A program made the translations under genes and the position numbers. From positions 1 to 64,000 of the forward strand of contig CANOEC010000012.1 of NCBI GenBank assembly GCA_947564735.1: a stretch of 64,000 nt of DNA, given 5' to 3'. Under the pieces are notes generated by a model. The model was not told where the DNA came from and ran no database searches. It saw only the letters and a program-made list of their open reading frames with translations. The stretch is from an uncultured Lachnospiraceae bacterium. GTDB taxonomy: Bacteria > Bacillota > Clostridia > Lachnospirales > Lachnospiraceae. Within the stretch, counting starts at the first letter, position 1. Every line of letters starts with the position of its first letter. Of the stretch, positions 1 to 64,000 are shown piece after piece.

Positions 1-17
1 ATTTTAATAAAAAGAAG

Positions 18-45
18 AAAACTCCCGCAAAAAACGGGAGTTTTT
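18..45 (-). terminator. Intrinsic terminator after the tRNA pair
   Basis: A 9-bp perfect stem (AAACTCCCG / CGGGAGTTT) closes a 7-nt A-rich loop. On the minus strand it is followed by a T-rich tract, and on the plus strand by five T. It lies about 45 bp past the 3' end of tRNA-Met, so it most likely ends the tRNA transcript and may work in both directions. Confidence 0.85.
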
Positions 46-88
46 CAGTGCCCTCTAAAATCAAGGCTTTCCGCACTCTTAAAGATAA

Positions 89-162
89 TAGCGAGAGGGG
101 GACTTGAACCCTCGACACTACGGGTATGAACCGTATGCTCTAGCCAGCTGAGCTATCTCGCC
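89..162 (-). tRNA. tRNA-Met (CAT), elongator type
   Basis: A 74-nt cloverleaf is readable on the minus strand. The acceptor stem GGCGAGA pairs with TCTCGCT, including a G-T pair at position 1-72, and the discriminator is A. The anticodon loop contains CAT in the context GGTTCATACC, which is typical of elongator tRNA-Met. The T-arm contains GGTTCAAGTCC. A G1-T72 wobble is not the C1-A72 mismatch of initiator tRNA, which also argues for elongator. CCA is not encoded. It is the second gene of a two-tRNA transcript. Confidence 0.93.
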
Positions 163-202
163 ATATTCATTGATAGAGGATATCTATCAGATATCCAATA
201 AG

Positions 203-275
203 TGGGGCCTATAGGGCTCGAACCTATGACCCTCTGCTTGTAAGGCAGATGCTCTCCCAGCTGAGCTAAGACCCC
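203..275 (-). tRNA. tRNA-Val (TAC)
   Basis: A 73-nt cloverleaf on the minus strand. The acceptor stem GGGGTCT pairs with AGGCCCC, the D-arm reads TAGCTCAGCTGGGAGAGC, and the anticodon loop CTTACAA carries TAC. The T-arm is ATAGG-TTCGAGC-CCTAT and the discriminator is A. CCA is not encoded. It is the first tRNA after the promoter at 312-341 and lies 40 bp before tRNA-Met. Confidence 0.94.
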
Positions 276-311
276 ATTTATATGCAGGACACTCACGCAA
301 CCCGCTTTGCT

Positions 312-341
312 AGTATACAATTTATTTGGTCTGCTTGTCAA
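312..341 (-). promoter_or_regulatory. Promoter of the tRNA-Val/tRNA-Met transcript
   Basis: On the minus strand a perfect -35 TTGACA (336-341) is followed after 18 bp by TATACT (312-317). It sits about 37 bp upstream of the mature tRNA-Val 5' end, as expected for a stable-RNA promoter. Confidence 0.8.
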
Positions 342-410
342 GTAGTTTTGTAAAAAACTTTGTAAAAGTTTATCCGTCAAATATAATGAAACAAACATGG
401 AAACGCCTGC

Positions 411-1619
411 TCATGAAATCTCGTCCCCTGTGATTGCGTTAAAGCGAATCGTGTACCCGGTGTTTTCTACTGATTCTCCATCGATTGCAAAATCAATGCA
501 CCATACCGGAATCAAATCTATCTCCGTAAAGGAATCTTCCCGCAACAGTGGAAAATACTCCATCCAGATATTCTTTGCCGTAAACTTGCTTGTTAAGATT
601 GCATCGCCGAATTTTTTCATAATTGCTTCTTTGATATCGTCTTCCCCTATAATAACTGCTTCCTTCTGTTGTCCTTCATAGTGCTCAAACATTCCCATCA
701 TGGTTATCATTTCAATCCCATTGTTTGACAGCAATGCCGTTATACTAACCGGATAAGCCATGAATCTCTCACTCGTTCCACGCAGCTCTGGTTCATTTCG
801 ATATACGGGAATCCCATTTACATTCATCCGAAACCTTATCCGGTATACTTCCATACCTTCGTCAAACGTATCGCTTTCATATCCCTTTGCCGATAAAACT
901 CCCCGATAACCGTCATCTTCCATAATCGCTTTTTTCACATTTTCAAAATCCACATGGTCCATGGCAACCACATTGAGAGTTTCCAGTTCTCCTCCCACTC
1001 CAAGCATTTCTACAAGGCTCTGTATCCGGCGTGCAGCATCTTCCTTGGACATGAAACACAAATCCCTCCCATCTGCCAATCCCATTTCCTCCGCATAGGA
1101 ACAATAGGTCTCCAAATGGCTTGCCATATCATTTCTTTGATAGGTAAGTGAGCCACCCGTGAATCCATCGTTTCCATCATCAACAGCAAGGATTCCTTCT
1201 TCATTCTGCCCGATTGCTTCCTGTACTTTATCATAGTCAAAGCTTTTTAATTGCGTTACATACTCATAAAGATTCTTTTCCGGCATTTTCAGTTCTGCAC
1301 CGATGAACAAATTTTCATCCAGTTTTTCATCTATGAAAACTGTGGTATCTTGTGGCGCAATTCCGGCAGGAATATCGGTTTTGACCTGTGTTTCAACAAC
1401 TTGGGCATCTGTCACTATACTACCATGGTCATTATCTGGTACTTCTTTCTGAGATACATGGGCACAGCCACCTAATAATGTCGCAAGAGCAAGCATACCC
1501 ATTGAAGCCGTTACCGTCTTTTTTAACCTTCCTCCATGACAAGACTTCCGGCTACACATCATATAACATTTCATTGATAATCTTAAAGCTGCATTTACAC
1601 CAGTCAATTTTTTCTTCAT
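411..1619 (-). CDS. Uncharacterised secreted lipoprotein
   Basis: A protein of about 402 residues with a lipoprotein signal: a basic N-terminus, the hydrophobic run MGMLALATL, then the lipobox LLGGC. The mature protein should therefore be lipid-anchored outside the membrane. The start is set at the second of two adjacent ATGs because AAGGAAGGAG lies 7 bp upstream; an ATG further upstream has no ribosome binding site. The signal region is unusually long, about 45 residues before the lipobox Cys. The C-terminal third alternates beta-like and charged stretches and includes an IRFRMNVNGIPVYR segment. I do not recognise the family. It is divergent from the LytTR system at 1943, which might control it, but no direct evidence shows that. 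Confidence 0.7.
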   Translation of the reverse strand: MKKKLTGVNAALRLSMKCYMMCSRKSCHGGRLKKTVTASMGMLALATLLGGCAHVSQKEVPDNDHGSIVTDAQVVETQVKTDIPAGIAPQDTTVFIDEKLDENLFIGAELKMPEKNLYEYVTQLKSFDYDKVQEAIGQNEEGILAVDDGNDGFTGGSLTYQRNDMASHLETYCSYAEEMGLADGRDLCFMSKEDAARRIQSLVEMLGVGGELETLNVVAMDHVDFENVKKAIMEDDGYRGVLSAKGYESDTFDEGMEVYRIRFRMNVNGIPVYRNEPELRGTSERFMAYPVSITALLSNNGIEMITMMGMFEHYEGQQKEAVIIGEDDIKEAIMKKFGDAILTSKFTAKNIWMEYFPLLREDSFTEIDLIPVWCIDFAIDGESVENTGYTIRFNAITGDEIS

Positions 1620-1942
1620 CATCAGGCTCCTTCCTTTTAATGCCATAAATTACATTTTTCTTTTTGCTGCTCTGTGAAATCAATGGCACTTCCCATTATC
1701 TTTCTTCCGGTCATAATTTCAATCTCATTTGCACCAAACGACACTTTTTGACTTTATTTGGACATTCCGGCAATATTCCTCACTAATTCCTTGAAAACTG
1801 TAACCACACAGACAATGCAATACCATTTCAGCCCAAAATTCCCAAAAAAATGTCTTTTCATGCAGGTCTTTTGTATTTTCCTGACCTTTATTGTATAATA
1901 TAAGGGATAAATGTAGTAAATTACATGAAAAGAGGTGCGAAA
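1620..1942. promoter_or_regulatory. Divergent intergenic region with promoter and LytTR-like site
   Basis: This 320-bp region separates the lipoprotein from the LytTR operon. On the plus strand TTGTAT (1871-1876), a 17-bp spacer and TATAAT (1894-1899) form a good promoter for the regulator/kinase pair. Further upstream, 1733-1752 reads ACCAAACGACACTTTTTGAC. It resembles sites at 35777 and 42945 and may be a regulator-binding site. Confidence 0.6.
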
Positions 1943-2647
1943 ATGCGAATACTCATCTGTGATGATGACGCGCTGATTGTTGAACAGCTTCAGAACTATA
2001 TAAAAAATTTTTTTGAAAGCATTAACGTGAAATGTCCCGAATTGATCTGCTTTTCTGACGGGGAATCTCTGTTGGCAGACAAAGGCGAAAAAGACATTCT
2101 ATTTCTTGATGTAGAGATGCCCGGAATGAATGGTATCTATGTGGGAAATGAATTAAAAAGGAAAAATGATAAGATTATTATTTTTATTGTGACCTCTTAT
2201 GCGGAATATCTTGATGATGCAATGCGGTTTCGTGTATTCCGGTATCTTTCAAAGCCTTTGGCTCAACAACGGTTTTTTCGTAATATGAAAGATGCGGTTG
2301 ACCTGTATAACACTATGACACTAAAAATTCCGATCGAAACAAAACAAGGTGTTCATACGCTGTCTGCATCTTCCGTCATAGCGATAGAAGCACAGGGCAG
2401 AAAAGTAACGGTGCACACCACTCTGTGTGATTTTGAATCCATTCACAATATGCAGTATTGGCTGGAACTTCTCCCTAAAAACCGTTTCTTCCAGACACAC
2501 CGCAGTTTCATTATCAATTTTGAGCATGTCACGGATTTTGACCGTAATCTTGTTCATATGTCAGATAATCAATCTGCTTATTTGACAAAACGGAAATACA
2601 GCTCATTTAAAGAAGCCTATCTCCTTTATTTAGAAAGTACGAGGTAA
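1943..2647 (+). CDS. LytTR-family response regulator (AgrA-like)
   Basis: A two-domain response regulator of 234 residues. The N-terminal receiver domain shows the acidic pocket CDDD, a phosphoacceptor Asp near residue 56 in FLDVEMPGMNG, a conserved Thr/Ser in IVTSYAEY, and Lys in LSKP. The C-terminal domain has LytTR hallmarks, FFQTHRSFIINFEHV, and binds DNA through a beta-fold rather than HTH. I start at the internal ATG (MRILICDDD) because AAGAGGTG lies about 7 bp upstream of it. The gene is 5 bp from the sensor kinase that follows, so they form one operon. Its targets are unknown; the lipoprotein next door is a natural candidate. Confidence 0.92.
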   Translation: MRILICDDDALIVEQLQNYIKNFFESINVKCPELICFSDGESLLADKGEKDILFLDVEMPGMNGIYVGNELKRKNDKIIIFIVTSYAEYLDDAMRFRVFRYLSKPLAQQRFFRNMKDAVDLYNTMTLKIPIETKQGVHTLSASSVIAIEAQGRKVTVHTTLCDFESIHNMQYWLELLPKNRFFQTHRSFIINFEHVTDFDRNLVHMSDNQSAYLTKRKYSSFKEAYLLYLESTR

Positions 2648-2652
2648 AACAA

Positions 2653-3948
2653 ATGATAAATACAATCTGCTATTTTTTCAGTTTTCTTGTTGAGGCAATG
2701 ATACTCTGGCAATACTCCTCTCATTCATTTTCCACCAGACACACCCCTCGAAGAAAACTTGTCGTACTATGCAGTTTCTATTTCATTTTGTTTTGCGTAT
2801 CACTGTTAGAATCTATGTGGCTCAATATCGCTTTATATTTTTTGCTGAATTTGATTTTCCTAGCAACCCAATGTTATCTAAACTGGTACACAGCCGTATT
2901 CCATACTTCCATACTAACGGCTGTTATGGCAATGAGTGAATTAATCGTTTATGGAATTACCAAGCGGTTTGCCCCTCACTTTCTTGATCATGACAGGGAA
3001 TTTTATCATCTTTTATTTTTTTCAGTCTTTAGTAAGCTCATATTCTTTGCCGTTACTTATATACTAATGCATCTGATAAAAAACCAAAAGAAGGACGCAG
3101 GGCAGTATGACTGGTCTGTTTTTCTTCTTGTTTTCATTCCCCTGACCTCAATCTTTATTATGTTTACTTTCGTAAGTATTGGCGAATCTGTCTGTCTCCC
3201 ATCGTCACTTGATTGGATGGTCGCCGTAGGTGCCTTTTTTTTGCTGACAGCAAACCTGCTCATGTTTGAAATCAACCGGTATCATCAGAAAAAAAACATG
3301 GAATTTACGCAAATGCAATTATTGCTTCAAAAGGAGTCGGATTCAGCGAGGTATTATAAAATGCTGAATGCACAGAATGAAAACCAGCGTATTTTAATCC
3401 ATGACATCAAAAAACATCTGCAATCCATTGATATGCTGAATGAGCAGAAAGAGTATGCTAAAATAAGCGCCTATATCCGACAATTGGTACTATCCCCGGA
3501 CCTAAAGGAATGTTCCAGACTATGCGAACATGAAATGCTAAATTCCATTCTATGCCGCTATATGCAGCAATGCACTGACAGCCACATAACCTTTCATGCT
3601 GACATACGAAGCGGGACAACGGATTTTATTGCAGACAACGACCTTACCTCTCTGTTTTGCAATTTACTGGATAATGCTATCGCTGCGGCAGGTATTGTCC
3701 CCGACTCTTTTATCGAAATCCATACAGGCAAACATGAGAAAACACCATTTACCGTGATAACAGTTATCAATTCCTGCAGGAAAAATCCTTTTCGCTGTAA
3801 GGACAGGCAGCCAGACGCCAATAAAGATGGACATGGATTTGGATTAAAAAGCATTCGTAAAGTGGTCAACAAATATCATGGCAATTTGCAGATGTATTAT
3901 AACGATGATATGCTTACTTTTCATACCATTATTACCTTAAAGCAATAA
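2653..3948 (+). CDS. Membrane sensor histidine kinase, AgrC/GHKL type
   Basis: A 431-residue sensor. Residues 1 to about 210 contain roughly six hydrophobic segments, consistent with a polytopic AgrC-like sensor. A coiled linker follows, then a dimerisation helix with the phospho-accepting His in ILIHDIKKHLQSI near residue 250. The ATPase domain shows the N-box CNLLDNAIAAA and the G-box GHGFGLKSI. Kinases of this family pair with LytTR regulators, and the partner lies directly upstream. No AgrD-like peptide gene or AgrB protease is visible nearby, so the input signal is unknown. Confidence 0.9.
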   Translation: MINTICYFFSFLVEAMILWQYSSHSFSTRHTPRRKLVVLCSFYFILFCVSLLESMWLNIALYFLLNLIFLATQCYLNWYTAVFHTSILTAVMAMSELIVYGITKRFAPHFLDHDREFYHLLFFSVFSKLIFFAVTYILMHLIKNQKKDAGQYDWSVFLLVFIPLTSIFIMFTFVSIGESVCLPSSLDWMVAVGAFFLLTANLLMFEINRYHQKKNMEFTQMQLLLQKESDSARYYKMLNAQNENQRILIHDIKKHLQSIDMLNEQKEYAKISAYIRQLVLSPDLKECSRLCEHEMLNSILCRYMQQCTDSHITFHADIRSGTTDFIADNDLTSLFCNLLDNAIAAAGIVPDSFIEIHTGKHEKTPFTVITVINSCRKNPFRCKDRQPDANKDGHGFGLKSIRKVVNKYHGNLQMYYNDDMLTFHTIITLKQ

Positions 3949-3981
3949 GGAACTGCAACCGGATTTTCCGGTCGCAGTTCC
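3949..3981 (+). terminator. Stem-loop after the LytTR operon
   Basis: GGAACTGC-A-ACCGG and CCGGT-C-GCAGTTCC form a long stem with one internal mismatch and a 5-nt loop, immediately after the kinase stop codon. There is no downstream T-tract, so it could be a weak terminator or an mRNA 3'-end stabiliser. Confidence 0.5.
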
Positions 3982-4047
3982 CATTACTGACAATTGATAT
4001 CCACCACTTTCTATATCACAACATATCACTCCACCGTTTACGCTGCA

Positions 4048-5019
4048 CTAGTTAAGCGTCACAATTTCCTCCGCCATATCAAGCATCTCCTCAGCGCTCA
4101 TGCCAAGGTCGCTCCCAGACAGATGATATGCGATACCGTCCTTTTCCCAGCTTACCACCATTCTTAGGCGGATACGAATCTCATCTGCGCCCGAAATCTC
4201 ATATTCCTCCTGCGCCTGCGTACCATGCTCTTCCAGACTCACAGTACCGTCCTGCGAAACAATATAGCTTCCCCGTTTTACTTCCTCAGATCCTGCTTCC
4301 TGCGCAGTTTTTCCATCCGTTACCGTCTGTTCGGATAGTACGCCCTCTGTCTCTGGCAGTGCTGTAACCGACACATATACAATATTGTAATCATCTCTCT
4401 GCTCATTTATTTTGTCCTCCTCTGTCAGTTCATAGGAATCGGGAACGATTTTGTCCGTATATTCATCACAGCGCAGTGTGATATCCCCGCATGTTCTTAC
4501 GGCGTCCGGTTCTTTGGACGTTACACCTTCCATGCTCTCCTCTGTCTTCTGGTTTGCAGTCAAATCGATTCCTTTCCCATCCTTCCGGTATCTGACGTCC
4601 AACACCGGAATACTGTAGGTTTTTCCGGTTTCTTCGGTATAGGCGTCAATGCTTTCCACGCTTGCCCCCTCAAACACATAACCGTTCGTAAACCGCTCCA
4701 CGCTGTCCACTGCATAGCCCATCTTTTTTTCTACCTTTGACATATCCTGATAATCCGTATACTCCGGCTCCATCGCGCTGCTGGATACAAAATAAGATGC
4801 CCCGCCGGCAAATACCGTGACACCGGACACAAGCAGACATGCCGCCGCCACACCGACACACAATTTTTTTACACTCAGATGCTTCATAGAATTTTCCTCC
4901 TTTTTTTTGCAGATTGTCTCATCAATTCTGGATTTCAATCCTTCCGAAGCTGAAATATCACTACATTCTTTCCGCAGGGCAGTTCTGATACGACTGCCAA
5001 ACGCTTCTTCCACACGCAT
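4048..5019 (-). CDS. Membrane-anchored anti-sigma-like protein
   Basis: A 323-residue protein with a short cytoplasmic N-terminus (about 48 residues, charged, helix-forming), one transmembrane segment (LCVGVAAACLLVSGVTVF, about 52-70) and a large extracytoplasmic domain rich in Asp, Glu and Thr. It lies 34 bp downstream of a sigma-factor gene and has an excellent ribosome binding site (AAGGAGGAGACAT before ATG). That topology and position are typical of anti-sigma factors that hold the sigma factor at the membrane until a signal arrives. No zinc anti-sigma motif (HxxxCxxC) is present, so it is not the ZAS type. The role is inferred from context. Confidence 0.7.
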   Translation of the reverse strand: MRVEEAFGSRIRTALRKECSDISASEGLKSRIDETICKKKEENSMKHLSVKKLCVGVAAACLLVSGVTVFAGGASYFVSSSAMEPEYTDYQDMSKVEKKMGYAVDSVERFTNGYVFEGASVESIDAYTEETGKTYSIPVLDVRYRKDGKGIDLTANQKTEESMEGVTSKEPDAVRTCGDITLRCDEYTDKIVPDSYELTEEDKINEQRDDYNIVYVSVTALPETEGVLSEQTVTDGKTAQEAGSEEVKRGSYIVSQDGTVSLEEHGTQAQEEYEISGADEIRIRLRMVVSWEKDGIAYHLSGSDLGMSAEEMLDMAEEIVTLN

Positions 5020-5053
5020 ATGTCTCCTCCTTCCTCATACGGGGTCCGTCAGG

Positions 5054-5719
5054 TTACTCTATCTTCTCTTTCAAATTTGCCTGCAGCCGCCGTCTTGCGG
5101 TATGCAGTCTGGATTTCACCGTTCCCTCCATCAGTCCAAGTATTCCCGCGATTTCTTTCACTGAAAAACAATTATAATAGTATAAAACAACAACCGTCCT
5201 CAGCTTTGCAGGAAGCGCCTTTACTGCGGCGGAAATCATTTCAGCCTCTTCCATTTGTATTGCCTTGTCAAGAAGAGAAGGGTTCATCCTGTTTTCCATT
5301 CTCATAACGGTATCGTCATCCGGAATTTCCCGCTTGTGTCTTTTCGCCACGCGGTAAGCCGTCCTTACAAGAATCTGCATCATCCATGACCGAAACCCGC
5401 TGTCATGATGAAGCGTATAGGCATGTGTCCAGACCTTCACAAAGGTTTCCTGTACCACATCTTCACTATCCGCCATATTGCCTGTAATCAGATATGCCGT
5501 ATGGATTGCCATATTCCTGTATTTTTCGTACAGTTCATCAAAGGCTTCCTTACTGCCTTCTTTTAACCGCACTACCAACATCTCTTCCGTTTGAATATTT
5601 TCCACTGAAACCTCTTTTATTTGAATTTTTTCCACTGGAATCACTTCCGTCAGAATTTCTTCTCTCAAAACTTCTTCTCTCCTCATCTTTTCGGTGCACC
5701 TGATTATAAGAGCCCTCAT
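5054..5719 (-). CDS. ECF-type RNA polymerase sigma factor with repetitive N-terminus
   Basis: Region 2 is visible as DELYEKYRNMAIHTAYLITGN-(A/D-rich)-EDVVQETFVKVW, followed by region 4 with VVVLYYYNCFSVKEIAGIL and TVKSRLHTARRRL. Proteins of this class direct RNA polymerase to a small regulon, often including their own operon. The N-terminal 45 residues are odd: an imperfectly repeated segment (EEILTEV-IPVEKIQIKEV-SVENIQTEE) with no family counterpart. No clear ribosome binding site precedes either early ATG, so the true start may be nearer residue 47 (MLVVRLKEG). The anti-sigma-like gene follows directly. Confidence 0.85.
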   Translation of the reverse strand: MRALIIRCTEKMRREEVLREEILTEVIPVEKIQIKEVSVENIQTEEMLVVRLKEGSKEAFDELYEKYRNMAIHTAYLITGNMADSEDVVQETFVKVWTHAYTLHHDSGFRSWMMQILVRTAYRVAKRHKREIPDDDTVMRMENRMNPSLLDKAIQMEEAEMISAAVKALPAKLRTVVVLYYYNCFSVKEIAGILGLMEGTVKSRLHTARRRLQANLKEKIE

Positions 5720-5752
5720 CTACCGGTCTGGTTCATTTTTTGACACAAAAAA

Positions 5753-5791
5753 ACGGAACGATCTCCCGATGTTTTCGGGAAACCGTTCCGT
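5753..5791 (-). terminator. Intrinsic terminator of argS
   Basis: On the minus strand ACGGAACG...CGTTCCGT encloses an inner stem (TCCCGA/TCGGGA) and is followed by a run of seven to eight T. It lies about 50 bp after the argS stop. A second short palindrome (AAAATCTGC-TTT-GCAGATTTT, 5801-5821) sits between the stop codon and the terminator. Confidence 0.85.
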
Positions 5792-5842
5792 CCATAAAAG
5801 AAAATCTGCTTTGCAGATTTTCTTGTGGTGACGCTACTTGTC

Positions 5843-7624
5843 TTACATTCTCTCAGGTGCGGAAAAACCGAGTAAGTCAATGCAGGTCTCCAAAATATCT
5901 CTGGTCAATATGAGCAGCGCAATCCAGCCGGATTTCTTCTGCATATCCTCCTCCGTAAGAATCTTCGTCTCGTGATAGAAGTGATTAAAGGCATTCGCCA
6001 AATCATAAATATATGCACATATCCTATGGGGCGCAATCTCCTCATAGGCACCCTCCATCACAGCGTTAAATTTTGCCGCCTCAAGCATCAGACTCTTCTC
6101 AGAATCATTGACTGCCGCCTCGATGACTGTATCAGTCAACACGCCGCCCTGCTCTGCAAATTTACTCAGAATTGACTTAATCCGTACAATCGTGTAGAGA
6201 ATATACGGACCAGTGTCTCCCTCGAAAGAGGTAAATCTGTCCATATCAAAAATATAGTCTTTGGACGCCTGATTCGACAAATCACCATACTTAATCGCCG
6301 CCAGCCCTACAACCTTCGCCGTCTCTTCCGCTTCCTTCTCATCTACCGTATATCCCTTCGTCTCGGCATTCTCCCGAATCTTGCGAAGCATCTCTTCGTT
6401 GATTTCACGGATCAGATTCTCCAGACGCATAACGCCGCCTTCCCTTGTCTTAAAGGGTTTGCCGTCCTTGCCGTTCATGGTGCCGAAACCGATGTAAACC
6501 ATTTCTGTATCTTCATTAACCAATCCGGTCTTTCGCGCACAGCGGAATACCTGCTCAAAGTGAAGTTCCTGTCTCTTATCCGTCAGGTAGATCAGCTTGT
6601 CCGGCTGATAATGCTCCATACGATCCATAATCGTCGCTAAGTCCGTCGTGTTATATAAGGAAGCACCATCAGATTTTAAAATCATGCAGGGCGGCACTTC
6701 TTTGGTGTCCGTCTCCTCTTTCACATCCACCACGAGCGCTCCGTCGCTCTCGTAGGCGTAACCGCCCTTCTTCATATCCTCCACCATAACGGGAATGATA
6801 TCGCGTACGTCAGACTCTCCTTTCCAAAGTTCGAACTCCACATTCAAATTCTCATAATTCCGCTTTAAATCAGGTATCGAAACATGAATGATATGCTTCC
6901 CTAATGCCCAGTAACCGCGGACACCATTCTGAAATTTATAGGTTGCTTCCATGGCTTCAGCTTTATATGCTTCATCTTCCTTCGACTTCGCACTTGCCGT
7001 AGGATAGATTTCTTCCAGTTCGGAGATGGTAAACGGCGCTTCTTTGGGATATTCTCCTTCATAAGAGTCGTCAAAATAAATCAAATCCGGCTGTCTCTTC
7101 TGAAGCTCCGTGATAATCAGTCCCATCTGAAGCCCCCAGTCGCCTAAATGAATGTCACCGATGATATCGCATCCGGCATAACGACAGATTCTCTTAATGC
7201 TCTCACCGATAATGGCGGATCGCAGATGCCCCACATGAAGCGGCTTCGCCACATTTGGTCCGCCGTAGTCAATGATAATCTTCTTCGCCGGTTTTGGCAC
7301 TTCCAGACCAAATTTCTCACTCTCACGCATTTCTCGCAGATAATCCCTGACAAACGTTTCCTTCACCTTCATATTCAAAAATCCCGGCGCGGCGGCTGAC
7401 ACCTCCGCAAGCACATCGCTGCCTGCAAGCCTGTCTGCCACTTCCTGCGCAATCATAATGGGCGCTTTGTGATATTTCTTTGCCCCTGCCATCGCGCCGT
7501 TACACTGGTATTCGCATAAATCCGGGCGGTTAGATAACGTGACCTTGCCAAGTTCCTTATCATATCCTGCCGCCTCAAACGCTTTCTGTACTTCCTCTGA
7601 AATCAAATCTAGTATTTTCTGCAT
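5843..7624 (-). CDS. argS: Arginyl-tRNA synthetase
   Basis: A class I aminoacyl-tRNA synthetase of 593 residues that charges tRNA-Arg in the cytoplasm. The HIGH signature appears as HVGHL in GGPNVAKPLHVGHLRSAIIG. The N-terminal Add-1-like domain covers about residues 1-90, and the C-terminal anticodon-binding DALR domain ends in LGFSAPERM, close to the usual ArgRS ending. A canonical KMSK is not present; GKPFKTREGGVM occupies that place, as is common in ArgRS. It is transcribed alone from a promoter inside the end of queH and ends at a strong terminator. Confidence 0.96.
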   Translation of the reverse strand: MQKILDLISEEVQKAFEAAGYDKELGKVTLSNRPDLCEYQCNGAMAGAKKYHKAPIMIAQEVADRLAGSDVLAEVSAAAPGFLNMKVKETFVRDYLREMRESEKFGLEVPKPAKKIIIDYGGPNVAKPLHVGHLRSAIIGESIKRICRYAGCDIIGDIHLGDWGLQMGLIITELQKRQPDLIYFDDSYEGEYPKEAPFTISELEEIYPTASAKSKEDEAYKAEAMEATYKFQNGVRGYWALGKHIIHVSIPDLKRNYENLNVEFELWKGESDVRDIIPVMVEDMKKGGYAYESDGALVVDVKEETDTKEVPPCMILKSDGASLYNTTDLATIMDRMEHYQPDKLIYLTDKRQELHFEQVFRCARKTGLVNEDTEMVYIGFGTMNGKDGKPFKTREGGVMRLENLIREINEEMLRKIRENAETKGYTVDEKEAEETAKVVGLAAIKYGDLSNQASKDYIFDMDRFTSFEGDTGPYILYTIVRIKSILSKFAEQGGVLTDTVIEAAVNDSEKSLMLEAAKFNAVMEGAYEEIAPHRICAYIYDLANAFNHFYHETKILTEEDMQKKSGWIALLILTRDILETCIDLLGFSAPERM

Positions 7625-7789
7625 TGTTCTTCGTGCCTTTCTGTATCCATCACATTGCCATTCAATTGCTTTTTACAACAACTTGCTTTAATCTGCTTTC
7701 GCATCATCTGGTTTCGTCCAGACTTACTTATCCCACGGCACACTCTGTCATGCCGCACAACCAGGGGATATTATATGGTTACGCTGATT

Positions 7790-7819
7790 ATCATATCATC
7801 ACGTAAAATACCGCGTCAA
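7790..7819 (-). promoter_or_regulatory. argS promoter
   Basis: On the minus strand TTGACG (7814-7819) and TATGAT (7790-7795) are 18 bp apart. The -35 box overlaps the last codons of queH. The 5' leader of about 160 nt shows no T-box specifier/antiterminator pattern that I can recognise. Confidence 0.65.
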
Positions 7820-8544
7820 GGGGAATATTGTCTGCGGGAATACACACAGCCGCAGTAATCCTGCCTATATAAGTCATATTCTCTTGATAGTTCAATCGAC
7901 CGTTTATAGCCGTCCCGTTTCTTAAAATCCGACGGCAGCCATACCACACCGTACTCCTGCGCCAGCTTTTCTCCAATCTCGTTAAGCTTTGCCGCATTTT
8001 TGAGGGGACTGATGGACAGCGTAGTTGTAAAATAGTCATACGCTCCCTCTTTCGCCCGTTTGGCTGTCTCCTTAAGCCTGAGCGCATAACAGGCGAAACA
8101 CCGTTCGCCACCCTCAGGACACTGCTCCAATCCTCTTACCACCTCAAAGAAACGCTCCGGCTCATAGTCGCCTTCTATCACTTCAATAAAATGACCCTCA
8201 CATGTCTGTACCGTCGTTTTCCCATGATCCGGTTCACTCAGTCTCTTCTGTCCCAACAGGTTCTCATGGCTCTGTTCACCCAGCTTCTTCTGCCCAGCCA
8301 ACGTCTGATTATACGCCGCAATCAGCCGCTTCTGCTCCGCTACGCGCTTATGATACTCCCCGTCCTCTGTAATGTTTGGATTATAATAGAATACCGTAAT
8401 CCGGAAATATTTCCGCAGATATTCCAATACATAACTGCTGCAGGGTGCGCAGCAGCTATGCAGAAAAAGAGTCGGCGCGCCCTTTTCATCCGCACCGATT
8501 CTCTCTAGGATTTTGTCCAGTTCTTTCTGATAATTTCTGTTCAT
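7816..8544 (-). CDS. queH: Epoxyqueuosine reductase QueH
   Basis: QueH-family (DUF208) enzyme of 242 residues that reduces epoxyqueuosine to queuosine in tRNA, an alternative to QueG. The cysteine motifs expected for its Fe-S cluster and metal site are all visible: HSCCAPCSSY near the N-terminus, RCFACYALR in the middle and DYCGCVYS near the end. Between the first and second motifs is an extra segment of about 35 residues containing two GQK(K/R)L repeats, absent from most relatives as far as I know. The ATG overlaps the carB stop (ATGA), so translation is coupled to carB. Confidence 0.9.
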   Translation of the reverse strand: MNRNYQKELDKILERIGADEKGAPTLFLHSCCAPCSSYVLEYLRKYFRITVFYYNPNITEDGEYHKRVAEQKRLIAAYNQTLAGQKKLGEQSHENLLGQKRLSEPDHGKTTVQTCEGHFIEVIEGDYEPERFFEVVRGLEQCPEGGERCFACYALRLKETAKRAKEGAYDYFTTTLSISPLKNAAKLNEIGEKLAQEYGVVWLPSDFKKRDGYKRSIELSREYDLYRQDYCGCVYSRRQYSP

Positions 8545-11500
8545 GTAATCTTTCCGTCTTTTTTCTTCCTTCCCCGTCTGGCGATACCCGCAATATCAAT
8601 CAACGTCATCTCACCCTCCGAAGCTGCGTTTTCCAGACTGGACACCAGCGCCGTGGCAGTATCCATGGCGGTAATACAGTTGACGCCTGTCTCGATTGCC
8701 GTCCGGCGGATTAAGAAACCGTCCCTGTTCTTATCACGTCCCTGCGTAGGCGTATCAATTACAAGGTCAATCCGATGTCCCAGAATCAAATCCATAACCG
8801 TCGGTGATTCCTGATGAATCTTATTGACTTTTCTTGCTTTTACGCCAGCCTCATTGAGAGCCGCCGCCGTGCTTCTCGTCGCATAAATGATATAGCCCAG
8901 CTTTTTAAAACGGCGCGCCACCTCAATTGCCTCGCCTTTATCCGCATCCTTTACGGTGATAATCATCTGCTTATGCTTCGGCAGATTGACGCCGGCGCCT
9001 AAGAATGCCTTGTAGAGCGCCTCATTGAAGGTCTTCGCAATGCCGAGACACTCTCCGGTAGACTTCATTTCCGGTCCCAAGCTGATTTCTGCACCACGGA
9101 TTTTTTCAAAAGAAAATACCGGCATTTTAACGGCATAGTAATCCGCCGCCGGCTGCAAGCCCGGCTCATAGCCCAAGTCACGTATTTTCTTACCGATAAT
9201 CACTTCCGTCGCCAAGTCCACAATCGGAATGCCCGTCACTTTGCTGATATACGGCACAGTACGGGAAGACCGGGGGTTTACCTCAATCACATACACTTCA
9301 TCCCCCATGGCGATAAACTGGATATTAATCAGTCCGATAACATGAAGCGCCTTCGCCAGCCTTCTGGAATACTCCGCAATGGTTTCTTTCACCTTTTCAC
9401 TGACCGTAGGCGCCGGATACACGGAGATACTGTCACCCGAATGCACGCCTGTCCGCTCAATATGCTCCATGATACCCGGAATCAGAATATCCGTGCCGTC
9501 GCACACTGCGTCCACTTCAAGTTCTTTTCCCTGTAAATACTTATCTACCAGAATCGGATGTTCCTGCTCATAACGGTTGATGACCGCCATAAATTCTTCG
9601 ATTTCCTGATCGGACAGTGCGATCTGCATTCCCTGACCGCCCAGCACGTAGGAAGGACGCACAAGCACCGGATACCCCAGCCTGTTTGCTACCGCTTTCG
9701 CCTCATCAGCCGTATACACCGTGCCGCCCGCAGCTCTCGGAATCTGCGTCTCTTCCAGAATCTTATCGAAAAGCTCCCGATCCTCCGCCGCATCCACGTC
9801 TTCCGCCTTCGTACCAAGAATGGGCACACCCATCTTCATCAGACTCTCCGTCAGTTTGATTGCGGTCTGTCCGCCGAACTGCACCACTGCGCCGTCGGGC
9901 TTCTCCACATTGACGATGTTCTCCACATCCTCCGGCGTCAGCGGCTCGAAATAGAGTTTGTCCGCGATATCAAAGTCCGTGCTGACTGTCTCCGGATTGT
10001 TGTTGATGATAATCGTCTCATAGCCCTCTTTTGCAAAAGCCCATGTGGCGTGTACGGAACAGTAATCGAACTCAATCCCCTGCCCGATACGGATAGGACC
10101 CGAACCAAGCACCAGCACTTTTTTCTTCGGATGGGTTTCCACCACTTCCGTCTCGGAACCAAACACGGAATAGTAATAAGGGGTGCTCGCCGCAAACTCC
10201 GCCGCGCAAGTGTCCACCATCTTAAATGCCGCCACAATACCGTTATCATAGCGCATCTTCTTAATCTCTTCTTCCGTCCTGCCTGTCAGCCTTGCAATCA
10301 CATTATCCGGAAACTCGATTCTTTTTGCTTCCCGCAAGAGTTCCACTGTCAGCGGTCCTTCTTCCAATGCCGCTTCCATTTCCGTCAAAATTGCAATTTT
10401 ATCTATGAACCAGTGGTCTACCATCGTAATTTCATGAATCGTATCATAGTCGATGCCTTTGCGGATTGCCTCTGCAATGATATAAATTCTCTGGTCATCC
10501 ACAATTTTCATGCGCTCTTTCAATTCCTCCGCACTAAGCCCGGAAAAATCATAGCTGCGCAGACAGTCCACATGCTGTTCCAGCGAACGGATTGCCTTCA
10601 TCAGTGCGCCTTCAAAGTTGTTGCCGATACTCATCACTTCTCCGGTCGCCTTCATCTGTGTGGTAAGTGTACGTTTTGCCGTGATAAACTTATCAAAAGG
10701 AAGCCTCGGAATCTTCACCACACAGTAGTCTAACGTCGGCTCAAAGCTGGCGTAGGTCTTGCCCGTAATGGCATTCTGAATCTCATCGAGCGTATAGCCG
10801 AGCGCAATCTTCGCCGCAACCTTTGCAATCGGATACCCCGTCGCCTTACTTGCCAGCGCGGAGGAACGGCTCACACGGGGATTCACTTCTATCACACAAT
10901 ACTCGAAACTGGTCGGGTGCAGTGCAAACTGCACGTTACAGCCGCCCGTAATTCCCAGCTCGTTGATGATATTGAGCGCCGAACTCCTGAGCATCTGATA
11001 TTCTTTATCACCCAGCGTCTGCGAGGGAGCCACTACAATGCTGTCGCCTGTATGCACGCCCACCGGATCGATATTTTCCATATTACATACGGTGATACAG
11101 TTGCCGGCGCTGTCACGCATCACTTCATACTCAATCTCTTTCCAACCGGCAATACACCGCTCCACCAGCACCTTCCCTTGTGGTGGAAAATATTGAGGAC
11201 GGCGTCGCATTTGCCAGTAAAATCGGGTATCCGGTGGTGCTTCGCCCAGCGTATAGGCAGGGCGAAGCACCACCGGATACCCGATTTTACTGGCAAATGC
11301 GACGCCGTCCTCAATATTTTCCACCACAAGGGAAGGTGCACAGGGCTCCCCGATTTTCTCCATCGTCTCTTTAAATTCCAGACGGTCTTCCGCTTTCTTG
11401 ATTGTCTTCGCCGTGGTGCCAAGAAGCGCCACGCCATGTTTTTCCAGAAATCCAGACTCATCCAGCTCCATTCCAAGATTTAAGCCCGCCTGTCCGCCCA

Positions 11501-11768
11501 TATTCGGCAGAAGACTATCGGGCTTTTCCTTGATGATAATCTGCTCTAACACCTTCGTCGTCAACGGTTCGATATATACTTTATCCGCGATATCACCATC
11601 CGTCATGATGGTCGCCGGATTGGAATTGACCAGAATCACCTCCATGCCCTCTTCTTTCAAAGAACGGCATGCCTGCGTGCCCGCATAGTCAAACTCCGCC
11701 GCCTGTCCAATCACAATCGGACCAGACCCAATCACCAGTACTCTCTTTACATTCGGATTCTTAGGCAT
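8541..11768 (-). CDS. carB: Carbamoyl-phosphate synthase large subunit, with aberrant first ATP-grasp loop
   Basis: CarB makes carbamoyl phosphate from bicarbonate, ATP and the ammonia channelled from CarA, feeding pyrimidine and arginine synthesis. Both halves are recognisable: each begins with a VLVLGSGP-type loop followed by QAAEFDYAG or QGIEFDYCS, and the second ATP-grasp domain has the normal RPSYVLGGQGMQIA. In the first half the matching loop is broken. RPAYTLG is followed by EAPPDTRFYWQMRRR... up to residue 199 instead of the expected GTGGGI-type loop of about 28 residues, and normal sequence resumes at VLVERCIAGWKE. The foreign stretch is the reverse complement of the 80 bp just upstream. 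The frame stays open (1075 residues), but carboxyphosphate synthesis should be lost if the sequence is real. The gene overlaps carA by 8 bp and queH by 4 bp. Confidence 0.95.
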   Translation of the reverse strand: MPKNPNVKRVLVIGSGPIVIGQAAEFDYAGTQACRSLKEEGMEVILVNSNPATIMTDGDIADKVYIEPLTTKVLEQIIIKEKPDSLLPNMGGQAGLNLGMELDESGFLEKHGVALLGTTAKTIKKAEDRLEFKETMEKIGEPCAPSLVVENIEDGVAFASKIGYPVVLRPAYTLGEAPPDTRFYWQMRRRPQYFPPQGKVLVERCIAGWKEIEYEVMRDSAGNCITVCNMENIDPVGVHTGDSIVVAPSQTLGDKEYQMLRSSALNIINELGITGGCNVQFALHPTSFEYCVIEVNPRVSRSSALASKATGYPIAKVAAKIALGYTLDEIQNAITGKTYASFEPTLDYCVVKIPRLPFDKFITAKRTLTTQMKATGEVMSIGNNFEGALMKAIRSLEQHVDCLRSYDFSGLSAEELKERMKIVDDQRIYIIAEAIRKGIDYDTIHEITMVDHWFIDKIAILTEMEAALEEGPLTVELLREAKRIEFPDNVIARLTGRTEEEIKKMRYDNGIVAAFKMVDTCAAEFAASTPYYYSVFGSETEVVETHPKKKVLVLGSGPIRIGQGIEFDYCSVHATWAFAKEGYETIIINNNPETVSTDFDIADKLYFEPLTPEDVENIVNVEKPDGAVVQFGGQTAIKLTESLMKMGVPILGTKAEDVDAAEDRELFDKILEETQIPRAAGGTVYTADEAKAVANRLGYPVLVRPSYVLGGQGMQIALSDQEIEEFMAVINRYEQEHPILVDKYLQGKELEVDAVCDGTDILIPGIMEHIERTGVHSGDSISVYPAPTVSEKVKETIAEYSRRLAKALHVIGLINIQFIAMGDEVYVIEVNPRSSRTVPYISKVTGIPIVDLATEVIIGKKIRDLGYEPGLQPAADYYAVKMPVFSFEKIRGAEISLGPEMKSTGECLGIAKTFNEALYKAFLGAGVNLPKHKQMIITVKDADKGEAIEVARRFKKLGYIIYATRSTAAALNEAGVKARKVNKIHQESPTVMDLILGHRIDLVIDTPTQGRDKNRDGFLIRRTAIETGVNCITAMDTATALVSSLENAASEGEMTLIDIAGIARRGRKKKDGKIT
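11168..11339. repeat. 80-bp perfect inverted duplication inside carB
   Basis: Positions 11168-11247 and 11260-11339 are exact reverse complements, separated by only 12 bp (AGCGTATAGGCA). The copy at 11260-11339 encodes normal CarB sequence (about residues 144-170). The copy at 11168-11247 replaces the codons of the glycine-rich ATP loop (about residues 175-200). The junctions fall at short shared words (GGC-G and AAGGTG), as expected for template switching by a folded-back strand during replication, amplification or assembly. Confidence 0.97.
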
Positions 11769-12954
11769 TCCTATCCCTCCTCATTGTCTCAATAAAACGG
11801 TCAAACAAATCCCCGGAATCCTGCGGTCCCGGACATGCCTCTGGATGAAACTGCACCGTGAAGATAGGTTTTCCCGTATAGGACAGTCCTTCGTTGGTGC
11901 CGTCGTTGACATTGACAAATGCAGGAACCGCCACCTGCGGATCCAGCTTGTCCGTATCCACCACATACCCGTGATTCTGGGAAGAAATATAAACTCTCCC
12001 GGTCTGCAAATCCTTCACCGGATGATTACCGCCTCTGTGCCCGTATTTCATCTTATAAGTATCCGCACCTGTGGCAAGCGCCATCAGCTGATGTCCAAGG
12101 CAGATTGCAAAAATCGTGATATCCGTATCGTACAGCTTCTTAATCTCGGCAATCACTTCCGTACATTCCTTCGGATCGCCCGGTCCGTTACTGAGCATAA
12201 TACCGTCCGGCTCCTCTCCAATGATTTCTTCTGCCTTAGTGCCTGCCGGATAAACCGTCACTTCACAGCCCCGTGCTGCAAGAGACTTGGCAATATTATC
12301 TTTTGCCCCTAAGTCAAGGAGCGCCACCTTCAATCCTTTTCCGTTCAGTTTACGCACCATGCTCGGTTTCTTTTCACGGATGCCTTTGTCGTATTCCGCT
12401 TTCTGAAACCGGGAACTGCCGGATAGCGGTCCGTTATCCGATAACTCCCGTGCCGCCGGCAGCGTATATTTTTCTTTGCAGGTCACACGTTCCACAACCT
12501 TGCCGGTCGTGTACGCCTTTAACTTCGGAAGCACCACGTCCAGCTGATAATTTTCGTCCGTGGTAATCATGCCGTTCATGGTTCCCTTTTCACGCAGCAG
12601 CTTGACGAGCGCCCTCGTATCAATCCCAGCGATGCCCGGCACGCCGTTTTCTTCCAGAAACTCCTGAATCGTCATATCACATCTGAAATTGCTGGGAACA
12701 CGCGAAAGCTCTCTGACGATAAAACCGTCCGGCCATGCCCTGCGGGACTCCATATCTTCCCTGCAGACGCCATAATTACCAATCAGGGGATAAGTCATAC
12801 ACACCGCCTGTCCCGCATAGGAAGGGTCAGTCAGCACTTCCAAATATCCCGCCATTGAGGTATTAAATACGATTTCACTGATGACCTCTCCCGGTGCACC
12901 GATATGTGTCCCTTCAAAAATAGTCCCATCTTCCAAAATTAAGAATGCTTTCAT
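11761..12954 (-). CDS. carA: Carbamoyl-phosphate synthase small (glutaminase) subunit
   Basis: The 397-residue class I glutamine amidotransferase subunit that hydrolyses glutamine and passes ammonia to CarB. The N-terminal CPSase domain begins with FLILEDGTIFEG and contains FNTSMAGYLEVLTDPSYAGQ. The C-terminal glutaminase domain has the nucleophile Cys in FAICLGHQLMALA, GHRGGNHPV, and the His-Glu pair in VQFHPEACPGP. It overlaps carB by 8 bp, so the two are translationally coupled, and it has its own consensus promoter. Confidence 0.97.
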   Translation of the reverse strand: MKAFLILEDGTIFEGTHIGAPGEVISEIVFNTSMAGYLEVLTDPSYAGQAVCMTYPLIGNYGVCREDMESRRAWPDGFIVRELSRVPSNFRCDMTIQEFLEENGVPGIAGIDTRALVKLLREKGTMNGMITTDENYQLDVVLPKLKAYTTGKVVERVTCKEKYTLPAARELSDNGPLSGSSRFQKAEYDKGIREKKPSMVRKLNGKGLKVALLDLGAKDNIAKSLAARGCEVTVYPAGTKAEEIIGEEPDGIMLSNGPGDPKECTEVIAEIKKLYDTDITIFAICLGHQLMALATGADTYKMKYGHRGGNHPVKDLQTGRVYISSQNHGYVVDTDKLDPQVAVPAFVNVNDGTNEGLSYTGKPIFTVQFHPEACPGPQDSGDLFDRFIETMRRDRNA

Positions 12955-13004
12955 TCTGTCACCTGATTCCTTCTAAAATGTCATATCCTACGCACAATCG
13001 ACTC

Positions 13005-13033
13005 ATTATAGCACAAGAGCATACCGCGTTCAA
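13005..13033 (-). promoter_or_regulatory. carAB-queH promoter
   Basis: On the minus strand TTGAAC (13028-13033), a 17-bp spacer and a perfect TATAAT (13005-13010) lie 50 bp upstream of the carA start. The short leader shows no recognisable PyrR-type attenuator. Confidence 0.8.
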
Positions 13034-13104
13034 GAAACAAAATATGCCCCTGCGCTTTTTCCTGCGCTTTCATTGGTATCCCAATGGGAAAAGTATCTAT
13101 TCCC

Positions 13105-14373
13105 CTATTCCCCGGATAAATCACAGTACAGCATGGATACCGCCGGCACGGTTGGTCTTGTTTCAATCAGATTCGCCGGCAGCTTACAATTCCCGAACAA
13201 CTGTCCGTAGACAGTCAGGATATCTCCCTCTAAAACGAATGTCGTATCCGCCTTCCTGTCATCCCTTATAATATAATAACGCTCAATATCATTCTTTTCT
13301 TCCGCTACGCACAGATAATAGGTATTGTCATCAAACAGCCCGCCTTCCACCAGACAGATGACCCGCGTCTCCAGCATAATTGCCTTGCCCAGATACTCCT
13401 CCTGCTCCCTTAGCAGCGCTTTATAAGCAACGTTCACGCAAGCCGTGCGGAACGCAGCCTCATCCGCATCTGGCTTCTCTGCTGCATCCGAATCCGCCGC
13501 CTCTGGTTTCTCCACTGCATCCGGCTTCTCCGTCGTTTCCTCCTTGTCCCGCGCATCCGGCTTCTCCGTTACATCCGAATTCTCCGCCGCCTCTGGCTTC
13601 TCCGCTACATCCGAATCCGCCGCCGTCTCTGGCTTCTCCACTGCATCCGGCTTCTCCGTCGTTTCCTCCTTATCCCGCGCATCCGGCTTCTCCGTCGTTT
13701 CCTCCTTATCCCGCGCATCCGGCTTCTCCGCTGCCGGTTCTGCCGCCTCTTTACTGCCGCTCTCCTGTTCTTTTCTTTCCGTCTCTTCCGCTACGGTGGG
13801 AACCCATGCAGATTCTGCCGCCTGTACCACCGCCGCTGTATCCGCATCCACAGAAACCTCCTTAAGCGCCCCGTCTCCTGCACCTGCACCAGCCACGGCA
13901 GACTCCACTGATTTTGCAGCGGCCGCTGTTTCCGGCGTTTCCACCGAAGTCACTGCAAAAGCCTCCTTGGACGGCTCTTTTTGTCCCATCCATGCCGCCA
14001 CAGCAAAATCATTCAATATCCCTTCATGTGCCAGAAAAAGGTAACCTGCGCCTCCGATCAATACGATTGTAAGCACCGCAGCAGCAGCTTTCCAAAAAGC
14101 ATAACTTTTCAAAGTCGTCTTACAGTTGGGGCATATCCTTGCCTTACTCGGTATCATCACACGACAGTATTTACATTCCTTCAACTTGACATCCGGTGCA
14201 AATGCATATTCCTGCCGCATAGAATCACTTTTTGTCTCTACTGTTTTTTCTTCTGCTCCCATCTTTCTAACCATGTCCTTTCCATAGCCTGTATCTTCCG
14301 CTTTTCTTCTATCCGCTCCGAAAAGACCTCCTGCACGGAATCCACCCGTACATGAGGCCTTTCTCATCAACAT
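13105..14373 (-). CDS. Membrane zinc-ribbon protein with acidic Pro-Asp-Ala repeats
   Basis: Not assignable to a characterised family. In order it shows a short zinc ribbon (CKYCRVMIPSKARICPNC, near residue 70), one transmembrane helix (AAAAVLTIVLIGGAGYLFLA) and an Ala/Glu-rich stretch. A block of degenerate 12-residue EKPDARDKEETT-like repeats follows, then a C-terminal beta-rich domain of about 120 residues with ILTVYGQLFGNCK, which could be an OB-like fold. The zinc ribbon is probably cytoplasmic and the repeats and C-domain extracytoplasmic. The first ATG overlaps the purL stop (TAATG) but has no clear ribosome binding site; ATGs at codons 34 and 38 are possible real starts. Confidence 0.75.
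   Translation of the reverse strand: MLMRKASCTGGFRAGGLFGADRRKAEDTGYGKDMVRKMGAEEKTVETKSDSMRQEYAFAPDVKLKECKYCRVMIPSKARICPNCKTTLKSYAFWKAAAAVLTIVLIGGAGYLFLAHEGILNDFAVAAWMGQKEPSKEAFAVTSVETPETAAAAKSVESAVAGAGAGDGALKEVSVDADTAAVVQAAESAWVPTVAEETERKEQESGSKEAAEPAAEKPDARDKEETTEKPDARDKEETTEKPDAVEKPETAADSDVAEKPEAAENSDVTEKPDARDKEETTEKPDAVEKPEAADSDAAEKPDADEAAFRTACVNVAYKALLREQEEYLGKAIMLETRVICLVEGGLFDDNTYYLCVAEEKNDIERYYIIRDDRKADTTFVLEGDILTVYGQLFGNCKLPANLIETRPTVPAVSMLYCDLSGE
13486..13735 (-). repeat. In-frame tandem repeats encoding EKPDARDKEETT-type units
   Basis: About 36-bp units encoding EKPDARDKEETT recur three times almost exactly (near 13543, 13655 and 13691), interspersed with diverged EKPDAVEKPE and EKPEAAENSDV units. 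Near-identical DNA in an acidic linker suggests recent slippage and probable copy-number variation. Confidence 0.85.
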
Positions 14374-17300
14374 TATTTAAAATATGCCACGCCGGACTCG
14401 AATATCTTCAAATCCTGCTCTCCGTAAATATTGACTGCCACGCCTTCTCCTCTTCTCTCCGAATGAGCCATCTTACCGAAAATACGCCCGTCCGGAGACG
14501 TAATTCCTTCGATAGCCGCGTAAGAGCCGTTAATATTCCACTCCTCATCCATCGAAACGTTACCATCTATATCCGCATACTGCGTAGCTACCTGTCCGTT
14601 CGCAAACAGCTTATCAATCCACTCCTTCGGCGCAACAAACCGTCCCTCACCATGGGAAGCCGGGTTTACATAAGTTTTGCCAAGTGCTGCTCCCTGCAGC
14701 CAGGGAGACTTATTAGAAACAACTTTAATATAAGCCATCTTGGAAATATGGCGGTTGACCGTGTTAAAAGTCAGTGTCGGAGAATCCTCTCTCTGCCCGA
14801 CAATCTCACCGTAGGGCACAAGCCCCAGCTTAATCAGCGCCTGAAAACCGTTACAGATGCCAAGCGCCAGACCGTCTCTCTCATTTAACAGCCTGCGCAC
14901 CGCTTCTTTTATTTTTTCGTTCTGAAAGGCGGTGGCAAAAAACTTCGCGGAACCGTCCGGCTCATCGCCCGCCGAAAAACCGCCGGGAAACATGATAATC
15001 TGCGCCTGTCCAATTGCCTTCTCGAACACTTCCACACTTTCCCTGATGTCTTCTGCCGTCAGATTCTTAAATACCTTCGTGATGACATCCGCCCCCGCTC
15101 TCCCAAACGCTGCGCCGCTGTCATACTCACAATTCGTACCCGGAAATACCGGGATAAACACGGTAGGCTTCGCCACCTTGTTCTTACATACATAGATTTC
15201 TTCCGCCTTGTACAAGGGCGATGCAACCGCACTCTTATCCTTGCCCGCCGTGTACGGGAACACTTTATCCAGTTTATCCGTCCAAGCAGACAGCGCCTCA
15301 TCCATCGGAATTGTCACATCACCGTATACAAACGCCGGCTCCTCGGTCACGGTACCGATCAATGTGTAATCCAAATTGCTTCCTTCTGCTTCCGTTATCT
15401 TCGTCCCGGCTGAACAAGCCGCAAGCTCTGCCACTGCCTCCGCCGGCATCTCAGCAAGTATCTCACCCAAGCCGTTATCAAAAAGCTCCTCAACCGCCAG
15501 ACTACTCTCCACAGCCACGCCTAATTGATTGCCGAACGCCATCTTACTGGCTGCCGCTGCCACGCCCTTCGCGTCAAGTGCATAAGCCGATACAATCTTT
15601 TTCTGTGACATCAGTGTCAGAATTGTATCATATACATGCATCACATTCTGATAATCCGGTAAATCATATGCGTTCTTCGCAATATGGAAACGCACCAGCT
15701 TATTGCCCGCCTTTTTAAGCTCCGGCGTCACCACATGCGCCTGCTTTCCAATGTCCACCGCAAAGGAAACAAGTGTGGGCGGCACGTCAATCTCATTGAA
15801 GGTGCCGGACATGGAGTCCTTTCCGCCGATAGAAGGCAGCCCATATCCCATCTGCGCATCGTATGCGCCAAGGAGCGCCGCAAAAGGCTGGCTCCAGCGA
15901 TGAGGCTCCTCACTCATTCTTCTGAAATATTCTTGGAACGTGAAACGGATTGTCTTATAATCCCCGCCGTTCGCCACAATTTTCGCCATAGATTCCGTCA
16001 CGGCATAAATCGCGCCGTGGTACGGACTCCAACTGGACAAATAGGGGTCAAATCCGTAACTCATCATCGTCACAGTATCTGTTTTCCCCTGTAATACAGG
16101 CAGTTTCGCAATCATCGCCTGCGTTTCCGTCATCTGATATTTACCGCCGTAAGGCATATATACACTGCCCGCGCCGATAGAGGCGTCAAACATCTCCACC
16201 AGACCTTTCTGCGAGCACACATTCAAATCATTTAAAAGCGCAAGCCACGCCTTTTTGACATCCCCCGCCGCCAAAGCATCCGCAACGGCAGGCGTAGCAA
16301 TTTTTTTCAGATAATTGTCTTTCTCTTCCGGCATATCTACGAAAACGGATGTCTCCTGATGCGCGCCGTTCGTATCAAGAAAGGCTCTGGAAATATTCAC
16401 GATTTCTTTGCCGCGCCATTTGAGAACCAGTCTCGGCTCTTTGGTCACCACCGCAACCTCTACCGCTTCCAGATTTTCTTCCGCCGCATAGCCAAGGAAG
16501 GCTTCCACGTCTTTTGGTGCAACCACGACCGCCATTCTCTCCTGCGACTCGGAAATTGCCAGCTCCGTGCCGTCCAGACCCGCATATTTCTTCGGAACTT
16601 TGTCAAGATCCACCACCAGCCCATCCGCCAGTTCGCCAATTGCCACGGATACACCGCCTGCACCGAAATCATTGCATTTCTTAATCAGCCTGCTGACCTC
16701 TTTGCGCCTGAACAGCCTTTGAATCTTACGCTCCGTAGGAGCATTGCCCTTCTGTACTTCTGCACCGCATGTCTCTATGGAGCTCTCCGTGTGCACCTTG
16801 GAGGAACCTGTCGCGCCGCCGCAGCCGTCACGCCCGGTCCTGCCGCCCAGAAGGATAATGATATCATCCGGGTCGGATGTCTCACGAATCACATTTTTCC
16901 TCGGCGCCGCGCCCATGACCGCACCGATTTCCATTCTTTTTGCCACATAATTAGGGTGATAAATCTCTTTGACCAGTCCGGTCGCCAATCCAATCTGATT
17001 GCCATAGGAAGAATAACCGCTCGCCGCACCGCGCACCAGCTTCTTTTGCGACAGCTTCCCCTTAAGCGTCTCCGCCACCGGAACCGTAGGGTCTGCCGCC
17101 CCTGTCACACGCATCGCCTGATATACATAACCGCGCCCCGACAAAGGATCTCTGATAGCGCCGCCAAGGCAGGTCGCCGCACCGCCGAAGGGCTCAATCT
17201 CCGTCGGATGGTTATGCGTCTCATTCTTGAAAAAGACAAGCCACTCCTCCGTCACCTTTTTATCGCCGTAATCCATCTCCACGGGAACCACCACCGAGCA

Positions 17301-18227
17301 GGCATTGATTTCATCCGACTGCTCCATATCCTCTAATTTCCCGTCCTTCTTTAATTTTCGCATCGCCATCAGCGCCAGATCCATCAGACAGACAAACTTA
17401 TCCTGCCTGCCCGCAAACAGCTCCTGTCTGACGGCAAGATAGTTCTCGTATGTGTCCTTCATCGGCTTCTGATAAAAACCGTCCGCAAAGGACACCTCTT
17501 TTAACTCCGTAGAAAAGGTCGTATGGCGGCAGTGATCCGACCAGTAGGTATCCAGCACACGGATTTCCGTCATCGTCGGATTCCGTTTCTCTTCCCGCGC
17601 AAAATAATTCTGTATGTGTAAAAAATCTTGAAAGGTCATTGCCAGCCCTAAAGAATCGTAAAGCTCCCTTAACTCCTCCTGCGGCATGTCAATAAAATCT
17701 TTACGCTCCGGCATATTCTCAAATACCGCCACGTCCGCCGGATCATCATACACGGTAATAAGCGTGTCCGGCTTCACCATATCCGTTTCTCTCGAATCCA
17801 CAGGATTGATGCAATATGCCTTGATTTTTCCAAACTCCTCCTCTGACATGTCACCCGTTATCAAATAGGTGACCGCCGTCTTAATCACAGGCTCCTCATC
17901 TTCTTTTAAAAACTTTACGCACTGCACTGCGGAATCCGCCCGCTGGTCGAACTGTCCCGGTAAAAACTCCACGCTGAACACCTTCCCGTCCGCCGGAACC
18001 TCGATTGTCTCTTCATACAAGACATCCACCGGCGGCTCTGAGAAAACAGTCCTGCAAGCCTTGTCAAAAATCTCTTCCGACAGGTTCTCCACATCATACC
18101 GGATAAACACCCGAACCTCTTTCACACCGTCAATGCCAAGATAGCTTCCGATTTCCTCTTTCAGTTCCTTCGCCTTGACCGCGAAAGGCTCCTTCTTCTC
18201 CACATAAATGCGTTTCACATTTCCCAT
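14373..18227 (-). CDS. purL: Phosphoribosylformylglycinamidine synthase, single-chain
   Basis: The long FGAM synthase (about 1284 residues) that converts FGAR, glutamine and ATP to FGAM in purine synthesis. It fuses the PurS-like N-terminus, the two AIRS-like ATP-binding halves and a C-terminal glutaminase. Visible signatures are KNETHNHPTEIEPFGGAATCLGGAIRD, DSMSGTF, and in the last 260 residues PVFPGTNCEYD, FPGGFSAGDEPDGSA and the catalytic Cys in LGICNGFQALIKLGL. I start at MGNVKRIYVEKKEP because AAAGGAG lies 8 bp upstream; the ATG ten codons earlier lacks a ribosome binding site. No canonical promoter was found in the 96 bp upstream. purD and purN lie about 44 kb away. Confidence 0.96.
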   Translation of the reverse strand: MGNVKRIYVEKKEPFAVKAKELKEEIGSYLGIDGVKEVRVFIRYDVENLSEEIFDKACRTVFSEPPVDVLYEETIEVPADGKVFSVEFLPGQFDQRADSAVQCVKFLKEDEEPVIKTAVTYLITGDMSEEEFGKIKAYCINPVDSRETDMVKPDTLITVYDDPADVAVFENMPERKDFIDMPQEELRELYDSLGLAMTFQDFLHIQNYFAREEKRNPTMTEIRVLDTYWSDHCRHTTFSTELKEVSFADGFYQKPMKDTYENYLAVRQELFAGRQDKFVCLMDLALMAMRKLKKDGKLEDMEQSDEINACSVVVPVEMDYGDKKVTEEWLVFFKNETHNHPTEIEPFGGAATCLGGAIRDPLSGRGYVYQAMRVTGAADPTVPVAETLKGKLSQKKLVRGAASGYSSYGNQIGLATGLVKEIYHPNYVAKRMEIGAVMGAAPRKNVIRETSDPDDIIILLGGRTGRDGCGGATGSSKVHTESSIETCGAEVQKGNAPTERKIQRLFRRKEVSRLIKKCNDFGAGGVSVAIGELADGLVVDLDKVPKKYAGLDGTELAISESQERMAVVVAPKDVEAFLGYAAEENLEAVEVAVVTKEPRLVLKWRGKEIVNISRAFLDTNGAHQETSVFVDMPEEKDNYLKKIATPAVADALAAGDVKKAWLALLNDLNVCSQKGLVEMFDASIGAGSVYMPYGGKYQMTETQAMIAKLPVLQGKTDTVTMMSYGFDPYLSSWSPYHGAIYAVTESMAKIVANGGDYKTIRFTFQEYFRRMSEEPHRWSQPFAALLGAYDAQMGYGLPSIGGKDSMSGTFNEIDVPPTLVSFAVDIGKQAHVVTPELKKAGNKLVRFHIAKNAYDLPDYQNVMHVYDTILTLMSQKKIVSAYALDAKGVAAAASKMAFGNQLGVAVESSLAVEELFDNGLGEILAEMPAEAVAELAACSAGTKITEAEGSNLDYTLIGTVTEEPAFVYGDVTIPMDEALSAWTDKLDKVFPYTAGKDKSAVASPLYKAEEIYVCKNKVAKPTVFIPVFPGTNCEYDSGAAFGRAGADVITKVFKNLTAEDIRESVEVFEKAIGQAQIIMFPGGFSAGDEPDGSAKFFATAFQNEKIKEAVRRLLNERDGLALGICNGFQALIKLGLVPYGEIVGQREDSPTLTFNTVNRHISKMAYIKVVSNKSPWLQGAALGKTYVNPASHGEGRFVAPKEWIDKLFANGQVATQYADIDGNVSMDEEWNINGSYAAIEGITSPDGRIFGKMAHSERRGEGVAVNIYGEQDLKIFESGVAYFK

Positions 18228-18323
18228 TCTGCTTTCTCCTTTACCCTTCCCTTGCATTCAACGTTACTTACTCCCGGCACACATAAGCGTCATGCTTCCC
18301 GCAAATCATCCGCTGCCATGCGC

Positions 18324-18905
18324 CTACTCTATGACCAATCCCTGCATGATATATAATAGCTGTTCGTCTACCATCTTCTCCGTAATACCGAAGGTCTGCG
18401 CATTAATCTTCATGCCTTCCAGCACATACATAATATTGCTCGCCGCCCCTTTCGGGTCTTCACAGTAGAACTCCCCGCTGGCAATGCCTGCCTCAATCAG
18501 CTTCTCTAAGACTTTGACGCCGGCATCAAACTGTCTGCGCAGCATATTGTTCTTATCGGTCGATTGATGTCCGAAGAAATATTCATAGACTGCAACAGTC
18601 AAATTATTCTTTTTCTGTAACAGTTCTTTCTTTTGCTCCTTTAAGAAAAGAAGAAGGATATCCGCCGCCGTATCTTCCTGCGTAATCTGTCCCGCAAAAA
18701 CGTCATCTGTCTCCTGCGCCTCCATCTGCAATATCTCTAACAGAATCTGCTCCGTGCTGTCAAAATACAGATATAGCCCGCCGCGGCTGATTTCACATGC
18801 CTCCACAATATCCTTCATGGTTACATTCTTATATCCTTTCTCTACAAACACCTTCCGCGCCGTATCCAAGATGAATTGTTTCTTCTGTACTGATTTTTCT
18901 CCCAT
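18324..18905 (-). CDS. TetR/AcrR-family transcriptional regulator
   Basis: A 193-residue one-component repressor. The N-terminal HTH is clear: ILDTARKVFVEKGYKNVTMKDIVEACEISRGGLYLYFDSTEQIL (residues 12-56). The remaining helical domain would bind an unknown ligand and form the dimer. No transporter gene lies beside it. The neighbouring 162-residue gene on the same strand, with two TGACA/TGTCA dyads in its promoter region, is the best nearby candidate target. The ATG at 18905 is preceded by a purine-rich AAGGAAC at a rather long spacing. Confidence 0.92.
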   Translation of the reverse strand: MGEKSVQKKQFILDTARKVFVEKGYKNVTMKDIVEACEISRGGLYLYFDSTEQILLEILQMEAQETDDVFAGQITQEDTAADILLLFLKEQKKELLQKKNNLTVAVYEYFFGHQSTDKNNMLRRQFDAGVKVLEKLIEAGIASGEFYCEDPKGAASNIMYVLEGMKINAQTFGITEKMVDEQLLYIMQGLVIE

Positions 18906-19064
18906 ATCGCTGCTTGTTCCTTCTCCCTCTGAAATCGCCTGTCTACTTCAAAATATTTTCTATATCCCAATGGATACTCTATCATTCTTTTGGTTCCATA
19001 CACCCCGGTGCGCTGCCTTCACCACCCGCACCAACGCTGCAATCCGCTTAGCTGACCCATACAG

Positions 19065-19553
19065 TCATACCATCGGCTTGTCCCAGAACTCTAAGTTTTC
19101 TTTCATCTTGCGGATAACGTTCAGAAATATCCTGTTATATACTGCTTCGGTCCACAACCTTCCCTTGGTCATGCCACCCAGAACATATTTCGATAAAATG
19201 CCTTTCAGAATATCCATGTCCTTGATACCCGCCCGGTCAACCGCCCTAAGTTCATCCTGCACCGTCCTGTATCTGTACTTAGAATAGACATACGGATAGT
19301 TCCTGTCAACTAACGTGGTCTTCTGCACTTCCTTAATAAAGCTCATAAGTGTGCCGTCATACACCGGGAAAGGAATGGAATGACCTTTAATGCCGGAGCC
19401 CTCAAAAGTCTCTGCAACATTGCTGCCAGCCTTCTGTTCCAGCCACGGAAGATAACGAATCAGCCTCTCAACATCCGGCTTATACATCTCCACCACCTGT
19501 CGTCTATAGGCAATATCTTCACTTTCCATACGGATTTCGTTCTCCATATCCAT
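19065..19553 (-). CDS. Conserved-looking hypothetical protein (162 aa)
   Basis: A soluble, charged protein of 162 residues with no signal peptide or membrane segment. It starts MDMENEIRMESEDIAYRRQ behind an AAAAGGGGAT ribosome binding site. The central VYDGTLMSFIKEV and C-terminal MTKGRLWTEAVYNRIFLNVIRKMKENLEFWDKPMV look like a folded domain. I do not recognise a family. It lies 160 bp upstream of the TetR gene on the same strand and may be co-transcribed with it. The promoter region has two operator-like dyads. Confidence 0.7.
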   Translation of the reverse strand: MDMENEIRMESEDIAYRRQVVEMYKPDVERLIRYLPWLEQKAGSNVAETFEGSGIKGHSIPFPVYDGTLMSFIKEVQKTTLVDRNYPYVYSKYRYRTVQDELRAVDRAGIKDMDILKGILSKYVLGGMTKGRLWTEAVYNRIFLNVIRKMKENLEFWDKPMV

Positions 19554-19869
19554 ACCAATCCCCTTTTCTGCACACGTCTGCCCCAGCGCTGTATACTGCG
19601 TCTGTACAAGCTTTAACTAAATATGACAAGATTGTCAACACATCTTTCGACAATCCTGTCGCACGCTCTGTCATTTCATTCTAGCATACTTTTTTTAAAA
19701 GTACAGCACAAAATACCTGCAAGATTCTTGTGCAAGTTGCTAGGCAGCCCGCGAAACGGGGCTGGGAAACGGACCGGGAAACGTTCATTCTTTCTTGTAA
19801 TTATTGCGCAATCGTAGTAGACTAAAGGAATGAATATCTGCTTTTTGCAGATAAAGGAGGGGTATCTTT
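19554..19869. promoter_or_regulatory. Divergent control region with paired operator-like dyads
   Basis: This 316-bp region drives the 162-residue gene leftward and the cNMP-domain gene rightward. The dyads TGACAA-GA-TTGTCA (19624-19637) and CGACA-ATCC-TGTCG (19648-19661) start 24 bp apart. The first overlaps a leftward -35 TTGACA (19633-19638), whose -10 is poor. Rightward, TTGTAA (19795-19800), 17 bp and TAGACT (19818-19823) form a plausible promoter. Confidence 0.5.
19835..19853 (+). promoter_or_regulatory. Stem-loop directly against the ribosome binding site
   Basis: TATCTGC-TTTTT-GCAGATA forms a 7-bp hairpin that ends right at the AAAGGAGGGG ribosome binding site of the gene starting at 19870. 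It leaves the site open but could influence ribosome loading or mRNA stability. Confidence 0.5.
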
Positions 19870-22137
19870 ATGAATGTAAAAGAATTTCCAGCCAGAACAG
19901 TCGTTGTGCAAAGTGAACAGGCGATCAATGCCTTATACGTAATTGCCAAAGGTACTGTACGCGCCACTTATCCGGGTGGTGAATTTTTCTTATATAAGGG
20001 CGATGTCATCGGTGCCTGTGAACTATTCTTTGACGCGCATTTTATCTCATATCAGACAGATGAAGCGTCCTCGATTGCATCCTATCCTTATTCTGCCGCA
20101 CAGTTATCCGGCATTCTGCATACCAATCAAGAAATGACGACGCGGATTGTCAATTCGATGTTCAAACAGCTTCAGGAAATCCTCGACCAGTATGAACTGG
20201 CACGTTTTGACAGCGATAATTTCTATCACTATCTGATGGACAGCTATGAAGGCTATCGGAACTTCTGTTCCAAACACGGCATTTCCGCCCGTTCGCTTCC
20301 CGGCATGGAGACTTTATCCGAGCTGGTTCTGGAAGAGGATATTGCCGGCTGGATTGGCGGATATTATGCACAGCTTCGTGCGCTTGTTCCCGGTGCCTCC
20401 GTCAAAGAGCAGGATCCCGACTTCCTGCAGGGACTTTTATTGAAAACAAGCGAAGATGTCTATCATGTCACCTCCGTATGCCGTGTGTTATATGACTATA
20501 AAGCTGAGATTACAAATCTGCTGATGAGCGAAAACAGACTGGACTTTTTCGATCTCTATGCCAGCCTGCTCTACAAAATTGGCTCTCATGCAGATGATTC
20601 CACTTCTCTGATTGCTGCAATTTCCACCATGATGATTCAATTGGAAAGTCAGCCGTCTATTGACAAGGAGATGTATAAACAGCGCGTTGCCGAATATCGC
20701 GAACGTCTCAATACTTTAGATCAAAGTCCGGAAGCACAGTCATCAGACGATAGCGCCAAAGCAGATGATATCCCTGAAATACGTGATTCTTTGAATACAA
20801 TTCTTGCTTATGCCAAGATAGATGAAGAGACTGCCAGCGCCTTCAGAAATGCAGTCAGTCAATACAGTAAACTGACCGACAAGAATAACTCCGACGATAC
20901 TTCCAGACGTCTGCGCCTGACCATCACGAAGATGTTCTACGAGATTTACGAAAAGGCGTTTATCCGAAGCCTTCATGATTTTGAAGTGCCGAAGGTTCTG
21001 ATGATGTTCTTCAATTTCGGCTACGTAGACGAACAGCTTGCCGGTATGGAAAATGCCGCGTACCTCTATTCCATCATAAATAAGCTGCCATCCGACCCTT
21101 CCCGAAAGGTGTATACAATCTATGAATGGCTGCACGCTATCTACGACGGTAAAAAGACACCCAGTCGTAATGAATTCGATACCGATTATCAGGCGCATGT
21201 ACATGAACTGAAAATAACCGGTAAAATCAGTGCCACAGATGAAGCTGCCATGCTCAAAGACCGGGAGAAGCAGGTTCTCTTTGAACTGACAAATATGTTC
21301 CAGTCCGTCAACAAGATTACATTCGGACGCATCAGCAGCTTCTGCCCGATTTTTTCAGAACACAATATCTTAAAAGAATTAGATAAATCACTCGTATCTG
21401 CAGATAAAATAGAAGAAACCTTCAATCTCATCCGCTCGGTTGATTTCAGCGCATATCACCGCGATATGATTTACACCAATCCAAAGCTTGGCATCGGCAA
21501 AGAATATGTCAGCGTTGAAGTCCTTCCGGATATCATTCTTATGCCAAATATTGGCGTGCGGGGCGTTATGTGGCAGGAAATTGAAGGACGAAAGCGTACT
21601 ACGCCTTCCCGTATGATGGTATCCCTCTTCCAGATGGAAGACCTGACCAATATTCTTGTCAGACTGACCGGCGATTTCCGTTGGGAAATGTGCAAGCGTA
21701 TACAGGGTGCGCGCTGGAACGATATTTCAGAAGCCTCCCTCACGAGCGAATACTTCGATTATATCCAGTTTTATAAAAAGAACCACGAATTATCACCGGA
21801 TGCAAAAGATAAAATTAAGCTCAACATGCAGAAAGCGAAAAACAGCTTCAAGGAAATGTTTATCAGAGATTATGTATCATGGGTTCTCTTTGAAGGCTCC
21901 GGTTCTCCCAGACTGAATAAGATAGCGCGTGCTATATTATTTACCTATTGTCCGTTTTCCAAAGAGATACGCGACAAACTCAAAATGAACCCGCTCTACA
22001 AAGAGACAATGGAACGTTACGATATCAAACTCGGACAGAAGCTTCACCATTACAACAATCTGTTCCAGAAGCTCAAAAATATGGGGGCGGACATCCCGCC
22101 GGAAATCAAGGCGCAAAGGGATTACCTTGGTTCCTGA
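19870..22137 (+). CDS. Large protein with N-terminal cyclic-nucleotide-binding-like domain
   Basis: A protein of 755 residues. Residues 1-105 resemble a CRP-type cNMP-binding beta-roll (VVVQSEQAINALYVIAKGTVRATYPGGEFFLYKGDVIGACELFF), but the usual phosphate-binding cassette RxA is not evident and no helix-turn-helix follows, so this is not an ordinary CRP regulator. Residues 110-290 are mostly helical. About 285-310 is a low-complexity Ser/Asp linker. The last 400 residues are a charged helical domain with no motif I know, including FDTDYQAHVHELK and MPNIGVRGVMWQEIEGRKRTTPSRMMVSLFQME. No signal peptide or transmembrane helix. It has a strong ribosome binding site and its own promoter. The function is unknown; a cytoplasmic nucleotide-sensing scaffold or enzyme is possible. 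Confidence 0.8.
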   Translation: MNVKEFPARTVVVQSEQAINALYVIAKGTVRATYPGGEFFLYKGDVIGACELFFDAHFISYQTDEASSIASYPYSAAQLSGILHTNQEMTTRIVNSMFKQLQEILDQYELARFDSDNFYHYLMDSYEGYRNFCSKHGISARSLPGMETLSELVLEEDIAGWIGGYYAQLRALVPGASVKEQDPDFLQGLLLKTSEDVYHVTSVCRVLYDYKAEITNLLMSENRLDFFDLYASLLYKIGSHADDSTSLIAAISTMMIQLESQPSIDKEMYKQRVAEYRERLNTLDQSPEAQSSDDSAKADDIPEIRDSLNTILAYAKIDEETASAFRNAVSQYSKLTDKNNSDDTSRRLRLTITKMFYEIYEKAFIRSLHDFEVPKVLMMFFNFGYVDEQLAGMENAAYLYSIINKLPSDPSRKVYTIYEWLHAIYDGKKTPSRNEFDTDYQAHVHELKITGKISATDEAAMLKDREKQVLFELTNMFQSVNKITFGRISSFCPIFSEHNILKELDKSLVSADKIEETFNLIRSVDFSAYHRDMIYTNPKLGIGKEYVSVEVLPDIILMPNIGVRGVMWQEIEGRKRTTPSRMMVSLFQMEDLTNILVRLTGDFRWEMCKRIQGARWNDISEASLTSEYFDYIQFYKKNHELSPDAKDKIKLNMQKAKNSFKEMFIRDYVSWVLFEGSGSPRLNKIARAILFTYCPFSKEIRDKLKMNPLYKETMERYDIKLGQKLHHYNNLFQKLKNMGADIPPEIKAQRDYLGS

Positions 22138-22358
22138 CATGTAGATACTTCTCTTTTTTGCCGTCAAAATATTTTTAATTATGCAACGTATTTCGGTCAG
22201 TTTTACTATTTTTCGATTCGTTTCGCTAATATAGTGTTAGTCTTTTGTAATATATTTATAGACTGTCCGGCAAAAAGATATTATAGTAAATATAGACTTG
22301 ATTACGGAAGTCAAGTCGGTTATAGCAATTCCGGAAGAATTCCCCTTTTACACAAGCG
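22138..22358 (+). other. Intergenic stretch with a dyad; possible small transcript
   Basis: About 220 bp of AT-rich DNA between the 755-residue gene and the terminator at 22359. It holds a 7-bp dyad GACTTGA/TCAAGTC (22295-22317) preceded by AT-rich -10-like sequence (TATTATAG, about 22279). Together with the downstream terminator this could be a short RNA of about 100 nt, but no strong -35 is seen. Confidence 0.25.
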
Positions 22359-22391
22359 AAAACCTCGAAGGCACGAAACCTTCGAGGTTTT
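22359..22391. terminator. Bidirectional intrinsic terminator
   Basis: A 13-bp perfect stem (AAAACCTCGAAGG / CCTTCGAGGTTTT) with a 7-nt loop and T/A tracts on both sides. It lies 11 bp past the alpha-amylase stop on the minus strand and 220 bp past the convergent plus-strand gene. Confidence 0.92.
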
Positions 22392-22402
22392 TGTTTGTAT
22401 TT

Positions 22403-24151
22403 CTATTTTAACACCATCACGGAGTATCCCGGCATCGTTGCCATTCCGCCGTCCAACTGTATCTGCTCTTCTCCCGTCACAAGCATTGCCCGCACTTTTG
22501 ACTCGCTGCCTACCGGATTACCATTGACCGTCACACTGCCCAAATCAACTGTTTCCGTCTCCGCGCCCGTCACGAACACAAGCAGCACCTCGGAGCCCTC
22601 ATAGCTTTTGCGCAGCACACACACGGTATCTGTCGATGCCTCTTTCAGATATGTTGCTTCACCTCTGGCGATCTCCGGATTTTGGTTTCTGACCTTGATG
22701 ACCTTTTTATAAAAATGATATACGGAAGCTTCATCCTCCTGCTGCTCTTCCAGACTCTCGAACTTCATTTTCACCGCATCCATATCTGCCGGACCGTCAC
22801 ACATACCTGCCGCATCGGTATCCATGCTCCAGAACATAGGCGCACGCTTGTTCTCATCTTTACCTGCGCCTTTCATCCCCAGTTCTTCCCCATAGTATAC
22901 AAAAGCTGAACCGCTCATGAACAAATTCATTGCTGCAGCCAGCTTCGTCTGGTTTGCAGAATTTTCTCCTGCATAATACCCGGCGCTCCTGCCTAAATCA
23001 TGATTTGTATAAAAAGGCGCATCAATATAATCCTCGTTATAAGCGCCAAATATCTCTGACAAAGACTCTATCGTCTCACCGTACTTAGACGCCGGAGAAC
23101 CGTTCAACACTTTGGAAATAATACCGTCTTTATCTGCAAAAGCAAAATTGAACACACTGTCAATACCACTCGCATAATACGGCGCATATTCCGTCATCGG
23201 AAGCCACGCTTCGCCCACCAGATAAGCGTCTTTCCTCTGCGCCTTCACCGTGTCATTCAGCCAAGACAAAAAGTCAATATTTGCCTGCGGCGCCCCGCTG
23301 TAATATTCTTTCACCGCATCAAGACGGAAACCGCCCACTCCCATATCCAGCCAGTATTTCGTAATCTCCGCAATTTCCCCGCGCAGCGCCTCGCAGTCCA
23401 GATTCAAATCCGGCATTTCGGACCAGAACTGCGCCTCATAATACCAATCCGTGCCTTCTACCGGATAGTAGCCGCCGCCCTGCTCCTTGGAAAAATGGTA
23501 ATAATCGAAATATGGACAGTCCGCTGTATCCGGCTGTGCATCTCCTAATTCCTGAAGATAGGAATACGCTTCCCGAAACCACGGATTCTGGGAAGAAGTG
23601 TGGTTCAATACCAAATCCATAATCACCTTGATTCCGCGCTTATCGCACTCTGCAAGCAATTCTTTGAAGTCCTCTGACGTGCCATATGCTTCATCAATCC
23701 CATAATAATCCGCCACATCATATTTGTGGTAGGTTGGAGACGGATTGACCGGCATCAGCCAGATTCCGTTACAGCCTAAATCCGTATCCGTTCCATCGTC
23801 CCCGTCATTGATATAATCCAGTTTCGAGATTAATCCCTGTAAATCTCCGATTCCGTCCCCGTCGCTGTCGCAAAATGAATAGACAAACACCTCATAATAT
23901 GTGCGGTAATTGTCATCAATCACATTGAGGGGAATGGCATCCGTCACATCCATATCCGGGTTCGTCTCACCGCTCTCTACGTGACCCCCTTCACCGCTTT
24001 CCCCACTGCTCTCTCCATCGCTTTTTACAGAGTTTTCAATCTGTTCCCCCTGCTCCCCGGCGGTATCTGCACCGCTTCCGCACCCGGAAAGAAGCAATGC
24101 TATTAATAAAATGAAAGAAGTTATTCTTAATCCTGTTTTATTTCTTCTCAT
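22403..24151 (-). CDS. Secreted lipoprotein alpha-amylase (GH13)
   Basis: A 582-residue GH13 glycosidase tethered outside the membrane; lipobox LLSGC at about residue 24, then a Ser/Gly/Glu-rich linker. The (beta/alpha)8 core shows all conserved regions: DLVLNHTSSQNPWF (region I), GGFRLDAVKEYY with the nucleophile Asp (II), LVGEAWLP with the general acid Glu (III) and FYTNHDLGRS (IV). DSDGDGIGDLQG near the start is a typical calcium-loop signature. It probably cuts starch or maltodextrin to oligosaccharides for the adjacent MalEFG-like importer. It is last in a minus-strand series, 200 bp after malG. Confidence 0.93.
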   Translation of the reverse strand: MRRNKTGLRITSFILLIALLLSGCGSGADTAGEQGEQIENSVKSDGESSGESGEGGHVESGETNPDMDVTDAIPLNVIDDNYRTYYEVFVYSFCDSDGDGIGDLQGLISKLDYINDGDDGTDTDLGCNGIWLMPVNPSPTYHKYDVADYYGIDEAYGTSEDFKELLAECDKRGIKVIMDLVLNHTSSQNPWFREAYSYLQELGDAQPDTADCPYFDYYHFSKEQGGGYYPVEGTDWYYEAQFWSEMPDLNLDCEALRGEIAEITKYWLDMGVGGFRLDAVKEYYSGAPQANIDFLSWLNDTVKAQRKDAYLVGEAWLPMTEYAPYYASGIDSVFNFAFADKDGIISKVLNGSPASKYGETIESLSEIFGAYNEDYIDAPFYTNHDLGRSAGYYAGENSANQTKLAAAMNLFMSGSAFVYYGEELGMKGAGKDENKRAPMFWSMDTDAAGMCDGPADMDAVKMKFESLEEQQEDEASVYHFYKKVIKVRNQNPEIARGEATYLKEASTDTVCVLRKSYEGSEVLLVFVTGAETETVDLGSVTVNGNPVGSESKVRAMLVTGEEQIQLDGGMATMPGYSVMVLK

Positions 24152-24261
24152 ACTTTACTCCTTAGAAACGTGCGCCACAAAGCACACGATTGAAACAGGC
24201 TGCGCATCCCTGCACAGCCCGCCTGTTACTATTACTCACAAGTACTCTTTTCATCACGCAG

Positions 24262-24352
24262 GACGAATGCTCGCTGCAAGCGGCATTCGTCCAGAGATGA
24301 CATAGATGTACTTAGACTGCGTATTTCGCAGTCTTAGCACATCTTCATCTCT
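24262..24352 (-). repeat. Dispersed two-hairpin intergenic repeat, copy A
   Basis: Two stem-loops follow the malG stop. The first pairs GAATGC(C/T)GC-type arms around 24267-24290. The second pairs AGATGT-CTTAGACTGCG with its complement (24308-24348) and is followed on the minus strand by sequence leading to the amylase gene. About 90 bp is clearly related to copy B at 32487-32579, sharing the words GCTGCAAGCGGCATTC, CCAGAG and AGATGTACTT. Confidence 0.75.
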
Positions 24353-24354
24353 TT

Positions 24355-25197
24355 TTAACCCTTCACGGAACCGCCCGTGATACCTTCCACATAACACTTC
24401 TGCATGATTACAAACAGAATGGAAATCGGAATTGCAATGATTACGCCGCCTGCACAGAATACTGAGAAGTATTTGTTAATCATGGACTTTCCTAACATAT
24501 TGAAGAGTCCGATTGCCACCGTCCAGTCTGTCGCCACACCGGAGTTAAGCATCAGCTTTGCAAACACGAAGTCACCCCAAGGTGCAAGGAATGCATTGAT
24601 AACCGTGTACACAATAATCGGTTTGGACAGCGGAATGATAACCGACCAGAAAATTTTCGCCTCAGAAGCGCCTTCCAGTCTTGCAGCCTCACTCAAAGAT
24701 ACAGAAATCGTATCCATGAAACCTTTACAAATCAGATAACCGAGTCCCGCGCCTGCAGAGTACACGATAATCATGCCAAGATGGCTGTTCGTCAATCCGA
24801 GTGTCTTTAAGATAAAGTAAATTGCTATCATAGACAGAACGCCCGGAAACATATTTAAAATAATGCTGAAACTCATCAATCCCTTTCTGCCTGTAAAACG
24901 AAGCTTACTCATTGTGTAAGACACCATCAGTACCAAGATGGTAGAAATCAGGCAGGAGAAAATTGCAATGACCAGCGTATTTAAAAACCACCTGTTATAC
25001 TGCACAATCGAATCGGAACGCAAAAACAGCTGTGCGTAGTTATCAAGAGTCCACGTCTCCGGGAAGAAATGGGAAGTGTTAATTCCCTTGTATCCGCTAA
25101 ACGACGTGACAAACAGCCAAAGGATTGGAATCAACCAAATCACTGACAGGAAAAGTAATACAAAATGTCTTATAATGGATTTTATCGTCTTTTTCAT
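24355..25197 (-). CDS. Maltodextrin ABC transporter permease (MalG-like)
   Basis: A 280-residue binding-protein-dependent permease with six predicted membrane helices and the cytoplasmic EAA loop (EAARLEGASEAKIFWSVIIPLSKPI) that contacts the ATPase. Its start overlaps the malF stop (TAATG), so the two are co-translated and should form a heterodimeric channel. The family moves malto-oligosaccharides inward. No ATP-binding subunit is encoded here; a shared MsmK-type ATPase elsewhere in the genome is likely. Confidence 0.92.
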   Translation of the reverse strand: MKKTIKSIIRHFVLLFLSVIWLIPILWLFVTSFSGYKGINTSHFFPETWTLDNYAQLFLRSDSIVQYNRWFLNTLVIAIFSCLISTILVLMVSYTMSKLRFTGRKGLMSFSIILNMFPGVLSMIAIYFILKTLGLTNSHLGMIIVYSAGAGLGYLICKGFMDTISVSLSEAARLEGASEAKIFWSVIIPLSKPIIVYTVINAFLAPWGDFVFAKLMLNSGVATDWTVAIGLFNMLGKSMINKYFSVFCAGGVIIAIPISILFVIMQKCYVEGITGGSVKG

Positions 25198-26624
25198 TAT
25201 TGAAACTCTTCCTCCTTATCTCCTTTAATTGTTCTGGTAAATGTAACCAGAGTGAACGCCGCGCAGATAATGAATACAATGATACCGATAACAGATGCCA
25301 TCTTGTAGTTATAGTACTCATTCGTCAATCGGAACAGCCACGTTACCAGCAAGTCAACCTCTTTTGCATTAGAGTTTGCAAGAAGCTGGTCGCTTGTTAC
25401 GAACACATCCTGCGTCAACAGGTAAATAACGTTGAAGTTGTTGATGTTCTTGACAAAGTCCGTAATCAGACTCGGTCCGGTTACAAACAATACATACGGC
25501 ATTGTAATCTTAATGAATATCTGCAAAGGATTTGCGCCGTCAATTCTTGCACTCTCAATCTGGTCTTCCGGTATGTTCATCAACACACCCGTCGCAACAA
25601 GCATCTGATAGGGAATACCTATCCAGATATTGATGATGATAATCATTACCTTTGCCCAGCCGGGATTCGTCAGGAACGGAATGTAACTTAAGTTAGAAGG
25701 AACAAGCCCTACATTCTTGAGAAAATCCGTAAAACCGATGCTGTTACAGAATGTATTGACGATACCGTTGTCTGCAAAGAAGTTACGAACCAAAAGCAAG
25801 GTTACGAACTGCGGCACTGCAATCGCTATGATAAAGAGTGTTCTCCACAGCTTCGGAAGCTTTGTTTTCTTATCGTTAATAAACTTCGCCATCAAAATAC
25901 CGCCAATGTAGGTGGTAAATGTTGCGAGCACTGCCCACTCCAATGTCCAGACTAAGACTTTCTTAAAGGAATAACCGAAAGTAACCGTCACGGAACTGGT
26001 AAACAGGTTCTTGAAGTTCGACCAGCCTACCCATGTAAACAATGCATTTGGCGGCATATGCTGCTGGTCGTAATTCGTAAATGCCACCGCAATCAATACG
26101 AGAATCGGCAGAATGTTCATGATAACAATGCCGATTGCCGGTAATGTCAACAAAGTAATATGAAATTTTTCATTAAACATCGTCCGCACATCTTCACGGA
26201 AGGTATTGATATGCTCACCGTTCTCCTTCTGCTGCTGCAGACGATATACTGCTTTCATGTTTGAAATATAAAAAACAATAAATACAAAAATAATAAATAA
26301 CGAAATAATGGAATTCAAAAGAATCAGGAAAGAGTTATCATAGTCATTTACAGTACTGGTCATGGTCAACGGGTCGAAAACCTGCTCGAACTGCACTGTA
26401 CCAAGCGTCCCGAACTTCGCGAGGTTTGGCGCCGCATATCCGATGCACATCACTACAAAAAGCACCTCAACCAGACACATAATAATACCGTTAATCACCT
26501 GTTTTCTGGCAAAATAACCTGCACCCATCAACACTGCAGATAGCTTTACCCAAATATCTCCCTTGACAAAGGCAATTCCAAAATTTTTAAAATAATTTTC
26601 TAACGCGTTTAATGCCTTCTTCAT
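25197..26624 (-). CDS. Maltodextrin ABC transporter permease (MalF-like)
   Basis: A 475-residue permease. The N-terminal 150 residues form an extension with about three hydrophobic segments and the charged linker RLQQQKENGEHINTF, followed by the core permease with six helices and an EAA loop (ESARIDGANPLQIFIKITMPYVLF). The length and extension resemble the MalF family of Firmicutes. A good ribosome binding site (GAGAGGAG) precedes the ATG. It pairs with the overlapping malG and accepts substrate from the MalE-like lipoprotein upstream. Confidence 0.92.
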   Translation of the reverse strand: MKKALNALENYFKNFGIAFVKGDIWVKLSAVLMGAGYFARKQVINGIIMCLVEVLFVVMCIGYAAPNLAKFGTLGTVQFEQVFDPLTMTSTVNDYDNSFLILLNSIISLFIIFVFIVFYISNMKAVYRLQQQKENGEHINTFREDVRTMFNEKFHITLLTLPAIGIVIMNILPILVLIAVAFTNYDQQHMPPNALFTWVGWSNFKNLFTSSVTVTFGYSFKKVLVWTLEWAVLATFTTYIGGILMAKFINDKKTKLPKLWRTLFIIAIAVPQFVTLLLVRNFFADNGIVNTFCNSIGFTDFLKNVGLVPSNLSYIPFLTNPGWAKVMIIIINIWIGIPYQMLVATGVLMNIPEDQIESARIDGANPLQIFIKITMPYVLFVTGPSLITDFVKNINNFNVIYLLTQDVFVTSDQLLANSNAKEVDLLVTWLFRLTNEYYNYKMASVIGIIVFIICAAFTLVTFTRTIKGDKEEEFQ

Positions 26625-26689
26625 ACGAAACTCCTCTCAGAAGCAACTATTTTTATGCTGTATGAGCATCTTAAATGTTTTTATGAAAG

Positions 26690-26800
26690 AAATACTTTGT
26701 TTAAAAAAGGGGCGAGCGAATATACACCCACCCCTCTTAAATTACTTATCATCCGCCGAGTTTGCGAAGCAATACTCGCAAAGTTAATCTCGAAGAGATT
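26690..26800 (-). terminator. Intercistronic stem-loops between malE and malF
   Basis: Downstream of malE on the minus strand there are three hairpins in 100 bp: AATCTC-TTC-GAGATT, TTTGCGA...TCGCAAA, and an imperfect AGGGG...CCCCT stem followed by six T. Such an array would stabilise malE mRNA and partly terminate before malF, giving more binding protein than permease. Confidence 0.65.
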
Positions 26801-26805
26801 TACTT

Positions 26806-28173
26806 TTACTCTACAGGCGCCGTGATACCTTCTACTGTTGTATCAAGCAATTCCTGTAAATCTGTGCCGTCCGGATTACCGGAAGCTAAAATCTGTCCCA
26901 ATGTCTCAGCCGGTGACCAGAAGTTACCGCCTACACGCTGAGGTGTTGCATATGCTGCCTGCGCCGCAAGCGCTGCGATAGCCGGGTTAGACTGAACTGC
27001 ATCGGAAGATGCTGCTGCAAGGTTTGCAGGGCCAAGACCTCTTGCGTCAAATCTTGCTGTCTGAGCTGCTTCATTTGTCAGGAACTCTGCAAGAAGCATA
27101 GACCAGCCAAGGTTTGCGGAATGAGGATTTACACCTACCAGCTTGTATCCTGAATAAGAAGACATCTGGCAGTCTTTTCCGCCTGCATTGAAGGTAGGAA
27201 GCTTACATGCCGCATAATTGTCTCCCCATGCTTCCTGAGCAGTCTCAGCTCTCCATGTACCGTTTACGCAGGCAACTACATTGCCTTCTGCAATCTGGGT
27301 AGCCATATCTTCATCACCCATATCTACGAATACGTTGGAAGCTGTCAGGTCGATAATTGCCTGTGCTACATCCGTACCACCCGCTGCATTCCATGCACAT
27401 GTGTTTGTCATGCCGTCGTCATTTAAGGTCAGCTCTAAGCCTGCACCTTGGAAGAAAGCGTAGATATACCAACCGTTGGAGATATCCATAGCAATCTTCT
27501 TGCCTGCTGCATCTGCGACTTCAATCATTTTCTCTAAGGACTTCACATCATCCTCCGTAAATACGGAAGAATCATAGAACATGAAGTAACCGTTATCTGC
27601 TGTCATCGGGTATGCATACAACTTACCGTCTACAGTTGCCGCCTCAACAGCGCCGGTAGCGTTTTCTGCCGCCACATCATATGTGTAGTGAGCCGCTACC
27701 TCCTGCAATGCACCTGCCTGTACAAGCTCGTTAATCTGGTCATCAGCAAAAGCAAACACGTCTGCTGCCGCTTCAACGTCTGTCAGAATTGTATCTTTCG
27801 CCGTTGACTCGGACTCCGCACCCAATGTGATATCAAATGTTACATCAGGATATGTCGCTTTAAAGTCGTCAAGTAATTTGGTTGTAAGATCCTGATCTTC
27901 CTCAGATGCCCATACAGTCAAAGCAACCGTGCCAGATGTGTTTGCGATCAGAGTCGCAATCGGGTCAGATGCGTCTGCAGCAGATGAAGTATCTTCTGCC
28001 GGCGCTGCGTCCTCTGCCGGTGCTGCATCTTCTGCCGGCGCTGCATCCTCTGCCGGTGCCGCTTCTTCCGTTGCCGGTGTACTTGCTGCGCCATCATTAG
28101 AATTACCGCATCCTGCAAGACAGCCGGCTACCATTGCTGTTGCCAGTAATGTTGCCAATACTTTCTTCTTCAT
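26806..28173 (-). CDS. Maltodextrin-binding lipoprotein (MalE-like)
   Basis: A 455-residue extracellular solute-binding protein (family 1). The lipobox is AGCLAGC near residue 22. It is followed by a linker of five PAEDAA-type repeats, then a bilobal binding domain with VALTVWASEEDQDLTTKLL and NGTWRAETAQEAWGDNY. It would deliver malto-oligosaccharides to the MalFG permeases downstream. It has a 5' leader hairpin and a clear AGAGAGGAAAG ribosome binding site. The acidic Ala-Pro-Glu linker is encoded by near-identical codons and is probably variable in length. Confidence 0.93.
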   Translation of the reverse strand: MKKKVLATLLATAMVAGCLAGCGNSNDGAASTPATEEAAPAEDAAPAEDAAPAEDAAPAEDTSSAADASDPIATLIANTSGTVALTVWASEEDQDLTTKLLDDFKATYPDVTFDITLGAESESTAKDTILTDVEAAADVFAFADDQINELVQAGALQEVAAHYTYDVAAENATGAVEAATVDGKLYAYPMTADNGYFMFYDSSVFTEDDVKSLEKMIEVADAAGKKIAMDISNGWYIYAFFQGAGLELTLNDDGMTNTCAWNAAGGTDVAQAIIDLTASNVFVDMGDEDMATQIAEGNVVACVNGTWRAETAQEAWGDNYAACKLPTFNAGGKDCQMSSYSGYKLVGVNPHSANLGWSMLLAEFLTNEAAQTARFDARGLGPANLAAASSDAVQSNPAIAALAAQAAYATPQRVGGNFWSPAETLGQILASGNPDGTDLQELLDTTVEGITAPVE

Positions 28174-28548
28174 AATGTCTTTCCTCTCTCTTTCCGATTT
28201 AGCAAGTAAAGGTCCTGCTAAATCTTAGTGTTACCATTTTTTTGGTTTCTATATAAAACGTGCTGCCACGTCTTACATCACAAGAAAATGCCTGCGGCAT
28301 TATGTTCGGAAGAACCTTCGGTTCTTCCACTCTTTGAAGGAATTTCCTATACTACAAGAAAATCTCTTCGCGAATTATCATAAGAAAATCTGCTTCGCGA
28401 ATTATCTTGGGAAGAGCCTTCGGTTCTTCCACTCTTTATAGAACAATCAAGAGTTTTATATTCTATCTATAGAATATAAAGAAAGGACTAGTCCTTTCTT
28501 GCGCCCGGATTTGCGGTGCAAATCTCTTAAGCAAACTTGTTCATCATG
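28174..28548 (-). other. Palindrome-rich region between malQ and malE
   Basis: This 375-bp region has no gene. It contains a malE leader hairpin (GATTTAGCA/TGCTAAATC, 28196-28224), GGAAGAACC-TTC-GGTTCTTCC near 28311 and a sister copy near 28411. Two tandem AGAAAATCT-N-CTTCGCGAATTATC units lie at 28350-28404. Two perfect palindromes follow: 28455-28480 (12-bp arms, TTTATATTCTAT) and 28479-28500 (11-bp arms, AAGAAAGGACT). The last could terminate malQ. No clean malE promoter was identified. Confidence 0.6.
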
Positions 28549-30039
28549 CTATCTGCGGAAGAGAGCCGTCTGCGTGCGAATCCAGCTCCTGCGCTCCTCC
28601 GGAAGCAGCTCGTCCGAAAAACGCCACTTCCAGTTAGAACCTATCGTGGAAGGACGGTTCATCCTCGCCTCGCTTCCAAGCTGTAAAATATCCTGCATCT
28701 GTAAAATCACCACATCGGCTATACTTGCGTATGCCGCCCGAATCATGGCATCGGATATCTGCTCTTTCCTGTCTATATTTAAATAAGAATACATATATGC
28801 AAGTTCATAATCCGTACAATTCCTGTAATAGCCGATAATCGTATCATTATCATGGGTCCCCGCATAAACCACCGTGTTGGTATCCGTATAATTATGTGGC
28901 AGATAGATATTATCCGCTTTGCCGTCAAAGGCGAATAACAGTATTTTCATATCCGGCCATCCCATTTTCCGAATCAGCTTATTGACTCCCGGAAGCACGG
29001 TTCCCATATTCTCTGCAATAATCTTCGTATCGCCGGAGGCTTTCTCTATCGCATCGGCAAATTTCCTGCCCGGTCCTTTAGACCACCTTCCCTCGCGGAC
29101 ATCGGTTCTTCCGGCTTCAACGCTAAAATACTTGAAAGCTCCTAGAAAATGATCCACCTTAATGATGTCAAACATCGCCGCCTGCTGCCTGATCCTCAGC
29201 TTCCACCAGCTAAATCCGTCTGCCTCCATGGCGTCCCAGTCATAAACCGGATTCCCCCATATCTGTCCCTCTTTTGAAAAGTGATCCGGAGGACACGCCG
29301 CCGCACGAAGCATATTCCCCTGTGCATCCAGAAGAAAATATTCTCTGTGCGTCCAGACATCCACGCTGTCATATGCGACATAAAAGGGCACGTCCCCAAT
29401 CATCTGAACGCCTTTTTTCTTCGCATATTCCCTCAAAATTTCCCATTGTCTGTAGAACTCATATTGACAAAATTTCCAGAACGAAATCTGCTGCGATAAC
29501 TTATGCCGGTATTGTGCCAGCGTCTCCACTTCTCTGCTTCGGACCGCCTCATCCCACTCATACCAAGCCTTACCATCAAACTCATATTTAAGCGCCATAT
29601 AAAGACTGTAATCATCAAGCCAAATCCTGCTCTTATCGCAAAACGCTATGTACTGCTCCTTAAGACAGTCAAACCGCTCAAATGCTGCCTGTAAAACTTT
29701 GTATCTGTTCTGATACAATACGGCGTAGTCAATGTATTCGCCGCTCGTTCCCCAAGGGTACGCATCCACCTCTTCCCTGCACAGCAGACCTTCTTCTATT
29801 AAATCTTCCAAGTCAATATAATAAGGATTGCCGGCAAAAAGTGATATGGACTGAAAAGGGCTGTCCCCTACGCTAAGCGGTCCCATTGGCAGTATCTGCC
29901 AATATTTCTGCTTCAAATCCGCCAGCAGGTCCACAAACTTAAAAGCCGCATGACCAAAGGTTCCTATCCCGTATGCAGACGGCAGACTGGATATCGGTAA
30001 TAATATGCCCGCACCCCTTGTCAATGCTTTTTCTTTCAC
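28549..30039 (-). CDS. malQ: 4-alpha-glucanotransferase (amylomaltase)
   Basis: A GH77 disproportionating enzyme that moves glucan chains between imported malto-oligosaccharides and releases glucose. GILLPISSLPSAYGIGTFG at the start, then DVPFYVAYDSVDVW, VDHFLGAFKYF, the acid/base-region IAENMGTVLP and YAGTHDNDTIIGYY are typical. I choose the GTG at 30039 because GGGGGT lies 7 bp upstream and the protein then begins at the usual place. ATGs further upstream (to 30123) fall inside the promoter or lack a binding site. The protein is about 496 residues, normal for MalQ. Confidence 0.92.
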   Translation of the reverse strand: MKEKALTRGAGILLPISSLPSAYGIGTFGHAAFKFVDLLADLKQKYWQILPMGPLSVGDSPFQSISLFAGNPYYIDLEDLIEEGLLCREEVDAYPWGTSGEYIDYAVLYQNRYKVLQAAFERFDCLKEQYIAFCDKSRIWLDDYSLYMALKYEFDGKAWYEWDEAVRSREVETLAQYRHKLSQQISFWKFCQYEFYRQWEILREYAKKKGVQMIGDVPFYVAYDSVDVWTHREYFLLDAQGNMLRAAACPPDHFSKEGQIWGNPVYDWDAMEADGFSWWKLRIRQQAAMFDIIKVDHFLGAFKYFSVEAGRTDVREGRWSKGPGRKFADAIEKASGDTKIIAENMGTVLPGVNKLIRKMGWPDMKILLFAFDGKADNIYLPHNYTDTNTVVYAGTHDNDTIIGYYRNCTDYELAYMYSYLNIDRKEQISDAMIRAAYASIADVVILQMQDILQLGSEARMNRPSTIGSNWKWRFSDELLPEERRSWIRTQTALFRR

Positions 30040-30080
30040 CCCTTTGACCCCCATCAACGAAAATCTCGATTCGTTTTTTT

Positions 30081-30133
30081 CGTAAACTTTCGTATCTGAG
30101 ATAAATCTAACACCTACTACCATGTTTTGTCAA
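30081..30133 (-). promoter_or_regulatory. malQ promoter with operator-like site
   Basis: On the minus strand TTGACA (30128-30133), 17 bp, TTAGAT (30105-30110). Just downstream, at the expected transcription start, 30081-30094 reads CGTAAACTTTCGTA on the plus strand. It matches the core of the palindrome at 30210 and is well placed for repression by the divergent LacI protein. Confidence 0.7.
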
Positions 30134-30209
30134 TACGGAAATCCTTTTCCGAGTTCGTTTTTTCCATTTTATACTGTTTTTGCTTTCATTTTTTGTTGAA
30201 TTTTGCCAA

Positions 30210-30231
30210 ATTTGCGAAAACTTTCGCAAAT
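30210..30231. promoter_or_regulatory. LacI-type operator between malQ and lacI
   Basis: A perfect 22-bp palindrome: 10-bp arms ATTTGCGAAA and TTTCGCAAAT around a 2-bp centre (AC). Its core recurs at 30081-30094. It lies about 74 bp upstream of the LacI-family gene and 77 bp upstream of the malQ -35, so it fits an operator for that regulator. Confidence 0.65.
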
Positions 30232-30304
30232 TATCAAAACACATCTTGCAATTCAACTTTTTTTCTTCTATGCTAAATTTAATAATAACTTGTGAGGTAT
30301 CAAT

Positions 30305-31300
30305 ATGGCTACAATCAAAGACATTGCCAACCAACTCGGCATATCCGCCAGTACGGTATCCAAAGGCTTAAACGGCGCCAGCGACATCAGCGAATCATTG
30401 CGTCAGTCCGTGCTTGACACGGCTGTCGAACTCGGCTACACCACGAAACAGATGCGGGGCAAAGTCCAGAGAAAACTCTGTATCTTCGTGGAAAACATGG
30501 ACTATGAAAACCCGGAGCAGTTCGGCTATGATATCATTCTCGGATTCCGCCAGTCAGCCTTTCGCGAAAACTATGATGTCACGGTGACTCCCGTCACGCC
30601 ACTTTTCCAGTCAACAGAAAAGTATGATACTTACATGCTAAAAAACGGTTATGTAGGTGCTTTTATGGTCGGTTTTGCTTTACAGGACGATTGGATGGCA
30701 CAGTTTAATACCACCAATATTCCCACGATTCTTCTGGACAATTATATTAAGAAAAACCCTGCCGTCAGCTATATCGGCACCGACAGCTTTGAGGGAATTG
30801 ATGACGCCATCGTACATCTGATGAATCTGGGACACCGACGGATTGCTCTAATCAACGGTTCCCGCAATTCTATGATATCTGAGCAGCGCAGACAGGCTTA
30901 CATCGATAGCATGACCGCCCACAATCTCCCTTTCAGTGAGGCAACCATGCCCTATGGCTACTATGTCGCCGACGCGGCAAAGGATCATGTCAGCACCCTG
31001 CTCTCCATGGGGATTACCGCCATTTTATGTTGTAACGACCTGATGGCATCGGGTGTTCTGACTGAATGCAGCCTGCGCGGACGCCGCGTACCGGAGGACG
31101 TCAGCGTAATCGGCTTCGACGACCTCCCAATTTCTGAAATGCTTACGCCCCCGCTCACCACCATCCGTCAGGACAGGCTTGCCCTCGGCATGTGCGGCTT
31201 TTATACCCTCAACTCATTGATTCACCGTGTTCCCATCAGCCGGACGCTGCTTCGCCCCCAACTCATCGTCAGAAGTTCTACAGCACCGGCTGCAGAATGA
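30305..31300 (+). CDS. LacI-family regulator of the maltodextrin locus
   Basis: A 331-residue LacI/GalR-type repressor. The N-terminal HTH and hinge are IKDIANQLGISASTVSKGLNGASDISESLRQSVLDTAVELGY. The periplasmic-binding-like ligand domain runs from about 60 to the end and contains FDDLPISEMLTPPLTTIRQ. It is divergent from malQ and probably controls the malQ-malE-malF-malG-amylase series through the operators described. Ligand identity (maltose or a phosphorylated effector) cannot be read from sequence. Confidence 0.93.
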   Translation: MATIKDIANQLGISASTVSKGLNGASDISESLRQSVLDTAVELGYTTKQMRGKVQRKLCIFVENMDYENPEQFGYDIILGFRQSAFRENYDVTVTPVTPLFQSTEKYDTYMLKNGYVGAFMVGFALQDDWMAQFNTTNIPTILLDNYIKKNPAVSYIGTDSFEGIDDAIVHLMNLGHRRIALINGSRNSMISEQRRQAYIDSMTAHNLPFSEATMPYGYYVADAAKDHVSTLLSMGITAILCCNDLMASGVLTECSLRGRRVPEDVSVIGFDDLPISEMLTPPLTTIRQDRLALGMCGFYTLNSLIHRVPISRTLLRPQLIVRSSTAPAAE

Positions 31301-31335
31301 TATCACATGCCGCAGACTGACAGGAATTTTTTTCT

Positions 31336-32442
31336 TTATGGTCTATAATCCCGTACTGCTTCTAATGTCGGCAGCGATTGACCATTATAGTCAAACAACG
31401 CCTGATTCGCCCACTCATTGCCGCAGGGACCCTTTTCTTCAATATATTGTAATGCGCCCTCTGTTGCCCAGCCGGAACCGGGAACCGGAATCCATGCAGC
31501 TTCCCAGTAGAAAAATCCTCTGCACTTCTTCTCCGGCACTTGATCTATCACCGCAAACAAAGCATTCATAAAATCCTTCTGTCCTTCCCTGCTCATAGGA
31601 AAAGGTATCTTCTCCACGAGATTTGGCTTCGTGGCATAGCCTTTGCGCTCATCGGGCGCCAGCTTCTCATATCCTGCATAGTCCTCCATGGTAAATCCCA
31701 TAGATACTTCCGCAATCATCAGTTCCTTGCCGTAACGGACCGCCAGATCATTCATATTCTTCTGCAAATCTTCCAGCAATCCATGCCAGAACGGATAATA
31801 GGACAATCCAATTATCTGAAAATCCTCTCCACGCTGCAGATAGTGGTCGAACCAGTCTCTGTACATCGGACCATTTCCACCGTTATCCAAGTGAATCATC
31901 ACCGGCATATCCGCATCCACTGCACGCACACCGCGGATTCCCGCACTGACAAACCGTGCCAGATTATCATAATTCGGCATTTTTCCGAGAGGCCACAGCA
32001 TACCGTTGGTCAGCTCGTTACCCACCTGCACCAAGTCCGGATACACTCCCGCCTCCTTCATGGCAAGCAGTGTATCTTTCGTAAAGTCATAAACCGCCTG
32101 TTCCAGCTGTTCTGCATTCATACCGCGCCATGCCTTCGGCACACGCTGTTTGCCCGGATCTGCCCAGAAATCACTATAGTGGAGATTTAACAACACATCC
32201 ATATCATGAGCCTGTGCACGCTTCGCCAGTTCTATGGTGACAGATAAATCATTGGTGCCCGCCCCGTAAGGCTCTCCCTCCTCTGTATAAGGGTCGTTCC
32301 ACAATCGGAGACGGACCGCATTGAACCCATAGCTTTGTAAAATATCAAAAACATCTTTTTCCACGCCATGGTCATAAAACCTTCCGCCAAGGCGTTCCAC
32401 CTCCAGAATCGAAGATATATCTGCACCTTTATAAAATTTCAT
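31336..32442 (-). CDS. Intracellular endo-beta-1,4-galactanase (GH53)
   Basis: A 368-residue GH53 enzyme that cuts beta-1,4-galactan chains. It begins KFYKGADISSILEVERLGG and shows YGFNAVRLRLWNDP, the acid/base Glu in VQVGNELTNGMLWP and the nucleophile Glu in LMIAEVSMGFT. No signal peptide is present, so it should act on imported galacto-oligosaccharides. I start at ATG 32442; a longer frame exists only because a repeat element reads open. It is in the same run as the zinc-ribbon and 612-residue genes, separated by repeat copy B. A secreted GH53 is at 46619. Confidence 0.92.
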   Translation of the reverse strand: MKFYKGADISSILEVERLGGRFYDHGVEKDVFDILQSYGFNAVRLRLWNDPYTEEGEPYGAGTNDLSVTIELAKRAQAHDMDVLLNLHYSDFWADPGKQRVPKAWRGMNAEQLEQAVYDFTKDTLLAMKEAGVYPDLVQVGNELTNGMLWPLGKMPNYDNLARFVSAGIRGVRAVDADMPVMIHLDNGGNGPMYRDWFDHYLQRGEDFQIIGLSYYPFWHGLLEDLQKNMNDLAVRYGKELMIAEVSMGFTMEDYAGYEKLAPDERKGYATKPNLVEKIPFPMSREGQKDFMNALFAVIDQVPEKKCRGFFYWEAAWIPVPGSGWATEGALQYIEEKGPCGNEWANQALFDYNGQSLPTLEAVRDYRP

Positions 32443-32486
32443 ATCTGACAGCCCGCCTTCCCAGCCTTCCTCTTTTTTCTCAGCCC

Positions 32487-32579
32487 TGAAGAATGCCCGC
32501 TGCAAGCGGCATTCTTCCAGAGCTGGCTTTAGATGTACTTGGACTGCGTATCCTGCATTCCTAGTACATCTCCATCTCT
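32487..32579 (-). repeat. Dispersed two-hairpin intergenic repeat, copy B
   Basis: About 90 bp related to copy A at 24262. The first stem pairs GAATGCC-GC-type arms around GCTGCAAGC. The second element (AGATGTACTTGGACTGCG ... CTAGTACATCT) keeps the outer arm but has a diverged inner arm. It lies between the zinc-ribbon gene and GH53, and would be a 3'-end or intercistronic RNA structure. Confidence 0.75.
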
Positions 32580-32581
32580 TA

Positions 32582-32800
32582 TTAATCGAAATCAAATTTC
32601 GTAAAACGCTTCATTGCATCCTTATACCGGAACCGCACCAGTTCATTCTTCTCAAGCACGTCTTCTTCCGTTCCCACATACTGACAGCGGATGCAGTGAT
32701 ATTCTTTTTTATCCTTGTCATAAAACATATCAATATCTAAGTCTCTCATAAAGCAGGAGGGACACCTGTAATTTAATTTGCCTTTGCCAGATTGAGCCAT
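32582..32800 (-). CDS. Small zinc-ribbon protein, partner of the 612-aa protein
   Basis: A 72-residue cytoplasmic protein with a two-knuckle zinc ribbon: YRCPSCFMRDLDIDM and YHCIRCQYVGTEEDV, followed by a basic/aromatic tail (VRFRYKDAMKRFTKFDFD). A strong ribosome binding site (AAGGAGG) precedes ATG. Its first 28 bp overlap the end of the 612-residue gene in another frame, so the two are translationally coupled and probably work together. The family is unknown to me. A role in RNA binding, metal binding or stabilising the enzyme is possible; none is shown. Confidence 0.8.
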   Translation of the reverse strand: MAQSGKGKLNYRCPSCFMRDLDIDMFYDKDKKEYHCIRCQYVGTEEDVLEKNELVRFRYKDAMKRFTKFDFD

Positions 32801-34611
32801 GTCGCAAATACCTCCTTATCCTTTAACTTGGTTGTATAGCCTAACGTGAACATCGGTGAAAATGCATAGCCTTCTTTGATGTAGCCGACAGCGTCCTTCT
32901 TCTCACAGCTTAGGGACACTCTCGTCTCGATTTCCGGTACAACGGCAATCGTCTCCGTCGCGCCCTGCATCTGCGCCTCGCGACATTTGTATGCATAGTC
33001 AATTTTCTCGGTATTTGTACCGTCAGTCACGGAGAGTACGATATTCGTCATATCCTCAGAGTACTCCGTAGTACCGTAGCATGCCACCATATATTCGTTA
33101 ATTTCTACTTCTGCAGCCGGGTCGCTCATCTCCAAAACAGTTCTCTCAATCTTAATCTTAGAGCTTCCTTCCTCAAAGTACATCTTCGTCTGCAGCTTCA
33201 CTGTCAAATCGTAAAACTCAATGTCTACCGGGTCAAGCGTCAGGATTCTTGTATTACCCTCCTGTGAAAAATGCGCTTTCGTTCTGCACAGACATAAATC
33301 CACTTCTTCCCCGTTATGCACAAGCTTCGCGCTTCTGATTGTACCTTCCCCTGCATAGTGCGTAAAGTAACCGGCTCTGTACTTCTCCTGAATCAAGAAA
33401 GGATACGAAGCGTCCGTCACATGCTTCGTGCCGATACCTACAGGCCACTCTAACTTCGCAGCGTAAGGACGTAAATCAACAATGGCGCCGCCCTGATCCA
33501 TGTTTGCGCAGACTCTCATATACGGGTCGCAGTACCAGAACAGCTGCTTATCCGAACCGTATAAGATATCACGCCACAATGCACATTCCGGCTCTGTCAG
33601 CCTTCTGTTCGCACGATAGAAATCCGCAAACTCAGCCATGGTCATATCGTCCAGCTTGCCCTCTTTCTTGAGCTGACCGTAATATGCCATGCCGTCCTCG
33701 TAAGACTTAAGGAGCAGTTCGTACGGTGCTTCCCAGCGTCCCATCTTGTTCATCCAGCCGGGTCCGACAAACATCATGTTATAAGCATAACCGTTATTAT
33801 ATTTTGCCAGCGCGCGGTACTGATCAATCAAATTGTACAGATAGGGATATTCCCATGTCTTAGAATCATAACTCATACTTCTGAGCACATTCTGCGGATG
33901 AGTACCGAAATTCGATCCGTTACCGTCATAGCAGGCAATCAAATCGCGGGATAGATGGGGAATTGCCACGATACCGGAATCCTCCTCCTCGTTAGCCGCA
34001 GGTGCATGTACATTCTGCTTACTCGGAATCCAAGGCGCCCACGGACCGCCATCCATGAACGTATACCATGAATTGTTGCAGGTATGGTATGCTTTCGGTC
34101 CCTCTTCCCAGCAGGTGGCAACAGCGCATTTCACCATAGGATATTTCTCTTTGATATAATTCACCAAATCGGCATCCATATAGTAGGAACCCGTTGATTC
34201 CGGATAAAAACCGAATCTGTCCTTGAATTTGCCGAACACGTCATCCACGATAGATTTCTTGTCCTCCATGGAAAACATCCAGATACAGAAATCCTTTGTC
34301 TTATATTTCTCACGGAACTCTTCACACGGAAGACCGAGCAGCGATAATGCAATCTCATCGCCGTATTTCTCATGATCCGCCTTTGCCAGTTCCACCGCTT
34401 CATCATTAAATAAAGAAGCATAGGTCATCTGAATCGTTGTCTTTAAGCCGTTCTTGTGCGCAATCGACTGCTGCGTCTTAAAGATATCAAGAGACTCTGT
34501 CAAAAGCTCCTTTCTTCCGATATCCTCCTCCTTGCCGTGTCCGGTCACCTTCTCCGCGTACTCCGGTACCATCTCCGGACGATGGATGATGTTTACAATA
34601 AACTTATCCAT
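32773..34611 (-). CDS. Uncharacterised 612-aa carbohydrate-locus protein
   Basis: A large soluble protein without signal peptide or membrane segment. The N-terminal 300 residues look like an alpha/beta barrel related in style to polysaccharide deacetylases or GH57/GH38-type enzymes (MDKFIVNIIHRPEMVPEYAEK, FGFYPESTGSYYMDADLVNYIKEKYP, CAVATCWEEGPKAYH, GGPWAPWIPSK). The last 200 are beta-rich, with INEYMVACYGTTEYS. I cannot assign a family. Gene context (GH53, shared operator with GH42) points to galactan or a related glycan as substrate. The ribosome binding site is strong (GGAGGGCG). Conserved Asp/Glu/His in the barrel are candidate catalytic residues only by inference. Confidence 0.75.
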   Translation of the reverse strand: MDKFIVNIIHRPEMVPEYAEKVTGHGKEEDIGRKELLTESLDIFKTQQSIAHKNGLKTTIQMTYASLFNDEAVELAKADHEKYGDEIALSLLGLPCEEFREKYKTKDFCIWMFSMEDKKSIVDDVFGKFKDRFGFYPESTGSYYMDADLVNYIKEKYPMVKCAVATCWEEGPKAYHTCNNSWYTFMDGGPWAPWIPSKQNVHAPAANEEEDSGIVAIPHLSRDLIACYDGNGSNFGTHPQNVLRSMSYDSKTWEYPYLYNLIDQYRALAKYNNGYAYNMMFVGPGWMNKMGRWEAPYELLLKSYEDGMAYYGQLKKEGKLDDMTMAEFADFYRANRRLTEPECALWRDILYGSDKQLFWYCDPYMRVCANMDQGGAIVDLRPYAAKLEWPVGIGTKHVTDASYPFLIQEKYRAGYFTHYAGEGTIRSAKLVHNGEEVDLCLCRTKAHFSQEGNTRILTLDPVDIEFYDLTVKLQTKMYFEEGSSKIKIERTVLEMSDPAAEVEINEYMVACYGTTEYSEDMTNIVLSVTDGTNTEKIDYAYKCREAQMQGATETIAVVPEIETRVSLSCEKKDAVGYIKEGYAFSPMFTLGYTTKLKDKEVFATWLNLAKAN

Positions 34612-34773
34612 ATTGTTTCGCCCTCCGTTTTCATTTGGTGTTTGTTTTATTCTGCTGCTTCTGTTCCTCTAATCCGTGATACCGCTGCACTTTTCTCAAA
34701 CAATCTCCCCAATTACTGACACTTCATGTCAATTAACATGTCGCATCATGGTTGTTTTTGGTGGTTTTTACTT

Positions 34774-34827
34774 TGCGCAATCGGTTGTTCATGTTTGAAT
34801 CATAACAAACTGCACAGAAACTGTCAA
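34774..34827 (-). promoter_or_regulatory. Promoter and LacI-type operator of the galactan operon
   Basis: On the minus strand TTGACA (34822-34827), 17 bp, TATGAT (34799-34804). Eight bp downstream of the -10, 34774-34791 reads TGCGCAATCGGTTGTTCA on the plus strand. It shares GCGCAATCGGTTG with the site at 39493 before the GH42 gene. This layout is classical for repression by a LacI-family protein. Confidence 0.75.
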
Positions 34828-34865
34828 TGTATTTTTTGCTAAAAATGGAAAAAATATTCAAAGAA

Positions 34866-34894
34866 TTGCACAATCCTAAAGATTCGGTTAGAAT
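34866..34894 (+). promoter_or_regulatory. Promoter of the DUF3842 gene
   Basis: TTGCAC (34866-34871), 17 bp, TAGAAT (34889-34894). The predicted start is near 34901, giving a leader of about 145 nt before the coding sequence. Confidence 0.7.
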
Positions 34895-34954
34895 AGTAAC
34901 ACTGCACCATACCAGCGTCAGTGTCGTTCAATTAAATCGGACGCCTCTGAGCAG

Positions 34955-35004
34955 GAGATTTGTGTCTGCTTATTGCCTGCCACAGACTCGTTTACGCAAA
35001 TCTC
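34955..35004 (+). promoter_or_regulatory. Structured 5' leader of the DUF3842 gene
   Basis: GAGATTTG (34955-34962) pairs with CAAATCTC (34997-35004), and inside it GTCTG (34964-34968) pairs with CAGAC (34983-34987). Upstream, GCGTC and GACGC (about 34916 and 34940) can form another helix. This is a candidate cis-regulatory RNA; no known riboswitch class was recognised. Confidence 0.4.
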
Positions 35005-35045
35005 AGACAAGCTGAGATAAAACCAAAGCAGAAATGGAGAAAACC

Positions 35046-35465
35046 ATGAAAATTACAATTATAGACGGACAGGGCGGAAGAATCGGGAAATCAATCATCG
35101 AACAAATTAAGAAAAAACATGCGGATTTAGAGCTGTATGCCATCGGCACGAACAGTATCGCAACCTCCGCCATGCTCAAAGCAGGCGCAGATTACGGTGC
35201 GACAGGCGATAACGCAGTAATCGTCAACGCTGCAGATTCCGATATCATTGCAGGACCTATCGGCATCGTGTTTGCCAACGCACTGCTTGGTGAGATTACC
35301 CCTGCCATCGCCACTGCAATCGGTGCAAGTAAGGCATATAAAATTTTGATTCCGGTCAACCGGTGCAATCATTTCGTAGCCGGTTGCACGGAGACCTCCA
35401 TGGGGGAATATATCCGCATTGCCGTGGAAAAGATCGAGTCGATGCTGCAGGCTGCGGATTTCTGA
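35046..35465 (+). CDS. DUF3842-family protein
   Basis: A 139-residue cytoplasmic protein. It begins KITIIDGQGGRIGKSII, a Gly-rich loop after a beta-strand like a Rossmann nucleotide-binding site. Conserved-looking GPIGIVFANALLGEITPAIATAIG and a Cys-containing NRCNHFVAGCTE follow. The domain is widespread in anaerobic Firmicutes, with no known function to my knowledge. I start at the second ATG because GGAG lies 7 bp upstream. The gene stands alone behind its own promoter and a folded leader, unusual for a small orphan protein. Confidence 0.85.
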   Translation: MKITIIDGQGGRIGKSIIEQIKKKHADLELYAIGTNSIATSAMLKAGADYGATGDNAVIVNAADSDIIAGPIGIVFANALLGEITPAIATAIGASKAYKILIPVNRCNHFVAGCTETSMGEYIRIAVEKIESMLQAADF

Positions 35466-35692
35466 TAAAACCACGGTCTGCACAAAGCTTTAACGCCAAA
35501 CCCTTCTTCCAGTATACTCTCTCCCAATCCTTCCATGCGCTCTGCTCCTTTCCACAACTCCTCAATATCGGAATAATTGATATATTCCGATATTGTTTCC
35601 ATGAAATTATGGCGATGCGGGTACATGATTGCATTTAGAAACCGCAATAGGCTGAATCCTTCATCCCCTTCACTTCCATAATATACCGCATC
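35369..35692 (-). pseudogene. Possible gene remnant
   Basis: An open frame on the minus strand, bounded upstream by an in-frame TGA, reads DAVYYGSEGDEGFSLLRFLNAIMYP, then ETISEYINYSDIEELWKGAERMEGLGESILEEGFG. Composition is protein-like but there is no start codon with a ribosome binding site, and its last third overlaps DUF3842 antisense. It also contains a perfect 12-bp inverted repeat (AATATCGGAATA, 35564-35594). It may be the tail of a degraded gene; this is weakly supported. Confidence 0.25.
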
Positions 35693-35986
35693 TCACAGTC
35701 TGATAATAACCAATTCCAGTAAATCATAAAGAACTCTCTATCAGCTTAATTCCCGTGCAATCTGCCATCTCAATTTACCAAAAGTTCATTTTGCCCCAAC
35801 ATCATCACAAAAAAAACACTTTTTTAAAAAACTACTTTTCTGTCTATTCTGTACACTTTTCATTTATGGACAAAGCCAAAGATTATGCAGGCTGAATATT
35901 GTAGAGCGCACATATAATTGTTAGAATATGCCCGTAAAAAGAATAAATGTTTGAAAAATGCCAACGACACGGCAAGGAGGAGAATT
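35466..35986. other. Intergenic region with hairpin and repeated motif
   Basis: Over 500 bp without an intact gene. It holds the inverted repeat at 35564-35594, the remnant frame above and, at 35756-35806, a 50-bp segment (GTGCAATCTGCC...TTTACCAAAAGTTCATTTTGCCCC) closely repeated at 42923-42973. No convincing promoter for the gene at 35987 was found. Confidence 0.55.
35756..35806 (+). repeat. Dispersed upstream repeat, copy 1 (possible regulator site)
   Basis: About 50 bp shared with 42923-42973 with only a handful of differences: GTGCAATCTGCC, TTTACCAAAAG-T/C-TCATTTTG and CCCCAACATCATC. The core ACCAAA...CATTTTG also resembles 1733-1752 upstream of the LytTR operon. AAAGTTCAT inside it fits a loose LytTR half-site. 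Binding is inferred only. Confidence 0.5.
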
Positions 35987-36226
35987 ATGAAAATTTATAA
36001 CATTGATGACCCACAGAAATTTCTTGACGTAGTGAAACAGTGCAAAGGAGAAGTCGAACTGGTTTCCAAGCAGGGCGACCGCCTGAATCTGAAATCCGAA
36101 CTGACAAAATACATTGCAATTGCCCAGCTCTTCACAGATAATACTTTCATTAACGAGATGGAACTGATTGCTTCCGAACCCGAAGACGTAATGCTTCTTA
36201 TGGACTATATGATGGAAGGGAAATAA
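35987..36226 (+). CDS. HPr-like small protein
   Basis: A 79-residue cytoplasmic protein starting MKIYNIDDPQKFLDVVKQCKG behind a perfect AAGGAGG ribosome binding site. Size and pattern (CKGEVELVSKQGDRLNLKSELTKYIAIAQLF) resemble HPr phosphocarriers: the Ser46-like region LNLKSELTKYI is recognisable. The N-terminal phosphorylatable His15 motif is missing, so it is not a normal PTS carrier; a regulatory or structural homologue is more likely. The stop codon lies inside a terminator hairpin. Confidence 0.7.
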   Translation: MKIYNIDDPQKFLDVVKQCKGEVELVSKQGDRLNLKSELTKYIAIAQLFTDNTFINEMELIASEPEDVMLLMDYMMEGK

Positions 36227-36236
36227 TCCCTTCCAT
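36212..36236 (+). terminator. Terminator spanning the HPr-like stop codon
   Basis: A 10-bp perfect stem (ATGGAAGGGA / TCCCTTCCAT) whose loop contains the TAA stop, followed by TTTTC. The last codons (MEGK) form the left arm. Confidence 0.8.
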
Positions 36237-36296
36237 TTTCTCCATTTCTGCTCTGCCTGCCACAAATCTCGAAATCGAAAATTTGAACTTTCAATC

Positions 36297-36815
36297 CTAT
36301 TTCCTGCCGTGATGCGCGCGGCTTCCGCAATGTCCGGTATGACCTGAACCCGTTGTCTGTGCGCAGGAACCGTCGCAGTATCCGCCGTCGTGCGCATACC
36401 CGCAGTAGGTCGTTTCATCATGAACATGCTGCCCTGTCTCATCACAGCCTTCTATCGTGCAAACCGCCACTGCCCCGCAGGATCCGTCACAATAACCGCA
36501 CTCATGCGCATATCCGCAGTAGGTTGTCTTGTTATGTTCATGATATCCTGTCTTGTCACAGTCCTCTATCGTACAGACTGCCACCGCTTTGCAAGAACCG
36601 TCGCAATAACCGCCCTTATGGTTATATCCACAATAGGTCTCATCATCATGCGTATGAAGCCCGGTCTGCTCACATCCCTCTACCGTACATACTTCACATA
36701 CGGCAGCCGTCGTCGTATTCACCCTGTTATGATGGTGCCCATGGGCAGACACAGGCATAACAAAGGATACCGTCAGCAACATCCCCATCATTCCAAGCAC
36801 TGACTTCTTTTTCAT
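36297..36815 (-). CDS. Secreted Cys/His-rich triple-repeat protein
   Basis: A protein of about 172 residues with a signal peptide (MKKKSVLGMMGMLLTVSFVMPVSA), then HGHHH and three tandem repeats of about 37 residues. The repeat pattern is VCTIEGCDETGQHVHDETTYCGYAHDGGYCDGSC: two Cys, His-x-His, then Cys-Gly-Tyr-x-His and a terminal CDGSC. The tail is again His-rich (GHTGHCGSRAHHGRK). This arrangement suggests metal binding or disulfide-linked modules outside the cell. I know no named family. The start follows AGGTGG at correct spacing. It is transcribed alone. Confidence 0.8.
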   Translation of the reverse strand: MKKKSVLGMMGMLLTVSFVMPVSAHGHHHNRVNTTTAAVCEVCTVEGCEQTGLHTHDDETYCGYNHKGGYCDGSCKAVAVCTIEDCDKTGYHEHNKTTYCGYAHECGYCDGSCGAVAVCTIEGCDETGQHVHDETTYCGYAHDGGYCDGSCAQTTGSGHTGHCGSRAHHGRK

Positions 36816-36881
36816 ATAAACCACCTCATTATTCCATAGCCTTGATAATAGTTTCTACTCTTCTACCTTATTTAGTTTATT

Positions 36882-37499
36882 TTATCGCCCTTTATGCACA
36901 ATGTCAACCGAAGTGACAACACATTGTTCCCGGATTCCATAGAACGCAAAATAACGGTTTTCCATAGGAATCCATTCGTGTTCAAACCGCTGCCACATCC
37001 CTGCACCATTTCGCGCTAAGATTCTCTCCTTTTGCTCATCCACAGAAACCTCCAGAAAGAATCGCAGCTGATAGACTGATCCAAAATAAGGATGACAGCT
37101 ATAGGCTCCTTCTATAATATTAAGCCTGTTCCATAGTACGTCCCTGTCTTCTCCTAATTCCATCGTGCGGCAGTCAAAAGGTCTATAGGATAATCCTTGT
37201 TCGTCCGCCAAATGTTCTAACACTTCCGACCGGAATCTCTCATAGTCCACATTGCCGCCGGGCTGTCTATACCGCTCTTTCGTCCGCTGTTTTGGTCTTA
37301 AGAAAAAATCGTCCATATGAAAAAGATTACCACCGTATTTCTCGGCAATCGCCTGCCCCAGCGTGGACTTGCCGCTGCCACACATACCATCGATTGCCAC
37401 ATGAACCTGCTGTCTATGTCCGCCGGATGACTCCGCCTGCCGCAACGCACTCTCTACTGCAGTACACACCATAGTAAACCCGCTGATTTCGCACCCCAT
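36882..37499 (-). CDS. P-loop kinase, uridine-kinase-like
   Basis: A 205-residue soluble NTPase. Walker A is GMCGSGKST at about residue 38, followed by NLFHMDDFFLRPKQR, the acidic lid/substrate motif of uridine kinase-like enzymes, and IIEGAYSCHPYFG for the P-loop partner strand. Such proteins phosphorylate nucleosides, panthothenate-like or other small substrates. Because it is 2 bp from an ECF S-component gene, the kinase may trap the imported vitamin or nucleoside precursor inside the cell. The exact substrate is not determined. Confidence 0.85.
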   Translation of the reverse strand: MGCEISGFTMVCTAVESALRQAESSGGHRQQVHVAIDGMCGSGKSTLGQAIAEKYGGNLFHMDDFFLRPKQRTKERYRQPGGNVDYERFRSEVLEHLADEQGLSYRPFDCRTMELGEDRDVLWNRLNIIEGAYSCHPYFGSVYQLRFFLEVSVDEQKERILARNGAGMWQRFEHEWIPMENRYFAFYGIREQCVVTSVDIVHKGR

Positions 37500-37501
37500 A
37501 C

Positions 37502-38062
37502 CTAACCTCTTTCAGCTGCCGGCGCCGCCTCCATTCCATACGCATTCATCACTCCCGCTCTTTTCAGCGCCATGATAATAACAGGAATCAACAGAAGCTG
37601 CAGAATGATTCCCGGTATCGCATTTAAAAACGCGCCTGCCAAAAATATCTGCATCGAAAATCCGCTTCCGGCAATACCGTGCAGCGCTATACTTGCAACA
37701 CCCCATGCAGCTCTTCCCGCAACCATCGCACCAAGAAGACTCACATAAATATAAAGTGTCTTTTTAGGAAGCTTTGCATACAAAACGCCCGTCATCACTC
37801 CGTATACTGCCAGTTCCACAGCCATTGCAGCTGCCGTAGGCATCATCGGCGGCATACCGAACATCATACTCCTCAGAAGCGGCGTTACCATTCCGACTGC
37901 CAGCCCGTACTGCCAGCCGCAGATAAAGCCACATAACATCACCGGAATATGCATCGGCAGAAGCATATTGCCAATCTGCTGAATCTGCCCCGTCAGGAAA
38001 GGCAGAACAATCCCCAATGCCATAAAAAAAGCTGATAATACAAGTTTACGTGTCTGTTTCAT
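37502..38062 (-). CDS. ECF transporter substrate-binding (S) component
   Basis: A 186-residue integral membrane protein with about six hydrophobic segments. LVLSAFFMALGIVLPFLTG at the N-terminus and MLLPMHIPVMLCGFICGWQYGLAVGMVTPLLRS are typical of S components, which bind a vitamin or metabolite and dock on a shared ECF energising module. The energising genes are absent here, so this is the group II arrangement. The substrate is unknown: PMHIPV is seen in several families. It has a strong ribosome binding site (GGAGGAAAG) and a leader with a terminator that suggests ligand control. The next gene is a kinase. Confidence 0.88.
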   Translation of the reverse strand: MKQTRKLVLSAFFMALGIVLPFLTGQIQQIGNMLLPMHIPVMLCGFICGWQYGLAVGMVTPLLRSMMFGMPPMMPTAAAMAVELAVYGVMTGVLYAKLPKKTLYIYVSLLGAMVAGRAAWGVASIALHGIAGSGFSMQIFLAGAFLNAIPGIILQLLLIPVIIMALKRAGVMNAYGMEAAPAAERG

Positions 38063-38103
38063 GATTACTTTCCTCCATAGATAAAGATTTGTTTAAATAC
38101 AAC

Positions 38104-38319
38104 AAAAAAAGAACGCAAGCAAAGCGGTTCTTCCGCATTCATTACCTTCCTAGTAAACTAATCCATCTATTCAATTTTCTGACAGCTTATATTCCGTTCA
38201 TTTCATATGTAATACTTTCACGGACGCTTGGCATCCTTCAACCGGCTAAGACCGGTCACTGACATATCATATCCCATCTATACATCTTGTATTCTAGCGT
38301 CTGCGCATATTTTTGTCAA
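38104..38319 (-). promoter_or_regulatory. Promoter and terminator-containing leader (riboswitch candidate)
   Basis: On the minus strand TTGACA (38314-38319), 17 bp, TAGAAT (38291-38296) begins a leader of about 220 nt. Along it are ACCGG-TCTTAG-CCGGT, GGATGC-CAA-GCGTCC and other helices. At the end a stem AAGAACCGC/GCGTTCTT (38109-38132) is followed by seven T (38104-38110), a terminator before the ECF gene. GCGG-AAGAA-CCGC (38124-38136) could form instead and would disrupt the terminator. The pattern fits a transcriptional riboswitch, but I cannot match a known class. Confidence 0.55.
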
Positions 38320-38382
38320 TATGCCTCCCAAAATCCGTCCGGCAGTCCCATCTGACATTTTTTACACTGCGAACCAAGGATT

Positions 38383-39387
38383 TCATGCAGACCGCGTAGA
38401 GTTTCTCATCCGCACCTCATATCCGAGCAGCGTGCGTCTCTTCACCTCTTCATCGTCGAGTATCTTAAGCAGCAGTTCGCACGCCATGCGGCCCAGTTCT
38501 TCCACATCATACCGGATTGATGTGATGGACGGCATACGGTATGCAAGCGTCGTGCTGTCGTAAAAAGACACCACCTGCATCTGCTCCGGTATCTCTATCC
38601 GTCTCTGCTGCAGGGCATTAAGCACACACCCGCACAGGAAATCATCCATGCACACGATACATTCTGTCCTGTCTGCTAAAAGCCCGTCAACAATGTGCTC
38701 CACCTCACTGCTTCCATCGACATTTAAAAATATCTGTTTCTCCCCGTTCCATCTTTTTCTTGCAGTAAAAGCATCTTCAAACCCACTCAGCCTGCTGCGG
38801 GTAACAATATATCTCTCGTCCCCGCCGATTAAGGCAATCCTTTTGATACCGCATTCCAGCAGTTTGCCGGTTAATTCCCTGCACGCTGTCTGGTGGTCGT
38901 TGTCAATCTGCACTACGCTTTCATCATCAGCGCTTCCGATTGCAACAAACGGCACGCCGTTTTCTTTCAAGTACTTCATCGGTGCATCATCAGTCAAAGT
39001 TCTCGTCAATATCACACCGTCAATCTTGCGGTTTGTCACCGCCCTTTCAAGCTGCGTGATATCATCCGCCGTCACCATGGAAATCAGCACATCATATCCA
39101 TGAGAAGAAGCCGTCCTGCTGATTCCCAGCATACAGTTCTGGAAAAAGGGCAGCTCCACAATATTATAATCCCCCGGCAGCACCATTCCAAGATTGAAAG
39201 TTTTATTCTGCGCAAGTCCTTTGGCAACCACATTCGGACTGTAATGATGCTCCTCTATATATTCCAAGACTCTTTCCCGCGTCTGCTCTCCGATTCTTCC
39301 CTTGCCGGATATGGCTCTTGACACGGTCGTCTTAGACACGCCGAGCTCCGCCGCAATATCTCCTATCGTTAAGTTCTTATCGTCCAT
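38383..39387 (-). CDS. LacI-family regulator of the galactan genes
   Basis: A 334-residue repressor. HTH and hinge: TIGDIAAELGVSKTTVSRAISGKGRIGEQTRERVLEYIEEH. The ligand domain includes DGVILTRTLTDDAPMKYL, ALIGGDERYIVTRSRLSGF and a C-terminal VVSFYDSTTLAYRMPSITSIR. It is divergent from the GH42 beta-galactosidase and most likely binds the GCGCAATCGGTTG dyads before GH42 and before the GH53 operon at 34774. It shares the family but not the operator with the maltodextrin LacI at 30305. Confidence 0.93.
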   Translation of the reverse strand: MDDKNLTIGDIAAELGVSKTTVSRAISGKGRIGEQTRERVLEYIEEHHYSPNVVAKGLAQNKTFNLGMVLPGDYNIVELPFFQNCMLGISRTASSHGYDVLISMVTADDITQLERAVTNRKIDGVILTRTLTDDAPMKYLKENGVPFVAIGSADDESVVQIDNDHQTACRELTGKLLECGIKRIALIGGDERYIVTRSRLSGFEDAFTARKRWNGEKQIFLNVDGSSEVEHIVDGLLADRTECIVCMDDFLCGCVLNALQQRRIEIPEQMQVVSFYDSTTLAYRMPSITSIRYDVEELGRMACELLLKILDDEEVKRRTLLGYEVRMRNSTRSA

Positions 39388-39450
39388 GATTTCCTCTCAG
39401 ATGATACGCAATTATTTATCTTATCACTACCACAAGCATATCTTTCTTAC

Positions 39451-39510
39451 TTTACGCCATCATAAAACTATGGTAAAATTCATACAACACGTCGCGCAAT
39501 CGGTTGCACA
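39451..39510 (+). promoter_or_regulatory. GH42 promoter and operator
   Basis: TTTACG (39451-39456), 17 bp, TAAAAT (39474-39479), then after 13 bp the dyad CGCGCAATCGGTTGCACA (39493-39510). The dyad is nearly symmetric around TCGG and shares 13 bp with 34776-34788. A further TTGCGCAA at about 39533 may be an auxiliary half-site. Confidence 0.7.
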
Positions 39511-39656
39511 TTACAAGATTACCAGATACACAATTGTTGCGCAAGTCATTTTACAGCAAATCTTCCGGCAGGATAACAATTGATGGACGATATCGAGGCA
39601 AAATCAGCAGGGCACCTTTTAACACTCAAGTCACTAATAGAAAGGACAACATTCTT

Positions 39657-41714
39657 ATGAAAACAGACAGACTTTTATTCGGCGCAGCATATTACGACGA
39701 GTACCTCCCCTATGACAGAATCGAAAAAGACATGGAGATGATGAAAAAAGCTAACATCAATACCATCCGCATCGCAGAATCCACATGGAGCACTTGGGAA
39801 CCGCAGGAAGGCGTGTTCGATTTCACACATCTGCACAGGATGCTGCAGGCTTCTGCGGCACATGGCATTTCAGTCATCGTAGGCACTCCTACCTATGCCA
39901 TTCCCACATGGCTTGCCGCAAAGTGCCCCGACATCATCGCCGAGACACACGACGGTCCGGGACGCTACGGACACAGACAGAACATGGACATCACCCATCC
40001 GGTTTATTTAAAACATGCGGAAATCATCATAAGACGCCTGATGGAAGAAGTCTCTTCTTATGGACATGTGATCGGCTTCCAGCTTGACAATGAGACAAAA
40101 TCTTACGACACCTGCAGCAAATATGCGCAGAAGAAATTCACAGACTATCTGTATCAGAAATATGATGGCAGCCTTGACGCCCTCAATCACGACTTCGGTC
40201 TTGACTATTGGAGCAACCGCATTAACGCATGGAAGGATTTTCCGGACGTGCGCGGCACGATCAACGGCTCTCTCGGTGCAGAATATCAAAAATTTCAACG
40301 GAAACTCGTGACAGATTTCCTCGCATGGCAGTGCGCCATCGTAGCGGAATATGCCCGCCCTGACCAGTTCATCACACAGAATTTCGATTTTGACTGGAAA
40401 GGTTACTCTTACGGTCTGCAGCCGGAAGTCAACCACTGGGAAGCCGCCAAACCGCTGACCGTAGCCGGTTATGACATCTACCACCCTTCCGCACAGGATC
40501 TTACCGGTAAGGAGATTTCTTTTGGCGGCGCCCTTGCCCGTTCCGTCAAAAAGGACAACTACCTGATTCTGGAAACAGAGGCGCAGGGAAACCACGGATG
40601 GCTGCACTATCCCGGTCAACTCCGTATGCAGGCCTTTAGCCATCTTGCTTCCGGTTCCAATTCTGTCATGTACTGGCACTGGCATTCCATCCACAATGCC
40701 ATCGAATCCTACTGGAAAGGCATCTTAAGCCACAATCTGAAAGAAAATGCAACCTACAGAGAGGCTTGTACCATCGGCACAGATTTTGCCAGATACGGAG
40801 ACCATCTGAAAAACCTGCGCAAAAAAGCGGACGTAGCGCTCCTGCTCTCCAACGAGTCGTTGACCGGACTCAAGTGGTTTGCTATCCATGCCGACCTAAA
40901 ATATAACGATATTGTCAGATGGCTCTACGACGCTTTCTATGAACTGAATATTGAGTGCGATATCTTGTCCACGGAAGATACTGACTTATTTAGTCAATAT
41001 AAAGTATTGGTGACTCCGGCGCTTTACAGTGCTTCCGACACGCTTGTCACCAGTCTGCGAAACTATGTCTCCGAAGGCGGTCTCTTGATTTCTACCTTTA
41101 AAACGGCTTTTTCGGATTCAGTACTGAAAATCTATCACGACGACCAGCCCCACGGACTGACAGATGTGTTTGGAATGACCTACGACCAGTTTACCGATGC
41201 AGTCAATGTAGGTTTAAAAGACTGTGTTTTCCAAAATCGCACAGATACGGTCAACAACGACGCTCTCCGGGCGGATACCGCTACTATTGATGCCGCCAAC
41301 GCCTGCGTCCACTACTGGATGGAACTGCTCATCCCTAATAACGCCAAAACGCTTGCATCCTACAGACACCCACAATGGGGCAGCTATGCTGCCGTCACCG
41401 AGAATCGTTTCGGCAAAGGATGCGCCGTCTATCTCGGATGTTACTTCGATGCGGCAATCCTAAAAGAGTTATTGACCTATTTAGTTCGCAATGTCGGCAT
41501 TCCGCTTCCCTATGAACATTATCCGATTGTCACCAAACGGGGCGTTAACGACTACAACAAAAAAGTCACTTACTATTTCAATTATGCGGAAGAAGCAGCC
41601 ACCATTACATGGCGCGGTGCGGATGCCCGTCTGCTGATGCAGGATAAGATGGTAACAGACGGGGATGTCTTAACCATTGGCGGCTGGGACTTCCTGATTC
41701 TGGAAGAAAACTAA
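39657..41714 (+). CDS. Beta-galactosidase (GH42)
   Basis: A 685-residue cytoplasmic GH42 enzyme that removes terminal beta-galactose from galacto-oligosaccharides. It starts DRLLFGAAYYDEYLPYDRIEKDMEMMKKANINTIRIAE. The acid/base Glu lies in GFQLDNETKSYD and the nucleophile Glu in LILETEAQGNHGW. The trimerisation and C-terminal beta domains follow. The ATG at 39657 matches the family start; the longer frame runs through promoter DNA. It is divergent from a LacI regulator. It complements the GH53 enzymes by converting their products to galactose. Confidence 0.94.
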   Translation: MKTDRLLFGAAYYDEYLPYDRIEKDMEMMKKANINTIRIAESTWSTWEPQEGVFDFTHLHRMLQASAAHGISVIVGTPTYAIPTWLAAKCPDIIAETHDGPGRYGHRQNMDITHPVYLKHAEIIIRRLMEEVSSYGHVIGFQLDNETKSYDTCSKYAQKKFTDYLYQKYDGSLDALNHDFGLDYWSNRINAWKDFPDVRGTINGSLGAEYQKFQRKLVTDFLAWQCAIVAEYARPDQFITQNFDFDWKGYSYGLQPEVNHWEAAKPLTVAGYDIYHPSAQDLTGKEISFGGALARSVKKDNYLILETEAQGNHGWLHYPGQLRMQAFSHLASGSNSVMYWHWHSIHNAIESYWKGILSHNLKENATYREACTIGTDFARYGDHLKNLRKKADVALLLSNESLTGLKWFAIHADLKYNDIVRWLYDAFYELNIECDILSTEDTDLFSQYKVLVTPALYSASDTLVTSLRNYVSEGGLLISTFKTAFSDSVLKIYHDDQPHGLTDVFGMTYDQFTDAVNVGLKDCVFQNRTDTVNNDALRADTATIDAANACVHYWMELLIPNNAKTLASYRHPQWGSYAAVTENRFGKGCAVYLGCYFDAAILKELLTYLVRNVGIPLPYEHYPIVTKRGVNDYNKKVTYYFNYAEEAATITWRGADARLLMQDKMVTDGDVLTIGGWDFLILEEN

Positions 41715-41734
41715 CTGCAAAATACTGAAGGCTG

Positions 41735-42841
41735 TCAGCTCTGTCGCCTATACACCTGCCAGCCTTCTTCCACACAAACAATTATCAGCGTAAAGATAAC
41801 CCAGAGCATGGCGTGTTCTCTGCCCCACGATACTGATTCATAGACTGAATCAGTCATTACAAGAAAAAGCGGCATACAGGACGTCAGAAAGTACAAAAAG
41901 CCTCTAAACATCATGCTAATCATCATCGGCGCCACCCACAGGATTGCCGCCACTGCCGCCGCACCAAAATTACTTTTAGCATGTGCCGAAACACTCATCG
42001 TAATGGCACACAGAAGCAGCACGGCAAGCAAATCCATTCCCAGCATCATCCCCACAAAAGAAATGGTCGGCATATAGCTTATGCTGATATGAACCAGAAT
42101 TTCTCTTGACAGAACCAGTCCAATCGGACACTCTGCACCGTCAAGACCAAACACATAGGCACTCATGCACAGACATAACAGTACAACAACCACATAGACT
42201 ATTACAGTCAAAGTAAATGCCGCTGCAATCTTTGCCCATGCATCCTTTCCTTTTCCATCCTTCATCGTAAACAGTAACGGCATCATTTTCGTCTGCCCTT
42301 CCTGTGCAAATACGGTAGATATGGAGAGAAGAATCAGCACGCTCGCCAATACCATGCCTATCTGTAAGGTATCTAAAAAAGACTTCCATCCATTGACATA
42401 GGCAAACGTAATGGCTTTTCCCGTTGCGCGCTCTATTTCTCCAAGCGTCGTATCCGCAATGGCGTATGCTTTCGTCGGAACCTTATAATTATCCCAGTCT
42501 CTCATATACCCGTCTGACAGATAATCTGTCACAAACCCATTTAAATAGTTTCCATCCCGCCAGCCCGGATAATCATACGTCACCTGAGACGGGAATCCGT
42601 ACTCTTCCACAATCCCTGCGACTTTTCCATCCGTCAGCTCTCCCCGGTACTTCTCCGTAATCTGCCTGTTGACCCTCACAGCGTCATATCCATAATAATG
42701 CTGTCCATCCACCGTCGTCAGTTCCATATCTACTTCCGATGCCCAGAATCGGAAAATAAGAAAAAACACGGTGCAAACTGCACATATCATAAAAACCTTC
42801 TGATGCCACAGCTTATACAACTCCATTCGGTATAATCTCAT
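41735..42841 (-). CDS. ABC-2-type permease, orphan paralog
   Basis: About 368 residues: MRLYRMELYKLWHQKVFMICAVC, an extracytoplasmic loop of about 140 residues (HYYGYDAVRVNRQITEKY...YGFPSQVTYDY...YMRDWDNYKV), then five or so helices. It is clearly homologous to the permease at 45413 throughout (same MRLY-ELYKL start, HGYEAV/YGYDAV, DGYxxDWDNY, STVFxxE-Q). No ATPase lies beside it on this strand, so it may use the ATPase at 44519 of the divergent operon. ATG 42841 is chosen for the GGAAGGAAG site upstream. Confidence 0.82.
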   Translation of the reverse strand: MRLYRMELYKLWHQKVFMICAVCTVFFLIFRFWASEVDMELTTVDGQHYYGYDAVRVNRQITEKYRGELTDGKVAGIVEEYGFPSQVTYDYPGWRDGNYLNGFVTDYLSDGYMRDWDNYKVPTKAYAIADTTLGEIERATGKAITFAYVNGWKSFLDTLQIGMVLASVLILLSISTVFAQEGQTKMMPLLFTMKDGKGKDAWAKIAAAFTLTVIVYVVVVLLCLCMSAYVFGLDGAECPIGLVLSREILVHISISYMPTISFVGMMLGMDLLAVLLLCAITMSVSAHAKSNFGAAAVAAILWVAPMMISMMFRGFLYFLTSCMPLFLVMTDSVYESVSWGREHAMLWVIFTLIIVCVEEGWQVYRRQS

Positions 42842-43246
42842 TCTTCTTCCTTCCCTTCTTGCCACCTATTTTTTTCATACATGGATTCGGGAGTTAAAAG
42901 GTGCTTTTGCGATTTTATATTTGTGCAATCTGCCTTTTCCATTTACCAAAAGCTCATTTTGACCCCAACATCATCTACATGACATCTAAATAACCTCTTT
43001 TACCTTAAAAAAGATTCATTTTCCTCAATCTTACCAAAATTTTTCTGTAAATTCCCCATATTTTCTCCATATCCTTTCTCCAAATGATTAAGCCATAGAA
43101 ATTTATGAACGTATACATCCTCTGGTATTATAATCTCTTTCATTTTTTTCATAAATTTTTCATCTGGATTAATCTTTTGTATAATAGAACCAGTTATTTA
43201 AGTGTCCGGTGTAGAGTAAGACCCCGGAGAGCATAGGACTGATAAC
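42842..43246. promoter_or_regulatory. Divergent control region of the sigma-ABC locus
   Basis: A 405-bp AT-rich stretch. Rightward, TTTTCA (43157-43162), 17 bp, TATAAT (43180-43185) may drive the sigma-factor operon; a short CCGG-rich stem follows (43204-43228). The 50-bp repeat at 42923-42973 lies nearer the orphan permease. No leftward promoter was identified with confidence. Confidence 0.5.
42923..42973 (+). repeat. Dispersed upstream repeat, copy 2 (possible regulator site)
   Basis: A near copy of 35756-35806 (GTGCAATCTGCC, CATTTACCAAAAGCTCATTTTG, CCCCAACATCATC). Core positions 42945-42963 read ACCAAAAGCTCATTTTGAC, which also resembles 1733-1752. Confidence 0.5.
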
Positions 43247-43771
43247 ATGACAGATAAAGAACTCATCACAAAAGTTCATAACGGAAACAAAGAGGCGCTC
43301 AACCAGATTGCCGACAGATATTATGACGAAATCTACCGTTTCTGCCTGTATCTTACCGGAAAGGAAACGGACTCCTATGATATCACACAGGAAGTCTTTC
43401 TTCGTTTTATTAAATATGTAGATTCCTATGAATACAGGAATCTGAAGGGCTATCTGCTCATTATTGCCCGCAATCTGTGCCGGGACTATTTCCATCACAG
43501 CAAAGACGTAAGCTTTATGGAAGAAACGGATTATCCGGGCACGGAAGATACACAGCTTGGCAATCTGGAAAACCGTATGCTTCTGCAGCAGGCGCTTGGA
43601 CAGCTGCCTGTAAACCAAAGGGAAATTGTAATTCTGCGAATCTATGAAGAACTCAAATTCCATGAAATCGCATCGATATTGGGCTGCAATCTGTCAACGG
43701 TAAAATCAAGATTCCGGCTGGGAATCAAGAATCTCAGAAAACAATTGGAGGAAACAGAGCATGAAAAATAA
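43247..43771 (+). CDS. ECF-type sigma factor of the ABC operon
   Basis: A 174-residue sigma-70-family factor with region 2 (DRYYDEIYRFCLYLTGKETDSYDITQEVFLRFIKY) and region 4 (LPVNQREIVILRIYEELKFHEIASILGCNLSTVKSRFRLGIKNLRKQL). It starts the operon and overlaps the next gene by 11 bp. The membrane protein that follows may serve as its anti-sigma factor. The operon may be autoregulated through an ECF promoter, but none was identified with confidence. Confidence 0.9.
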   Translation: MTDKELITKVHNGNKEALNQIADRYYDEIYRFCLYLTGKETDSYDITQEVFLRFIKYVDSYEYRNLKGYLLIIARNLCRDYFHHSKDVSFMEETDYPGTEDTQLGNLENRMLLQQALGQLPVNQREIVILRIYEELKFHEIASILGCNLSTVKSRFRLGIKNLRKQLEETEHEK

Positions 43772-44531
43772 CGCGGACATCAAATCCCTTTTTACATCCG
43801 CAGATTCCCGACTCATAATTGATGAAACAAGAAAGCGGGATACGCTGAAGCTGATTCGTGCGCAGACCGAACGAAAAGAAATTCGCCTGCTATGCAGCGG
43901 GCGGCGGCTCTGGCTGTACCAGTTCCGCTATGCAGACAGAAATATGCTGTTTGTCCATCTGTCCAGATGTCTCTTCGTTTTTTTACTGATGGTACTCATG
44001 AATGCATATGGTGCAGATAACCAGCTTATGATTGTGGCTGCAATGATACTCTCCGGCATCCTCGGCTCCTTTTCTATTTTGGAAATCAGCAAAATCTGCT
44101 TCTCAAAGTTCTCGGAACTTAGCGAAAGCTGTTTCTTCAATATCCGCCAGATGACCGCCTACGATATGGTCTTCTCCGGTTTGATGAACCTTGCCGCTTT
44201 ATCGACAGTCATTTTGTTTGCAGGCTTTCAGTGGAAAATCCGTCTGATTCAAATCGGACTGTATCTATTTGTACCTTTTATTTTCACGCAATGCGTCTGT
44301 CTCGGCATCCTGCTCACGGAAACCGGAAGAAGAAATGTATGGCTGATTGCCGTTTCCGGTGGTTTTCTCTCCGCCTTCTATGCGATATTGGCATCCACAC
44401 CACGGCTTTATACCGAAACGGCTCTTTTCCTATGGGTCATCGCATTTTTCTTTGGTGCCGGCGTATTTGCGGTCCAAGTCCATGTACTTTTCAAAGAAAT
44501 CAGTAAAGGAGAAATCTTATGCACGAATTAG
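43761..44531 (+). CDS. Polytopic membrane protein, possible anti-sigma factor
   Basis: A 256-residue protein. Residues 1-70 are cytoplasmic and charged (MKNNADIKSLFTSADSRLIIDETRKRDTLKLIRAQTERKE), then about six hydrophobic segments follow from FVHLSRCLFVFLLMVLMNAYG to the end. It sits between the sigma factor and the ABC ATPase and overlaps both (11 and 13 bp). No known domain was recognised. The position supports either an anti-sigma factor or an accessory permease subunit. Confidence 0.7.
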   Translation: MKNNADIKSLFTSADSRLIIDETRKRDTLKLIRAQTERKEIRLLCSGRRLWLYQFRYADRNMLFVHLSRCLFVFLLMVLMNAYGADNQLMIVAAMILSGILGSFSILEISKICFSKFSELSESCFFNIRQMTAYDMVFSGLMNLAALSTVILFAGFQWKIRLIQIGLYLFVPFIFTQCVCLGILLTETGRRNVWLIAVSGGFLSAFYAILASTPRLYTETALFLWVIAFFFGAGVFAVQVHVLFKEISKGEILCTN

Positions 44532-45400
44532 AATTAACACAAGTAAGCAAAACATTTAAAAATAAAACGGCAGTAGATGAAATAAGCGTCCGCCTTGAAC
44601 ACGGCGTCTACGGGCTGCTGGGTGAAAACGGAGCCGGAAAAACCACTCTCATGAGAATGCTGTGCGGTATCTTAAAACCGACACAGGGCACGATACGATG
44701 CGACGGCATCCCGATTCTGCAAATGGGCGGCGAATACCGCCGACTCCTCGGCTATCTTCCGCAGGACTTCGGCTACTACGGAGATTTCAGCGCACTCCGC
44801 TTTCTCAATTATATCGCCGCATTGAAGGCACTGCCGGAAGAATATGCGCAAATCCGGATTGATGAACTTCTTGAGATGGTCGATTTGACCAAGGAAAAAA
44901 AGAATAAACTCAAAACCTTCTCCGGCGGTATGCTGCGAAGAGTCGGTATCGCACAGGCGCTATTAAACGACCCGGAAATCCTCGTTCTCGATGAACCCAC
45001 TTCCGGTCTTGACCCCGGCGAGCGCGTCCGTTTCCGCAATATTATCAGTTCCCTTGGCAAGAACCGAATCGTTATCCTGTCCACGCACATCGTCTCGGAT
45101 ATCGAGTATATTGCAGACAAAATCATGATTATGAAAGACGGCAGGATTATGCATTCCGGCGATGAAGCACAGATTCTGAAAGAGGCGGAAGGCTGCGTCT
45201 GGAAATGCACCGTGCCGGAAAGTCAAGTGGACGGACTGGACAGAACATATGTCATCAGCAACTTGAGAAATCAAGGAGACCGGATAGAACTGCGCATCAT
45301 TTCCAAAGAAAAGCCTGCTCTGGATGCAGAGCAGACCGCCGCAACGCTGGAAGACGCCTACCTGTTTTTTACGAAAAAAAAATCGAGCAGACTCGATTAG
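44519..45400 (+). CDS. ABC transporter ATP-binding protein
   Basis: A 293-residue ATPase with Walker A GENGAGKTTLMR, Q-loop LPQDFGYY, signature FSGGMLRRVGIAQAL, Walker B ILVLDEPTSGLD and switch His in LSTHIVSD. It powers the permease that follows and perhaps the divergent paralog. The C-terminal 70 residues (WKCTVPESQVDGLDRTYVIS...) form a regulatory tail seen in ABC-2 type exporters. It starts behind AAAGGAG inside the preceding gene. Confidence 0.95.
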   Translation: MHELELTQVSKTFKNKTAVDEISVRLEHGVYGLLGENGAGKTTLMRMLCGILKPTQGTIRCDGIPILQMGGEYRRLLGYLPQDFGYYGDFSALRFLNYIAALKALPEEYAQIRIDELLEMVDLTKEKKNKLKTFSGGMLRRVGIAQALLNDPEILVLDEPTSGLDPGERVRFRNIISSLGKNRIVILSTHIVSDIEYIADKIMIMKDGRIMHSGDEAQILKEAEGCVWKCTVPESQVDGLDRTYVISNLRNQGDRIELRIISKEKPALDAEQTAATLEDAYLFFTKKKSSRLD

Positions 45401-45412
45401 GAGGAATATAAT

Positions 45413-46579
45413 ATGCGCCTATATAAAACAGAATTGTATAAGCTTTGCCATAAGAAATTTTTCGTGCTGGGAAGCGTCTGTATGCTTTTGGCTCTCACCT
45501 TTCTTTTCTGCCAGCGCGTCGCCGCCACAAGAACCACAATAAACGGCATCGAATATCACGGCTATGAGGCTGTCATGGCAGATAAAGAAATTACAAAGGA
45601 ATTTACCGGAGTCCTCACAGACGATACGATACAACAGATTGCCCAAAAATATGGTTTCCCGCAGAGAGTCGTTCAATACTATGGATTCTCCGACAGCAAT
45701 TTCTTAAACAAATTTGTCGCCACATATGCCTCCGACGGCTACCTAAACGATTGGGACAACTATCGTATCGCTACCAGAACAGTTCCTCTCACCGAATCGG
45801 GGCTGGGCGGACTTTCTGAAAGGACCGGAGAGGATATCTGGTTTGCCTATTATGGAGAATGGGGTTCTTATCCGGAATGGTACTTTCTTGGCATGATTAT
45901 GGTAAGCATCGTACTACTATGCGTTATCTCCACCGTATTTTCCGTCGAGGAGCAGAGCAATACCAAGTCTCTACTGTTCACCACAAAGGAGGGACCGGCG
46001 AAAGATACCCATGCAAAAGTTGCCGCCGCATTCACTCTGGCAATGGGACTCTGGCTTTCTGTCACCGTATTTTCCCTGCTTCTGTATGGTATCGTATACG
46101 GCACCGACAGCTTTGGCTGCCTTGCCAATCTGGTCGTTGATTTCAGTGAACCGCTGATTTCCTTCCGGATGCTGCTGGCAGAAACCATGTTCTTCAGTAT
46201 GCTCGGCATACTGGAGCTGTGTGCCATCGCACTCTGCGTCTCCGCATACTGCCGCAGCACCTTTCACTCCGTCGCTGTGTGCGCACTCTGCTGGACGGTA
46301 TCGCTGCTTGAACCAATGATTATCCAAGGTATCGCCCAGATATTGCTTGCTTCCTCATTAGAGCAGTCAACCCTCTATTTATGCAGCCTGATTCTTTTTC
46401 CATTTCAGCTTATGATTTACACTGCGCCGCTCTATCTGATTCATGATGCTATCGTTTCGGAACTGGACGCTGTCTCCGCCAACATGGGAATCAATGCGTA
46501 CTGCATCATCAGCCTGTTGGCTGCTGCCGTCACGCTTCTGTGTATCTTCTTAGCATATCAAAGGTATCGGAAGCGATGA
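45413..46579 (+). CDS. ABC-2-type permease
   Basis: A 388-residue permease. After the first membrane helix an external loop of about 130 residues (EYHGYEAVMADKEITKEF...YGFPQRVVQYYGF...DGYLNDWDNYRI) follows, then a cluster of about five more helices. It is homologous along its length to the divergent gene at 41735, indicating duplication. It starts 12 bp after the ATPase behind AGGAGG. The substrate is unknown; operons of this type often export lipids or antimicrobial peptides. Confidence 0.85.
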   Translation: MRLYKTELYKLCHKKFFVLGSVCMLLALTFLFCQRVAATRTTINGIEYHGYEAVMADKEITKEFTGVLTDDTIQQIAQKYGFPQRVVQYYGFSDSNFLNKFVATYASDGYLNDWDNYRIATRTVPLTESGLGGLSERTGEDIWFAYYGEWGSYPEWYFLGMIMVSIVLLCVISTVFSVEEQSNTKSLLFTTKEGPAKDTHAKVAAAFTLAMGLWLSVTVFSLLLYGIVYGTDSFGCLANLVVDFSEPLISFRMLLAETMFFSMLGILELCAIALCVSAYCRSTFHSVAVCALCWTVSLLEPMIIQGIAQILLASSLEQSTLYLCSLILFPFQLMIYTAPLYLIHDAIVSELDAVSANMGINAYCIISLLAAAVTLLCIFLAYQRYRKR

Positions 46580-46590
46580 CTTCCGATACC
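46563..46590. terminator. Hairpin spanning the permease stop codon
   Basis: A perfect 11-bp stem (GGTATCGGAAG / CTTCCGATACC) with loop CGATGA containing the TGA stop. No T-tract follows, so it may act as a convergent-gene boundary or transcript stabiliser. Confidence 0.6.
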
Positions 46591-46618
46591 TGCTGATTTC
46601 TACCAATATAGCTTGCGG

Positions 46619-48859
46619 TTACTTCCGGTATAAGTAGAAATCATCCAGCGTTCCCCACGCTTTCGCGGCGGCACTGACACTTGCCCCAATAGTCAGTCTG
46701 CCGTCCTCTCCTACCGTGATTCCTTCCACCTCCGGGTTCTGCCAATTACACCATCCTGTTACGCCGGTCTCTGCCGCAAGCTGGTCTTTGCCGTTATCCG
46801 CATAGATATACATGTCCGCATTGTCGCCCGCATCTCCGCCTTGCAGATACAGACCGAAGACATACTCACCCGGTTCCAAATCCGTCAGGGTCTGCTCCAC
46901 CGTGAAATTCACTTCACTGGTTGACCAGAAATGCAGTGAGATATCCCCACTGTAGGCGTCCGCCGCTTTGTCCTGATAATCCGTGCCGCTGCCCGTGATT
47001 TCCCACATGGAGGTATCTTCTTCCTCGAAGCTGCCATTGACAATCAGATTCCTTCTGCTCACGGATATATGCGCCGTGGGCGTCGCTTCCTGCAACACCT
47101 TCACAACATCTTCAGTCAGAACTACTCCCTCTGCTCCGGCATTTCCTTCCCCAGTGCTTCCTTCCCCCGTACTGTCCTCTCCGCTCTTATCGATTAACTC
47201 AGGCAATTTACTGGCAATCTTGAAACTGCCTGTCACCTCATACTCGCCGCCCGTAAATGTATCGACTGCAGCAAGCTGTGTTTCATCCCATGCAACCGCC
47301 ACCGGAATGATACTTCTATCATTAAAGATGACGTCCACCGTCTCCGGCATTTTTAATTCCGACTGCAAAGGAACATTCACTTCCACGTCGGGAATACTCT
47401 CCACCTGTTTCTCTACGATGGTTCCGCAATGCAGATACTGAAAGGTCTTTAACGACGCCAATGCCTGACCGCTATAGTCAAACAGTGCCTGATTATCCCA
47501 AGAGCTTCCGCCGTAGTACACGCCGGCGTCTTTCGGGTCATATTCTGCCGCATAGGAGGACGCCCAGCCGGAACCATACTGCTCCCATATCTCCTTGTTC
47601 TTTGCAAGTACCTGTTCTGCATCCGCCGCGCCTTCTTCCCAAACGTCTACCGGCACCCACGCCGGCTCCCAATAGAAGTATCCTAATCCAGCCTCTCCGA
47701 CTGCCGCCACTGCCGCGCAGACGTCGCGGATTTCATTGGTCTGTCCCTGCACGGTCGCCGGATATTCAGGCAGTATATCGGCTTCCCCGATGCTGTTTGC
47801 AGAGCCATCGCCATCCCCCGTCGTATACGGGTAGGAATTCTCCGCCACAAGCACTTTCTTGCCGTAGGTTCCCGCTATCTCCTGAAGCGTCTCCGTCAGA
47901 TTCTCTTTCGTCCCATGCCAGAACGGATAATAGGACACCGCAAAGATATCGTAATCGATTTCCTTTTCTTTTACCTTCTCCGCTATCGCCAAGATTCCCT
48001 TTTTGTCGGATACGTCAGTAAAATGCACCGCAATCTGAATATCCTGTCCCGTCTTTTCGGAAACTTCCCGCACTGCAGCAGAACCTGCCTGCAAAAGCTG
48101 TCTCCTCTTCGTCCAGTCTGTCTCACCCGCAATGCCGTTGTTGATTTCGTTGCCAATCTGCACCATGCCTACATCGGCTCCGGCATCAATTATCTGTGTC
48201 AGACTCTCCTTCGTAAACTGCCCCAGCGCCTCAGCCTTTGCCTCTATCTCCATGCCTTCCCACGCCTTAGGGCACATCTGCTTGGAAGGATCCGCCCAGA
48301 AATCCGAGTAGTGATAATCCACACACAGTTTCATGCCATATTTCGCCGCCCGCCTGCCGATTTCTGCCGCTTTTGCCGTATCGTTGCCGCCTCCGCCGTA
48401 GCTGTTCCCGTTCTCATCGTAAGGGTCGTTCCATACACGCACTCTGATGTAATTCACACCATTTTGCGCCAGTATTTCAAAAATATCCTGCTCTTGTCCA
48501 TTCTCATTGTAATAGACTACACCGCTCTCTTCTTCCGCCAGAATGCTGGAGATGTCTACCCCTCTGATAAAATCATCCCTCAGATTCTCTATGGGTTCCA
48601 CATACACGCTCTCCTTCTGCGGCTCTGTGGGCAGGTCATAGATAACCGCTTCGATTTCGACCTTCCCGGCAGCGTTATCCTCTGCGCTCTCTGCATCTGA
48701 CGTGTCTGACGCTTCGTTTCCTATAGCGTCATTTACTCCTGTTGTCACAGAAGTCTCTGCACTGCTCTCTGTCCCGTTTTCCGTTCCGCCGCAGCCGCTA
48801 AGCGCCGTCATAGCTGTGGTTACCGCCAATACTGTAAACAATCGTATGTTCTTTTTCAT
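46619..48859 (-). CDS. Secreted modular endo-beta-1,4-galactanase (GH53)
   Basis: A 746-residue lipoprotein: signal LFTVLAVTTAMTALSGC with lipobox, an acidic Ser/Glu/Ala linker, a GH53 domain from about 110 to 500 (GVDISSILAEEESGV, acid/base Glu in VQIGNEINNG, nucleophile Glu in VLVAENSYPYTTG). An Ig-like domain follows (MPETVDVIFNDRSIIPVAVAW), then a C-terminal carbohydrate-binding module (NLIVNGSFEEEDTSMWEI...LDDFYLYRK) of the CBM61-like type associated with galactan. It would start galactan breakdown at the cell surface. The start follows AAAGGGG at 9 bp. No GCGCAATCGGTTG operator was found upstream. Confidence 0.93.
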   Translation of the reverse strand: MKKNIRLFTVLAVTTAMTALSGCGGTENGTESSAETSVTTGVNDAIGNEASDTSDAESAEDNAAGKVEIEAVIYDLPTEPQKESVYVEPIENLRDDFIRGVDISSILAEEESGVVYYNENGQEQDIFEILAQNGVNYIRVRVWNDPYDENGNSYGGGGNDTAKAAEIGRRAAKYGMKLCVDYHYSDFWADPSKQMCPKAWEGMEIEAKAEALGQFTKESLTQIIDAGADVGMVQIGNEINNGIAGETDWTKRRQLLQAGSAAVREVSEKTGQDIQIAVHFTDVSDKKGILAIAEKVKEKEIDYDIFAVSYYPFWHGTKENLTETLQEIAGTYGKKVLVAENSYPYTTGDGDGSANSIGEADILPEYPATVQGQTNEIRDVCAAVAAVGEAGLGYFYWEPAWVPVDVWEEGAADAEQVLAKNKEIWEQYGSGWASSYAAEYDPKDAGVYYGGSSWDNQALFDYSGQALASLKTFQYLHCGTIVEKQVESIPDVEVNVPLQSELKMPETVDVIFNDRSIIPVAVAWDETQLAAVDTFTGGEYEVTGSFKIASKLPELIDKSGEDSTGEGSTGEGNAGAEGVVLTEDVVKVLQEATPTAHISVSRRNLIVNGSFEEEDTSMWEITGSGTDYQDKAADAYSGDISLHFWSTSEVNFTVEQTLTDLEPGEYVFGLYLQGGDAGDNADMYIYADNGKDQLAAETGVTGWCNWQNPEVEGITVGEDGRLTIGASVSAAAKAWGTLDDFYLYRK

Positions 48860-48920
48860 TGCTGTACAACCCCTTTCTCTAAGTAGCAACTTCAGTTTAT
48901 CATACGATGGATGTATTCGT

Positions 48921-49249
48921 CTACTTTAGGTCAGTCTTTCTCTGCTCCGCAGCCGGAATCTCTTCCGATGTAAGAATCTGTACCTCATCGGTTCGGTCCA
49001 GTACCACAAACGTTTCAATCATGGACTGGAGACGGGCACCCGTTCCCTCTTCTACCTCTACGACATAACTTGCCGTGATAACGAATACACCACCACAACC
49101 ATCATCTACAAAATAGACCTCCTTGACTTCACAATCACGCATGCCGCTGCGGTAATGCCATAAAAAATATTTTTCTTCTTGAATCCACGCGCCTTTTTCA
49201 CCTTCAAAGCCTCATCCAGCATTTCTTCCGGGGAATACCCTTTTTCCAT
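48921..49249 (-). pseudogene. Broken anti-sigma-like gene
   Basis: Two overlapping minus-strand frames read one broken gene. The first, from ATG 49249, is MEKGYSPEEMLDEALKVKKARGFKKKNIFYGITAAACVIVKSRRSIL then TAG at 49106. The second, continuing another frame from about 49142 to 48921, reads CEVKEVYFVDDGCGGVFVITASYVVEVEE and ends in EQRKTDLK. The transmembrane part expected in the middle is missing. Position directly after a sigma fragment matches sigma/anti-sigma pairs. A frameshift plus internal deletion is the simplest reading. Confidence 0.6.
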
Positions 49250-49251
49250 TT

Positions 49252-49700
49252 TCACAGCACGACCCCCTCTTTCTCCAAATATTGCCTTAACTTTAATCTT
49301 GTCCGATTCAGTTTCGTAGAAATATTACTTTCTTTTAGCCCAAATTTCTTTGAAAGGCTGGAAATACTTTCCATGCAAAAATACCTTTGGATAAACAGGG
49401 TTCTGGTAGTCACATCCTGCTTTAATAAAAAAGCATGGATAGCGCTGTTCACCGTATCATCCGTCGAAGCCTCCACATCCTGCGATGACGGAATGCAATC
49501 CTGCAATTCGGACAGATAGATTTGAAGATGGCTGTCCCTCATTTTCCTATAGTTATACCGATATCTGGACAGCGCCAAATTACGCACAATCCGGCTGACA
49601 TAAGCACGCAGATGTGTGGGATAGTCAGGCGGCACGCTGTTCCATGTCTTTAGGTAAGTATCATTTTCACATTCCTCGGCATCCTCATTACATTTCAGAA
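49252..49700 (-). pseudogene. Truncated sigma-70-type factor
   Basis: The frame shows AWNILKCNEDAEECENDTYLKTWNSVPPDYPTHLRAYV (end of region 2) and region 4 ending FGLKESNISTKLNRTRLKLRQYL. The first half of region 2 is absent. A poly-A tract near 49710-49730 separates an ATG (MGKRKK) from the sigma frame by one base, so one extra A would connect them, but the product would still be truncated. It is followed after 2 bp by the broken anti-sigma-like gene. The pair appears decayed. Confidence 0.6.
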
Positions 49701-49776
49701 TATTCCAAGCAATATGAAAACTTTTTTTCTTTTTCCCATCCCCAATCCGGAATACTCAAATCCTATAAAAAACTCC

Positions 49777-49805
49777 TTGCGAACCCCCGCAACCTATGCT
49801 ATAAT
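49777..49805 (+). promoter_or_regulatory. tRNA-Trp promoter
   Basis: TTGCGA (49777-49782), 17 bp, TATAAT (49800-49805), 34 bp upstream of the tRNA. Confidence 0.8.
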
Positions 49806-49839
49806 ATAACTCGGTGATTTGAAATACACCACAGTACAT

Positions 49840-49910
49840 AGGGGCATAGTTCAAAGGTAGAACAGTGGTCTCCAAAACCATCGATGTGGGTTCGATTCCT
49901 ACTGCCCCTG
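49840..49910 (+). tRNA. tRNA-Trp (CCA)
   Basis: A 71-nt cloverleaf. The acceptor stem AGGGGCA pairs with TGCCCCT, the discriminator is G, the anticodon loop CTCCAAA carries CCA, and the T-arm reads GTGGG-TTCGATT-CCTAC. It is followed by a terminator 6 bp later, so it is a single-gene transcript. Confidence 0.95.
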
Positions 49911-49916
49911 TATAAG

Positions 49917-49942
49917 CCCGTGAGTCTTTGCTCACGGGTTTT
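49917..49942 (+). terminator. tRNA-Trp terminator
   Basis: CCCGTGAG / CTCACGGG with a 6-nt loop, followed by TTTT. Confidence 0.9.
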
Positions 49943-49968
49943 GTGTTATATAGAAAGGAATCTGTACC

Positions 49969-50481
49969 ATGAAGAGAATGATCGCATTGTCTGCCGTCTT
50001 TTGTCTGATTGCCGGGCTGATGACGGGCTGCGGCAAGAGCACCCCTCTGCTTTCCGCGGTTGATTACGAACTAAATCCCATGACAAACGAAACAAATAAA
50101 GGGGTATCTATCGGAGATACCCCAGAGGATTTTCTTGCCGCTTACGGCGAATATAAAATTTTCACATCTGTGGACGGTCAGGATTACCAAGTGCTTCCCA
50201 CTGAGGAAATCCCCTTCGACTCTGCCGCCGTTACCCTTCTGCCCACCTTTTTCATAGACGGGCTGCCTGTAGATACGGATGCCTTCTGTGAAGAAAATGA
50301 AATTGAGAAGACCAGTCTCTTATCTTTTTTAAGCTCTGATGATTATCTAAACTCCCACACGGTAGTCTACTACTACCTGCTTTTTACATGGGAAAAAGGC
50401 GTCATCACAGACATCCGCTCCTCCTATATGGACTACAATGAAGACGCCTCCTACTATCAATCATTCACAGAAACTGACTGA
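49969..50481 (+). CDS. Small lipoprotein of unknown function
   Basis: A 170-residue protein with a signal peptide (MKRMIALSAVFCLIAGLMTGC, lipobox LMTGC). The mature part contains GVSIGDTPEDFLAAYGEYKIFTSVDGQDY, reminiscent of SmpA/OmlA-like or small sensor lipoproteins, but not enough to assign. It starts behind AGAAAGGAA, just after the tRNA-Trp terminator. Its convergent neighbour is an ABC exporter gene. Confidence 0.7.
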   Translation: MKRMIALSAVFCLIAGLMTGCGKSTPLLSAVDYELNPMTNETNKGVSIGDTPEDFLAAYGEYKIFTSVDGQDYQVLPTEEIPFDSAAVTLLPTFFIDGLPVDTDAFCEENEIEKTSLLSFLSSDDYLNSHTVVYYYLLFTWEKGVITDIRSSYMDYNEDASYYQSFTETD

Positions 50482-50548
50482 TATAGTCAATCTTCTGCCA
50501 TCCTATCCAACAATCAAAATACCTTCGGCATTTTATTCCGTTCACCGC

Positions 50549-52306
50549 TTACCCCGCGAACTGGCTATTATACAGTGTTGCGTAGAAACCATTCTGCGCA
50601 AGCAGTGTCTCATGATTTCCCTGCTCGATAATATTGCCGTCCTTCATGACCAGAATCACATCCGCCTCGCGGATGGTAGAGAGCCTGTGCGCCACAATAA
50701 AACTGGTCCTTCCCTTCATCATCGTGGCAAACGCCTGCTGTATCTTGATTTCCGTTCTCGTATCTATCGAGGAAGTCGCTTCATCCAAAATCAACATTGG
50801 CGGCAGACAGAGCATGACTCTTGTAATACACAGAAGCTGCTTCTGTCCCTGCGAAAGATTTCCTCCATCCTCACCGATAACCGTATCATATCCCTGCGGC
50901 AGCCTCTTGATAAAACTGTGGGCATGGGATGCCTTCGCAGCCGCAATCACTTCTTCCTGCGTAGCCTCCGGTTTTCCCATAGTAATATTTTCTCTGATGG
51001 TTCCGGCTTTGAGCCAAGTTTCCTGCAATACCATTCCATAATTGTCGCGCAGGCTGCTTCTCGTCACATTTCTGATATCCGCGCCGTCCACACGGATTTG
51101 CCCCGACAAAACGTCATAAAATCTCATGAGCAGATTAATCACCGTCGTCTTGCCGCATCCGGTAGGACCCACAATCGCCACTCTCTGACCCGGTTTGACC
51201 GAAAGGTTAAAATCCGTAATCAGCTTCTTATCCGGCACATAGGAAAATTCCACATGCTCTAAATCGACTCTGCCTTCCACGTCTTTTAAGATAAGCGCGT
51301 CCTCACTCTCCGGAATCTGCGGCTCTTCCTCAATCAAGGCAAATATCCTTGCGGCGCAGGCAATCGCGTTCTGCAGTTCCGTAACCACGCCCGATATCTC
51401 GTTAAAAGGCTTCGTATACTGGTTGGCATATGTGAGAAAGCATGATAACTGTCCCACGCTGATTCCTCCCCGTATGGCAAAGAAAGCGCCTGTCACAGCC
51501 ACACCCGCATAGACCAGATTGTTGACAAACCGGGTGGATGGGTTGGTGATGGAGGAATAGAAAATCGCCTTCAAGGAACACTTCCCCAGTCTGTCGTTGA
51601 TCTCGTCAAACTCTGCCAGCGCCTCGTCCTCATGGGAAAAAGCCTGTACCACCTTCTGATTGCCTATCATTTCCTCGATTAAGGCAGTCTGCTCTCCCCT
51701 CGTCTCCGACTGTACCTTGAACATCGTATAGGTCTTCTTTGCAATAAATGCCGCCACAATGAAAGACAGCGGCGTAATCAATACCACAACACCCGTAATG
51801 CCTACATTGACACTCAGCATAAACCCCAGCGTTCCCAGAATTGTGATAACACCCGTAAAGAACTGAGTGAACCCCATCAACAGACCATCTGCAAACTGAT
51901 CCACGTCCGCAATGACGCGACTCACCACTTCCCCGTAAGAATGACCGTCAATATACTTCAGAGGAAGAATCTCTATCCGGCGAAACGCCTCATTTCTGAT
52001 ATCCTGCACGATACGGTAGGTCATCTTGTTGTTGCATACATTCATAATCCACTGCGCAGCTGCCGTAGCTGCTATGACGACCGCCATCTTTTTTAGTATG
52101 ACAAAGACGCCTGCAAAATCCACATTTCCCTTATCCAGAATTAAATCTATGACTTTACCGGTCAATATTGGAAGGTACAGTGTAAGCGTAACAGTCAGCG
52201 CCGCCATCACAATCGACAATACAAGATAGACCCAATATTTTCTAATATAATGTAAAACCTTGACCACGGTCTCTTTTTGACTACTCCGGTTATCTGCTCT
52301 CTCCAT
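50549..52306 (-). CDS. ABC exporter half-transporter, canonical-site subunit
   Basis: A 585-residue half-transporter with six membrane helices (residues 20-300) and an ATPase domain. Walker A is GPTGCGKTTVINLL, the signature LSQGQKQLLCITR and Walker B MLILDEATSSID with catalytic Glu. It is 2 bp from the next gene and they form a heterodimer. In such pairs one subunit has a degenerate composite site; here this subunit has the proper Glu but the altered signature (Gln in LSQGQ). Likely multidrug or lipid export. Confidence 0.93.
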   Translation of the reverse strand: MERADNRSSQKETVVKVLHYIRKYWVYLVLSIVMAALTVTLTLYLPILTGKVIDLILDKGNVDFAGVFVILKKMAVVIAATAAAQWIMNVCNNKMTYRIVQDIRNEAFRRIEILPLKYIDGHSYGEVVSRVIADVDQFADGLLMGFTQFFTGVITILGTLGFMLSVNVGITGVVVLITPLSFIVAAFIAKKTYTMFKVQSETRGEQTALIEEMIGNQKVVQAFSHEDEALAEFDEINDRLGKCSLKAIFYSSITNPSTRFVNNLVYAGVAVTGAFFAIRGGISVGQLSCFLTYANQYTKPFNEISGVVTELQNAIACAARIFALIEEEPQIPESEDALILKDVEGRVDLEHVEFSYVPDKKLITDFNLSVKPGQRVAIVGPTGCGKTTVINLLMRFYDVLSGQIRVDGADIRNVTRSSLRDNYGMVLQETWLKAGTIRENITMGKPEATQEEVIAAAKASHAHSFIKRLPQGYDTVIGEDGGNLSQGQKQLLCITRVMLCLPPMLILDEATSSIDTRTEIKIQQAFATMMKGRTSFIVAHRLSTIREADVILVMKDGNIIEQGNHETLLAQNGFYATLYNSQFAG

Positions 52307-52308
52307 GA

Positions 52309-54075
52309 CTACACCTCCTGCTCTTTCGGATACTGCGAATAATAGATTTCCTGATAGACGCTACACCTTGCAAGAAGCTCGTCGTGGGCACCAATATCCG
52401 CCATCTCTCCGTCGTCCAAAACAATAATCTGATCTGCGTATCTGATGGAGGAGGCTCTCTGCGATACGATAAAGACCGTCATATCGCCTTCCATATCCCG
52501 AATTGCCTGTCTGAGCGCAGCGTCCGTCGCATAATCAAGCGCCGATGCGCTGTCGTCCAGTATGAGAATCTCCGGTCTGCCCGCCAGCGCCCTCGCAATC
52601 GTCAGACGCTGCCTCTGTCCGCCGGACAGATTTCTTCCCGTCTGCGCCACATGAAAATCAAGCCTGCCTGCTTTCTGCTCCACAAACTCCTTCGCCTGCG
52701 CCGTCTCCACTGCCTGCCATAACTCCTCATCCGTGGCATCCTCCTTACCCCACAAGAGATTTTCCCTAATGGTTCCTTGAAAAAGAACCGCTTTCTGGGG
52801 AACGATGCCGATTTTCTTTCGCAGTTCCTCCATCGAATAGTCCCGGACATCCCGCCCATCAATACGCACACACCCTTTTGTGGCATCATAGAAACGCGGT
52901 ATCATATGCACGAGAGACGATTTTCCCGAACCCGTTCCGCCGATGATGCCTACAGTCTCGCCTTTTTTCACATGAAAATCAATATCCGACAGCGATTCCG
53001 CCCCTGCTCCGGCATAGGTCAAATGTACATGGTCGAAATCAACAACGCAGTCTTTATCGCCGCCGCGCTTTGACCCTGCGCCCTCTGCTTTGTCCCTCTC
53101 AACTATATTCCCCGCCTGTTTCCACTCCATGCTCGATTGAATCTCAAATACATTTTCAATACGGTTGGCGCAGGCAAGCGCTTTCGTAATGGTGATAATC
53201 AGATTCGCCAGTTTCACAAGTTCAATCAATATCTGTGACATATAGTTGACAAGTGCAACCACCTGCCCTTGTGTGATAGTTCCCTCATTCACGCGCACTG
53301 CCCCGGTATAGAGCAGGATAATAGTCGCCGCGTTGATAATAATGTATGTGACTGGATTGGTCAATGCAGACAGTTTCCCAACGAAAAGCTGCATGTGCGC
53401 GAGCATACTGTTCTTTTGCTCGAAGGCCTCTATCTCTTCCTCTTCTTTATTAAAAGCACGGATGACACGCGCACCCGTAAGATTCTCTCTCGTTGCGCCA
53501 AGAACACTGTCCAAGCCTGCCTGCACCTTCTTATAGAGTGGCATGGTCAGCATCATAATACCGAATACCACAATGGATAAGAGGGGAATCGTCACCACAA
53601 AGATAAGCGCCGCCTTAAAGTCAATCGTAAACGCCATAATCATTGCGCCAAAGACGATAAACGGCGAGCGCAGGAAAAGACGCAGAACCATATTGACGCC
53701 GTTCTGCACCTGATTGACGTCAGATGTCATCCGGGTAATCATGGTGGAGGTTCCTAGCGTATCCATCTCCGTAAAAGAAAGCCCCTGTATATGCTCAAAC
53801 AGAGAATGCTTTAGCTTGGTGGAAAATCCCACCGCCGCCTTCGCCGCAAAATACTGTGCCGTAATGGAACATACCAGACCAATGACACCAAGCAAAACAA
53901 GTACCGCACCCATCCGTAGTACATAGGCGGTGTTCCCGCCTCCTATGCCGCGGTCAATGATCGCCGCCATGACAAGCGGTACAAATAACTCAAAAGTCGC
54001 CTCCAGCATTTTAAAAAGAGGCGCAAGCACCGTTTCTTTCTTATAATCTTTCAGATAAACCAACAATTTCTTCAT
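52309..54075 (-). CDS. ABC exporter half-transporter, degenerate-site subunit
   Basis: A 588-residue half-transporter. The ATPase domain has Walker A GGTGSGKSSLVHMI, a normal signature LSGGQRQRLTIARAL, but Walker B ends LILDDSASALD, with Asp where the catalytic Glu should be. This is the asymmetry typical of heterodimeric exporters (BmrCD, TM287/288 type). The start is the ATG at 54075 behind GAGGG. Residues 320-345 form an inserted hydrophilic segment with ERDKAEGAGSKRGGDKD between the membrane and ATPase domains. Confidence 0.93.
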   Translation of the reverse strand: MKKLLVYLKDYKKETVLAPLFKMLEATFELFVPLVMAAIIDRGIGGGNTAYVLRMGAVLVLLGVIGLVCSITAQYFAAKAAVGFSTKLKHSLFEHIQGLSFTEMDTLGTSTMITRMTSDVNQVQNGVNMVLRLFLRSPFIVFGAMIMAFTIDFKAALIFVVTIPLLSIVVFGIMMLTMPLYKKVQAGLDSVLGATRENLTGARVIRAFNKEEEEIEAFEQKNSMLAHMQLFVGKLSALTNPVTYIIINAATIILLYTGAVRVNEGTITQGQVVALVNYMSQILIELVKLANLIITITKALACANRIENVFEIQSSMEWKQAGNIVERDKAEGAGSKRGGDKDCVVDFDHVHLTYAGAGAESLSDIDFHVKKGETVGIIGGTGSGKSSLVHMIPRFYDATKGCVRIDGRDVRDYSMEELRKKIGIVPQKAVLFQGTIRENLLWGKEDATDEELWQAVETAQAKEFVEQKAGRLDFHVAQTGRNLSGGQRQRLTIARALAGRPEILILDDSASALDYATDAALRQAIRDMEGDMTVFIVSQRASSIRYADQIIVLDDGEMADIGAHDELLARCSVYQEIYYSQYPKEQEV

Positions 54076-54218
54076 CACATATACCCTCTGTCACATTTTT
54101 TCCATTCCGCAATGCTTTCCGGCATGGTCTTTCCCATGTCATGCCCTCTGATAACATTCTGACATTCTCATAGCACACGCCAAAACAACAGCCGGACATT
54201 CCCATACCGTATATCAAA

Positions 54219-54247
54219 ACAGCAGCCGAGGAATCCCCGACTGCTGT
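54219..54247 (-). terminator. Terminator of the LCP gene
   Basis: On the minus strand ACAGCAGTCG / CGGCTGCTGT with one G-T pair and a short GC-rich apex, followed by TTTTG, about 55 bp past the LCP stop. Confidence 0.8.
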
Positions 54248-54302
54248 CGCATACTTCTATCGTTACACTTCAGTCCTCACTTTCAGTCATTCATGCAGCT
54301 TA

Positions 54303-55514
54303 TTATCTGTATTCATCTGTCTGATCCATAATCTCGTCACTGATATTCATCACCTGTCTGGAAGGCCGGTATTCCGCCTCCGGAAACAAAAGTGTATGCA
54401 ATTCCTCCACGTTTTCTTCCAAGTCATCGGGAATGACACAACTACCCTTGCTGCCCACATTTGCGCCGCGCCTGTTATCCGCAAAGGGGAACCCGTCACT
54501 GGCAACCACGTCATATCCTGCCACGCTGCCCAATACACTGATGATTTCATTGACTCCCAGCGATGTCTCCACCTCAGGCAAAATGGCGTTGACCATATTA
54601 GTCAGAGAACTTACCGACACCGTTTTCGCCTTCTCCATCATCGCCGTCAATACATCCCTCTGTCTCTCGGCACGCCTGAAATCATCGCCTTTGGTATATC
54701 GTATCCTGCAATATGCGGTAGCCTGCATCCCATTTAACAGCTGCATACCGCTCTCTGTTACCGGTATATAATCTACTCCCAGCTCTTCAGACATCGTCAG
54801 CTGATAATTATTTAAGTGGGATATCTCCGCATCGGTAACCTCGATCTCGATACCGCCCAAGGCATCCACCGCATCAATCAGACCGCCGAAACCGACCGTC
54901 ACATAGTCCGTGATATTAAGGTCAAGATTCGTATTCAGCATACTGATTGCCTGCTCCGGTCCGCCTTGCGCATATGCAGCATTACACTTATTATAAGAAT
55001 CATTACCCAGATTCAAATAGGTATCACGGAACACCGAAACCAGCTTGATTTCCTGTGTATCCTGATTAATGCTTGCAATAATGATGGAGTCACTTCTCGT
55101 TCCCCTGCCAAGCTCGCCGTCTCTCGCATCCACGCCGAACAATGCGATGTTACGATACCCCAGCGTTTCATTGCTCTCTTCTTCCTCACGTATGATTTCC
55201 GCAACTTCTTCATTGATTGTAATCTTTTCTTTGTCAATTTTCTTGCGGTCCACCTCTTTGGTGGCTGTCACCACCACATACATCACGCCAATCGCCGCAA
55301 TGAGTACGCAGATTTCAATGATAAGCAGCGGAATATGCTTTATCCATTTTCGCTTCGTGCCATCTCTCGTCTTCCCGTTCTCCGGCTTTGCCGCTGCGTC
55401 TATCTCATTCTCCGGCTTTGCCGCCGTCTCTGTCCCTGCGCAATCATCCTGTACCTTCTCTACCGGCTTCGCATCCTCTGACATCCCCTGCGACTCCTGT
55501 ATCTGTTTGTCCAT
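54303..55514 (-). CDS. LytR-CpsA-Psr family wall-polymer transferase
   Basis: A 403-residue LCP enzyme that transfers anionic or capsular polymers from lipid carrier to peptidoglycan. The N-terminal 60 residues are cytoplasmic and Pro/Lys/Glu-rich, one membrane helix (LLIIEICVLIAAIGVMYVVV) follows, then the outer domain. LCP motifs: RGTRSDSIIIASINQD, VSVFRDTYLNL, NKCNAAYAQGGPEQAI and RQRDVLTAMM. It starts behind AGGAG. The downstream exporter may be unrelated. Confidence 0.93.
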   Translation of the reverse strand: MDKQIQESQGMSEDAKPVEKVQDDCAGTETAAKPENEIDAAAKPENGKTRDGTKRKWIKHIPLLIIEICVLIAAIGVMYVVVTATKEVDRKKIDKEKITINEEVAEIIREEEESNETLGYRNIALFGVDARDGELGRGTRSDSIIIASINQDTQEIKLVSVFRDTYLNLGNDSYNKCNAAYAQGGPEQAISMLNTNLDLNITDYVTVGFGGLIDAVDALGGIEIEVTDAEISHLNNYQLTMSEELGVDYIPVTESGMQLLNGMQATAYCRIRYTKGDDFRRAERQRDVLTAMMEKAKTVSVSSLTNMVNAILPEVETSLGVNEIISVLGSVAGYDVVASDGFPFADNRRGANVGSKGSCVIPDDLEENVEELHTLLFPEAEYRPSRQVMNISDEIMDQTDEYR

Positions 55515-55743
55515 AAGTAACTCCTCTATCCGGATTATTCCATCCCATTATCACCCATAAGACCTCGTATACTCCGTCACACTCAAAATACCATATCCCG
55601 AATATTTTAGCATACAAACTTCATTTTGAATATATCAAAAGCAAAAAATATTAAATAAATTTAAAATTTTGTTACATTTTCGTCATATTTAAGCTGCTTA
55701 CATCTCCATTCTATTCATTCCATCGCTTATCTGTCCTCCCCGG

Positions 55744-57120
55744 TCAGATAAAATCAATCGCATCCTGCACGGTCTTTACACCGATTAACTTCATGCCCTC
55801 TACCGGTTTCATCTGCCGCATACAGGCGTCCGGAAGAATACATGTCTCAAATCCCAGCTTTGCCGCCTCCGATACGCGCTGCTGTGCCATGGAAACACCG
55901 CGCACTTCACCGCTCAATCCAATTTCACCGAACGCAAGCATTTTATCGTCAATGACCCGGTTCTTAAATCCGGATACAATCGCCATTGCAATGCCTAAGT
56001 CAATCGCCGGTTCCACAATCCGCATGCCTCCCGTCAGATTCACATAGGCGTCGCAGTCAGACATCTGCACACCCAGCCTTTTTTCCAAAACCGCCATCAA
56101 CAGATTTACTCTGTTAAAATCCGTGCCAATCGCCTGTCTTCTCGGAATACCAAAGTTACTATGACACACGAGCGCCTGAATCTCAAGGAGCATCGGTCTT
56201 GTCCCCTCCATGGAACAGGATACAATCGAACCGCTTGCCCCTTCCGGTCTGCCGTTTAGCATAAACTCGGACGGATTCTTCACTTCTACCAAGCCTTCCT
56301 CCTTCATCTCGAAGACGCCGATTTCGTTCGTGGAGCCAAAGCGGTTTTTTACTCCTCTGAGAATACGGTAGGAGGCATGTCGGTCGCCTTCAAAATACAA
56401 TACCGTATCCACCATATGCTCTAATACTCTCGGTCCGGCAACAGTGCCCTCTTTCGTCACATGTCCCACAATAAAAATGGATACATTCAGTCCTTTTGCA
56501 ATCTGTAAAAGGATATTCGTGGATTCCCTTACCTGCGATACGCTTCCCGGCGCGGCGGATATCTCTTCGTCATACATCGTCTGGATGGAATCTATAATTG
56601 TGATATCCGGCATCACACTGCGTATCGTATCCTCCACAATTTGCAGACTGGTCTCACATAACAGCAACAGGTTGTCGGTAAACTCCCCCAGCCGGTTTGC
56701 CCTGAGTTTAATCTGGCGCAGGGACTCCTCTCCGGAAATATATAAAACCTTGCGCCCGTCCGCTGCCATATGACGGCACACCTGCAGAAGCAGCGTAGAT
56801 TTTCCTATACCCGGATCGCCGCCCACCAACGTCAAAGAGCCGGGCACGATACCGCCGCCCAGCACTCTGTCCAATTCCGCCATATGCGTCTGCATACGCA
56901 TTTCTTCCTGTATACTCACTTCTGACAGACTAGAAGGCTTCACGGTGCCGCGCTCGCGTACACTTTTGCCTGTACTATGTTTCCCTGATACCGACACGGA
57001 AACCTTCTCCTCCACCATGCTGTTCCACTCTTTACAACCGGGACACTGCCCCATCCACTTTGCAGATTCATATCCACAGTTCTGGCAATAAAATACCGTC
57101 CCGGTTTTCGTCTTAGCCAT
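55744..57120 (-). CDS. radA: DNA repair protein RadA
   Basis: A 458-residue Lon/RecA-related helicase that helps recombinational DNA repair. The zinc finger is CQNCGYESAKWMGQCPGC, Walker A GGDPGIGKSTLLLQV, the KNRFG motif GVKNRFGSTNEIG, and a Lon-like C-domain with GLSGEVRGVSMAQQRV. I start at MAKTKTG, which overlaps the preceding gene stop by 8 bp and matches the family start. It is the last gene of a long minus-strand series. Confidence 0.96.
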   Translation of the reverse strand: MAKTKTGTVFYCQNCGYESAKWMGQCPGCKEWNSMVEEKVSVSVSGKHSTGKSVRERGTVKPSSLSEVSIQEEMRMQTHMAELDRVLGGGIVPGSLTLVGGDPGIGKSTLLLQVCRHMAADGRKVLYISGEESLRQIKLRANRLGEFTDNLLLLCETSLQIVEDTIRSVMPDITIIDSIQTMYDEEISAAPGSVSQVRESTNILLQIAKGLNVSIFIVGHVTKEGTVAGPRVLEHMVDTVLYFEGDRHASYRILRGVKNRFGSTNEIGVFEMKEEGLVEVKNPSEFMLNGRPEGASGSIVSCSMEGTRPMLLEIQALVCHSNFGIPRRQAIGTDFNRVNLLMAVLEKRLGVQMSDCDAYVNLTGGMRIVEPAIDLGIAMAIVSGFKNRVIDDKMLAFGEIGLSGEVRGVSMAQQRVSEAAKLGFETCILPDACMRQMKPVEGMKLIGVKTVQDAIDFI

Positions 57121-57529
57121 TCTTGCCAATCTTAACCGCAATTTCCCCGGCATTTGCCAGCTCGATGCTGATACTCAGTTTGCCGCTTAAATTTGTCTTC
57201 ATTGTGCCAATATTTACATTATCTACAACTACACTGTACTCCGTATCTTCTTCGAGCCCTACTGTAATCTGTGCGTCTTCATCCGCTTCCACCGTAAAGG
57301 TAACCCCTGTTTCCGTCTCGTTGAAATCAAGCACGCTTGTACCGGGCTGTGACTCGTACGCAAACATACCGTTCTTCTCCAATTTCGTCAGTTCCTTGTA
57401 AGTCTTAACCTTATACAAGTCTCCGCCATGCTCATAATTTTCGACTTTCGCCTTGGCAGCCAGCTTATAATTGCCAAAACTGATGGTACCGTTTTCCTCT
57501 GTCCGCACTAATTCTTCTACAACAGCCAT
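57113..57529 (-). CDS. Conserved-looking small protein between clpC and radA
   Basis: A 138-residue protein of unknown function. It begins MAVVEELVRTEENGTISFGNYKLAAKAKVENYEHGGDLYKVKTY and has a beta-rich C-half with VTFTVEADEDAQITVGLEEDTEYSVVVDN, suggesting an Ig-like sandwich. No signal peptide. It overlaps radA and follows clpC by 23 bp. Database entries of this type are sometimes named endosialidase; nothing in the sequence supports that activity. Confidence 0.8.
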   Translation of the reverse strand: MAVVEELVRTEENGTISFGNYKLAAKAKVENYEHGGDLYKVKTYKELTKLEKNGMFAYESQPGTSVLDFNETETGVTFTVEADEDAQITVGLEEDTEYSVVVDNVNIGTMKTNLSGKLSISIELANAGEIAVKIGKNG

Positions 57530-57552
57530 GATGTTCTCCTCCTAAGTCTTTG

Positions 57553-60006
57553 TTATTGTTTATCATCGTGTACTGTAAATATAATTTTTTTATTCCTAAG
57601 TCCCGCCGATACGGTATCGCCTCTCTTAATATTCCCGAGAAGTATCTCCTCCGCCAGCGCATCCTCGATTTCCGACTGGATTGCCCTCTTCATGGGTCTT
57701 GCACCCATCTTGGCATCCATGTGTTTCTCAATTAGCCATTCTTTCACCGACGCAGAAATCGTTAACTCTATCTCCATCTGCTCTTTGCACCGCTTGGTCA
57801 GATTCTTGGATAAGAGTGTGATAATCCGCTTCATATCTTCTTTGTTGAGCGGATGGAATACCATAATTTCATCAATCCGGTTGATAAATTCCGGTTTAAA
57901 AAGCCGCTTTACCTCTTCCATCACGCCGGACTTCATCTTGTCGTAATTCTGCTCTTCGGTCATTTGTGTCCCAAAACCTAAGTTTTTCGGGTCAATGATT
58001 CTCTGCGCCCCTGCATTTGACGTCATAATCAGTATCGTATTCTTGAAGCTGACCTTCCTGCCCTTTGAATCCGTGATATGCCCATCATCAAGCACCTGCA
58101 GAAGAATGTTAAACACGTCGGGATGCGCTTTTTCAATCTCATCAAAAAGTACCACAGAATACGGATTCCTGCGCACCTTCTCCGATAATTGTCCGCCCTC
58201 TTCAAACCCCACATACCCCGGCGGTGAACCTATCATCTTAGACACCGAATGCCCTTCCATGTACTCTGACATGTCTACACGAATCAGCGCATTCTCTGAA
58301 CCAAACATGGCTTCCGCCAAGGCTTTGCTAAGCTCCGTCTTGCCGACGCCGGTAGGTCCAAGGAATAAGAACGATCCGATCGGGCGATTTGGATCCTGCA
58401 GTCCGACCCTGCCTCTTCTCATCGCCTTAGAAACCGCCGAGACAGCTTCCTCCTGCCCGATAACACGCTTATGCAGAATCGACTCCAGCTTTAACAGCCG
58501 CTCGCTCTCTTTCTCCGCCAGTTTCTTGACCGGAATCTTTGTCCAGAGCGCAACTACTTCCGCAATCTCGTTTTCGCCGACCACATAGGTACGTTTCTCT
58601 TCCTCTTTTTCCATGCGCTTGATGATACGGTCGTACTTCTTGATACAATCATTCTGCTTTTTCTTTAACTCCGCCGCCTGCGTAAATGCCTCCATGCGGA
58701 TGGAGCGCTCTATCTGTAAATCTATCTTCTTAATTTCTTCCGATAACTCTTTCAGTTTATCCGGCTGTGCCGTCACATTCAGCCGTACCGCAGCCGCAGC
58801 CTCATCAATCAGATCGATTGCTTTATCCGGAAGATTTCTGTCATTGATATACCTGTCGGAAAGCGCCACCGCCGCACTGATCGCCTCATCCGTAATCGTG
58901 ACGCGATGATGCTCCTCATATTTGTGCGCAATGCCGTGAAGAATGTTCTCCGCTTCTTCCACCGTCGGTTCCTCCACCGTCACGGGCTGGAAGCGCCTCT
59001 CAAGCGCTGCGTCCTTCTCCACGTATTTGCGGTATTCTGCAATCGTCGTAGCGCCGATTAACTGTATCTCGCCTCTTGCCAGCGATGGCTTTAAGATATT
59101 GGATGCATCAATCGCACCCTCCGCGCCGCCCGCACCGATAATGGTATGCAGCTCATCCAGAAAAAGCACGATATTGCCGTCTTCGATGACTTCGCGGATG
59201 ACCTTTTTAATTCTCTCCTCAAACTCACCCCGATATTTGCTTCCCGCAACCATACCGGACAAATCCAAGGTCATCACTCGCTTGTTCTGTACGGTAAAAG
59301 GAACATCGCCTGTGACAATCCGGGACGCAAGACCTTCCACGACAGCTGTCTTTCCCACGCCCGGTTCTCCAATCAGACATGGATTGTTCTTCGTTCTACG
59401 GCTCAGAATCTGGATGACTCTCGTAATCTCCTCTTCCCTGCCGATTACCGGATCCAGTCTGCCCTCCCGCGCAAGCGCCGTCAAATCACGGCTGAACTGC
59501 TCCAGCGTAGAAGTCCCGCTCTTTTTCCTTCCCTGCTTCTTCCCCAGATCTTCTTTGTAGAGCGCACCGTCCTCGCCCATCGCCACCAGAACATCCACAT
59601 ACAACTTCTGGACGGAGATTCCCATCGTGTTAAGTAGTCTGACCGCCACATTTTCACCTTCTTTTAAAAGTGCCAGCAGAATGTGTTCCGTACCAGTCTT
59701 ATCGCTGTGAAAACGCTCTGCCTGTCTGTGCGCTTCCTCTAAAATACTCTGTGCACGCGGCGAATAGCCATCCCTTTCCGCGATTAACACCGAACTGTCC
59801 GGTGCAATCAAATCCTTAATCATTTCCTTTAATTGTACAACGTCCACACCGTTGTTTTGCAAAACCGTGGCTGCAACCCCTGTATTCTCCCGAAGAAGAC
59901 CGAGCAGGATATGCTCGCTTCCCACATAACTCTGTCTTAAGCTTCTGGCTGCTCTTTCCGCCAGCATCAATGCTGCTTTTGCCTTGTCCGTAAATTGTGG
60001 CTGCAT
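57553..60006 (-). CDS. clpC: Clp protease ATPase ClpC
   Basis: An 817-residue AAA+ unfoldase that feeds ClpP. The Clp-N double repeat is at 1-145, the first AAA domain has GEPGVGKTAVVEGLA, a middle coiled segment (IDLQIERSIRMEAFTQAAELKKKQND) follows, and the second AAA domain has GPTGVGKTELSKALA and VLFDEIEKAHPDVFNILLQVLDDG. It starts at an ATG in the overlap TGATG with the GntR gene. ctsR and mcsAB, the usual upstream genes in Bacilli, are absent; a GntR gene is there instead. Confidence 0.96.
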   Translation of the reverse strand: MQPQFTDKAKAALMLAERAARSLRQSYVGSEHILLGLLRENTGVAATVLQNNGVDVVQLKEMIKDLIAPDSSVLIAERDGYSPRAQSILEEAHRQAERFHSDKTGTEHILLALLKEGENVAVRLLNTMGISVQKLYVDVLVAMGEDGALYKEDLGKKQGRKKSGTSTLEQFSRDLTALAREGRLDPVIGREEEITRVIQILSRRTKNNPCLIGEPGVGKTAVVEGLASRIVTGDVPFTVQNKRVMTLDLSGMVAGSKYRGEFEERIKKVIREVIEDGNIVLFLDELHTIIGAGGAEGAIDASNILKPSLARGEIQLIGATTIAEYRKYVEKDAALERRFQPVTVEEPTVEEAENILHGIAHKYEEHHRVTITDEAISAAVALSDRYINDRNLPDKAIDLIDEAAAAVRLNVTAQPDKLKELSEEIKKIDLQIERSIRMEAFTQAAELKKKQNDCIKKYDRIIKRMEKEEEKRTYVVGENEIAEVVALWTKIPVKKLAEKESERLLKLESILHKRVIGQEEAVSAVSKAMRRGRVGLQDPNRPIGSFLFLGPTGVGKTELSKALAEAMFGSENALIRVDMSEYMEGHSVSKMIGSPPGYVGFEEGGQLSEKVRRNPYSVVLFDEIEKAHPDVFNILLQVLDDGHITDSKGRKVSFKNTILIMTSNAGAQRIIDPKNLGFGTQMTEEQNYDKMKSGVMEEVKRLFKPEFINRIDEIMVFHPLNKEDMKRIITLLSKNLTKRCKEQMEIELTISASVKEWLIEKHMDAKMGARPMKRAIQSEIEDALAEEILLGNIKRGDTVSAGLRNKKIIFTVHDDKQ

Positions 60007-60389
60007 CAATAATCCATTCCTTTCTCATAATCTTCATAGATTTCATCTATAAGAGCATGCACTTCTTCTCTGGAAATATTCTTACAGCTTGCCTTCGCCA
60101 ATGTCACCTGTAATTCCCCGCGCACCTGCTCAAGCGCCTGTATCCTGTCCACATCCAAAGCAATGACGGCGCCCCTCCTGCGATCCACCTTGACATATCC
60201 TTCCTGCTTCAAAACGGTGTATGCCTTGTTGACCGTGTGCATATTAATACCAATTGTTTCCGCCAGCTGTCTGACGGACGGAAGCATATCGCCCTCCTGA
60301 AACCGGGAGGTGGCAATGCCAAGAATAATCTGATTCCTTAGCTGCATATAGATTGCTTCGTCACTGTTAAAATCTATCTCTATGAACAT
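60006..60389 (-). CDS. GntR-family regulator (YtrA type)
   Basis: A 127-residue short GntR protein. The winged helix is YMQLRNQIILGIATSRFQEGDMLPSVRQLAETIGINMHTVNKAYTVLKQEGYV, and the short helical C-terminus (ALEQVRGELQVTLAKA...VHALIDEIYEDYEKGM) is typical of the YtrA subfamily, which lacks a ligand domain and often regulates its own operon. It overlaps clpC by 1 bp and lies 6 bp after the SH3 gene, so it probably controls or at least accompanies this operon. Confidence 0.92.
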   Translation of the reverse strand: MFIEIDFNSDEAIYMQLRNQIILGIATSRFQEGDMLPSVRQLAETIGINMHTVNKAYTVLKQEGYVKVDRRRGAVIALDVDRIQALEQVRGELQVTLAKASCKNISREEVHALIDEIYEDYEKGMDY

Positions 60390-60395
60390 ATCTTA

Positions 60396-61805
60396 TCACT
60401 TCTTCTCGTCCATATTTAAAAACTCAAACTCAAATTCATCATCATCCAACAGAAAGTTTTTTGACTTGCGCTTCGCCGCCGCTGCGCTCGCCTTCTGTCT
60501 CTCCGCCTCTTCTTCCTCCATTCGGCGTCTGCGCTTTGCCGGCGTTTCCTCTTCCTCCTCACGGCGTCTGCGCCTTGCCGGAACTTCTTCCTCCTCGCGG
60601 CGTCTGCGCCTTACCGGAGCCTCTTCTTCCTCCTCACGGCGTCTGCGTCTTACCGGAGCTTCTTCTTCCTCCTCACGGCGTCTGCGCCTTGCCGGAGCTT
60701 CTTCTTCCTCCTCGCGGCGTCTGCGCCTTACCGGAGCTTCCTCCTCTTCCTCTTCTTCCTCATCCTCGTCTTCGTCATCCTCATAATCTGCATAGTATGC
60801 ATCACGAAGCTTGACTGCCATAATAATTACCGCTATAATGAGCGCCACCGCCAGAACAATCAGCACAACGATAACAATCCGCTGCTTGACCAACGTCTTG
60901 GCATCCTCAGATGCCTCCCCACTCTGACCATTTGCCATTTCCAGAAGCTGGCTGAGCTTATGTTCATAAGAAAATTCACCGCCCGCCGTGTTATCAATCA
61001 GATACCATTCGCCTTCCGCATCTTTATAGACAAGCTCATAATCGTTATTGACGGGAACTTCCGGTTCCACAGGCACTTCCGGCTCCACAGGCACTTCCGG
61101 CTCTGCCGGCGGAGGAAGCATCTCCCCCAACGTCAACAGGTCAGAACGGATAAATCCCGTTTTTTCTGCGCCGTCCGCCCCTGTAAAGGATACGAAATAC
61201 CATGTTTTTCCGTCACTGCCGCCCGACTGTCCGCTCACAATAACCTGCGTACCCTCGTTCAGCTTTGCCACGGCATCGGAATCCTTGGACGGTGTTGATC
61301 TGACATTGGAATTTACGGTTAATGCCGCATACTGCGCATCCATCGCCGTCTCTGCAGAAACAGCCGCTCCCGTTCCACCGCCTGCCGCTTCCGTTCCACC
61401 GGCATCCGGCTGGACAGTCTCGCTTTGTCCGGCATCACTGGAAGTATCCGGTACGCTCGCCGTGGTCTGGAGAATCTCACCATCATTGTTCTTCTCAACC
61501 AAATCCGCCCGGATGTAACCTGTCGTATTTGAATCAATGTACACCTCATACCACGCTACTCCGGCAGCATCCGTCACCTGACTCTTAATCGTGACCGTCT
61601 TCCCCTGTGATGTACTTCCTACCACTTCGCTGGCGGTGTCTGTCGATTGACGTATTTTAGCCGACCCGACCGTAACTTTGCCAGTGGCATCCGCCAGACT
61701 TACAAAGGACCCGCACCAAAGCATGGATACGATGCTGACCGCCGTTGCCGTTTTCATCAGGAAACGCTTCCCTGCCGTTGCCGTGTGTCTGTTCTTCTGT
61801 ACCAT
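60396..61805 (-). CDS. Membrane SH3-domain protein with Arg/Glu-repeat tail
   Basis: About 469 residues: signal sequence (FLMKTATAVSIVSMLWCGSFVSLADA), two bacterial SH3 domains (GKVTVGSAKIRQSTDTASEVVGSTSQGKTV and ALTVNSNVRSTPSKDSDAVAKLNEGTQV), a Pro/Glu/Val repeat linker, a transmembrane helix (VIVVLIVLAVALIIAVIIM) near residue 315, then a highly charged cytoplasmic tail. The tail starts with an acidic run and continues with six copies of a 13-residue unit (APVRRRRREEEEE). SH3 domains usually bind peptidoglycan. The start at MVQKNRH follows AAGGGAG; the longer frame is not used. Confidence 0.85.
   Translation of the reverse strand: MVQKNRHTATAGKRFLMKTATAVSIVSMLWCGSFVSLADATGKVTVGSAKIRQSTDTASEVVGSTSQGKTVTIKSQVTDAAGVAWYEVYIDSNTTGYIRADLVEKNNDGEILQTTASVPDTSSDAGQSETVQPDAGGTEAAGGGTGAAVSAETAMDAQYAALTVNSNVRSTPSKDSDAVAKLNEGTQVIVSGQSGGSDGKTWYFVSFTGADGAEKTGFIRSDLLTLGEMLPPPAEPEVPVEPEVPVEPEVPVNNDYELVYKDAEGEWYLIDNTAGGEFSYEHKLSQLLEMANGQSGEASEDAKTLVKQRIVIVVLIVLAVALIIAVIIMAVKLRDAYYADYEDDEDEDEEEEEEEEAPVRRRRREEEEEAPARRRRREEEEEAPVRRRRREEEEEAPVRRRRREEEEVPARRRRREEEEETPAKRRRRMEEEEAERQKASAAAAKRKSKNFLLDDDEFEFEFLNMDEKK
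60517..60745 (-). repeat. Tandem 39-bp repeats encoding Arg5-Glu5 units
   Basis: Six near-identical units of about 39 bp encode APVRRRRREEEEE with Val/Ala variation and one 12-residue unit. The DNA is nearly uniform (GGCGTCTGCGCCTTNCCGGAGC), so copy number is likely to vary. Confidence 0.9.
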
Positions 61806-61824
61806 ATTTTTTCTCCCTTGTTTA

Positions 61825-62313
61825 TTAACGTTCTCTTGTAAAACGTTTTGACCCTTCTTCTCCGATGGGTCTTTCCGTCCCAAAACCGGACAGGTTGATA
61901 TTTCTTGCCGCCCTTGCCCGCTCTTCGATATCTCTGTGGTAAGCATTCTCACATTTCGAGCAATATCTGCCCGAACGAATCTGTCTGCCGCAAATTTCAC
62001 AGGTCAGGAACGCATTGGAGTTTGGCGCAATCTCCAGACGTTCTTCCTTAAGCATATCCCTGATAGATTTCTGGGTCACACCCGTTGCCTCGGAAACCTG
62101 CGCAGTTGTGGCGCCCGGATGTTTCTCGATGTAATTGCGCGCCCTGCCATAATCATCATAATCCAGATGTCCGCAATCTTCACATTTATACTCGCCGACG
62201 CCTTTGAAAATCATAATACCGCCACATTCGGCGCATATCGTCGGTATGTTATAATTACCAAAATCCATCAATCCTTTCTTAAGATTTGCTGTCTTTTCTT
62301 CCCTGCTGCTCAT
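61825..62313 (-). CDS. Zinc-ribbon HTH protein (YvyF/flagellar-operon-like)
   Basis: A 162-residue protein. An N-terminal zinc ribbon (ICAECGGIMIFKGVGEYKCEDCG), a helix-turn-helix-like stretch (GATTAQVSEATGVTQKSIRDMLKEERLEI) and a second zinc knuckle (CEICGRQIRSGRYCSKCENAYH) make it look like the YvyF family of flagellar-operon proteins. No flagellar genes are nearby. It has a strong AAGGGGG ribosome binding site and lies between purD and the SH3 gene. Confidence 0.7.
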   Translation of the reverse strand: MSSREEKTANLKKGLMDFGNYNIPTICAECGGIMIFKGVGEYKCEDCGHLDYDDYGRARNYIEKHPGATTAQVSEATGVTQKSIRDMLKEERLEIAPNSNAFLTCEICGRQIRSGRYCSKCENAYHRDIEERARAARNINLSGFGTERPIGEEGSKRFTRER

Positions 62314-62370
62314 CGCAACTGCCCCCTTCTACGGTACTGACCATTCCGTTTATTTTATATTCCCTTTATT

Positions 62371-63642
62371 TTATATTTCATCTATTGCCTTGCCGATATC
62401 GTTTCTCATATATTTGTTGGCAAATGCCACCCACTCTGTTGCCCGGTACGCATTGGCTCTCGCTTCTTTCAAATCTGCGCCTTTCGCCGTAATGCCAAGA
62501 ACCCTGCCGCCGTTCGTGACAATGCCCTGCTGTGTCTGTTTCGTTCCGGCATGGAAACAGTAATATCCTTCTTTGCCGTCGAATTGCTCCAATCCGCTAA
62601 TCGGAAATCCCTTTTCATAAGACACCGGATATCCTTCGGAAGCCAGCACAACACAGACCGCCGCATTGTCTTCAAACTGTAAATCCACCTGCTCAAGCGT
62701 GCCGTCGATACATGCCTCAACCACTTCAATCATATCATTTTTCATGCGCGGAAGCACTACCTGCGCTTCCGGATCCCCAAATCTCGCATTGTACTCCAGC
62801 ACACGCGGACCATCCTGTGTTAACATCAGACCAAAAAAGATGACGCCTTTAAAGGGACGTCCCTCCGCCGCCATAGCATCCACCGTCGCCTGATAAATGT
62901 ATTTATGACAAAACGCATCCACCTCTTCCGTGTAAAAAGGGCTCGGTGAGAAAGTACCCATCCCGCCCGTATTTAATCCCTTATCACCGTCAAGCGCCCG
63001 CTTATGATCCTGCGCGGAAGACATGATGCGGATTGTTTTTCCGTCCACAAAAGAAAGCACGGACACTTCGCGCCCCGTCATGAACTCCTCTATGACCATA
63101 CGGTTGCCCGCCTCGCCAAACTTCTTATCTTCCATAATCGTTTTTACGCCTTCTTTTGCCTCCTCCAAAGTCTGGCAGATAAGCACGCCTTTGCCTAAAG
63201 CAAGCCCGTCAGCCTTGAGCACTACAGGCATCTTCGCGTGTTCCAGATAAGCAAGCGCCGCCCCTGCATCGTCAAAGTTCTCGTAAGCCGCCGTAGGAAT
63301 ATGATATTTCTTCATCAAATCTTTGGAAAATGCCTTGCTTCCTTCCAAGATTGCCGCATTCTTCCTCGGTCCGAATACACGCAGCCCCGCAGCTTCCATC
63401 TCGTCTACCAGCCCTCCCACCAGAGGGTCGTCCATGCCGACAATCGTCAAGTCAATCTCCTGCTCCTTGGCAAAAGCCACAAGCTTATCAAATTCCATGG
63501 CGCCAATCGGTACGCACTCCGCAAGCTGTCCGATACCAGCATTTCCCGGCGCACAGTATATCTTATCCACTCTCGCGCTCTTTGCCACGCTCGCCGCAAT
63601 GGCATGTTCCCTGCCACCGCTTCCTACTATCAGTACTTTCAT
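62371..63642 (-). CDS. purD: Phosphoribosylamine-glycine ligase
   Basis: The 423-residue GAR synthetase, second step of purine synthesis. It begins KVLIVGSGGREHAIA and contains the ATP-grasp features MPVVLKADGLALGKGVLI, NTGGMGTFSPSPFYT and LEYNARFGDPEAQVVLPRM. I start at MKVLIV (63642), as in the family. It follows purN by about 30 bp and probably belongs to the same purine operon. Confidence 0.96.
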   Translation of the reverse strand: MKVLIVGSGGREHAIAASVAKSARVDKIYCAPGNAGIGQLAECVPIGAMEFDKLVAFAKEQEIDLTIVGMDDPLVGGLVDEMEAAGLRVFGPRKNAAILEGSKAFSKDLMKKYHIPTAAYENFDDAGAALAYLEHAKMPVVLKADGLALGKGVLICQTLEEAKEGVKTIMEDKKFGEAGNRMVIEEFMTGREVSVLSFVDGKTIRIMSSAQDHKRALDGDKGLNTGGMGTFSPSPFYTEEVDAFCHKYIYQATVDAMAAEGRPFKGVIFFGLMLTQDGPRVLEYNARFGDPEAQVVLPRMKNDMIEVVEACIDGTLEQVDLQFEDNAAVCVVLASEGYPVSYEKGFPISGLEQFDGKEGYYCFHAGTKQTQQGIVTNGGRVLGITAKGADLKEARANAYRATEWVAFANKYMRNDIGKAIDEI

Positions 63643-63671
63643 TAGAAAACCACTCACCTTTCCGATGCCGC

Positions 63672-64000
63672 CTACTCAGACACATGCACCTGTCCATTTT
63701 CCACCGTCACCTTGCCATTGGCAATCAAATTAAGGCTCCATGGAAGAATAATCCACTCCGCCTGTTCCATAACCCTCCGCTGCAGACTCTCAGCCGTATC
63801 GTCCTCCTGCACCGCTACCGTCTTCTGCATGATGATCGGTCCCGTATCCATGCCTTCATCCACAAAGTGCACCGTGGCGCCGGTAACCTTCACACCTCTT
63901 GCAAGCGCCGCCTCATGTACCTTAATTCCGTAATATCCCGTGCCACAAAAAGCCGGAATCAACGACGGATGTATATTGACAATCCGGTTCTCATACTGTC
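63672..64000 (-). CDS. purN: Phosphoribosylglycinamide formyltransferase, partial
   Basis: The C-terminal 108 residues of GAR transformylase; the gene continues past the window edge. NIHPSLIPAFCGTGYYGIKVHEAALARG includes the substrate-loop HPSLLP-like motif, and TGATVHFVDEGMDTGPII carries the catalytic Asp (in VDEGMDTG). It uses 10-formyl-THF to formylate GAR, the step after PurD and before PurL. Confidence 0.95.
   Translation of the reverse strand, partial: QYENRIVNIHPSLIPAFCGTGYYGIKVHEAALARGVKVTGATVHFVDEGMDTGPIIMQKTVAVQEDDTAESLQRRVMEQAEWIILPWSLNLIANGKVTVENGQVHVSE

Follow-up and report, generated by a model that had tools for sequence, protein, structure and literature searches.

Inverted copies of nearby sequence have been described both in living cells and in DNA amplified outside them. 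In great apes, the segments copied by template switches in vivo are 12 long at the median and 128 at most (PMC7954356), while artificial palindromes occur in amplified DNA (PMC6218980). In E. coli, SbcCD cuts a 246-bp interrupted palindrome but not one of 85 bp; both are tolerated where repair is working, the 246-bp one in cells that possess SbcCD and recombination (PMC3315005).

The window, a stretch of 64,000 nucleotides from an uncultured Lachnospiraceae bacterium, contains a carB gene with an inverted structure of 172 bp. Taking all forms of artefact together, this structure is probably an artificial inverted copy, one of many in the draft assembly, and most probably absent from the organism, and the living strain most likely carries an ordinary carB.

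The inverted copy inside carB

Two exact arms of 80 nt were found in inverted orientation within carB, separated by a spacer of 12 nt (Table 1), as the initial annotation had described. A repeat search returned arms of 86 nt at 98% without a spacer, because four of the six spacer pairs match too. Chance would yield about 1e-39 exact inverted pairs of 80 bp within 300 bp in 4.5 Mb, which excludes it as the source of the carB pair. The native arm and the spacer align to relatives at their position, while the other arm does not. Like a two-step template switch, the structure shows a nearby inverted copy and a return to the original strand, and the snap-back form proposed at the outset agrees with the comparison to relatives.

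The CarB translation runs from GYPVVLRPAYTLG through 24 foreign residues into VLVERC in a frame that stays open; translation and relatives together bear out the early observation that the glycine-rich loop was overwritten with the frame kept. Pfam domains CPSase_L_D1 and CPSase_L_D2 were found twice each, D3 and MGS once each, and E. coli CarB (1bxr) matches the protein with 1029.6 bits. In that alignment TMGGSGGGIAY of E. coli stands opposite TLGEAPPDTRF of the window CarB, the part lost in the first ATP-grasp half being this loop plus the residues that follow; the residues of the inverted copy did not align as CarB. A motif search found the glycine-rich loop motif of the first ATP-grasp half absent from the window carB. 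Pfam nevertheless recognises the domains, CPSase_L_D2 scoring 363.7 bits in the window CarB and 403.5 bits in the homologue of Eisenbergiella tayi (L048). The glycine-rich loop binds ATP, and its loss should abolish carboxyphosphate formation.

Table 1. Features of the carB locus in the window and inverted pairs at seven other sites of the assembly
Feature	Location	Strand	Remarks
carB, carbamoyl-phosphate synthase large subunit, 1075 aa	8541..11768	-	frame open across inverted copy; Pfam; E. coli CarB match
Native arm, source of copy; encodes APSLVVENIEDGVAFASKIGYPVVLR in carB	11260..11339	-	aligns with relatives here
Spacer, 12 nt, native, inside PAYTLG codons	11248..11259	.	aligns with relatives
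Inverted copy, 80 nt, replaces 92 native nt including glycine-rich loop	11168..11247	-	comparison with relatives
Inner switch junction, CGCCC / GGGCG flanking spacer	11243..11264	.	bases common with four relatives: 5, 3, 3, 0
Outer (return) junction, GCACCT	11168..11173	.	bases common with four relatives: 6, 6, 1, 0
carA, small (glutaminase) subunit	11761..12954	-	adjoins carB; sole full CarA detected in genome
Inverted pair	L234 13158-13434		arm 120
Inverted pair	L140 466-718		arm 110
Inverted pair	L189 2113-2329		arm 92
Inverted pair	L152 684-897		arm 88
Inverted pair	L030 13020-13243		arm 83
Inverted pair	L214 3843-4034		arm 78
Inverted pair	L165 18757-18937		arm 78

Relatives and the second CarB

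All 36 same-genus relatives found match the carB region; 34 of them span 881 nt against 869 in the window, and the other two, matched in part, exceed the window query by 12 and 13 nt. The loop motif was checked in 19 same-genus loci (L006-L024) and was normal in every one, the other 17 relatives being judged from span alone; comparison of carB in sister genomes had been proposed as a check in the initial annotation. Across the site the net change is exactly -12 against three aligned relatives, which makes precise a shortening of about 12 bp first estimated from the letters of the window. Among the 80 loci of the genome collection, the strict loop motif was found in 57 and a looser motif in 20 of the remaining 23, with neither in L051, L116 and L122. 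The best named loci in the collection belong to three Lachnospiraceae MAGs and Eisenbergiella tayi, and no conspecific genome was found in the genome collection searched, from which the strain's own genome was possibly left out. In Eisenbergiella tayi, an inverted pair of 92 bp, diverged (93.5%) and with a spacer of 101, lies upstream of carB (L048 4437-4721).

A further idea, on which these relatives bear, is that carB holds a regulatory or phase-variable element, a functional hairpin or switch. The perfect 80-bp stem could fold and the frame is open, but the glycine-rich loop is lost, the ordinary loop stands in all 19 of the same-genus loci examined, and the other seven sites have unrelated sequences. 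A function of this kind is hardly credible and was rejected on the normal loop of the same-genus loci and the unrelated sequence of the other sites.

An intact second CarB of 1082 aa, 45% identical and with the loop GGAGGG, is encoded on contig C6 (34660-37905; L027 9657-12905), as had been foreseen for the case of a real loss. No carA was found near it among L027 frames of at least 120 aa, and the genome has one full CarA, with two weaker matches (33% and 28%) over parts of the query. By a count made by eye, in which some matches are partial, the second CarB is matched at 86% or above in 47 of 61 genus genomes, the strain's own included, and 14 list no such match. The intact second CarB could cover a genuine loss of the window CarB.

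Inverted pairs across the assembly

The scan of the strain's own assembly covered 120 stretches, or 2,395,844 of 4,524,511 bases (53%), and spacers up to 300. Eight exact inverted pairs of the same class were found, including that of carB, with spacers of 12-58 and arm lengths of 78, 78, 80, 83, 88, 92, 110 and 120, followed by 25 as the next longest. By extrapolation from eight events in 2.396 Mb, about 15 are expected over the whole assembly. A unique adaptive mutation of carB was rejected on account of the seven further events, whose sequences are unrelated to carB. The arms were sought as exact, and hence their 729 identical positions are no independent evidence.

In a same-genus control of 20 stretches from four genomes (0.40 Mb), no exact arm of at least 40 was found, the longest being 21, and the 80 other loci (1.01 Mb) likewise gave none, with a longest arm of 31. 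At the assembly's own rate, zero events in both controls has a probability of 0.009, and in the same-genus control alone of 0.26. The distribution that would mark an artefact, many unrelated sites here and none in relatives, was thus found over controls of 1.41 Mb. Furthermore, a mismatch-tolerant scan gave identical outer ends for all eight pairs. In the strain's own stretches scanned, none of the pairs it returned was a half-decayed member of this class, and slow decay was accordingly not seen. In the controls the same scan returned the 92-bp pair of L048 described above, a 47-bp pair in L048 with a spacer of 428, and weaker pairs. If arm lengths followed an exponential with the mean observed, all eight would reach at least 78 with a probability of 0.001, in a test picked post hoc.

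Other repeats were met in the same material. The mismatch-tolerant scan also gave imperfect pairs whose spacer is near 187, which in the three stretches searched (L136, L149 and L223) are TwoAYGGAY RNAs. With imperfect inverted arms on either side, these RNAs (RF01731) lie at L136 4443-4610, L149 10438-10605 and L223 2803-2970, and arms resembling the flanking ones occur also in L131, L158, L222 and L026. In the window, direct repeats in an 18-nt register (13458-13768) lie within the frame 13105-14373 (-) and encode EKPDARDKEETT-like units.

Genes at the eight sites

An open frame ends inside seven of the eight inverted pairs, and that of carB alone stays open. Among the interrupted genes are trpD (TIGR01245, 350.3 bits, above the cut-off, profile 3-275 of 330) and the start of an O-acetylhomoserine sulfhydrylase-type gene (TIGR01326, 156.3 bits, 1-126 of 418, below the cut-off). 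The L152 piece is a PAS and HisKA sensor kinase, L030 holds a Penicillinase_R repressor adjoining a Peptidase_M56 frame, and an M20 peptidase lies alongside the L165 site, whose upstream piece gave no family above the cut-off in the family search. A single regulator match below the cut-off (TIGR04094, 83.7 bits) was obtained for the L140 piece, and the family search returned none for the L234 piece. The sites in L189, L030 and L165 are near gene ends, where the loss may be that of the tail alone.

Lengths and junctions

Lengths and junctions were compared for seven events, that of L030 not being among them. The copy stands for a replaced stretch of similar size: 80 for 92 in carB, 92 for 88 in L189, 88 for 82 in L152, 78 for 68 in L165, 110 for 101 in L140, 78 for 74 in L214 and 120 for 106 in L234. 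The differences are -12, +4, +6, +10, +9, +4 and +14, or 4-14 nt in all seven. Whole-span net changes of -33 and -102 for L189 and of +28 for L165 include differences outside the copy.

By a strict count against the best relative, the bases shared at the outer and inner junctions are 6/5 in carB, 0/5 in L189, 0/4 in L152, 1/5 in L165, 2/2 in L140, 7/8 in L214 and 7/0 in L234. At least four bases are shared at one junction or more in six events and at both in two, the relatives standing in for the strain's earlier sequence. Just past one or two mismatches at the outer junction, L189, L152 and L165 each show a run of 5-6 shared bases, and divergence of the relatives could be the cause of these interruptions. 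The short junction homologies reported initially for carB hold against the best relative, but not against every relative (Table 1).

One form of artefact would be purely computational, a gap of approximately known size having been filled with misoriented neighbouring sequence and no chimeric molecule having existed. The copies come within 4-14 nt of the replaced length in every event compared, as an insert-size-guided filler would give, junction homology is unclear at some sites, and the carB stretch that was lost, sought with a relative's 301-bp sequence at E 0.001 or better, was found in no second place in the assembly, a search that a short or diverged piece could escape. Where the homology is clear, however, it amounts to 4-8 bases, far below the usual assembler words, which are much longer. 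Within the artefactual origin, gap filling takes a lesser share and is doubtful as the sole process. Copies as long as what they replace would be expected where an assembler or gap filler chooses among alternatives of about equal length.

The junctions bear also on real mutation, in which the lineage would have undergone a recent burst of long two-step template switches during replication, one of them disabling the first ATP-grasp half of CarB while the second CarB compensates. The shape and the strand return fit the four-point template-switch model (PMC7954356), and the junction bases of carB and of L214 against the best relative fit as well. An intact second CarB is present, and coding genes with long perfect inverted repeats are reported from Nematomorpha mitochondria (PMC6649704). 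Against real mutation, the lengths begin sharply at 78, no half-decayed events occur in the scanned stretches, the frame ends inside seven of eight pairs, and homology of four or more bases at both junctions is found in only two of seven events by the strict count. In Nematomorpha, moreover, both arms code conserved residues, whereas the copy here fails to align as CarB. Real mutations are unlikely, and it is quite improbable that a Lachnospiraceae-type lineage underwent a genome-wide burst of 78-120 nt two-step switches, with carB, trpD and others damaged and a spare CarB sustaining carbamoyl-phosphate synthesis.

Origin of the inverted copies

A polymerase switch accounts for the shape whether inside or outside the cell. 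What favours an artefact of library or assembly over cellular mutation is the multiplicity of the events, their sharp lower length limit, the lack of decayed members and the agreement in length. Events in the cell would be expected to be mostly short, to differ in age and to be selected against where they damage genes; these expectations are not borne out, which again argues for an artefact. The initial annotation had left replication or amplification/assembly undecided; the form that it described stands, and eight events in 53% of the genome tip the choice to an artefact.

We infer an origin outside the cell, most likely in vitro during amplification or library making. Synthesis would switch to a nearby inverted position around CGCCC/GGGCG, copy 80 nt of carB backwards and return to its own strand near GCACCT, and the resulting chimera would enter the consensus in the assembly of short reads. 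The limit of 78 was presumably set by an assembler word length near 77, a value that SPAdes commonly uses. In a toy graph with k=77, the chimeric and the native path begin to have vertices in common once the arm reaches 76, while k=99 gave an odd branch value, 65; the toy graph illustrates a possible origin of the length limit and not its actual one. In such a model, a short-read graph with a word length of about 77 could impose the limit of 78, any shorter copy being a plain side branch of the native path.

The genome encodes SbcD, and palindromes of 172-277 bp would sit uneasily in it; this argument is weak, because the 246-bp palindrome of E. coli is tolerated with SbcCD and recombination. 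Several points speak against an artefact. By analogy with the great-ape copies, which reach 128, such lengths are not impossible in cells; the carB frame is preserved; and the diverged pair in L048 shows that long inverted pairs exist elsewhere. A weak point of the artefactual origin is that the in vitro sources cited here, MDA and library preparation, do not describe a double junction in a consensus. A literature search on connections made by assemblers returned nothing relevant.

If the copies are artefacts, genes are silently damaged in a genome scored 99.49% complete, and metabolic models would be misled by a false loss of carB, trpD and the sulfhydrylase gene. Such scars can be detected quickly by screening for inverted pairs whose arms are perfect and whose spacers are short. 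If they are real, an unusual mutational process would be at work in bacteria.

Comparison with known systems

The inverted chimeras of MDA resemble the carB structure in being inverted, local and primed by a few complementary bases, but as described in PMC1855051 they join two segments with an intervening deletion and no return, whereas here the sequence returns. Library-preparation artefacts of the PDSM model are alike in that chimeras form at short inverted repeats natural to the genome; as described in PMC10908179, they are low-frequency soft-clipped read ends in human DNA, in contrast to the consensus change seen here, and such read-end chimeras should lose to native reads in a consensus. 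The coding palindromes of Nematomorpha mitochondria share with carB the long perfect inverted repeats inside protein genes; according to PMC6649704, both of their arms encode conserved, functional protein, while in carB the copy removes a conserved loop. The two-step, or four-point, template switch, a quasipalindrome-type mutation, is alike in its nearby inverted copy and strand return. It differs from the present case, in which there are many events in one genome, matched lengths in seven of seven and patchy junction homology; the copied lengths here are 78-120, whereas those of great-ape switches have 12 as their median and reach at most 128 (PMC7954356).
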